Below, one piece after another: positions 1 to 28,372 of a DNA stretch of 28,372 nt. The position numbers and the translations under genes are program-made. A model generated the notes under the pieces. The model made no database searches. It was not told where the DNA came from and was given only the letters and a program-made list of their open reading frames with translations. This stretch comes from a virus. The stretch covers positions 1-28,372 of the IMG/VR virus record IMGVR_UViG_3300042478_002398, one strand, 5' to 3'. The stretch's first letter is position 1. The number at the start of each line of letters is the position of its first letter.

Positions 1-1
1 C

Positions 2-229
2 TCAGTTGAGTCATGGAATGAATTGGAAACAACACTAGTTAAATTCAGAGAAGCAGGCGTGACATATCCTGTTTGGGTAATGAGTGCTGGTGCCACACTC
101 GAGGCTCAAAAAGGAACCGAAGCTAATTACATCGGAGAAGCTCATATTGCTCAAGAAGCATATAAGCGTGGTTACAACTACTCCTCGCGTGTGCATGTTC
201 ACATCTGGGGAAACACTATGGGGACATAA
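2..229 (+). CDS. queE: QueE-like 7-carboxy-7-deazaguanine synthase, C-terminal part
   Basis: The reading frame is open to the left edge, so only about the last 75 residues are present and the real start lies outside. The tail, with a Tyr-Ser-Ser-Arg-Val-His-Val segment followed by IWGNTMGT, resembles the end of the radical SAM enzyme QueE. QueE turns 6-carboxy-tetrahydropterin into 7-carboxy-7-deazaguanine. The iron-sulfur CxxxCxxC motif would be further upstream and cannot be checked here. The call rests on this tail and on the next gene, a QueD-family protein 3 bases downstream; folE also lies nearby. A TTG at 23 could be mistaken for a start, but the frame continues upstream of it. Confidence is moderate. 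Confidence 0.6.
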   Translation, partial: SVESWNELETTLVKFREAGVTYPVWVMSAGATLEAQKGTEANYIGEAHIAQEAYKRGYNYSSRVHVHIWGNTMGT

Positions 230-232
230 TAA

Positions 233-760
233 ATGATGTGGGATTCGCAATACGGGCCTAGACCAAGGCAATACAAATACGTTTCAACAAAAGAATATCA
301 CGATGCATTTCCTTGTGCATATAGGCAGTGGAAAGCCGACAGTCATTGCAACATGATCCATGGTTACAGTTTCTCAATGAAGTTCTATTTTGGAACTGAT
401 CACCTCGATGTTCGTAATTGGGTTGCGGATTATGGTGGCCTAAAAGAGCTCAAACATTTTCTAGAAAGCCAATTTGATCATACGTTGCTCGTAGCTCAGG
501 ATGACCCTGAACTCGAGATTTACAAAGAGCTTGAAAGACGTAAGCTGGCCAAGCTAACAATCCTTTCTAAGCTGGGCTGTGAAGGATTAGCCGATCAGCT
601 TTATAAATATGTTAATGGTGTTTACATTCCTGATATGTGGGGACCCAGTGAGGCAAAGCGTTTGTGGTGCTTCCGTGTGGAAGTTCGTGAAACGCAAAGC
701 AATATGGCTTTTAGAGAGGGTCATAGAGAATGGGATGAAGATTTGTTTGAAGGATTATGA
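233..760 (+). CDS. queD: QueD-like 6-carboxy-tetrahydropterin synthase
   Basis: This 175-residue protein belongs to the 6-pyruvoyl/6-carboxy-tetrahydropterin synthase family, which converts dihydroneopterin triphosphate to 6-carboxy-tetrahydropterin on the way to preQ0. Visible features are FPCAYRQW near residue 27, SHCNMIHGYSF with the candidate catalytic Cys near 39, and VADYGGLKELKHFL then FDHTLLV near 65-87. The subfamily with FPCAHRQW and HGYS is known to me from bacterial homologues. Here the usual zinc-binding His of the first motif is Tyr, and the second His of the HGH pair is also Tyr, so metal binding may differ. Two adjacent ATGs (233 and 236) could start the gene. It ends by overlapping the next gene in a TGATG junction. 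Confidence 0.8.
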   Translation: MMWDSQYGPRPRQYKYVSTKEYHDAFPCAYRQWKADSHCNMIHGYSFSMKFYFGTDHLDVRNWVADYGGLKELKHFLESQFDHTLLVAQDDPELEIYKELERRKLAKLTILSKLGCEGLADQLYKYVNGVYIPDMWGPSEAKRLWCFRVEVRETQSNMAFREGHREWDEDLFEGL

Positions 761-1614
761 TGAGTGTAAGAATTTTAGTTATGGGGCTACCTGGATCAGG
801 TAAGACGTACTTGACGCAGCGATTGAAAGAATATATTGAAACGCGTAGCGACTTTAGTACTATGCCATCAGAGAAACTCCTCAATTATGAAGCACCTCCT
901 CTGTTTTATAAATCGACTGTTGAATGGTTTAATGCAGATGAGATCCGTAAGAAATTTAATGATTGGGATTTTTCAAAAGAAGGAAGAATCCGTCAGTCAT
1001 TAAGAATGGCTCAATTTGCTTTAGCTTGTAAAAGCGATTATGTTATTTGTGATTTTATTGCCCCACTACCCGAGATGCGTCATAACTTTAAAGCAGATTG
1101 GGTAATTTGGATGGACACAATCGATGTCGGTAAGTATCAAGATACAAACAAGATGTTTGTTCCACCTGACCTATATGATTTTAGAATTACAGAGATGAAT
1201 GCGGAGAAATGGGTACCCTTTATTGGCGAACACATTCTGCATAACGAGCGACGTCCAACATTCAGTTGGAACAAGCCAACAGTTCAAATGCTCGGAAGAT
1301 GGCAGCCGTGGCATGGAGGACATCGAGCTTTGTTTGAGCGTGCTATAAAAAAGACCGGTCAAGTGTGTATAATGATTAGGGATAGTCATGGTACGACGGG
1401 CAATCCATTTACAGCTGAACAAGTTAAAGATTTTGTTAAACGTGATCTGGACCCTGAGTATCAAGGCATGTATGAAGTAATACTCGTCCCCAACATTACA
1501 AACATTACATATGGTCGCGATGTTGGATACACAATTGAACAAGAAACATTTGATGAGGCTATAACAAATATCAGTGCTACTAATATCAGAAAAATGATGG
1601 GAATAATCAAATGA
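760..1614 (+). CDS. Bifunctional APS-kinase-like / nucleotidyltransferase protein
   Basis: The protein has 284 residues in two parts. The N-terminal half is a P-loop kinase with Walker A GLPGSGKT at residues 9-16. It also has NADEIRKKFND near 59 and a VICDF segment near 95, the pattern of adenylylsulfate kinase. The C-terminal half has GRWQPWHGGH near 179-188 and ISATNIRK near 271-278, the two signatures of HxGH-type nucleotidyltransferases such as cytidylyltransferases and NMN adenylyltransferases. The substrates are unknown. I chose the ATG at 760 because AAGGA at 750-754 is 5 bases from it; the ATG at 757 is the alternative. A sulfotransferase-like gene follows with an ATGA overlap, which makes a link to activated sulfate possible but unproven. 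Confidence 0.72.
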   Translation: MSVRILVMGLPGSGKTYLTQRLKEYIETRSDFSTMPSEKLLNYEAPPLFYKSTVEWFNADEIRKKFNDWDFSKEGRIRQSLRMAQFALACKSDYVICDFIAPLPEMRHNFKADWVIWMDTIDVGKYQDTNKMFVPPDLYDFRITEMNAEKWVPFIGEHILHNERRPTFSWNKPTVQMLGRWQPWHGGHRALFERAIKKTGQVCIMIRDSHGTTGNPFTAEQVKDFVKRDLDPEYQGMYEVILVPNITNITYGRDVGYTIEQETFDEAITNISATNIRKMMGIIK

Positions 1615-2243
1615 TCGTTTGTGCTACACCACGTTCAGGTGCAACTAAGTTTGCTTCTGATAAGGCTAAGGAACTTAATATCGAATATTACGATGAAGTA
1701 CGTCCAGGGACTACTAAGGTGTTCAGACAGTCCTTTAATAATGTAAAGTGGTTTACGGGTGGGAAAGGACAATACCACGAGCTGCCCTACACTAACCACT
1801 TAGATATGGAAAAGTTTTACGAAGTTTCAAAAGATCCAGGTAATCCAAATTACATCATTCTTGCCAATGGTACGAACAGTCATTGGTTGTTTGATAGAGC
1901 TGATTGGTTTGTAGCACGTCGAAATCTATATGACTGGATGTGTTCCGTATGTAACTTCTGGCTCTTGAACCGGCAAGGTAATATGGGCGTGCAATTAATG
2001 CAAACATATCTTGCATTCATGTTTGAAAATGCGTACGTGTTGTATGATTATTGTACACGAATGAATAAAAAAATTGAATGGTATGAAGATATGCCATATG
2101 CGCGGCGAACTCCGTATGTGTGGCTTAATAAGCATCCCGAATACAAAGAGATTCTTCGTACAATGGAATCATTCGTTCAATACACAAAAATACTTGATGT
2201 GAATAAAGAATTAACGTATGATAGAGGTTTTAAGGAGATATGA
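1611..2243 (+). CDS. Sulfotransferase-like protein
   Basis: This 210-residue protein starts with IVCATPRSGATKFA at residues 2-15, which resembles the PRSGTT loop that binds the 5'-phosphosulfate of PAPS in sulfotransferases. A second segment, FVARRNLYDWMCS near residues 100-112, resembles the R-x-x-x-D-x-x-x-S element that contacts the 3'-phosphate. No signal peptide or membrane segment is seen, so a cytoplasmic role is likely. The gene overlaps the kinase/nucleotidyltransferase gene upstream (ATGA) and folE downstream (TGATG). The acceptor could be a sugar, a lipid or a base. Similarity is limited to the two motifs, so another P-loop transferase is possible. Confidence 0.55.
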   Translation: MIVCATPRSGATKFASDKAKELNIEYYDEVRPGTTKVFRQSFNNVKWFTGGKGQYHELPYTNHLDMEKFYEVSKDPGNPNYIILANGTNSHWLFDRADWFVARRNLYDWMCSVCNFWLLNRQGNMGVQLMQTYLAFMFENAYVLYDYCTRMNKKIEWYEDMPYARRTPYVWLNKHPEYKEILRTMESFVQYTKILDVNKELTYDRGFKEI

Positions 2244-2917
2244 TGGATAAAACCGATCCGCAGTTGGGTGAACAGGTACGTCAACATCTTATTAAGGTTG
2301 GCCTTGAAACCCCTATGAACTATGACCTTGTAAAAATTAGTAACGAGGAAAAAATCGAGAAGATTAAGAACAACTTCTCTGAAATTATGAATACGCTTGG
2401 TTTAGATCTAAGTGATGACTCTTTGTGTGATACTCCTAACCGTGTCGCAAAGATGTTTGTCAATGAAATCTTCTTTGGATTGGATTACGATAATTTTCCA
2501 AAATGCACGCGTATTCAAAACAAGATGGGTGTCAACAACAGCTTTGTCCTAGAACGTAATGTTAATGTTCAATCAAACTGCGAACATCATTTTGTAATCA
2601 TCGACGGTAAAGCTACTGTGGCTTACATTCCGCGTGACACTATTCTAGGCCTTTCAAAACTCAATCGTATTGTTCAGTTCTTTGCTAAGCGTCCACAAGT
2701 ACAGGAAAGGCTTACAGAACAAATTGCAGAAACGATTAGCTTCATCACTGGTTCCCCTGACGTTGCTGTATACATCGTTGGTGTGCATTATTGTGTGAAA
2801 TCACGAGGAATTCAGGACGTTGGTTCTTCAACAATGACGCTTGCAACACGCGGTGCATTCTCCGAGGAGCGCTCTGAAATTCGTCGCGAATTCCTTAATA
2901 CGGCAAGGATGATGTGA
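2243..2917 (+). CDS. folE: GTP cyclohydrolase I
   Basis: This enzyme of about 224 residues converts GTP to dihydroneopterin triphosphate, the entry step for folate and for preQ0. The catalytic zinc site is intact: CEHH near residues 113-116 and HYCVKSRG near 182-189 supply the two Cys and one His ligands. The GLSKLNRIVQFFAKRPQVQE helix matches the bacterial family strongly, and the length agrees with E. coli FolE. AAGGAG at 2232-2237 lies 5 bases before the ATG at 2243 and only 2 before the ATG at 2240, so 2243 is preferred. It shares a compact unit with QueD and QueE-like genes, which points to 7-deazaguanine synthesis, not folate supply alone. Confidence 0.93.
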   Translation: MDKTDPQLGEQVRQHLIKVGLETPMNYDLVKISNEEKIEKIKNNFSEIMNTLGLDLSDDSLCDTPNRVAKMFVNEIFFGLDYDNFPKCTRIQNKMGVNNSFVLERNVNVQSNCEHHFVIIDGKATVAYIPRDTILGLSKLNRIVQFFAKRPQVQERLTEQIAETISFITGSPDVAVYIVGVHYCVKSRGIQDVGSSTMTLATRGAFSEERSEIRREFLNTARMM

Positions 2918-3468
2918 AGCCATATTGCTACCTCACATGGGATGAGCCGTTTGAGGATTACACCAAGCAACTCCAACATTTTGTTAAAAGAACTGGTTTT
3001 ATAGAAAAAGGCACGTTCTTTAACCCTGTTGGAGCTGCTCGTGTATACGATGCAATCCCGTCACTTAAAACACTTTTTGAAAGACACGGCTTACATGACT
3101 TCCATTCAATGGCCGTAATACGCGTGCTGCCTGCAACAGTTGCACCTAACTATCCACACACGGACGTGATGCCATCACCTAACCAAAAGGTAGCAATTAA
3201 CTGGCCAGTGTTTAACTGTGAAGAAACTTTTACCTGTTTTTATGAGGAAAAAGAAAACGCCAATCCACAACTAGTAAAGTTGAGTAATGGGTTGCCCTAT
3301 AAAAAATACAGCTACGAAGATGTTATCGAAATGCACAGGATAAAGATCAATCGTCCAGTTGCACTTCGATATGATGTCTTACACGCTGTTGTCAACGAAA
3401 CAAAAAATGTCCGCATTACAACATCGTTTCGATTTGACTTAAACCACTGGGAACTGTTTAATGGCTAA
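2914..3468 (+). CDS. 2OG-Fe(II) oxygenase-like protein
   Basis: The 184-residue product carries a plausible double-stranded beta-helix metal site: HTD at residues 82-84, a distal His in VLHAVV near 157, and an Arg ten residues later in NVRITTSFRF that could bind 2-oxoglutarate. The spacing fits small non-heme iron dioxygenases, but overall similarity to a named family is not obvious to me. Translation should begin at the GTG at 2914, which overlaps the folE stop as GTGA; no better start precedes the conserved region. The substrate is unknown. Its place among base-modification genes makes nucleobase or sugar hydroxylation one option among several. Confidence 0.5.
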   Translation: MKPYCYLTWDEPFEDYTKQLQHFVKRTGFIEKGTFFNPVGAARVYDAIPSLKTLFERHGLHDFHSMAVIRVLPATVAPNYPHTDVMPSPNQKVAINWPVFNCEETFTCFYEEKENANPQLVKLSNGLPYKKYSYEDVIEMHRIKINRPVALRYDVLHAVVNETKNVRITTSFRFDLNHWELFNG

Positions 3469-3844
3469 AGTATACTTTTGTCGTTTCACCGACAAGCGAA
3501 CAAAACAAGTATTCTATAAGTTTGGTCACACATCTAAACAAGACGTTAATGAACGCTTTGATCCAAAGTATGATACGCGCTACAGCGAATTTCAAATTAA
3601 AGCTATTTGCAGTATTAAGGGTACGCTAGAGTGGTGTCAGCAAATTGAGGAGATGTTCAAGGTTCTTTTCCCAAAGAACATATGGCTCGAAGAGTTTTTC
3701 AATGATGAGAGGAAATGGGATAACTTTTCGGGTATTACCGAAATCGTTTATCTCAATAAAGATGAGTACGAGCGAGTGCGTGACGCTTTTTATTTCTTGA
3801 AAGAGTCACAAGCCAAAATAGAGGAAGAACATGAGTATCTTTAA
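3461..3844 (+). CDS. GIY-YIG-like small protein
   Basis: This 127-residue protein begins with KVYFCRFTD, then YKFGHTS near residues 19-25 and an Arg in NERF near 32, followed by a helix containing QIEEMFK near 61. That order resembles the GIY-YIG nuclease core as found in the T5orf172/MUG113 type: two strands, a conserved Arg and a Glu helix. The classical GIY and YIG triplets are not present, so activity is uncertain. No other domain is seen. The gene overlaps the preceding stop by 8 bases and the following methyltransferase start by 14. It may be a degenerate homing or repair nuclease, or a DNA-binding derivative. Confidence 0.4.
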   Translation: MAKVYFCRFTDKRTKQVFYKFGHTSKQDVNERFDPKYDTRYSEFQIKAICSIKGTLEWCQQIEEMFKVLFPKNIWLEEFFNDERKWDNFSGITEIVYLNKDEYERVRDAFYFLKESQAKIEEEHEYL

Positions 3845-4436
3845 ATATCCAGATTGGTCTACAATTCATCACCTTTACTGGACAGATATAATTGAACAGT
3901 GCATGGATATTACTCAGCCAGTTAGAATGATTGAGGTTGGCTGTTTTGAGGGTCGGTCAACAATGTGGTTTGCTGATCGTTTAATAAATGAGGAGTCACG
4001 TTTATTCTGTATCGACACATGGCAAGGTGGCGAAGAGATTGAACGGGTGGGGCTTGACTTTGATATGGAAGAAGTGAAATCTAATTTCTTCCATAATATA
4101 GCAGAACATCCTTACAGCAAGCAGATCATGCCTCTAGTAGGTACGTCACAAAAGATATTGACAATGTTGCTTCATGATATGTACACTCGACCCGACTTTA
4201 TCTACTTGGATGGGTCACATACTCAGAAAGACACATTGATAGACTTGGTTCTTTCACTCAGTCTTGTAAAGGTCGGAGGAATTGTTGTTGTTGACGATTA
4301 CATGAACAGTATGTCTACAAAAAATGAACTCTTACGTCCAAGAAAGGCTGTTGATTTTGTTGTATCATCTTTTGGAGATTCAGTAAGTTTTTCAACAACG
4401 CCTGAGAAACAGGCTGTCATCATAAGGAACAATTGA
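3831..4436 (+). CDS. Class I SAM-dependent methyltransferase
   Basis: This 201-residue protein has the Rossmann methyltransferase pattern. Motif I is MIEVGCFEGRSTMWFA at residues 33-48, a DTW follows the second strand, DFIYLDGSHT lies near 123-132, and GGIVVVDDY near 149-157 closes the core. The layout resembles the Methyltransf_24 type, often small-molecule or sugar O-methyltransferases, not the DNA base enzymes, since no NPPY or PC motif is visible. The start ATG at 3831 follows a GAGGAAG sequence. The gene ends with a one-base overlap (TGATG) into the next gene. The substrate is unknown. Confidence 0.7.
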   Translation: MSIFKYPDWSTIHHLYWTDIIEQCMDITQPVRMIEVGCFEGRSTMWFADRLINEESRLFCIDTWQGGEEIERVGLDFDMEEVKSNFFHNIAEHPYSKQIMPLVGTSQKILTMLLHDMYTRPDFIYLDGSHTQKDTLIDLVLSLSLVKVGGIVVVDDYMNSMSTKNELLRPRKAVDFVVSSFGDSVSFSTTPEKQAVIIRNN

Positions 4437-4834
4437 TGGAAAAGAAGTCGTTTATTTGGGTTACCTTCCAGAAAGAAGGTATTCACAGGTATCCTGAAGC
4501 AGGCATTGATCCTGCATTGAAGACGGGTGATTGGCTTGATGTTAGTTTCCTAGCCGAACCACATCGTCACATCTTCCATTTCCGTGTTGAGATGGAAGTC
4601 TTTCATGACAACCGTGATGTTGAGTTCATTCAACTTAAACGTATTATTGAGAGCTGGTATAGGACGAACGTGCTTCAGCTTGATTTTAAGTCGTGTGAGA
4701 TGATAGCACGTGACCTACACATGCAACTCATTATCCAATGGCCGGCACGGGATTATGTTGTCGAAGTATCAGAAGATGGTGAGAATGGCTGCCGAATTTA
4801 TTTCCCTAAGGATACCTATGTCAAGCGCGATTAA
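4436..4834 (+). CDS. Conserved phage protein of unknown function
   Basis: I do not recognise a named family for this 132-residue protein, although the style of sequence recalls hypothetical proteins seen in marine T4-like phages. It contains KEGIHRYPEAG near residues 13-23, then AEPHRHIFHFRVEMEV near 40-55, and a CEMIARDL helix near 86. The clustered His residues could bind metal. It is predicted soluble, mixed alpha/beta, with no signal peptide. AAGGA at 4423-4427 supports the ATG at 4436; a TTG at 4433 is a weaker alternative. It lies directly before the DpdA-like gene and overlaps it by 17 bases, so a shared role is possible. Confidence 0.6.
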   Translation: MEKKSFIWVTFQKEGIHRYPEAGIDPALKTGDWLDVSFLAEPHRHIFHFRVEMEVFHDNRDVEFIQLKRIIESWYRTNVLQLDFKSCEMIARDLHMQLIIQWPARDYVVEVSEDGENGCRIYFPKDTYVKRD

Positions 4835-5687
4835 TTTTTGTCATATTAGCCCTACAGCATATTTGGACAAGTACACGTCTACTAATGGGGCTCATTTGAT
4901 TCTGGCTCATCTCGTTGAGACGGATCCTGTGTATCGAGATTATTATGCTAATCTTGAGGATGGTAAATACAAGATCATGGACAACAGTGCTTTTGAGATG
5001 TTTAAGCTCGGTAAACCGATGTATGAATCAGCGAAACTCATTGAAATGGGTAAGGCATGTAAGGCTGATTGTATTGTTATGTCTGACTATCCGAAACAAC
5101 CATCTGATGTTACTATCGACGCAGCAAAGAATTTGATTCCGCAATTCAAAGATAGCGGATTCGATACATTCTTTGTTCCACAGAGTCAGCTTGGTGATAT
5201 GGACGATCTTATGGTGGCCATTGAATGGGGTCTTCAAAACGAAGATGTAACCCTTATCGGACTTTCAATCCTTTCAACGCCAATTGCTTGTGGTGTTGAT
5301 GAGTCAACGTTTGAAGGTGGTAAACGTCACGATGCATATAAATTGCAGCGTTATCTGTCGCGTCTAAGAGTGTTTCATGAGCTCGAAGCTCGTGGGTATC
5401 TTGATGTGTACAGATCCTTTAAACGATTTCATTGTTTGGGGATGGTGGATGGGCCTAGAGAAATCGATCTGCTTCGGAAATATGAAGACTATATCTTTTC
5501 GTGGGACTCGAGTGCAGCAGTATGGGCTGGCATTAACGGTGTGAGTTTTGACAGCTCACCTACAGGATTAATGTATGGAAAGTTTGAAAAGGAAGTTGAT
5601 TTTGACTACGAGGGCGAACATAATGCTCGGTTAGTGATGAGTAACATTCATTTTATCAACGACCTTATTGAAGGAGTCTCTGTGTGA
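4818..5687 (+). CDS. dpdA: TGT/DpdA-like transglycosylase (candidate DNA 7-deazaguanine insertase)
   Basis: The 289-residue protein looks like a TIM-barrel relative of tRNA-guanine transglycosylase. KIMDNSAFEMF near residues 53-63 occupies the position of the TGT active-site DSGGFQ segment. The sequences VMSDYP, FFVPQS, LIGLSIL, HCLGMVDGP and FSWDSSAAVWAG follow in the order expected for successive strand ends, and the late Asp may be the second catalytic acid. Phage DpdA proteins of this type swap guanine for a 7-deazaguanine in DNA. AAGGAT at 4808-4813 supports the ATG at 4818; longer frames from 4710 would run inside the previous gene. QueE, QueD and FolE nearby supply the matching precursor pathway. 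A tRNA-directed or sugar-directed role is the alternative. Confidence 0.62.
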   Translation: MSSAINFCHISPTAYLDKYTSTNGAHLILAHLVETDPVYRDYYANLEDGKYKIMDNSAFEMFKLGKPMYESAKLIEMGKACKADCIVMSDYPKQPSDVTIDAAKNLIPQFKDSGFDTFFVPQSQLGDMDDLMVAIEWGLQNEDVTLIGLSILSTPIACGVDESTFEGGKRHDAYKLQRYLSRLRVFHELEARGYLDVYRSFKRFHCLGMVDGPREIDLLRKYEDYIFSWDSSAAVWAGINGVSFDSSPTGLMYGKFEKEVDFDYEGEHNARLVMSNIHFINDLIEGVSV

Positions 5688-6253
5688 AGGTTATTGCTCT
5701 GACAGGTCCGAAAGGATCAGGCAAAGACACAGCAGCTGATTTCATTTGTAAATATTATACAAATGTTGAGAAGGCTGCTTTTGCTGATCCGATCAAGTAT
5801 ATTGTGCAGCATATTTTTAAACTAGATAGTCATTCTAGTCGTGAATATGATCGTCTTAAAAGAAGTAATTTGAGTTTTGAAGATCCGTCTACTCAAACGA
5901 CATGGCGTGGAATTAATGGAAGGCATGTTGTTCGTGAGATTGGTATGTTAATGCGTAGTTATGATGAACAACAATTTAATCACTACATTCAAAAAGCTAT
6001 TATTGAAGCGGCAGCGCGCCGCTCCAGTATATTTGTTGTTACAGATTTGAGATTCGACAACGAATATATTATGCTTCGCCGGCACGGAGCAAAGATCGTA
6101 AAGATTGCAAGGCCTGATTATCAGTATGATGGCCATATTACAGAGCGTGGGTTTGATGATCATTTAATCGATTATGTTATTGACAATAATGGTTCGCTCG
6201 GAGCTTTTGAAGTTAATGTAATGGATGTGATTGATAAGATTATTAAGGAGTGA
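5684..6253 (+). CDS. Deoxynucleoside monophosphate kinase (T4 gp1-like)
   Basis: This 189-residue P-loop kinase has Walker A GPKGSGKDT at residues 8-16. GRHVVREIGM near 77 and FVVTDLRFDNEY near 117-128 are both typical of phage dNMP kinases related to T4 gene 1. It would phosphorylate dNMPs to dNDPs in the cytoplasm to feed replication, and it may also handle modified nucleotides. Translation begins at a GTG that overlaps the preceding stop (GTGA), with AAGGAG at 5671-5676 seven bases upstream. It sits with the dUTPase-like and, further on, dCMP deaminase genes. Confidence 0.85.
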   Translation: MKVIALTGPKGSGKDTAADFICKYYTNVEKAAFADPIKYIVQHIFKLDSHSSREYDRLKRSNLSFEDPSTQTTWRGINGRHVVREIGMLMRSYDEQQFNHYIQKAIIEAAARRSSIFVVTDLRFDNEYIMLRRHGAKIVKIARPDYQYDGHITERGFDDHLIDYVIDNNGSLGAFEVNVMDVIDKIIKE

Positions 6254-6255
6254 TT

Positions 6256-6915
6256 ATGAAACATATTATGGGGCCGAACAGTAAGTCACAATTGACTAAT
6301 GTTCAGCAAGACGATGTACAACCAAATGCTGTTGATCTAAGACTTGGCAAAATCTTCAAAGTGTCTTCTTCGACATTTAAAATTGATGAGAAAGAAAAGG
6401 TACATCGTGGATCATATGAAATCAAACCAGATGCAACTGGGTATTTCAATCTAGCAGAAGGCCATTATGAAGTCGTAATGGAAAATATGATTACGGTTGG
6501 AGACAATGAAGCAGGGTGGGTTATTACGCGCTCTACGCTGAACCGTAACGGCGTCTTCCTCACATCAGGTTTGTATGATACAGGATACGACGGAGTAATG
6601 GCTGGAATGATGCACGTTACGTGTGGTCCAATGCGTATCCAAAAGGGTACACGTATCGGTCAATACCTTTCATTCAATGCCGAATCCCTTCACAAGTACG
6701 AAGGAGATTATGGTAAGAATAAGTCTCACGATAAGAAATATCAGGGCGATCCAACTGTAAGCGCAGCCTCACTTGAAGCTACTATGGCCCTGTTGCAAGG
6801 CGACGAGGATAAATCTAATCAAGTGCTAAACGAAGCACTTAATCCACCTAAACGTAAACCAGGAAGACCTTTCGGGACAACGAAAGATGAAATGGCAAAA
6901 AGGAATTCGCAATGA
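6256..6915 (+). CDS. dUTPase/dCTP-deaminase superfamily protein with AT-hook-like tail
   Basis: The 219-residue protein has the trimeric dUTPase/Dcd fold signature. PNAVDLRLG lies near 23-31, GWVITRSTLNRNGV near 86-99, and GLYDTGYDG then GTRIGQYLSF near 104-138. The Asp of the third motif matches the catalytic Asp of dUTPases. The Glu expected of dCTP deaminases in the following strand is replaced, so dUTP hydrolysis is more likely than deamination. A tail of roughly 55 residues ends in PKRKPGRPFG, an AT-hook-like DNA-binding core that ordinary dUTPases lack. AAGGAG at 6245-6250 fixes the ATG at 6256; a GTG at 6250 overlaps it and is unlikely. Confidence 0.72.
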   Translation: MKHIMGPNSKSQLTNVQQDDVQPNAVDLRLGKIFKVSSSTFKIDEKEKVHRGSYEIKPDATGYFNLAEGHYEVVMENMITVGDNEAGWVITRSTLNRNGVFLTSGLYDTGYDGVMAGMMHVTCGPMRIQKGTRIGQYLSFNAESLHKYEGDYGKNKSHDKKYQGDPTVSAASLEATMALLQGDEDKSNQVLNEALNPPKRKPGRPFGTTKDEMAKRNSQ

Positions 6916-7766
6916 CATTTGAAATTAAAGTACCTATTGAAGTTCTACGGAGACGTAAACTATTTGTGGCAACACCGATGTATGGTGGAGCTTGTGCAGG
7001 CATGTATGCACGCTCTATTGCTGACCTGTCTGCTATTTGTACACGTTATGGGATCACGCTTCAGCTCTACTACCTCTTTAACGAGTCACTAATCACACGT
7101 GCTCGTAACTACTGTGTGGATGAGTTTATGCGCAGCGATGCAACACACCTCATGTTTATTGATAGTGATATTGGGTTTAATCCAAACGATGTTATTGCTT
7201 TGCTTGCGTTGCAAGACGAAGAAAGTCCGTACGATGTGATTGGTGGTCCCTATCCTAAGAAATGTATCTCGTGGGAAAAGATCAAACTAGCTGTCGATAA
7301 GGGGTTTGCTGATGAAGACCCAAACAGACTAGAGAAGTTTGTTGGTGACTATGTTTTCAATCCTAAAGGTGGACAACGTGAGATTCCTATTGGTCAGCCT
7401 GTTGAGGTGATGGAACTTGGTACAGGGTTCATGATGATTCGTCGCAAGACGTTTGAAGTTTATCGCGATACGTATCCTGAGCTGTCGTACAAGCCCGATC
7501 ATGTTCGTACTGAAGCCTTTGATGGCTCACGCGAGATCCATGCATACTTTGATTGTATCATTGATCCACAGAGCAAACGGTATCTTTCAGAGGATTATAA
7601 CTTTTGTTATCATGTTGCCAAGGCAGGTATGAAGACATGGTTATGTCCATGGATGAGCATGAACCACGTTGGTAGCTATATCTTTGGTGGTAGCTTGGCT
7701 GACCTTGCTGCAATCGGTGCTCCGGCTACTGCAGATACTGGAATGTTGAAGAAAGGTAAAAAATGA
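6912..7766 (+). CDS. GT-A fold glycosyltransferase
   Basis: The 284-residue protein starts with KLFVATPMYGG at 16-26 and carries HLMFIDSDIGF near 79-89, whose DSD is the metal- and nucleotide-sugar-binding motif of GT-A glycosyltransferases. ELGTGFMMIRR near 170 and a later SEDYNFCYHV, an acidic segment where the catalytic base usually sits, complete the pattern. No membrane segment is seen. It overlaps the dUTPase-like stop and the gp45 start by ATGA junctions, so it is part of the replication transcription unit, which makes modification of phage DNA a reasonable idea. Virion or host glycans are the alternative acceptors. Confidence 0.75.
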   Translation: MTFEIKVPIEVLRRRKLFVATPMYGGACAGMYARSIADLSAICTRYGITLQLYYLFNESLITRARNYCVDEFMRSDATHLMFIDSDIGFNPNDVIALLALQDEESPYDVIGGPYPKKCISWEKIKLAVDKGFADEDPNRLEKFVGDYVFNPKGGQREIPIGQPVEVMELGTGFMMIRRKTFEVYRDTYPELSYKPDHVRTEAFDGSREIHAYFDCIIDPQSKRYLSEDYNFCYHVAKAGMKTWLCPWMSMNHVGSYIFGGSLADLAAIGAPATADTGMLKKGKK

Positions 7767-8428
7767 AACTTGAAAATCGTACAGTACAGATTCTAAAGAA
7801 CTTTGCTACGATTAATCCTTCAATGTTGTTTCGTGAGGGCAATACGCAGGTAACTATTGCTCCTCAACGGAACATTCTTGCTCGAACGACGGTCGCAGAG
7901 AACTTTCCTAAAGAGTTTGCTATCTTTGATCTATCACGGTTTATTGGAGTGCTATCATTATTTAATGAACCTGAGATTGAATATGATGATTCGCGCCTAC
8001 TGATTAGTCAAGGCCAGCAAAAGGTTGCATATACATTTGCTGACCCATCGTTCATTGTGGCACCCCCATCAAAGACGCCTAATGTTCAAGATCCTGAGAT
8101 CCTGTTTCGCCTGACATCCGAGCACTTGCAATCTACTATGCGTGCTCTTGGTGCTCTTCAAGCAACGCATATTATTGTAGAAGGGGATGGCGAAAACATT
8201 AGTATTGGTGTTGGTAAGCCGAGTGATCCGACAGGAGATACATTTAAGATTGAAGTAGGTCTTAGCAACCATTCATTTAAGTTTGCTTTCAAAGCAGAGA
8301 ACATTAAAATCCTGACAGGTGATTATGACGTACAAATTTCCTCTCGCAACATTTCTCATTTCAAAGGTAGTGATGTAGAATATTGGATTATGGCAGATGC
8401 TAATCATTCCAACTTTGATACGAAATAA
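7763..8428 (+). CDS. 45: Sliding clamp (DNA polymerase processivity factor, gp45)
   Basis: This 221-residue protein matches T4 gp45 in length (about 228) and along its sequence: KNFATINPSMLF near residues 12-23, FAIFDLSRFIGVLSLF near 52-67, and ADPSFIVAPPSK near 94-105. The gp45 homotrimer encircles DNA, tethers gp43 polymerase and, in T4, also activates late transcription through the sigma-like gp55/gp33 system. The late-type promoter elements elsewhere in this window fit that role. The start overlaps the glycosyltransferase stop (ATGA). gp44 follows 5 bases after its stop. Confidence 0.93.
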   Translation: MKLENRTVQILKNFATINPSMLFREGNTQVTIAPQRNILARTTVAENFPKEFAIFDLSRFIGVLSLFNEPEIEYDDSRLLISQGQQKVAYTFADPSFIVAPPSKTPNVQDPEILFRLTSEHLQSTMRALGALQATHIIVEGDGENISIGVGKPSDPTGDTFKIEVGLSNHSFKFAFKAENIKILTGDYDVQISSRNISHFKGSDVEYWIMADANHSNFDTK

Positions 8429-8433
8429 AAAAC

Positions 8434-9372
8434 ATGCGAGAAGATTTTCTTTGGGTCGAGCGCTATCGACCCCGTACTATTCGTGATACGATTCTACCAG
8501 AGGAGCTGAAGGTAACCTTTCAGAAGTTTGTTGATGAAGGTAATATTCCTAATATGCTTTTTACTGGTCGTGCTGGTATTGGTAAGACCACTGTTGCGCG
8601 AGCTCTCTTGGAGCAAATTGGTGCAGATTATATTGTTATTAATAGCAGTATGCATGGTAATATTGATACTCTTCGCACTGATATACTTAATTTTGCATCA
8701 ACCGTTAGCTTTAGTGGGGGTCGTAAATATGTTATTCTAGACGAGGCCGACTATCTCAATCCTAATAGTACACAACCTGCTCTTCGTAATTTTATAGAGC
8801 AGTATAGTAAGAACTGCGGCTTCATCCTCACATGCAACTTTAAAAATAAGTTGATTGAGCCTTTGTGGTCAAGGTGTAGCGTTGTTGATTTTGTTATCCC
8901 TAAAGAACAACGCTCAAAGATGGCTGCCGCATTCTTCAAACGTGTAAAAGATATCCTCACAACAGAAGGTGTAGAGTACGATAGTAAAGCAGTTGTGTCA
9001 GTGATTGAGAAACACTTCCCCGACTGGCGTCGAGTGTTGAACGAACTCCAACGATACTCGGCGACAGGTAGAATCGATACAGGTATTCTATCCAACTTGC
9101 AAGAGGAAACATTCAAAACACTCGTTGGGTACCTTAAAAATAAGGAATTCACGAACGTTCGTAAATGGGTGGCTGAGAACGCTGATATCGATCAGCATGT
9201 ATTCTTCCGTAAATTTTATGACTCGTCGTATGAGTTTATGAACTCATCTTCAGTAGCACAACTGGTACTACTTCTCTCAAAATACCAATATCAAGCAGCT
9301 TTTGTTGCTGATCAGGAGATTAATATGGCAGCATGCTTGACCGAAGTTATGGTCGAATGTGAGTTCAAATGA
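8434..9372 (+). CDS. 44: Clamp loader ATPase large subunit (gp44)
   Basis: This 312-residue AAA+ ATPase is close to T4 gp44 (319). VERYRPRTI at 8-16 is the family N-terminal signature. Walker A is GRAGIGKT at 45-52, Walker B ends in DEAD at 103-106, and the SRC arginine-finger motif is at 146-148. Four gp44 subunits with one gp62 load the gp45 clamp on primer-template junctions. No good Shine-Dalgarno sequence precedes the ATG; the leader is mostly A, so translation may depend on coupling to gp45. The gene downstream is not gp62 but an inserted dehydrogenase-like gene, overlapping as ATGA. Confidence 0.95.
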   Translation: MREDFLWVERYRPRTIRDTILPEELKVTFQKFVDEGNIPNMLFTGRAGIGKTTVARALLEQIGADYIVINSSMHGNIDTLRTDILNFASTVSFSGGRKYVILDEADYLNPNSTQPALRNFIEQYSKNCGFILTCNFKNKLIEPLWSRCSVVDFVIPKEQRSKMAAAFFKRVKDILTTEGVEYDSKAVVSVIEKHFPDWRRVLNELQRYSATGRIDTGILSNLQEETFKTLVGYLKNKEFTNVRKWVAENADIDQHVFFRKFYDSSYEFMNSSSVAQLVLLLSKYQYQAAFVADQEINMAACLTEVMVECEFK

Positions 9373-9899
9373 ACTCTGTTGTGATAACAGGTCATACCGG
9401 TGGTCTTGGATCAGTTCTTATGTCCAAATATCAAGAAAAAGGATGGACCGTATTTGGTGCTTCACGAAGAACAGGGTATGACTTTTCACAGCCTCGCGTA
9501 GCTCGTAACTTTTGTGAACAGTTACGTGGTTATGATGTTCTGATAAACACAATTACCGGATCAGCTCAACGTAACGTTTTAGAACACATGCACACTCAGT
9601 GGAGAGATCAGAAAAAAATAATCTTAAATGTTGGTAGTCGTGCAACACAGTATGGAGCTTCACCTTCTATTTCATATAGTGCAGACAAAGCTGCTTTAGA
9701 TTTTGTTGTATCATCACTACAAGCACATGGACCACGTTGGCCAGCTATACTACATATACGTCCGGGTTTTTTTGATTCGAAGCGTGTTGAGTTGAAAAAT
9801 GTTCCTAAGATGAAGACGGAGGATGTAGCTGATATGATTATGTTTATGATCGATAATGTTCATAAGTTTAGAATTCTTGATATGATCCTTGTAGTATGA
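9369..9899 (+). CDS. Short-chain dehydrogenase/reductase-like protein
   Basis: The 176-residue product has the Rossmann cofactor loop TGHTGGLG at residues 7-14 and ASRR near 31, which may favour NADPH. A catalytic Ser lies in LNVGSRA near 90, and YSADK (Tyr103, Lys107) provides the active-site pair. RPGFFDS near 130 matches the PG motif of the family. It is shorter than the usual 250 residues, with a reduced C-terminal substrate region. It is placed between gp44 and gp62 with ATGA overlaps on both sides, so it is cotranslated with the clamp loader. The substrate is unknown; a sugar or a deazapurine side chain are possibilities only. Confidence 0.78.
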   Translation: MNSVVITGHTGGLGSVLMSKYQEKGWTVFGASRRTGYDFSQPRVARNFCEQLRGYDVLINTITGSAQRNVLEHMHTQWRDQKKIILNVGSRATQYGASPSISYSADKAALDFVVSSLQAHGPRWPAILHIRPGFFDSKRVELKNVPKMKTEDVADMIMFMIDNVHKFRILDMILVV

Positions 9900-10321
9900 A
9901 TCCGTTTGATTTTGTTAACAGCATTAACTCAACAGATAAAAAAGATCTTATTAACGCTGGACAAGCCTTAGAAGATGATTATGTTCCGTTTGTTGTTAAC
10001 AAGGCACTGTCCTACTTTCCTGAAACGATCCTTTATTCTAATCAGATAAACGCACTACCGCACGCAGGAAAAATACTCCAATATCACTATCTTCTAAATA
10101 CTGTTCGACCTGGAAAAAGGTTTGCTAAATGGGTGAAACGTGAGAACGTAGAAGATATTGAGGCTGTCAAAGAGTACTATAGTTATAGCATAGAAAAGGC
10201 ACACCAAGCGCTTGCAATTCTCACGGTTGATAATTTGAATTATATAAAACAAAAATTACAAAGTGGTAGGAATAATGATCAAATTGGAAACCTTAGTAGA
10301 AGTGACGCTAGCAAGCGATGA
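9896..10321 (+). CDS. 62: Clamp loader small subunit (gp62)
   Basis: This 141-residue protein aligns with the core of T4 gp62: VNKALSYFPE near 34-43, then HYLLNTVRPGKRFAKWVKR near 63-81, where the T4 protein has a closely similar GKRYGKWAK segment. It is shorter than T4 gp62 (187), lacking most of the N-terminal extension. One gp62 joins four gp44 subunits to form the clamp loader. Its 3' end overlaps the regA start by 47 bases in another frame, tighter packing than in the rest of the operon. Confidence 0.85.
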   Translation: MNPFDFVNSINSTDKKDLINAGQALEDDYVPFVVNKALSYFPETILYSNQINALPHAGKILQYHYLLNTVRPGKRFAKWVKRENVEDIEAVKEYYSYSIEKAHQALAILTVDNLNYIKQKLQSGRNNDQIGNLSRSDASKR

Positions 10322-10670
10322 AGACTTCTTAAAAGTACGCGAGACACTGACACGTATTGGTGTGGCATCCAAAAAAGAAAAGAAGCTATATCAGTCGTGT
10401 CATATTCTTCATAAACAAGGCCTGTACTACATCGTACACTTCAAAGAGTTGTTTGGCTTAGATAATAAGCCTTCAAACTTTTCTGAAGAAGATATTGCAC
10501 GGCGTAATACTATAGCCAACTTGATAGCAGAGTGGGGCTTAGTCAAGCTAGTTGACCCGATCAAAACAAAAGAACCTGTTTCAGCTATGTCACAAATAAA
10601 AATACTTCCCTACAAAGAAAAGGATGATTGGGAGCTGGTTGCCAAATACAATATTGGACGCAAACTCTAA
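10275..10670 (+). CDS. regA: RegA translational repressor
   Basis: The 131-residue protein closely matches T4 RegA (122): DFLKVRETLTRIGVA near 16-30, LYQSCHILHKQGLYYIVHFK near 38-57, and an ELVAKYNIGR end. RegA binds initiation regions of early phage mRNAs and blocks ribosome loading; in T4 its targets include clamp and clamp-loader genes. AGGAA at 10268-10272 before the ATG at 10275 supports that start; the GTG at 10263 is less likely. Its stop meets the 3' end of a minus-strand gene in a tail-to-tail overlap of 4 bases, with no clear terminator between them. Confidence 0.95.
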   Translation: MIKLETLVEVTLASDEDFLKVRETLTRIGVASKKEKKLYQSCHILHKQGLYYIVHFKELFGLDNKPSNFSEEDIARRNTIANLIAEWGLVKLVDPIKTKEPVSAMSQIKILPYKEKDDWELVAKYNIGRKL

Positions 10671-10981
10671 ATAGGATTGCCTTTATCAACAAGGCTAAAT
10701 TTACTGCCACCTGTAAGTATGCAATAAAGACCTGATTTGTGTTTTTCAGCTACTGTCCAGGTCTTTGTTTCACGGTTGACAAATAATATCATTGTTCCAG
10801 CATCGCTACCATTTTTGTCCGCTCGCTCAACCTCACCAATGATGAAAGGTTCCTCTTTGAATTCAGCTAACACTTCGGCCAAGGCTTTAAGTGGGAAACA
10901 CATCACTTGAAGCATCGATTGTGCTTGTGAGTAAGCTAAAGAGGAATAGAGAAGCAGGCCACCTAATAATATTTTTTTCAT
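10667..10981 (-). CDS. Small exported protein, minus-strand module
   Basis: The 104-residue product has a typical Sec signal peptide: two Lys, a hydrophobic run, then a SLAYSQAQ cleavage region near residues 13-21. The mature part of about 83 residues has two Cys, in MCFPL and GLYCILTGG, that could form a disulfide in the periplasm. TKTWTVAEKHKSGLYC resembles small periplasmic proteins seen in phages, but I know no function. I chose the ATG at 10981 because it starts the signal peptide and has AAGGAA upstream. A GATAAATAC element lies 22 bases before it, so it may have its own late transcript. It is the last gene of the minus-strand block and overlaps the regA end. Confidence 0.72.
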   Translation of the reverse strand: MKKILLGGLLLYSSLAYSQAQSMLQVMCFPLKALAEVLAEFKEEPFIIGEVERADKNGSDAGTMILFVNRETKTWTVAEKHKSGLYCILTGGSKFSLVDKGNPI

Positions 10982-11002
10982 AGTATTTTCCTTGAAGGTT
11001 TG

Positions 11003-11011
11003 GTATTTATC
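11003..11011 (-). promoter_or_regulatory. Late-type promoter element GATAAATAC
   Basis: On the minus strand this reads GATAAATAC, which fits the T4-family late consensus NATAAATA. It begins at the stop codon of the upstream gene and lies 22 bases before the start of the small exported protein, leaving room for a short leader with AAGGAA. The same nine bases precede the first gene of the block at 14144-14152. There is no -35 element, as expected for T4 late promoters. Confidence 0.5.
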
Positions 11012-11529
11012 TACCACTTCCCTGCTTCTTGTCCAAAGCCGTAAAACCAAACAAAGAATCGGATTGCGGCTGAAAGTGTTATAATTAATATTATGCCCCA
11101 AAAAACATTCTCAACGAACTTCTTACGACGCATAGCCTGATCGCGTATCATTTTTTCGCGACGCTCACGTATCTCACGTCGGAGTTGATTGAACTGGCTG
11201 TACCCTTCCGCGCCGAGGTGTTGAAGTTCTCCATAGTAAAACATATTGTAAATGTCCGTCTCCATTTCACGTAGTCTTTGCTGAGCTATAATAATATCAA
11301 ATGCTTCAGCGGTTTCACTCTTACCAAAACCAATCTTTTCGAATAATCCAACCTTCTGTTCACCCGTATCGGTTTTGTGATTGTTTATTAACTGTTGAAG
11401 TTGACCGGCTGCATCGGCCCATTTAGAGAGTTGTCTGTAAACACCTTCTATTTCTTGACCAACAGCAACAGCAGCTTTTAGTCCATTGAAGGCCGCTGTG
11501 ACCGTTGCCATTAGAGAGATTGGATCCAT
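11011..11529 (-). CDS. Membrane-anchored coiled-coil protein, minus-strand module
   Basis: The 172-residue protein starts with MDPISLMATVTAAFNGLKAA and has a long charged helical region (roughly residues 75-138, rich in Arg, Glu and Gln). It ends with one membrane segment near 141-163 and a short tail. I recall similar proteins annotated as hypothetical in marine T4-like phages. The C-terminal anchor suggests an inner-membrane protein with its bulk in the cytoplasm. Its start overlaps the stop of the preceding gene by one base (TAATG), implying coupled translation. It could be a scaffold or adaptor for the exported partners; lysis or holin function is not supported by its single, late membrane segment. 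Confidence 0.7.
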   Translation of the reverse strand: MDPISLMATVTAAFNGLKAAVAVGQEIEGVYRQLSKWADAAGQLQQLINNHKTDTGEQKVGLFEKIGFGKSETAEAFDIIIAQQRLREMETDIYNMFYYGELQHLGAEGYSQFNQLRREIRERREKMIRDQAMRRKKFVENVFWGIILIITLSAAIRFFVWFYGFGQEAGKW

Positions 11530-12194
11530 TAATTAGCCAGAGGATTGTCTAACGCTTTTTTAATCTTATCATCTACTTCACGGCGTATCGTTCTTAATTC
11601 CGCATTTGTTTCACGCTCAATACGATTGACACGCTCATTAACATTTTGTACCGTAGAGTCAACTTGCTTTTGCATTTCTCTTACTTGTGAATCAGCACTG
11701 CGGCGAATCTCTTTTATTTCTGCTTCAGTACCAAGTCTAATTTCTTTTATTTCACTGTCAATCTGTCTTCTAATTTGGTTTATATCTTTTTCAACTTCAC
11801 GTTGAGCAACTTTCGATCCGCGTTCAACGCCTTCTAAAACTTGTTCGGTTCGACGAATATCGCCTTTGAGATTCGTGTTCACATCACGGGTGTATCCCAA
11901 CATCTTTTCGTTATCTGCTTCTAATTTTATAATTCTTGCTTCATACTCACTGAAATCTGGTGCAACATAATTTGCAATTTTCTTCTTCATGCCCTCATAA
12001 TCTTTATACGCTTCGAATACACCATACATACCACCAATCACAGAAGAAACAATACCAAATGCAATCATTAACTTCGCTGGTGTGAAGCTATAACCACCAA
12101 TGCTAATAACAGTATCTTTACTAGCATATTGCTTCATTGCATCCTGAAGTTGATCGACTTTTTTATCGACGTTCTTATCTTCTGTACTGCTCAT
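11529..12194 (-). CDS. Membrane protein with long coiled coil, minus-strand module
   Basis: The 221-residue protein has a charged N-terminus, one membrane segment near residues 42-60, then a long coiled coil from about 80 to 215. The coiled coil is full of Glu, Arg, Lys and Ile heptads, with repeated units of the type EIKEIRR and REVDDKIKK. There is no signal peptide, so the topology is probably N-in with the coiled coil in the periplasm, or the reverse. It overlaps the 486-residue gene upstream by 20 bases and the next gene by one. It probably forms an oligomeric rod, but its partner is unknown. Coiled-coil regions align with many unrelated proteins, so homology calls need care. Confidence 0.7.
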   Translation of the reverse strand: MSSTEDKNVDKKVDQLQDAMKQYASKDTVISIGGYSFTPAKLMIAFGIVSSVIGGMYGVFEAYKDYEGMKKKIANYVAPDFSEYEARIIKLEADNEKMLGYTRDVNTNLKGDIRRTEQVLEGVERGSKVAQREVEKDINQIRRQIDSEIKEIRLGTEAEIKEIRRSADSQVREMQKQVDSTVQNVNERVNRIERETNAELRTIRREVDDKIKKALDNPLAN

Positions 12195-13635
12195 CTACCA
12201 TCTCCTTATGGATTCTATCCGACCTTTGATTGAGTTGTCGTAATGCTCTTGCGTTATCTGCAATTGTTGCACGTTTATAAATATCTTCTGCTTTGTAGAA
12301 AGGCATATCAGGTAATTTAGCCTGCTCGTACGCACTAAAACCAGGAACGGTAGACAATGAAGCCATTACAGCATCTTGCGGATCTTGTTGAGCGTTTCTT
12401 TGGGAAGATTGTTGACTTCTCTGTTGATCACCCGCGCGTCGTTGTTGTTCTCTTATTTGTTGCCTTTGTTGTTGGGGTGACTGTGGCGAAACATTACGAC
12501 TTGTTATATCAGTTCCTAGTTGCTGAGATTGTTGGTTAGAACTAAGAGCTTGATTAACAATTGGATCACTTGTTACTTGTGGTGTAGTTAATAACTTTGC
12601 AACATCTTCATTACCTACTGAAGGCACAGGAAGTGATGTTGTTGTAGATACCGCGGTAATCTGTTGTGTAACCGTATAACCTGGGCACTGTGGGTTGCTT
12701 TGTGGGTTTGCAGAACATGCATCAGCAATTTGTTTCTTTCTAAAAGCGTCGGCATATCCTGGGCAACCAGAATTGTAGAGCGGATTTAACGAACACTGTT
12801 GGTTGAAAAATGCTTGTTGATAAAGAGTGCATGCCTGAGAAAAAAGGGGATTGCGCGCGCACTGTTGGTTTAAATAAGCTGATTGATACCCAGGGCACTC
12901 AGGTGAATACAAAGGGTTCATCGAGCATTGTTGATTTCTATATGCCTGGGCATAACCTTGACAGTTAGGGCTGTATAAAGAATTGATACTACACTGTGAT
13001 TGAAAAAATGCTTGTTGATAATTAGGGCAAGTTGTTGCATAAAGAGGATTCACTGCACACTCATCAACAACATACATTGCATTCAATGAAATATTTCTAA
13101 CTTGTGGTCCATAATAACCAGCCCAATACCTATCATCCTTTCCGCTAAAACTAACTTCAAATCTATCAACAGATTGAAGATTGAAGGGGCTCCCGTAACT
13201 TCTTTTACTACTTACAGTTTCCCATCCATTAGTCTGATTAAGAAGATAGTTGTCTCTTTGTTTACTAAACCCAAATTCATCTTTCAGATCAACAGCGAAA
13301 GAAACGAAGCCTCTATTGAAGTCACTATTCATATACTGAAATGAATAATTGTATCCATGAAGTCTGAGATGGGTGCCTTGCAAAGCATCTCTCAACTTAA
13401 TTTCTTGACTTACTATTTGTTGAGTGTAACCAAACAAAATAGTTTGGGTTGCAGGATTATAAGCTGCGCGATTTCCCCCTGTTGTTCCTCCAGGATTATA
13501 ATTACCTGTAACAGTATTCGCCCAATTGTTTTGTATTAAATTGGGTGTTGTCTGTATATTCTGAGCGTTACAGAAGAATGAGAAGAATAGCCAAGACGCC
13601 AAGCCCAGCAGAAACTTTTTGCCAGAAACTTGCAT
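12175..13635 (-). CDS. Exported Cys-repeat protein, minus-strand module
   Basis: This is the largest gene of the block, 486 residues. A signal peptide spans about 1-24 (two Lys, then FLLGLASWLFFSFFCNA). Residues 26-190 look like a beta-sandwich, ending in a WAGYYGP segment near 171-177 that recalls lectin-like domains. Six two-Cys repeats follow at 193-326, then a Gln/Arg-rich linker (about 365-420) and a charged helical tail. Twelve Cys in regular spacing suggest disulfides in the periplasm or outside the cell. Its first 68 bases overlap the previous gene in another frame. Similar repeat proteins exist, I believe, in other marine phages as hypotheticals. The function is unknown; adhesion or envelope scaffolding is inference. 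Confidence 0.75.
   Translation of the reverse strand: MQVSGKKFLLGLASWLFFSFFCNAQNIQTTPNLIQNNWANTVTGNYNPGGTTGGNRAAYNPATQTILFGYTQQIVSQEIKLRDALQGTHLRLHGYNYSFQYMNSDFNRGFVSFAVDLKDEFGFSKQRDNYLLNQTNGWETVSSKRSYGSPFNLQSVDRFEVSFSGKDDRYWAGYYGPQVRNISLNAMYVVDECAVNPLYATTCPNYQQAFFQSQCSINSLYSPNCQGYAQAYRNQQCSMNPLYSPECPGYQSAYLNQQCARNPLFSQACTLYQQAFFNQQCSLNPLYNSGCPGYADAFRKKQIADACSANPQSNPQCPGYTVTQQITAVSTTTSLPVPSVGNEDVAKLLTTPQVTSDPIVNQALSSNQQSQQLGTDITSRNVSPQSPQQQRQQIREQQRRAGDQQRSQQSSQRNAQQDPQDAVMASLSTVPGFSAYEQAKLPDMPFYKAEDIYKRATIADNARALRQLNQRSDRIHKEMVDEQYRR
12658..13059 (-). repeat. Six in-frame 22-residue Cys repeats (66-base period)
   Basis: Within the 486-residue protein, units begin at Cys193, 215, 237, 259, 281 and 307. 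The first five are spaced exactly 22 residues, and a four-residue insertion precedes the sixth. The consensus is C-S-x-N-P-L-Y-S-x-x-C-P-G-Y-x-x-A-Y-x-N-Q-Q. Every unit keeps two Cys ten residues apart, and the last unit has lost the C-terminal QQ part. DNA identity between units is partial, so the array is old or under selection and not a recent slip. Confidence 0.9.
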
Positions 13636-14116
13636 TTGAATTCTCGCTTAAAGGTTTTGGTTTACGTTCAGGAGAAGTTTCCCAAACTCTTTTTGCATCT
13701 TCTCCAATCTTGCCGTCGACGGGACAGGGTGTTCCAGCATTCATCATAGCTTCGAACACTCGATCGTCTTGGCAGAGGGTAGCCACAGCAGCAACCTTCA
13801 TCCCCATGTCGTATAGATTTTTGGCAAGTTTTAAACGTTCGCAGTTTAAATCACGGACCATTGTTCCACCAGAGATACCTAATATTTGAGTTTGTACAGC
13901 TCCACCGACACCGACAGTACAAAGGTCGTTGTTCAATACATTGAATGAAGGTGATATTGCTGATGCTGGTGGCGATCGAACAGTGGTATCGTTGACACTA
14001 TTACTGTTTGTAGTTACAGTGCTTGTACTTTTTGAATCTGTAACAATCACATCACTTTGTGCAAACGCTAACGAAGACATAACAAAAAGCACCAAAAGTG
14101 ATAACTTTTTGAACAT
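13568..14116 (-). CDS. Exported protein with C-terminal membrane anchor, minus-strand module
   Basis: The 182-residue first gene of the block has a signal peptide (MFKKLSLLVLFVMSSLAFA) and a Ser/Thr-rich stretch at about 24-50. A Cys-containing domain at 64-145 includes CERLKLAKNLYDMGMKVAA and GTPCP, and a C-terminal hydrophobic segment covers the last 15 or so residues. This predicts a periplasmic domain anchored by its tail. I recall close relatives annotated as hypothetical in marine T4-like phages. AAGGA lies upstream of the ATG, and a GATAAATAC element lies 28 bases before it. Its final 68 bases are shared with the signal-peptide region of the next gene. Confidence 0.75.
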   Translation of the reverse strand: MFKKLSLLVLFVMSSLAFAQSDVIVTDSKSTSTVTTNSNSVNDTTVRSPPASAISPSFNVLNNDLCTVGVGGAVQTQILGISGGTMVRDLNCERLKLAKNLYDMGMKVAAVATLCQDDRVFEAMMNAGTPCPVDGKIGEDAKRVWETSPERKPKPLSENSNASFWQKVSAGLGVLAILLILL

Positions 14117-14143
14117 GTTATATCCTTTCTAACTCTACGGCCT

Positions 14144-14152
14144 GTATTTATC
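14144..14152 (-). promoter_or_regulatory. Late-type promoter element GATAAATAC driving the minus-strand block
   Basis: On the minus strand this reads GATAAATAC, fitting the T4-family late consensus NATAAATA. It lies 28 bases before the first minus-strand gene, in the short divergent gap (14117-14174) where there is little else. It is identical over nine bases to the element at 11003-11011. Late timing is inferred from the motif, not observed. Confidence 0.6.
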
Positions 14153-14174
14153 CAATCCATTCCTGGAGGCATGT

Positions 14175-14426
14175 ATGATTAAGTTTGAAGAAACAAAAGA
14201 CGGATTCATCTTTAGTAAAGATGGTAAACACTTGGCTATTGGTATTTATGAACAAGGTAGCTTTCATTTGCTTCATGACGATAGGTTGCAGCATTTTTCA
14301 AACGCAATGACAGCATTTGTGCACCTGGGAGATATATACGAACCCCGTGATAACACTTATAAGATTCCAGATCGCTTGAAACCTGTTGACTTCTCAAGAA
14401 AACAAAAAGACAATCGGTTCGTCTAA
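14175..14426 (+). CDS. Small unknown protein
   Basis: I do not recognise this 83-residue protein. It is soluble, charged and mixed, with IGIYEQGSFHLLHDD near 22-36 and a basic C-terminal tail (KPVDFSRKQKDNRF). No membrane segment, Cys pair or nucleotide-binding motif is visible. GGAGG at 14165-14169 is well placed for the ATG at 14175. It is the first plus-strand gene after the divergent gap, so a plus-strand promoter should lie between 14117 and 14165, although none is obvious to me. Confidence 0.6.
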   Translation: MIKFEETKDGFIFSKDGKHLAIGIYEQGSFHLLHDDRLQHFSNAMTAFVHLGDIYEPRDNTYKIPDRLKPVDFSRKQKDNRFV

Positions 14427-14441
14427 ATGTAAGGAGTAACC

Positions 14442-14753
14442 ATGCCTATCTATTTGATTAATTCCATTTCCACCTTTGCAATGCAGCATGCTATTGAAGC
14501 CGACACGCTCGAGCATGCTCTGGATGAAATGGTTATGACTGAACATGACCGCCATTTTGACGAAGTATCACAAAAATGGCTTGGCGAACAGCTGATCGAT
14601 GCTCGTGTAATCACAAAAGAAGAGCTGATTGACCATCTCCAGAAGCTAAAAGAGAATAAAGATTATATGACTTCTCATTGGATGGGCGAGAAGCTGATTC
14701 ACAAAGTTAAGTACAACGGAAGAGAATCAAATGAAACTACAGATAGTAAGTGA
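14442..14753 (+). CDS. Small conserved phage protein of unknown function
   Basis: The 103-residue protein begins MPIYLINSISTFAMQHAIEA, followed by HALDEMV and a QKWLGEQLIDARVITKEEL region. Similar small proteins, with a strand-helix start and a later LGE segment, occur in many phage genomes as I recall, without a known role. A strong AAGGAG (14431-14436) precedes the ATG by 5 bases. Its end overlaps the metallophosphoesterase gene by 23 bases. It is predicted soluble and acidic in the middle. Confidence 0.65.
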   Translation: MPIYLINSISTFAMQHAIEADTLEHALDEMVMTEHDRHFDEVSQKWLGEQLIDARVITKEELIDHLQKLKENKDYMTSHWMGEKLIHKVKYNGRESNETTDSK

Positions 14754-15501
14754 TCTTCATCTCGAGTTTGGACCTATTGAAATTCTGAATGCTGGTGATA
14801 CAGATGTTCTGATCTTGTCTGGTGATATCTGCCTTGCGTCAGAGTTTGATAAAGGTATCCGATCATTCTTTCAAAAATGCTCAGAAGAATTTAAAGACGT
14901 GATTTATATTATGGGTAATCACGAGCACTACAGTGGTGATTTTGCTCTGTCCGCAACATTGCTTCGTGAAGGACTGGAGGAGTTCACAAACATCCACTTT
15001 ATGGAAAAAAACACTATCACCATTAAAGATTATACCTTTATTGGCGCTACACTTTGGACCGATATGAATAAAAACGATCCAAACACTCTATGGCATGTGG
15101 GCCGTATGATGAATGACTTTCGTACCGTGAGAAACGGTGATAAAGGAAAGCTGAATCCTACAGATGTCTACGAAGAGCATCTGTCAACCCTGGAATACAT
15201 TCGTAGTGTAGTTGATAAAGATCCGATGCAGAAATATGTTGTTGTGGGACATCATGCACCTTCAAAGCAATCCATCAAGCCACACTATCGTGGTGATCAT
15301 TTAGTAAATGGTGCATACTCTTCAGACTTGTCGGAGTTCATCTTGGATCGTCCGCAAATTAAATTGTGGACGCACGGCCATACTCATGACAATTTTGATT
15401 ACATGGTTGGAACCACTCGTGTACTTTGTAATCCTCGTGGATATTACAAATATGAAGAAAACGACAACTTTGACCCTAACATGGTCGTGGAGCTTGAATG
15501 A
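14731..15501 (+). CDS. Calcineurin-like metallophosphoesterase
   Basis: This 256-residue protein has all the metal-site motifs of the family in order: SDLH (residues 7-10), SGD (30-32), GNHEHY (62-67), VVGHHAPS (near 172) and HGHTHDN (near 215). A dinuclear metal centre is therefore expected, with phosphodiesterase or phosphatase activity in the cytoplasm. The substrate may be a nucleotide, a cyclic nucleotide signal or a nucleic acid end. It overlaps the genes on both sides and lies next to dCMP deaminase, so a nucleotide substrate is plausible. Breakdown of a host defence signal is another possibility, without direct support. Confidence 0.85.
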   Translation: MKLQIVSDLHLEFGPIEILNAGDTDVLILSGDICLASEFDKGIRSFFQKCSEEFKDVIYIMGNHEHYSGDFALSATLLREGLEEFTNIHFMEKNTITIKDYTFIGATLWTDMNKNDPNTLWHVGRMMNDFRTVRNGDKGKLNPTDVYEEHLSTLEYIRSVVDKDPMQKYVVVGHHAPSKQSIKPHYRGDHLVNGAYSSDLSEFILDRPQIKLWTHGHTHDNFDYMVGTTRVLCNPRGYYKYEENDNFDPNMVVELE

Positions 15502-15920
15502 ATAATTGGGACACAAGGTTTCTTGACCTTGCATTTTTTGTATCACAGTGGTCAAAGGACCCATCAACCAAGGTGGGTTCTGTGATCGTTAATGAGCATA
15601 AACAAGTGCTCAGTATGGGGTACAATGGATTCCCACGTAATGTTGAAGACTCTGTTGAAAGATACGCAGACCGACGTACTAAGTACCTTTTTGTTGCTCA
15701 CGCGGAACGTAATGCTCTTGATAATGCTTTTGTGGACGTCCGCGGAGCAACTCTTTATTCTACTCTTTGTCCTTGTAACGAGTGTGCAAAAAGCATAATT
15801 CAGAGAGGCATTAAGAAAGTTGTAACAACAGTACCTCCGCTAGAAAAGAAAGAAGCCCTCAACATGAACATAACATTTCAAATGTTCAAAGAGGCTGATG
15901 TAGAACTTGTATTTGAATGA
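15498..15920 (+). CDS. dCMP deaminase
   Basis: The 140-residue protein is a zinc-dependent deaminase of the ComEB/T4 Cd type. HAE at 68-70 supplies the zinc His and catalytic Glu, and CPCNEC at 91-96 supplies the two zinc Cys. KVGSVIVN near 25 and GYNGFPRNVED near 41-51 match substrate-binding segments of dCMP deaminase. It makes dUMP for dTMP synthesis. It is shorter than T4 Cd (193), which has an insertion carrying a second zinc site. The start overlaps the phosphoesterase stop (ATGA). A late-type promoter begins 9 bases after its stop. Confidence 0.9.
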   Translation: MNNWDTRFLDLAFFVSQWSKDPSTKVGSVIVNEHKQVLSMGYNGFPRNVEDSVERYADRRTKYLFVAHAERNALDNAFVDVRGATLYSTLCPCNECAKSIIQRGIKKVVTTVPPLEKKEALNMNITFQMFKEADVELVFE

Positions 15921-15928
15921 TGGAGTAG

Positions 15929-15936
15929 TATAAATA
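15929..15936 (+). promoter_or_regulatory. Late promoter TATAAATA
   Basis: TATAAATA followed by TATTC is an exact match to the T4 late core and a near match to its downstream extension. It lies between the dCMP deaminase stop and a terminator about 60 bases on, with no coding frame in between. Initiation would be expected near 15943-15946. It could serve a small RNA or the hsp20 gene that begins at 16053. Confidence 0.72.
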
Positions 15937-15943
15937 TATTCAT

Positions 15944-16023
15944 CTCTCGGGATGGGATCAAGCAGTGTGGGGTTAAGGCTTGTAAAATATTCCCCACACC
16001 AACGCCTTCGGGGTTGGTTTTTT
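15944..16023 (+). ncRNA. Candidate small RNA or attenuated hsp20 leader
   Basis: About 80 bases between a late promoter and a Rho-independent terminator hold no gene. The stretch has a perfect 8-base inverted repeat, GTGTGGGG at 15965-15972 and CCCCACAC at 15992-15999, with a 19-base loop. The loop contains AAGGC (15975-15979), which is complementary to GCCTT (16004-16008) in the terminator arm. The 3' arm of the first stem and the 5' arm of the terminator share two bases. This could be a stand-alone small RNA ending at the T-tract, or a leader in which alternative folding controls read-through into hsp20. Coordinates of the 5' end are estimated. Confidence 0.45.
15998..16023 (+). terminator. 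Rho-independent terminator with TTCG tetraloop
   Basis: ACCAAC and CC (15998-16006, with G16004 bulged) pair with GG and GTTGGT (16011-16018) around a TTCG loop, a very stable C(UUCG)G cap. A T-run at 16018-16023 and a further TTTT at 16025-16028 follow. It lies 30 bases before the hsp20 start. Confidence 0.8.
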
Positions 16024-16052
16024 ATTTTAACTCGCTTAATTAAGGAGCAATT

Positions 16053-16538
16053 ATGACATACATTAAAGATGTTTTTGGCCGCGATCTGTTCAAAGATTTT
16101 GACAAGTTTTATGTTGGATTCGATGAACAATTTAACAGAATGGCTAAGATGCACGATGATCTTACCAAGTCCATTCCAAACTACCCTCCATACAATATCA
16201 AAAAGACTGGTGACAACACATATGTTGTTGAGCTAGCTGTTGCTGGTTTTGCCCGTCAAGATATTGAAATTGAGCTAGCAGACAACAAGATGATCGTGCG
16301 TGGTAACACCGCTTCTGAAGAAGACGATAAGAACTTTATTTGGAAAGGCATTGCCAATCGTAACTTCACACGTACGTTTGCACTTGAAGATCAAATCGAG
16401 GTCAAGGATGCGGAAATGCTGAACGGCATGCTTCGTGTTTTCCTCGAGCGTATTATTCCTGACCACAAAAAGCCAAAGAAGGTTGAGGTTAAAGAAAAGG
16501 CTTCAACAAAATCACAATCACAACTACTTACAGAATAG
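16053..16538 (+). CDS. hsp20: Hsp20/IbpA-like small heat shock protein
   Basis: This 161-residue small chaperone has an alpha-crystallin domain from about residue 45 to 140: YPPYNIKK near 45, VELAVAGFARQDIEIEL near 59-75, IANRNFTRTFAL near 98-109, and LNGMLRVFLER near 123-133. A basic, Ser-rich tail follows. Such genes are a hallmark of marine T4-like phages and are thought to aid folding of virion proteins. The start has a strong TAAGGAG (16041-16047). It is followed by a strong terminator. The promoter at 15929 with an intervening terminator may control it. Confidence 0.92.
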   Translation: MTYIKDVFGRDLFKDFDKFYVGFDEQFNRMAKMHDDLTKSIPNYPPYNIKKTGDNTYVVELAVAGFARQDIEIELADNKMIVRGNTASEEDDKNFIWKGIANRNFTRTFALEDQIEVKDAEMLNGMLRVFLERIIPDHKKPKKVEVKEKASTKSQSQLLTE

Positions 16539-16558
16539 TCCAAAAGATTAGCTGTAAG

Positions 16559-16585
16559 GATAGCCGGCCCTGCCGGCTATCTTTG
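16559..16585 (+). terminator. Rho-independent terminator after hsp20
   Basis: GATAGCCGGC at 16559-16568 and GCCGGCTATC at 16572-16581 form a perfect 10-base stem with a CCT loop, followed by TTTG. The T-run is short, but the stem is strong. It lies 20 bases after the hsp20 stop, and the next small gene begins at 16607. Confidence 0.82.
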
Positions 16586-16606
16586 TTCACAAGACAAAGG
16601 ATAAAA

Positions 16607-16750
16607 ATGCAGACCGTTATACAAAAACTAAAAACATGGTGGACCTCTCTCCAACAATCAGAAGCTGAGCGTTATTTGTCGCACGCCGTCGACGCTGCGG
16701 ATTTAAAGGTTCGTATACAACACTTACGTGACAGGGGGATCCCAGCATGA
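16607..16750 (+). CDS. DUF3563-like micro-protein
   Basis: This 47-residue gene begins with an ATG preceded by AAAGGA (16597-16602). The product has a WW pair near 11-12, then SEAERYLSHAVDAADLKVR near 18-36, which resembles bacterial DUF3563 proteins (an AEYLAxAVDLADLExR pattern). That family has no assigned function that I know. The similarity suggests a gene shared between phage and proteobacterial hosts. It overlaps the next tiny gene as ATGA. It is predicted helical and soluble. Confidence 0.6.
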   Translation: MQTVIQKLKTWWTSLQQSEAERYLSHAVDAADLKVRIQHLRDRGIPA

Positions 16751-16845
16751 GTAAAATCAAAACATTCCTCTCATTTATACTCGACTTCTTTCATGAAGTA
16801 GGTAAACTACGTGCTAAAACAAAGGCTCGCTATAATATGCATTGA
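16747..16845 (+). CDS. Unknown 32-residue micro-protein
   Basis: A short frame starts at an ATG overlapping the stop of the DUF3563-like gene (ATGA) and encodes 32 residues: an amphipathic or hydrophobic N-terminal half (KIKTFLSFILDFFHEV) and a basic C-terminal half. Support comes from the coupled overlap and from the absence of any other use for this stretch. It could be a small membrane-binding peptide. A chance frame of this length cannot be excluded. Confidence 0.35.
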   Translation: MSKIKTFLSFILDFFHEVGKLRAKTKARYNMH

Positions 16846-16852
16846 CTAAATA
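16845..16852 (+). promoter_or_regulatory. Weak late-promoter-like element ACTAAATA
   Basis: ACTAAATA differs by one base from NATAAATA and lies 25 bases before the start at 16878, the same spacing as the two minus-strand elements. It begins at the last base of the stop codon of the preceding micro-gene. With a single mismatch in AT-rich DNA it could be chance. Confidence 0.25.
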
Positions 16853-16870
16853 GGGTATCAACCCTTTTTT
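16853..16870 (+). terminator. Possible short terminator
   Basis: GGGT and ACCC (16853-16856 and 16861-16864) pair around ATCA and are followed by six T. The stem is only 4-5 base pairs, so termination would be weak. It may end the micro-gene transcript, or it may be the 5' hairpin of the next mRNA. Confidence 0.4.
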
Positions 16871-16877
16871 AAGTGCC

Positions 16878-17612
16878 ATGCAAACATTCCAGCAATATAA
16901 CGAAAGTCTTACAAAAGCAACACTTGAGTATCATCGTGTACTGAATCCAAAGTTTTGGGACGGTAAAGAACTAGATTCTCAAGTGCGCACTAAATTGCTT
17001 CAGATAGCTCGTGTTTGGGCCAAGTTTGCAAATATTGATAACAATAATATCGTTGATATTATTCTTACTGGTGGTAATGCAAATTACAACTACACTCGTC
17101 AATCTGATCTTGATGTTCATTTGGTTATTGATTATGAGAAAGTGAGCTGCGAAGGTGAGCTTGTAATGGACTATTTCATGGCAAAAAAAGCTCTATGGGC
17201 GGCCAATCACTCCAATATAAAGGTGCTTGGCTACCCTGTCGAGCTGTTTGCAGAGGATAAGCGTGCGAAACATCCTCAAGGCCAAGGTGTATTCTCTTTG
17301 CTAAAGAACAAATGGATTCAAGAGCCTAAGTTTACCAAAATGAACTTTTCAAAGAATACGTTGTTACTGCAAAAAGTTGAATTTTATATGAAACAAATAG
17401 ACACTATGGTTAAGAGTAAGAATAGTGTTGAAGCAGCCAATGAACTAAAAGATAAGATCAGATCCATGCGTGGTGCTTCAATCCAGGCAGGTGGTGAATT
17501 CTCGTTTGAGAATTTAGTATTTAAAGAGTTGCGCAATCGTGGTTATTTGGATAAACTGTCTAATTACTTGAAGAAAAATCAAGAGCGCGAGCTGTCTTTG
17601 TTTAAAAAGTGA
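16878..17612 (+). CDS. Polymerase-beta-type nucleotidyltransferase
   Basis: The 244-residue protein has an LTGGNANYNYTRQSDLDVHL segment at 63-82. This combines the GG of the active-site loop with the D-x-D (Asp77 and Asp79) of polymerase-beta-fold nucleotidyltransferases, and a third acidic position probably lies in YPVELFAE near 120-127. The helical C-terminal half is rich in Lys. No substrate can be named; family members modify RNA ends, proteins or antibiotics. The ribosome-binding site is poor. The gene lies directly before the polymerase gene, separated by a 27-base leader with a hairpin. Confidence 0.65.
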   Translation: MQTFQQYNESLTKATLEYHRVLNPKFWDGKELDSQVRTKLLQIARVWAKFANIDNNNIVDIILTGGNANYNYTRQSDLDVHLVIDYEKVSCEGELVMDYFMAKKALWAANHSNIKVLGYPVELFAEDKRAKHPQGQGVFSLLKNKWIQEPKFTKMNFSKNTLLLQKVEFYMKQIDTMVKSKNSVEAANELKDKIRSMRGASIQAGGEFSFENLVFKELRNRGYLDKLSNYLKKNQERELSLFKK

Positions 17613-17615
17613 CTT

Positions 17616-17632
17616 GGTACCAGCGAGGTATC
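17616..17632 (+). promoter_or_regulatory. Hairpin over the gp43 ribosome-binding site (candidate translational operator)
   Basis: GGTACC (17616-17621) and GGTATC (17627-17632) can pair over six positions, one of them G-U, around an AGCGA loop. The only Shine-Dalgarno-like bases, GAGG at 17625-17628, fall in the loop and 3' arm, 11 bases before the ATG at 17640. T4 gp43 represses its own translation by binding a hairpin next to its start; this has the same layout but a different sequence. Confidence 0.4.
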
Positions 17633-17639
17633 CTTAATT

Positions 17640-20336
17640 ATGAAGTTCTACACACACGTTTTCAAAGCGTTTGATAAGATTTATGTTCGTGGATATGAAG
17701 ATGGCGTTCGTTTTCAGGACGTTGTTGAATATGACCCATATATTTTTACCGCTTCTTTGACCGGTCGTTCAGAGTATAAGACCCTAGCAGGCAGGCCCGT
17801 AGCTAAGCTCCACCTTGGGTCGATGCGCGATGCGGCTAGCTACATCAAGAACAACAAAGACGTGGCTGGTCATGAGATGTATGGTTATGGTCCCGAATCA
17901 TATCACTACCAGTACATCAACGACGCTTTCCCAGGGGAGGTTAACTATGATCCCTCGTTGATATCTGTTGTCACGTTAGACATTGAAACAGATTCTGAAG
18001 GTGGATTTCCGAACATCAAAGAAGCAGATAAAGCACTAACAGCTATTACGATTCGTAAGAATCAACAAGCTGTTACGTTTGGACTCTTTCCGTACACACC
18101 AGAACTTGATTATGTCACATACGTCGAGTGCCGTAGTGAACGAGACATGATCGAAAGATTTCTCGCACTGTGGAGGACAGAGGAATGGATGCCTGATGTT
18201 GTTACAGGCTGGAACGTTGAGTTCTTCGATATTCCCTACCTGATCAACCGTATCACGCGGCTATTTGATGAAAAGGTTGCAAAAAGATTGTCGCCTTGGA
18301 ATCTCTGGGAACAACGCCGTGATCCGAGCTCGGAAGACATGGCTGAGTACATGAATATTCCGGCTGGTATATCCGTCCTGGACTACATGCAGTTGTACAA
18401 GAAGTTCTCGTTCACGAATCAAGAGTCCTTTAAACTTGACCATATTGCTTTTGTAGAGCTTGGTGAGCGTAAGTTGGATTTCAACGAACTTGGTTTTGAG
18501 ACTCTCGATGAGTTCTACAAAGGTGATTTTCGTAACTATATTAATTACAACATTCGTGACGTTGATCTTGTATACAAGCTAGATCAGAAGATGAAGTTCT
18601 TAGAGCAGGTATATGCTATTGCATACGACGGTAAGGTTAACTTCATCGACAGCTTGACCACAGTGAGTATGTGGGATGTTATCATCCACAACTATCTGAT
18701 GGAGCGTAAGATTGTGATCCCGATAAAGAGCATTGGGAACAAACCTCGTCAGATCGAAGGTGCATATGTGAAAGACCCTCAGTGTGGAATACACGATTGG
18801 GTCGTATCATTTGACTTGAACAGTCTGTATCCACACCTGATCATGCAGTACAACATCTCACCTGAAACGATGCGTGGGCAGTTAATGCAATACGATCTCA
18901 GCGTCACATCGAAGAGTGTTGATATGTTTCTTGATGGTGAGCTAGATGTTGTGCGGGATGAGCAACAACGTAATCAGCTTCGCGAAGATATCAAAAACGC
19001 AGTCAATGGGTTTGCTCCTAATTCGTCATCATCAAAACTGACTGACTACTTTTTGAACTTTGAGACCATTCGCGAACCACTAGAGAAGCATAACCTAACT
19101 ATCGCACCGACTGGTTGTGTGTTCGACAAAACAACACGAGGATTTCTGCCTACTCTCATGGAGACCATGTACAATGATCGGTCTTTGTGGAAGAAGCGAA
19201 TGCTTGAGGCAAAGAAGGCGTATGAACAGACTCCTACACGAGAACTTTCAAACGAGATTGCAAGATGTCATAACATGCAGCTCGCTAAAAAGATTCAGCT
19301 GAATAGTGCTTATGGCGCCTTGTCGAATCAGTTCTTTCGTTGGTTTGATAACAGGCTTGCGGAATCAATTACAAAGTCTGGTCAGCTCTCTATTCGATGG
19401 ATGGAGAAGAAGATCAATGCACAGTTAAACAAGATCCTCAGGACAGATAACGAGGACTTTGTGATTGCTATTGATACGGACTCGATGTATATCAAACTTG
19501 GTAAGTTTGTTGAGAAAACATATCCCGATCGCAATAAACCAATAACCGTTACATATATCGACAAAGTGTGTGCGGAATACTTTGAGCCTTTCATTGATAA
19601 AAGCTACCAAGAGCTTGCTGATTATGTTTCTGCATATGAGCAGAAAATGAAAATGAAACGAGAGGCCATTGCTGATAAAGGTCTTTGGACGGGAAAGAAA
19701 CACTACATACTGAATGTTTATGATCTCGAGGGTGTTAGGTTTGCAGAACCTAAACTGAAAATTCAAGGTATCGAGTCTGTTCGTTCATCGACACCTGCAA
19801 CCTGTCGTGAGCATCTCAAAGCAGCATTCTCTGTTATCATGAACGAAAACGAGTCCTCTCTACAAAAGTTTATCAAAGACTATCGTAGAGTTTTCAAGAC
19901 GTTGCCTTTTGAAGATATCGCTTTTCCTCGTAGCGTAAGAGGGATGTTGAAAAGTGATCAGTTTGATAAGAAGACAAAAAAGCTCATACAGAAATCCTAT
20001 AACACAGGAACGATGAATTTCTTACTGGGCACACCGATCCACGTCAAAGGATCGTTGATGTATAACCATCTTATCCATCTCAAGAATCTTGAAACTAAGT
20101 ATATGCCTATTGGTGAAGGTGAGAAGATTAAGTTCTGTTATCTGCTTGACTCCTCACCCCTACCGACAAATGTTATCGCTGCACCAGGAAAGCTACCTAA
20201 AGAGCTTGGACTAAACAAATTCCTCGATTACGATACGCAGTTCGACAAATCATTTATGGAACCATTGCGTACAATCATGGAAGCAATTGGATGGAAGGAA
20301 GAAAATGAACAACAAAGCCTCGATCAGTTCTTTTGA
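17640..20336 (+). CDS. 43: Family B DNA polymerase (gp43)
   Basis: The protein has 898 residues, the same length as T4 gp43. Exonuclease motifs are present: LDIETDSEGG near 113-122 (Asp114, Glu116), GWNVEFFDIPYL near 190-201, and YNIRDVDLVYKL near 301-312. Polymerase motif A, SFDLNSLYPHL, lies near 388-398; motif B, LNSAYGALSNQFFRW, near 557-571; and motif C, IAIDTDSMYI, near 609-618. The usual Gly before DTDS is Ile. The C-terminus, QQSLDQFF, is a clamp-binding peptide for gp45. The frame is continuous with no intron or intein. A hairpin precedes the start, and the end overlaps the next gene by 32 bases. Confidence 0.98.
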   Translation: MKFYTHVFKAFDKIYVRGYEDGVRFQDVVEYDPYIFTASLTGRSEYKTLAGRPVAKLHLGSMRDAASYIKNNKDVAGHEMYGYGPESYHYQYINDAFPGEVNYDPSLISVVTLDIETDSEGGFPNIKEADKALTAITIRKNQQAVTFGLFPYTPELDYVTYVECRSERDMIERFLALWRTEEWMPDVVTGWNVEFFDIPYLINRITRLFDEKVAKRLSPWNLWEQRRDPSSEDMAEYMNIPAGISVLDYMQLYKKFSFTNQESFKLDHIAFVELGERKLDFNELGFETLDEFYKGDFRNYINYNIRDVDLVYKLDQKMKFLEQVYAIAYDGKVNFIDSLTTVSMWDVIIHNYLMERKIVIPIKSIGNKPRQIEGAYVKDPQCGIHDWVVSFDLNSLYPHLIMQYNISPETMRGQLMQYDLSVTSKSVDMFLDGELDVVRDEQQRNQLREDIKNAVNGFAPNSSSSKLTDYFLNFETIREPLEKHNLTIAPTGCVFDKTTRGFLPTLMETMYNDRSLWKKRMLEAKKAYEQTPTRELSNEIARCHNMQLAKKIQLNSAYGALSNQFFRWFDNRLAESITKSGQLSIRWMEKKINAQLNKILRTDNEDFVIAIDTDSMYIKLGKFVEKTYPDRNKPITVTYIDKVCAEYFEPFIDKSYQELADYVSAYEQKMKMKREAIADKGLWTGKKHYILNVYDLEGVRFAEPKLKIQGIESVRSSTPATCREHLKAAFSVIMNENESSLQKFIKDYRRVFKTLPFEDIAFPRSVRGMLKSDQFDKKTKKLIQKSYNTGTMNFLLGTPIHVKGSLMYNHLIHLKNLETKYMPIGEGEKIKFCYLLDSSPLPTNVIAAPGKLPKELGLNKFLDYDTQFDKSFMEPLRTIMEAIGWKEENEQQSLDQFF

Positions 20337-20595
20337 TGATGATTTTGGTTTTACCTTTGCTGATGAAAGTACAATTAGACAAGATCACTTAATCGAAGCT
20401 GCTGCTGATCTTAACAATGAGTTGACTGACAAAATACAACAGATGTATGATGCGATAATCCCTCTGTTAAAAAACTTAAATAAGAATCCTGAACAAGATA
20501 TTATTAAGTGGCCTAACAGGCAAGAAAAGATTGCTCAGTTTAAAATGAAACTAGATCAAATAGGTGGAGATTATATTAAGGTGAAAAAACTATGA
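20305..20595 (+). CDS. Small conserved protein downstream of gp43
   Basis: The 96-residue protein has an acidic, Phe-rich start (SSFDDDFGFTFADE near 8-21). It is followed by a helical region with YDAIIPLLKNLNKNPEQDI and IKWPNRQEKIAQFKMKLDQI. I recall similar proteins at this place in other marine T4-like phages, with no known function. AAGGAAG (20295-20301) supports the ATG at 20305, inside the gp43 end; a TTG at 20287 is a poorer choice. The acidic, aromatic N-terminus could bind a replication protein, but that is inference. Confidence 0.7.
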   Translation: MNNKASISSFDDDFGFTFADESTIRQDHLIEAAADLNNELTDKIQQMYDAIIPLLKNLNKNPEQDIIKWPNRQEKIAQFKMKLDQIGGDYIKVKKL

Positions 20596-20777
20596 ATGAT
20601 TTTGAAGTGCATCAACGAGGAACGGCTGAGGAGCTACGTCGTTCACGTGACCTAGCTAATACTATCGAGCAGCTCATTGTTCAATATGGGGAAGGTATTG
20701 TTCCACATACTATCCTTCAAAAATATAAAGAGCTTAGACAAATATATGCAAGACATATCGCAAGCGAGGAGTGTTAA
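20592..20777 (+). CDS. Small unknown protein upstream of uvsX
   Basis: This 61-residue helical protein contains RGTAEELRRSRDLANTIEQL near 9-28 and ends with a Cys. It overlaps the previous stop (ATGA) and the uvsX start (TAATG), so it is translated as part of the replication operon. Similar small proteins appear in other phages, as I recall, without a function. No DNA-binding motif is certain. Confidence 0.65.
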   Translation: MNDFEVHQRGTAEELRRSRDLANTIEQLIVQYGEGIVPHTILQKYKELRQIYARHIASEEC

Positions 20778-21805
20778 TGAGTGAATTTTTACGTGATCTG
20801 ATTAAGGAACTTAAAGATGAAGACACTTCTTTGGCCTCTGACGGCTCTGGTAGTGCTGAGTTTGGGGGTTTTATTGATACTGGTAGCTACATTCTCAACG
20901 CTGTTCTCTCGGGTAGCCTCTATGGTGGCGTACCTGATAATAAAGTTACTGCATTTGCAGGCGAGTCCGCTACTGGTAAGACTTACTTCGTTCTTGGGGT
21001 CGTCAGGAGTTTCCTCGACAAACATCCCAAAGGAGCAGTCGTCTACTACGACACAGAAGCAGCCGTAACAAAGCATATGATGGAGGAGCGTGGTATTGAC
21101 ACGTCTCGTGTTATCATTGCTGAGCCTGATACCATTCAGAAGTTTAAAACCCATGCATTGAAATTGCTCGATGCATACGAACAAAAAGAAGAAGCATCAC
21201 GTCCACCGATGATGTTTGTGTTGGATAGCTTGGGAATGCTTTCTACTTCCAAAGAGATGGAAGATAGTCTCGAAGGTAAAGATACCAGAGACATGACTAA
21301 AGCACAGATTATTAAAGCAGCTTTTAGAGTGTTGACTCTTAAACTAGCGAAGGTGAGAATCCCTCTGCTTGTAACTAATCACGTCTATGAACTCGTCGGT
21401 TCATACGTGCCAACAAAGGAGCTCGGTGGTGGAACAGGACTTAAATATGCGGCTAGCACTATTGCTATGCTCTCCAAACGTAAGGAAAAAGATGGCACTG
21501 ACGTCGTCGGAAACATTGTCAAGATCAAAATGTACAAATCCCGACTTTCAAAAGAAAACAGTCAAGCAGAAGTGTTACTTACTTACGCCAAAGGACTTGA
21601 CAGGTACTACGGTCTCCTTGAGCTAGCAGAGAAGTACGGAGTATTTAAAAAGGTGTCTACACGATATCAACTACCAGACGGTACGAGTGCCTTTGGTAAA
21701 AATATTAATGAAGACCCAGAAAAATATTATACTGATGAAGTGATGAAGCTGCTGGAAGCAGCAGCACAACAAGAATTTAAATATGGAGTGAATACAAATG
21801 AGTGA
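20777..21805 (+). CDS. uvsX: UvsX/RecA-like recombinase
   Basis: The 342-residue protein has Walker A GESATGKT at 62-69, Walker B MMFVLDSLGM near 145-154, and GLKYAAS near 218-224, typical of RecA-fold recombinases. UvsX drives strand invasion for recombination-dependent replication and repair. The length is near T4 UvsX (391) but shorter at the C-terminus. GAGGAG at 20767-20772 is 4 bases before the ATG at 20777; a GTG at 20771 is unlikely. The end overlaps the oxygenase gene by 8 bases. Confidence 0.95.
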   Translation: MSEFLRDLIKELKDEDTSLASDGSGSAEFGGFIDTGSYILNAVLSGSLYGGVPDNKVTAFAGESATGKTYFVLGVVRSFLDKHPKGAVVYYDTEAAVTKHMMEERGIDTSRVIIAEPDTIQKFKTHALKLLDAYEQKEEASRPPMMFVLDSLGMLSTSKEMEDSLEGKDTRDMTKAQIIKAAFRVLTLKLAKVRIPLLVTNHVYELVGSYVPTKELGGGTGLKYAASTIAMLSKRKEKDGTDVVGNIVKIKMYKSRLSKENSQAEVLLTYAKGLDRYYGLLELAEKYGVFKKVSTRYQLPDGTSAFGKNINEDPEKYYTDEVMKLLEAAAQQEFKYGVNTNE

Positions 21806-22454
21806 AAATGCCCTTGTCCCAGCAGAATCTGCTTCTTACACAGCAGCTACCACGGAGTTTAATAAGCTGAATTATCAGCCTATTTTTCCGACTCTTATTA
21901 CAACGGTCAAATTGGATCTTCCTGTTGCTGAAATGAAGGCCGGTCTCCTTCAGCTTGCAGGTGAATCACAAAACTACGAAGGTGGGTTTACTACGTTCTT
22001 TAATCGTCAAGAGCTAGATCATGTTTCGGGAATCAAGCAGCTTAAAGAAGCCATCTATGGCATTGCCTGTGCATTTGGGCGAGAATTGAAATACGAATGC
22101 AATTACGATAAATGTTCTATCCAACTCTGGGTTAATGTTATGAGGAAAGGTGGCTATCACCCACCTCATAACCATGCACGTTCCACCTTCTCTGGGACGT
22201 ATTATGCAGAGGTGAATGATAACATGAGTCCTTTCGTGTTTTTTAACCCAACGAAAGACCTACGTATGCATGATCCAGTTGTACGGCCAGAAGATGCTGG
22301 TCCGTTTACTTCCGAGCAGATGATCATCAAACCAGAAACCGGATCTCTTTCCATGTGGCCGTCGTGGTTGTATCATCACGTACCACAAATGAATGTAGAT
22401 GGTCCACGTGTTTCACTTTCCTTCAATGTAGATTTTCTTCCGCCAGGAGCATAA
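21798..22454 (+). CDS. 2OG-Fe(II) oxygenase (TIGR02466-like)
   Basis: The 218-residue protein contains WVNVMRKGGYHPPHNH at 111-126, a late GSLSMWPSWLYHHVP at 182-196 and an Arg at 204 in RVSLSF. These are the iron and 2-oxoglutarate ligand segments of the putative oxygenase family TIGR02466, common in marine T4-like phages between uvsX and the helicase gene. The substrate is not established; protein or nucleobase hydroxylation are both possible. The helicase start follows its stop codon directly with no gap. Confidence 0.85.
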   Translation: MSENALVPAESASYTAATTEFNKLNYQPIFPTLITTVKLDLPVAEMKAGLLQLAGESQNYEGGFTTFFNRQELDHVSGIKQLKEAIYGIACAFGRELKYECNYDKCSIQLWVNVMRKGGYHPPHNHARSTFSGTYYAEVNDNMSPFVFFNPTKDLRMHDPVVRPEDAGPFTSEQMIIKPETGSLSMWPSWLYHHVPQMNVDGPRVSLSFNVDFLPPGA

Positions 22455-23825
22455 ATGGTTGTTGAAGATTTGATCTTTAGTAATCTGATCTTCAATGAAG
22501 GGTATGGTCGAAAGGTCATACCCTTTTTAGTTCACGATTACTTTAGCAGTAGAATTGATAAAGAAATCTTCAAAGCGATCACTGGTTATGTTGATCGTTT
22601 TAATAGCTTTCCGAATCAGGTAGCTCTATCGATTGAACTTGAGAACGCTCGCACTCTCAGTCAAGACGAGTTTGTTCAAGCTAAACAAAAAATCGACACA
22701 TATTGTGATCAGCAGAACGATGTTGATTGGTTAGTTGACCAGACAGAAAAGTTTTGCAAGGATCGAGCGATCTATAATGCTATTTCTGAATCAATAAAGA
22801 TTCTTGACGATAAGTCGGGTAAAACGAATCCAAATTCCATTCCTTCGCTGCTTGAACAAGCTCTGTCTGTTTCATTTGATACTCAGATCGGTCATGACTT
22901 CTTTGATGACGTTGATCAACGGTATGAGTTCTATCACAAAAAAGAAGAGCGTATTCCTTTCGATATTGATTTTCTCAATAAGATATCCAAGGGCGGATTG
23001 CCCCGCAAAACATTAAATGTAGCGCTTGCAGGCACTGGCGTTGGTAAATCACTTTTTATGTGTCATTGTGCTGCTGCCAATATTGTTCAGGGCAAGAATG
23101 TTCTTTACATTACGATGGAAATGGCTGAAGAAAGAATTGCCGAACGTATTGATGCAAATCTCATGAACGTGACAGTTGATGATCTTGCGTTATTACCCAG
23201 AGACGCTTTTGAAAAGAAGATAGAGAGGGTGAAAGAAAAGACTGTAGGAAAGCTGATAATCAAGGAATACCCAACATCATCAGCAGGTGCTGCAAACTTT
23301 CGACATCTACTCAATGAACTTAGTTTAAAGAAGAAATTCAAGCCCGACATAATTTACATTGACTATCTTAACATATGTGCATCAAGTCGTCTTAAACAAT
23401 CCGCTAACGTCAATTCATATACATATGTAAAAGCTATCGCTGAAGAGATTAGAGGACTAGCTGTTGAGTTTAATGTGCCTATTGTGTCCGCAACGCAGAC
23501 AAATAGAGCTGGATATTCAAGCTCTGATGTAGGTCTTGAAAATACATCCGAATCGTTTGGCTTACCAGCAACAGTAGATATGATGTTTGCTATAATTTCA
23601 TCCGAGGAACTGGAAGACTTGAACCAACTTATGTTTAAACAATTGAAAAACAGATATGCGGATCCTTCCAAGTTTCGTAAGTTTGTCGTAGGCGTAGACA
23701 GAGCGAAGATGAAGCTCTACGACGTCGAACAATCAGCACAAGATGATCTTATGCCAGATACTGCGTTGTTCGATAAAGACACCAATCGAAAATTTACTAA
23801 AGATATATTTAAAGGATTTAGTTGA
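22455..23825 (+). CDS. 41: Replicative DNA helicase, DnaB family (gp41)
   Basis: The 456-residue protein is close to T4 gp41 (475). The N-terminal region (1-165) is helical. The RecA-like motor has Walker A AGTGVGKS at 192-199, YITMEMAEERIAERI near 215-229, Walker B DIIYIDYLNI near 299-308, and VSATQTNRAG near 345-354, all DnaB-family motifs. gp41 is the hexameric 5'-3' helicase of the replisome and binds the primase gp61. The final TGA shares a base with the following ATG. Confidence 0.96.
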   Translation: MVVEDLIFSNLIFNEGYGRKVIPFLVHDYFSSRIDKEIFKAITGYVDRFNSFPNQVALSIELENARTLSQDEFVQAKQKIDTYCDQQNDVDWLVDQTEKFCKDRAIYNAISESIKILDDKSGKTNPNSIPSLLEQALSVSFDTQIGHDFFDDVDQRYEFYHKKEERIPFDIDFLNKISKGGLPRKTLNVALAGTGVGKSLFMCHCAAANIVQGKNVLYITMEMAEERIAERIDANLMNVTVDDLALLPRDAFEKKIERVKEKTVGKLIIKEYPTSSAGAANFRHLLNELSLKKKFKPDIIYIDYLNICASSRLKQSANVNSYTYVKAIAEEIRGLAVEFNVPIVSATQTNRAGYSSSDVGLENTSESFGLPATVDMMFAIISSEELEDLNQLMFKQLKNRYADPSKFRKFVVGVDRAKMKLYDVEQSAQDDLMPDTALFDKDTNRKFTKDIFKGFS

Positions 23826-24004
23826 TGCTCCCCACACAATTCATCTTGTGGTTGATTATATTTCCACTTGTTGTTTGTGGCTTTTTAATAAACACTTCAG
23901 TAAGGGCATTCATATTTTTATTTAACTGTCCGTTTGATACATGGCGGTACATAGGAAAGAGTTTAGATGAAATACAGCTAGAAGAAAAAAATAGAAGAGA
24001 ATGA
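23825..24004 (+). CDS. Small membrane protein
   Basis: The 59-residue protein has a hydrophobic segment at about 6-35 (ILWLIIFPLVVCGFLI and a second run AFIFLF) and a charged tail, LDEIQLEEKNRRE. It is predicted to be an inner-membrane protein with one or two passes. The ATG at 23825 overlaps the helicase stop as TGATG. The end overlaps the HExxH gene as ATGA. The small size, membrane segment and charged tail could fit a holin or a superinfection factor, but nothing identifies either. Confidence 0.65.
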   Translation: MLPTQFILWLIIFPLVVCGFLINTSVRAFIFLFNCPFDTWRYIGKSLDEIQLEEKNRRE

Positions 24005-24447
24005 AAGTATTAGTAACCGGCTCCAAAGACCCCTATCTTGAACAGGAAATACTTGCAGCGTCAAGATTCTTTGGAAAAGAGCTTCTATCAAAACAATTAA
24101 TAAAACATATACATCTTGAAATCATAGTTGTATCGACCAGTCCTGATCTCGGTAACTGTTGCATTACGTATTATAATGATTGGTACAAAGCACGTGAATT
24201 TGAGATCCAACTTAAACGAAAGAAATCTACTGACAGTATGATACAAACCCTCGCTCATGAAATGGTACATCTCAAACAATTTGCAATGGGTGAGCTTAAC
24301 GATGAACATACAAAGTGGAAAAGCGTGCCAATAGATTCTAACAAATTGGAATACCACGATTTACCTTGGGAAGTAGAGGCTTCTTCGCTTGAATATATAC
24401 TATTCTCTATGTACCAAGAATACAAACAGCATTTACTTAGGAGTTAA
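24001..24447 (+). CDS. Putative HExxH zinc metallopeptidase (SprT-like)
   Basis: The 148-residue protein carries TLAHEMVHLKQF near 83-94, a zinc-binding HExxH motif. Downstream PWEVEASSLEY near 122-132 could provide the third ligand. The compact size and preceding strand region recall small phage metallopeptidases and SprT-like domains. No signal peptide is seen, so a cytoplasmic substrate is likely. AGGAG (24438-24442) inside its 3' end serves the next gene. Peptidase action is inferred from the motif only. Confidence 0.65.
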   Translation: MKVLVTGSKDPYLEQEILAASRFFGKELLSKQLIKHIHLEIIVVSTSPDLGNCCITYYNDWYKAREFEIQLKRKKSTDSMIQTLAHEMVHLKQFAMGELNDEHTKWKSVPIDSNKLEYHDLPWEVEASSLEYILFSMYQEYKQHLLRS

Positions 24448-24448
24448 C

Positions 24449-25030
24449 ATGGATAAAGCAACAATAGCCTCAGCATTTACACGGTATGGAACTGATAAGG
24501 GTCCAAGACGACACAATTATCAGACTGCATATGCAAGTATTTTCAGTGATTGGACACCAGAATCATTACTTGAGATAGGTGTATGGGAAGGAGCTTCATT
24601 AGCTGCTTGGAAAGACTTGTTCCCCGAGGCCACACTTGCTGGTATTGAATTGAGACGGTATGAAACTATGGAGGCTGCCGCAAATATACCTATGTTCCAT
24701 GGTAACTCGACGAGTAAAGAATTTATTGATTCGGTTGTCACAACACAATATGATGTCATTATTGATGATGGCGATCATCGTCCTGATGTTATGTGGAAAA
24801 CATTCCTCAATCTTGAGGATAAATGGAAAAAATATTACATATTTGAAGACGTGTGTTTGGAAGAAAATGAAAAACTTCTACGCAGACGACTGCTTAGTAG
24901 AGGATATCGCAACATTAATACATTCACCTCCTCATTTAATGATCCAAAGACAAATCTTCGTGGATGGGTGCAGGTTCAAGGTGAGAAGGTATATCCGCCG
25001 TTTTATATTACGATTGTGTCGAGGGAATGA
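24449..25030 (+). CDS. Class I SAM methyltransferase
   Basis: The 193-residue protein has motif I LLEIGVWEGASLAAW near 40-54, a GIELR strand end near 65, and VIIDDGDHRPD near 101-111. This pattern resembles the methyltransferases and hydroxylases related to CmcI and macrolide/rhamnosyl O-methyltransferases. It may methylate a sugar. The ATG at 24449 has AGGAG seven bases upstream; longer frames into the previous gene are unlikely. It is the first gene of a sugar-related cluster that runs to 27734. Confidence 0.72.
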   Translation: MDKATIASAFTRYGTDKGPRRHNYQTAYASIFSDWTPESLLEIGVWEGASLAAWKDLFPEATLAGIELRRYETMEAAANIPMFHGNSTSKEFIDSVVTTQYDVIIDDGDHRPDVMWKTFLNLEDKWKKYYIFEDVCLEENEKLLRRRLLSRGYRNINTFTSSFNDPKTNLRGWVQVQGEKVYPPFYITIVSRE

Positions 25031-25831
25031 TTGATAGATATACAGTGGAAAGGGAAAGTGGGGTATGGCGATATCGTATCCCCCATTTGTTATGCACACA
25101 ATATTTCAAACAAACTTCAAGTACCAGTCAATTTAACATTTCGTTGGGCACATGGATCTGACCATAAGATCCACCCTCATGATCCTGAAACCTTATGGGA
25201 ACGTGCATCATATATTGAGCGTGCTTGTTACAAAGGAAGCACACAGGTAAGTGTTTTTCATAAATTTAAAAATCCTCTCGATATAAATCATACTAACTAT
25301 GATTGGGAGGTTGTTGGTAAAGATCCTTTGCATAACTATTGGTTTCCGACAAAACCAAACAGAACACAAAGCAATCTTATTGTTGTGAATTCAACACAGG
25401 GCAATTCACAGTCTTTAAAAGAATATGGCAAAGAATGGAAAGATCCTGCTGCACCCTTTTGGCCCAAAATTATTGAACGAATACAACAAAGAGGATTTGA
25501 AGTAGAGGTGGTGGATTATAGAACATCGGTTCATCACCTAATAAATATTTTAAGACAAGCAAAAGGGTTTGTTGGATATCATGGTACCGCTGCTTGGCCC
25601 GCGAAGTTTATGCATGTGCCGAGTGTTCTTTTTGCTGACGGTGGTTCTTTGACGTCAAGATCTTTTTGCTACGCTTTTGTAGAGAGACATGCGTCGCGCT
25701 GGAAAGAAGTAGTAGACAATCTCGATTCTTACTTGTCATATTCCCAGCAGAAGATTGAAGAAACAAAAAAAGCATATAAAACATATATGCCTAGTAAAAA
25801 ATTTTTAGGACATCTTGTTTATGGGTTTTAA
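25031..25831 (+). CDS. Putative GT-B-type glycosyltransferase
   Basis: The 266-residue protein begins at a TTG that directly follows the previous stop, with GAGG at 25021-25024; no ATG is available in this frame near the start. LIVVNSTQGNSQS near 116-128, then GFEVEVVDYRTSVHHLINIL and KGFVGYHGTAAWPAKFMHVP near 179-198, resemble the nucleotide-sugar half of GT-B enzymes such as heptosyltransferase-like family 9. Similarity is partial, so the call is tentative. It overlaps the next gene by 11 bases. Confidence 0.5.
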   Translation: MIDIQWKGKVGYGDIVSPICYAHNISNKLQVPVNLTFRWAHGSDHKIHPHDPETLWERASYIERACYKGSTQVSVFHKFKNPLDINHTNYDWEVVGKDPLHNYWFPTKPNRTQSNLIVVNSTQGNSQSLKEYGKEWKDPAAPFWPKIIERIQQRGFEVEVVDYRTSVHHLINILRQAKGFVGYHGTAAWPAKFMHVPSVLFADGGSLTSRSFCYAFVERHASRWKEVVDNLDSYLSYSQQKIEETKKAYKTYMPSKKFLGHLVYGF

Positions 25832-26507
25832 TGTCTACATAGGTTACGATGAACGTGAGGATATAGCGGCACAGGTGTGCAAGTTCTCTATTACATCGCG
25901 CTGTTCTCAACCAGTCGATGTTAATTTTCTAAAAAGCAAAGATATACCTGAATTCACAAGACCGCGAGAACCTCAACAGTCAACGGATTTTACCTATACC
26001 CGGTTTTTAATTCCGTATTTACAAGATTATCTACCTGGGTTTTCTATCTTCTGCGATTGTGACTTTCTTTTCCTAGTAGACATAGAAGACCTGATACAAA
26101 ATATTGACCCGAATATGGCTATCAGTGTATGTAAACATCCAGCATATATTCCACGTTCAGCAATCAAAATGGACGGTGTTGTCCAGCATACTATGCTACG
26201 AAAAAATTGGGCCAGTTTAATTGTGTTTAACAATGCGCATCCATCGAATCAATTACTTACCCCAGGATATATAAACACAGTCACACCGGGACGTAAACTT
26301 CATCTGCTTGATTGGTTGAAAGATGATGAGATAGGAAGTATTCCATTGAACTGGAATGTGTTGGATGATTACTACCATCTCACTGATCTGAAGGCAATCC
26401 ATTATACCGATGGTGGGCCTTGGTTTGATAATTATCGAAACACGATGTATTCACATTATTGGATGAAAGAGTATGACACCTTCCAAAGAACTACAAGCAA
26501 GTATTGA
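25821..26507 (+). CDS. GT8-like glycosyltransferase
   Basis: The 228-residue protein starts GFNVYIGYDEREDIAA and has FTYTRFLIPYL near 58-68, then FSIFCDCDFLFLVDI near 75-89. The DCD supplies the D-x-D metal motif, and the arrangement is that of GT-A family 8-type enzymes. KAIHYTDGGPW near 191-201 matches the His near the family C-terminus. I prefer the ATG at 25821 to the TTG at 25815. The acceptor is unknown. It overlaps the following methyltransferase by 35 bases. Confidence 0.72.
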   Translation: MGFNVYIGYDEREDIAAQVCKFSITSRCSQPVDVNFLKSKDIPEFTRPREPQQSTDFTYTRFLIPYLQDYLPGFSIFCDCDFLFLVDIEDLIQNIDPNMAISVCKHPAYIPRSAIKMDGVVQHTMLRKNWASLIVFNNAHPSNQLLTPGYINTVTPGRKLHLLDWLKDDEIGSIPLNWNVLDDYYHLTDLKAIHYTDGGPWFDNYRNTMYSHYWMKEYDTFQRTTSKY

Positions 26508-26985
26508 TATACATAAGCAGTTTGTTGAAGAACGTTCCAGTATGTTCAGAGGATATTCAATACTCCCATATGTACCTGAACTAATGAGCCTCATTCGCAA
26601 CTCAAACATATCTTCCTGTTTAGATTATGGGTGTGGTCGTGGTGAGGCATGGGAGCTACATAACTTAAAAAAACTTTTTGATTTGAAAGATCTTTATCTC
26701 TATGATCCGACCATAGCAGAATTTCAGAATCGTCCCAATAATCAAGTTGATCTTGTCATATGTATTGATGTGATGGAACACGTACCAGAGCATTGTGTTG
26801 AGGAAGTTTTGGATGATGTAGCTTTCTTTGCTAAAAAAGCCATATTTTTCAATATTTCAACTAGACCCGCAGCGAAAGTATTACCAAACGGATCAAACGC
26901 GCATCAAACAGTACGACCCCGTGAGTGGTGGCAGGAAAAGATCAACACGATGAACAAACTTGTTATCACGTATTATTCCTCATGA
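26473..26985 (+). CDS. Class I SAM methyltransferase
   Basis: The 170-residue protein has motif I SCLDYGCGRGEAW near 48-60, an LYDPT acidic loop near 76-80, and DLVICIDVMEHVPE near 93-106, all typical of small Rossmann methyltransferases. HQTVRPREWWQEKI near 143-156 lies in the substrate-facing end. It starts inside the GT8-like gene and ends with an ATGA overlap into the GT2-like gene, so it belongs to the same cassette and may act on the same glycan. Confidence 0.75.
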   Translation: MTPSKELQASIDIHKQFVEERSSMFRGYSILPYVPELMSLIRNSNISSCLDYGCGRGEAWELHNLKKLFDLKDLYLYDPTIAEFQNRPNNQVDLVICIDVMEHVPEHCVEEVLDDVAFFAKKAIFFNISTRPAAKVLPNGSNAHQTVRPREWWQEKINTMNKLVITYYSS

Positions 26986-27734
26986 TATCGATAAATGTCA
27001 CGTATTATAATGAACCACATTTCCTCAAGTGGTGGTACGAGGCCATGTTACGTATGGAAGATCAACAATGTCCTTACATTCTTAATATTGGTGACGATGG
27101 ATCAATGCGTGATCCGGCAATAAATTTCTTTGAAAAGAATCCACCAACAAAAAACATGCGTTTGTTTCGTGTGAAAGAGGATATTGGTTTCAATTCCCAC
27201 GGTACACGTAACTTGTTAATGCGAGAAACCACAACAGATTGGAATTTAAATTCTGACATCGATAGACGCTATCCCGACACTACCCTTCGTTCAATTCATA
27301 AGAACGAAAAGAATCTGAAACCGAGTTTATATTATTCCTTTTGGGAAAAAATACAATCTTCTCATGATAGATTTTCTGTGAATGAATATCTTGTTCATAA
27401 AGAAACTTTTTGGAAGACAGGTGGCTACGATGAAGAATTTGTAAATATTCATTTTGGTGATCGCTATTTTCTTGATGCATTAAGAAGGGTCGCTAAGAGA
27501 AAAAAGATCGATTTTTGGCACGTTAAATATGTACGCGGTGCTCGTGACGTTACATGGACAGATGTGCCATTTACTATATACCCCGATGATAAGACGCTTA
27601 TACATCCTAATGATAGATGGGCTAATGAAGAGTTTCGTTTTGCATTAAAGAAATTCGTCCAAGATAGAAACAAGACGCACGAAGGTCGTATGTCTAAGAA
27701 AGTTATCAACTTCGAATGGGAACGGATTTTCTAG
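26982..27734 (+). CDS. GT2-like glycosyltransferase (GT-A fold)
   Basis: The 250-residue protein starts at an ATG overlapping the previous stop. ISINVTYYNEPHFLKWW near 2-18, ILNIGDDGSMRDPA near 36-49, and DWNLNSDIDRRYPD near 86-99 follow the GT2 pattern of nucleotide-binding strand, acidic GDDGS loop and D-x-D. HKETFWKTGGYDEEF near 138-152 is the usual second half, with the acidic catalytic-base region. No membrane segment is present. It completes the sugar-related cluster. An upstream start at 26925 would lie inside the preceding gene and is not needed. Confidence 0.75.
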   Translation: MISINVTYYNEPHFLKWWYEAMLRMEDQQCPYILNIGDDGSMRDPAINFFEKNPPTKNMRLFRVKEDIGFNSHGTRNLLMRETTTDWNLNSDIDRRYPDTTLRSIHKNEKNLKPSLYYSFWEKIQSSHDRFSVNEYLVHKETFWKTGGYDEEFVNIHFGDRYFLDALRRVAKRKKIDFWHVKYVRGARDVTWTDVPFTIYPDDKTLIHPNDRWANEEFRFALKKFVQDRNKTHEGRMSKKVINFEWERIF

Positions 27735-27737
27735 CAC

Positions 27738-28372
27738 ATGGCTCCACCAATTAAAACCGAGGTTCAAGACGCAACAATAGGGTTAGGGTATATTGGTGAA
27801 ACAATACTACAGTGTGCGATTGCAGCACGTTTACAAATTAGAAACAGGTCAATCACAGCCAGCGATGTTGTAGAAAAAATTCGTGATTTTGTTGAGGAGC
27901 GGAAAGGTAAAAATTGGAATCCTCCGCTGGGTAGTCGTAAAACAAAAATGATAACACGTGAACTCAGCTACTATGCTGTCAACATGAATATAGCAGGAAA
28001 AGACCAAGTCGTTAACTACTTGTCGCTAAACAAAACAGCATATGACTTTCTTCAGTCAAATAGACTAACTCTCACGAAACGCAAAGATACACGTCGTCTG
28101 ATAGACGATTCTGTTAGGTATGTAAACAGCCGTGAACCAAAAGAGCATGCTGAATATTTCTATACAAACGGTTTCATAGATCTACTTGAAATCGTGTCTT
28201 TGGGCGTGATAGGACAACAAAAAGATGTTAGCGGTGACATATTAACAAAAGCTGATATTAAGACGTCGTATCGTGAAGGGTATGTACCAGGTAAACGTAA
28301 TAGTGGTACCCTTAAAGATTTTAACTTAAATTTATCTGTAAAAATACGTGGTGAAAAACAATTTGGTCAGGT
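27738..28372 (+). CDS. Unknown protein, 3' end beyond the window
   Basis: An uninterrupted frame from the ATG at 27738 to the right edge encodes at least 211 residues. I do not recognise the family. It begins MAPPIKTEVQDATIGLGYIG and has a basic middle region. Near the edge is a FNLNLSVKIRGEKQFGQ segment that slightly recalls the beta-strand and Lys of PD-(D/E)xK nuclease cores, which is weak evidence. The ribosome-binding site is poor. It follows the GT2-like gene by 3 bases. Confidence 0.6.
   Translation, partial: MAPPIKTEVQDATIGLGYIGETILQCAIAARLQIRNRSITASDVVEKIRDFVEERKGKNWNPPLGSRKTKMITRELSYYAVNMNIAGKDQVVNYLSLNKTAYDFLQSNRLTLTKRKDTRRLIDDSVRYVNSREPKEHAEYFYTNGFIDLLEIVSLGVIGQQKDVSGDILTKADIKTSYREGYVPGKRNSGTLKDFNLNLSVKIRGEKQFGQ

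Follow-up and report, generated by a model that had tools for sequence, protein, structure and literature searches.

Four minus-strand genes, P1 to P4, in a window of 28,372 nucleotides of viral DNA (the whole stretch analysed, IMG/VR record IMGVR_UViG_3300042478_002398) may form a late, mobile cassette that places a glycan-binding assembly in the envelope of the infected cell, with surface-glycan masking as its most likely function. We give this reading a probability of about 0.38. The anatomy of the cassette is well supported; what we infer is its function, which could lie in receptor masking or exclusion, in assisting lysis or in the capture of cells.

As the sequence-only reading had it, five open reading frames (P1 to P5, Table 1) occupy the minus strand between regA and the plus-strand genes that run to gp43, and the frames and Pfam matches agree on this layout. 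The four genes that it saw joined by start/stop overlaps are P1 to P4, whose frames overlap by 68, 20 and 1 nt in turn. Its three Sec-type signal peptides were recognised by eye at the N-termini of P1, P2 and P5, and its two products with one membrane segment are P3 (N-terminal segment, coiled coil) and P4 (C-terminal segment, helical). The C-terminal hydrophobic segment of P1 and the sugar-binding-like head of P2 had both escaped it. Of the five-gene module that it proposed, P1 to P4 and their homologues stand as a set linked in related phages, but P5 does not belong: it was found in no more than two contigs of IMG/VR, each 100% identical, and is a local neighbour limited to the closest relatives (ATG is its preferred start, the listed TTG at 11101 being less likely). 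The cassette is P1-P4 (14116-11011), four genes. The supposed tie to the replication region is lost as well, since other phages have the cassette between tail-fibre and lysis genes.

Table 1. Features of the cassette and its surroundings (window coordinates).
Feature	Position	Strand	Description
regA	10263..10670		PF01818, 2.7e-43
P5, 104 aa	10667..10981	-	secreted, two Cys; weak phrog_25396
GATAAATA late-promoter-like element	11004..11011	-	30 nt before P5, overlaps P4 stop codon
P4, 172 aa	11011..11529	-	helical, C-terminal membrane segment 142-160 with Arg/Lys before it
P3, 221 aa	11529..12194	-	membrane segment 42-60, then long charged coiled coil, end NPL
P2, 486 aa	12175..13635	-	signal peptide, beta-sandwich head, Cys-repeat stalk, disordered/helical linker, conserved C-terminal helix
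P2 stalk, residues 191-320	12676..13065	-	~22-aa repeats, two Cys each, CxxNPLYxxxCPGYxxAYxxQQ
Recombined segment (P2 head and first repeats)	12886..13567	-	closest match in unrelated DNA-PolA phages
P2 head, residues 26-190	13066..13560	-	predicted carbohydrate-binding (galactose-binding-like) fold, AlphaFold
P1, 182 aa	13568..14116	-	signal peptide, S/T-rich stretch, conserved domain, C-terminal hydrophobic segment 164-182
GATAAATA late-promoter-like element	14145..14152	-	36 nt before P1
gp43	17640..20336		PF00136, 2.3e-25

Among IMG/VR contigs, P2 follows P1 in 60 of 60 loci and P3 is nearby in 45 of 48. The order P1-P2-P3(-P4) recurs in Pelagibacter and Roseobacter phage isolates; homologues of P1 were found in 11 phage records and those of P4 in Limnohabitans phage DC31 and Roseobacter phage CRP-4. 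Comparison of the proteins shows that P1 to P4 have moved as a unit between T4-like and DNA-polymerase-A phages: P1, P3 and P4 of the T4-like window are 73, 79 and 82% identical to those of PolA-type phages, which have a DNA PolA and no match to T4 portal or PolB. Some cassettes carry cargo, namely a metallophosphoesterase and a GT4 glycosyltransferase between P3 and P4 (79% identical between a T4-like and a PolA-type phage) or a D-Ala-D-Ala carboxypeptidase after P4. These genes are predicted to act on envelope glycans or lipids and were counted for the glycan reading. A longer version of the cassette encodes three extra small secreted proteins of 166, 129 and 153 aa.

Late-promoter elements had been noted before the first and last genes. 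Their positions before P1 and P5 stand; their number carries no weight as promoter evidence, as the window has 7 copies of NATAAATA versus 7.7 expected. In T4-like relatives, NATAAATA is found no more than 90 nt ahead of P1 in 13 of 19 cases, as opposed to 8 of 255 starts of other genes at these loci (Fisher 8e-13, a value that overstates independence because the loci are related). In the capsid/tail region of one relative, each of the six motifs stands 28-57 nt ahead of a late gene. We read the element as a late promoter because the position of the motif, not its count, stands out; P1 to P4 are probably expressed late in infection, as had been proposed.

P2 is the key protein, and its exchangeable, sugar-binding-like head is the most informative feature of the cassette. 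AlphaFold predicts for this head a carbohydrate-binding beta-sandwich fold (pLDDT >90 over most of residues 26-190), from which ligand binding does not follow. The model superimposes on the Fbs1 sugar-binding domain (1umh) with Z 13.4 and rmsd 3.3 over 153 residues, and on CBM16 with Z about 11; the fold is thus common to Fbs1/FBA and CBM16 domains, which differ from the P2 head in sequence (13-18% identity) and in their eukaryotic or enzyme setting. Profile searches against solved structures gave no match for P2 or the three extra proteins. The stalk varies in length, with 0-14 copies of the Cys repeat in relatives of P2; when loci are divided by the three extra genes, three or more repeats are seen in 0 of 36 versus 45 of 58, an apparent anti-correlation with those genes that is confounded by descent. 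Four Cys (66, 92, 115, 131) are invariant in the conserved domain of P1. Its AlphaFold model (mean pLDDT 65) was left out of the fold search, and a presumed paralogy with a 153-aa protein was dismissed, the alignment being limited to signal peptides.

The head is exchanged independently of its surroundings. Close relatives are 92-93% identical to the window in P1, 95-97% in the P2 C-terminus and 95-99% in P3, yet their heads are only 39-43% identical, whereas unrelated phages with 73% identity in P1 reach 85-86% in the P2 head. Median identities over 181 pairs are 74 for P1, 38 for the P2 head, 60 for the P2 C-terminus and 80 for P3. Informative sites match L018, from the unrelated lineage, at 214 of 251 positions in the recombined segment versus 175 of 775 elsewhere. 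Judged by these alignments, the window's P2 head came by recombination from an unrelated DNA-PolA lineage. That a single binding domain is swapped points to a ligand that differs from host to host; peptidoglycan hardly varies. A sequence search of eight contigs found no second match to the head, which argues against its being a copy of a tail-fibre tip.

In the mechanism that we favour, P2 would be exported via Sec and its head would bind a glycan that varies with the host, the likeliest candidates being LPS, capsule or some other surface polysaccharide. The disulphide-bonded repeat stalk would set the reach and the C-terminus would dock the protein, with P1 as a periplasmic, disulphide-bonded partner anchored at its C-terminal end. 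P3 and P4 would sit in the inner membrane, their helical parts mainly in the cytoplasm, and could serve as a platform: one K/R residue before the membrane segment of P3 and four after it suggest an N-out, C-in topology, and the N-terminus of P4 is likewise predicted by charge to be cytoplasmic. By occupying or cross-linking the surface glycan late in infection, the assembly would exclude rival phages and keep released progeny from being lost on cell debris. Receptor-masking lipoproteins of the type of Llp from phage T5 resemble the proposed mechanism in that an envelope protein shields progeny and excludes superinfection. Llp differs in being a single early lipoprotein directed at a protein receptor, whereas the genes here are four and late, and the head among their products is of glycan-binding-like type. 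Several observations speak against masking: late timing is less usual among exclusion genes, the head has no recognisable relative among the other genes of the eight contigs searched, and the frequent neighbourhood of lysis genes suits a role in lysis at least equally well.

An accessory role in lysis, somewhat less probable but the closest contender, would have the cassette, alongside spanins or in their place, weaken or break the outer layers as infection ends; P2 might, for example, link outer-membrane or cell-wall glycan to the inner membrane via P1, P3 and P4. It is supported by adjacency. In PolA-type phages P4 overlaps the lysis operon, so that the cassette lies directly upstream of genes for an Rz-like i-spanin, an Rz1-like lipoprotein (PF23793, 3.6e-4) and an endolysin (phrog_181, 7e-76). 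In another group, of marine phages, the genes after P3 encode an EF-hand protein with two TM segments, a GTA_holin_3TM holin (1.2e-23) and a GH19-type endolysin; phage Mosig has a PF11351 holin ahead of P1, and in phage DC31 P4 is two genes ahead of a spanin-like gene and an M15 endolysin. In the 5 kb downstream, 26 of 48 P1 loci have genes with a lysis label, versus 24 of 103 control genes, an enrichment of only about twofold. T4-like phages whose spanins and endolysin are elsewhere in the same contigs have no lysis genes near the cassette; since canonical spanins and endolysin are present along with the cassette there and in the PolA-type operon, it does not replace them. Nor is head exchange expected with peptidoglycan as the target.

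No pattern of substitution for spanins was seen in pelagiphages, where P1-positive and P1-negative genomes alike are without o-spanin candidates. A scan for o-spanin lipoproteins in six P1-positive and four P1-negative complete phage genomes gave only one 38-aa chance frame, and as only three of four positive controls were picked up the scan is non-discriminating; PF03245 (Rz) matched nothing in ten genomes. P1, P2 and P5 have no lipobox, the true spanin pair being separate and downstream. Searches of P1 to P4 against Pfam, PHROGs and NCBIfam gave no credible lysis family, and the match to a standard lysis cassette that would have refuted the sequence-only reading did not turn up; P1 matched the phrog_669 endolysin only over a low-complexity stretch (E=0.043), and the 'lysozyme' labels on CRP-207 gp73 and CRP-810 gp51 belong to P3-like membrane-coiled-coil proteins. 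Like spanin-endolysin-holin cassettes, P1 to P4 are envelope-directed, late and often adjacent to lysis genes, and P3 combines a membrane segment with a coiled coil; unlike them, they include no lipoprotein o-spanin, endolysin or recognised holin.

P3 resembles the Mu gp25 releasin (DUF2730, PF10805) in a short membrane segment near the N-terminus, with a topology predicted from charge as N-out/C-in, in a coiled coil that would be cytoplasmic and in its nearness to endolysin in some phages, and depositors labelled one homologue DUF2730. It is longer, however, and belongs to a P1-P2-P3 unit absent from Mu; against PF10805 it scored 13.1 bits versus a cut-off of 24.9 (E=0.11), and four homologues had no match at E 0.1. 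P3 is not a demonstrated DUF2730 releasin on this comparison. With Zorya ZorA it shares matches to coiled-coil tails only (PADLOC E 2e-4; NCBIfam 13.2 bits versus a cut-off of 750), without a MotA/ExbB-type membrane domain.

It is improbable that P2 acts as a stalked lectin outside the infected cell, binding same-strain neighbours so that new hosts are near before the burst, even though the head-stalk-anchor build, head exchange and variable stalk length would fit. Pelagiphages carry Sec-dependent curli (type VIII secretion) modules that are transferred between myo- and podo-pelagiphages, and for which a part in aggregation, in defence against superinfection or in the timing of lysis has been proposed (PMC9599517, PMC9004378). 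Like these, the cassette is multi-gene, Sec-dependent and common to distant aquatic phage families; it differs in gene order, in its sugar-binding-like head and in having no recognised outer-membrane pore, usher or other exporter, which counts against display outside the cell. The curli phage Melnitz, moreover, showed no aggregation. Pfam searches at E up to 1 found no match to CsgG, CsgF or curlin repeats (CsgA/B) in P1 to P5 or in the genes added in the longer version. For a chaperone-usher pilus made by these extra genes there is a weak FimH_man-bind hint in the 166-aa secreted protein (E=0.036, below cut-off) and no chaperone or usher match. Less probable still, P2 and its partners could be accessory adhesins on the virion, given the tail-fibre genes adjoining the cassette in several phages and the likeness of the head fold to folds on tail fibres and tailspikes, but P1 and P2 have signal peptides that take them away from the cytoplasm, the site of T4-like virion assembly, and P1, P3 and P4 are membrane proteins.

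Our search of the open-access literature (subscription journals and preprints being outside its scope) found no description of the P1-P4 gene set, consistent with the earlier impression of an envelope-directed module lacking a described counterpart. Somewhat short of even odds, P1 to P4 may represent a class of phage-made envelope or surface apparatus, hitherto undescribed and common across aquatic phages. Its anchor genes would remain the same, while unrelated phages would exchange a lectin-like head that suits the glycan of the host they share; the P2 Cys repeats or the three extra small secreted proteins would supply the stalk. As the unit is small, can be deleted or expressed whole and has cultured carriers, among them Pelagibacter phages Mosig and HTVC023P and Roseobacter phage CRP-207, the question is directly testable. 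The P1 family occurs in at least 594 IMG/VR virome stretches, including Pelagibacter and Roseobacter phage isolates, and no member has an assigned function. If surface-glycan masking is correct, many aquatic phages would equip the envelope of dying cells with a glycan-binding structure specific to the host. This would interpose a layer between the expression of late genes and lysis, and the P2 head would provide a sequence marker for host surface glycans.

The sequence-only reading had described a minus-strand gene block with regA on one side and, on the other, the plus-strand genes that lead up to gp43; this arrangement was confirmed (see table below). Neighbouring genes overlap by 68, 20 and 1 nt along P1-P2-P3-P4; GATAAATA overlaps the P4 stop codon, with the start of P5 lying 30 nt beyond. 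The signal peptides claimed for three products are borne out by eye in P1, P2 and P5, each having a basic N-terminus followed by a hydrophobic stretch and then an AXA-like cleavage site. P3 and P4 contain one membrane segment each (residues 42-60 and 142-160, respectively), and P1 has a second, C-terminal one. None of the five products matched a curated family above cut-off, and the coiled-coil matches of P3 are unspecific.

A profile search with P1 yielded at least 594 relatives, from which 80 loci were kept for analysis of gene order. P2 directly follows P1 in all 60 testable loci and P3 lies at most seven genes beyond in 45 of 48; P1 and P2 reading frames overlap in 84 of 90 loci. Of the five-gene module originally proposed, the linkage of P1 to P4 (hereafter, the cassette) holds in IMG/VR relatives, but P5 follows in two contigs only, where its protein is identical. 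Among named phages, those of Pelagibacter (HTVC202P, HTVC115P, HTVC023P, HTVC033P, Baldr and the T4-like Mosig) and of Roseobacter (CRP-207 and CRP-810) encode relatives, which are proteins of no known function. A "lysozyme" label on the P3 homologues of CRP-207 (gp73) and CRP-810 (gp51) has no visible basis, the sequences being those of membrane-anchored coiled-coil P3 homologues.

The window belongs to a T4-like phage: its gp43 shares about 46% identity with cyanomyovirus polymerases. Large contigs carrying the cassette fall into two groups, one with a T4 portal (E ~1e-180) or PolB, the other with DNA polymerase A (E ~1e-75) and neither T4 portal nor PolB. Between the window and L018, a phage of the PolA group, P1, P3 and P4 are 73%, 79% and 82% identical, but their flanking genes are unrelated, as in a mobile cassette. 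The PolA phages have P4 overlapping the gene next to it, in a lysis operon that comprises an Rz-like i-spanin, an Rz1-like lipoprotein and an endolysin. Two T4-like contigs carry these spanin-endolysin genes at another place in the genome. The cassette might aid lysis, a rather unlikely explanation that we rank second. The lysis-gene neighbourhood is genuine (26 of 48 P1 loci), but the enrichment is only about twofold relative to control genes from these loci (24 of 103), and since spanins are present as well, the cassette is no simple substitute for them in these phages.

Relative to T4-like loci L004, L015, L114 and L116, the window is 92-93% identical in P1, 95-97% in the P2 C-terminus and 95-99% in P3, but just 40-43% in the N-terminal head of P2. 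Relative to PolA phages L006, L010 and L018, identity is 72-73% in P1, 57-58% in the P2 C-terminus and 85-86% in the head. The DNA segment listed in the table is L018-like at 214 of 251 informative sites, against 175 of 775 in the remainder (Z 17.8). Similar anchors with a divergent head recur in other pairs, such as L081-L085 (P1 97%, P3 98%, P2 C-terminus 93%, head 40%). Tail-fibre tips likewise exchange the binding domain while anchors stay constant. Replacement of one binding domain between fixed anchors suggests that the head's ligand varies between hosts; we thus infer a surface glycan rather than peptidoglycan.

An AlphaFold model of P2, supplied with 46 relatives, has a confident head (residues 26-190) and stalk (190-310), followed by a linker, disordered or helical, and a helix at the C-terminus. 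The predicted head is a beta sandwich closest to the sugar-binding domain of ubiquitin ligase Fbs1 (Z 13.4, rmsd 3.3 over 153 residues), then to CBM16 and phage tailspike domains (Z ~11). Sugar binding is putative, fold being no proof of function. The stalk repeat (~22 aa, two Cys) varies from 0 to 14 copies among relatives.

In a longer version of the cassette, P1 and a short P2 are followed by three extra small proteins (166, ~129 and ~150 aa), most with signal peptides, and by P3; in marine phages an EF-hand two-TM protein, a GTA-type holin and a GH19-type endolysin come next. In loci with the extra proteins, P2 has at most two Cys repeats. Elsewhere, genes for a metallophosphoesterase (PF00149) and a GT4 glycosyltransferase (PF00534) sit precisely between P3 and P4 in T4-like L116 and L117 and in PolA-type L009, with 79% identity between the two phage types. 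The combination seems to resemble the PlcP-Agt pair with which phosphate-starved marine bacteria remodel their lipids. Locus L086 has a secreted D-Ala-D-Ala carboxypeptidase (PF00768, 1.2e-34) after P4. Both cargo types point to envelope glycans or lipids.

Coordinates of the cassette genes, their cargo and other features
Feature	Location	Remarks
P1	window 13568-14116	minus strand
P2	window 12175-13635	minus strand
P3	window 11529-12194	minus strand
P4	window 11011-11529	minus strand
P5	window 10667-10981	minus strand; local neighbour gene
L018-like DNA segment	window 13567-12886	
Metallophosphoesterase + GT4 pair	L009:3483-5268; L116:6240-8001; L117:1587-3348	
D-Ala-D-Ala carboxypeptidase	L086:11951-12670	53% identical relative in cassette locus L038:5681-6373
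Three extra small proteins	L064:6149-7489; L101:9366-10637	between short P2 and P3; ~36 similar loci
PstS-like phosphate-binding proteins	L022:10151-11143; L018:17893-18909	close to the cassette; the two contigs are unrelated; judged by sequence only
GTP cyclohydrolase I	window 2240-2917	flanking replication genes
Calcineurin-like phosphoesterase	window 14731-15501	flanking replication genes
2OG-Fe(II) oxygenase	window 21798-22454	flanking replication genes

Over the whole window, the late-promoter-like motif shows no excess over chance (7 occurrences, 7.7 expected). In 13 of 19 T4-like relatives, however, NATAAATA stands no more than 90 nt ahead of P1, frequently at 30-37 nt; of the remaining gene starts in these loci, 8 of 255 have it (Fisher 8e-13, an optimistic value because two of the 19 are one contig and there is relatedness among others). 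In the capsid/tail region of one T4-like relative, all six coding-strand motifs lie 28-57 nt ahead of genes, including that for a 449-aa product occupying the major-capsid position; the opposite strand has none. Such placement, before P1 and before capsid/tail-region genes, makes late transcription of the cassette a likely prediction.

Nearest in spirit are the phage-encoded curli modules, Sec-dependent multi-gene sets common to several pelagiphage families (PMC9599517, PMC9004378); unlike these, the cassette lacks any Csg homologue. Mu gp25 (PMC9239132) is built similarly to P3, but P3 scores far under the cut-off for its family. Because we found no description of the P1-P4 set in the open-access literature, we class it as new, with the caution due to a category that rests on absence of matches and a putative function.

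Altogether, we envisage that P2 would be exported, its head binding a host glycan and its stalk determining reach, and that P1, P3 and P4 would retain it in the envelope. Capture of neighbouring cells by such a device seems improbable, and a role in the virion slightly more so. We consider it likeliest, at a probability of roughly 0.4, that the cassette serves to mask the surface glycan, which would exclude competitors and spare released progeny.
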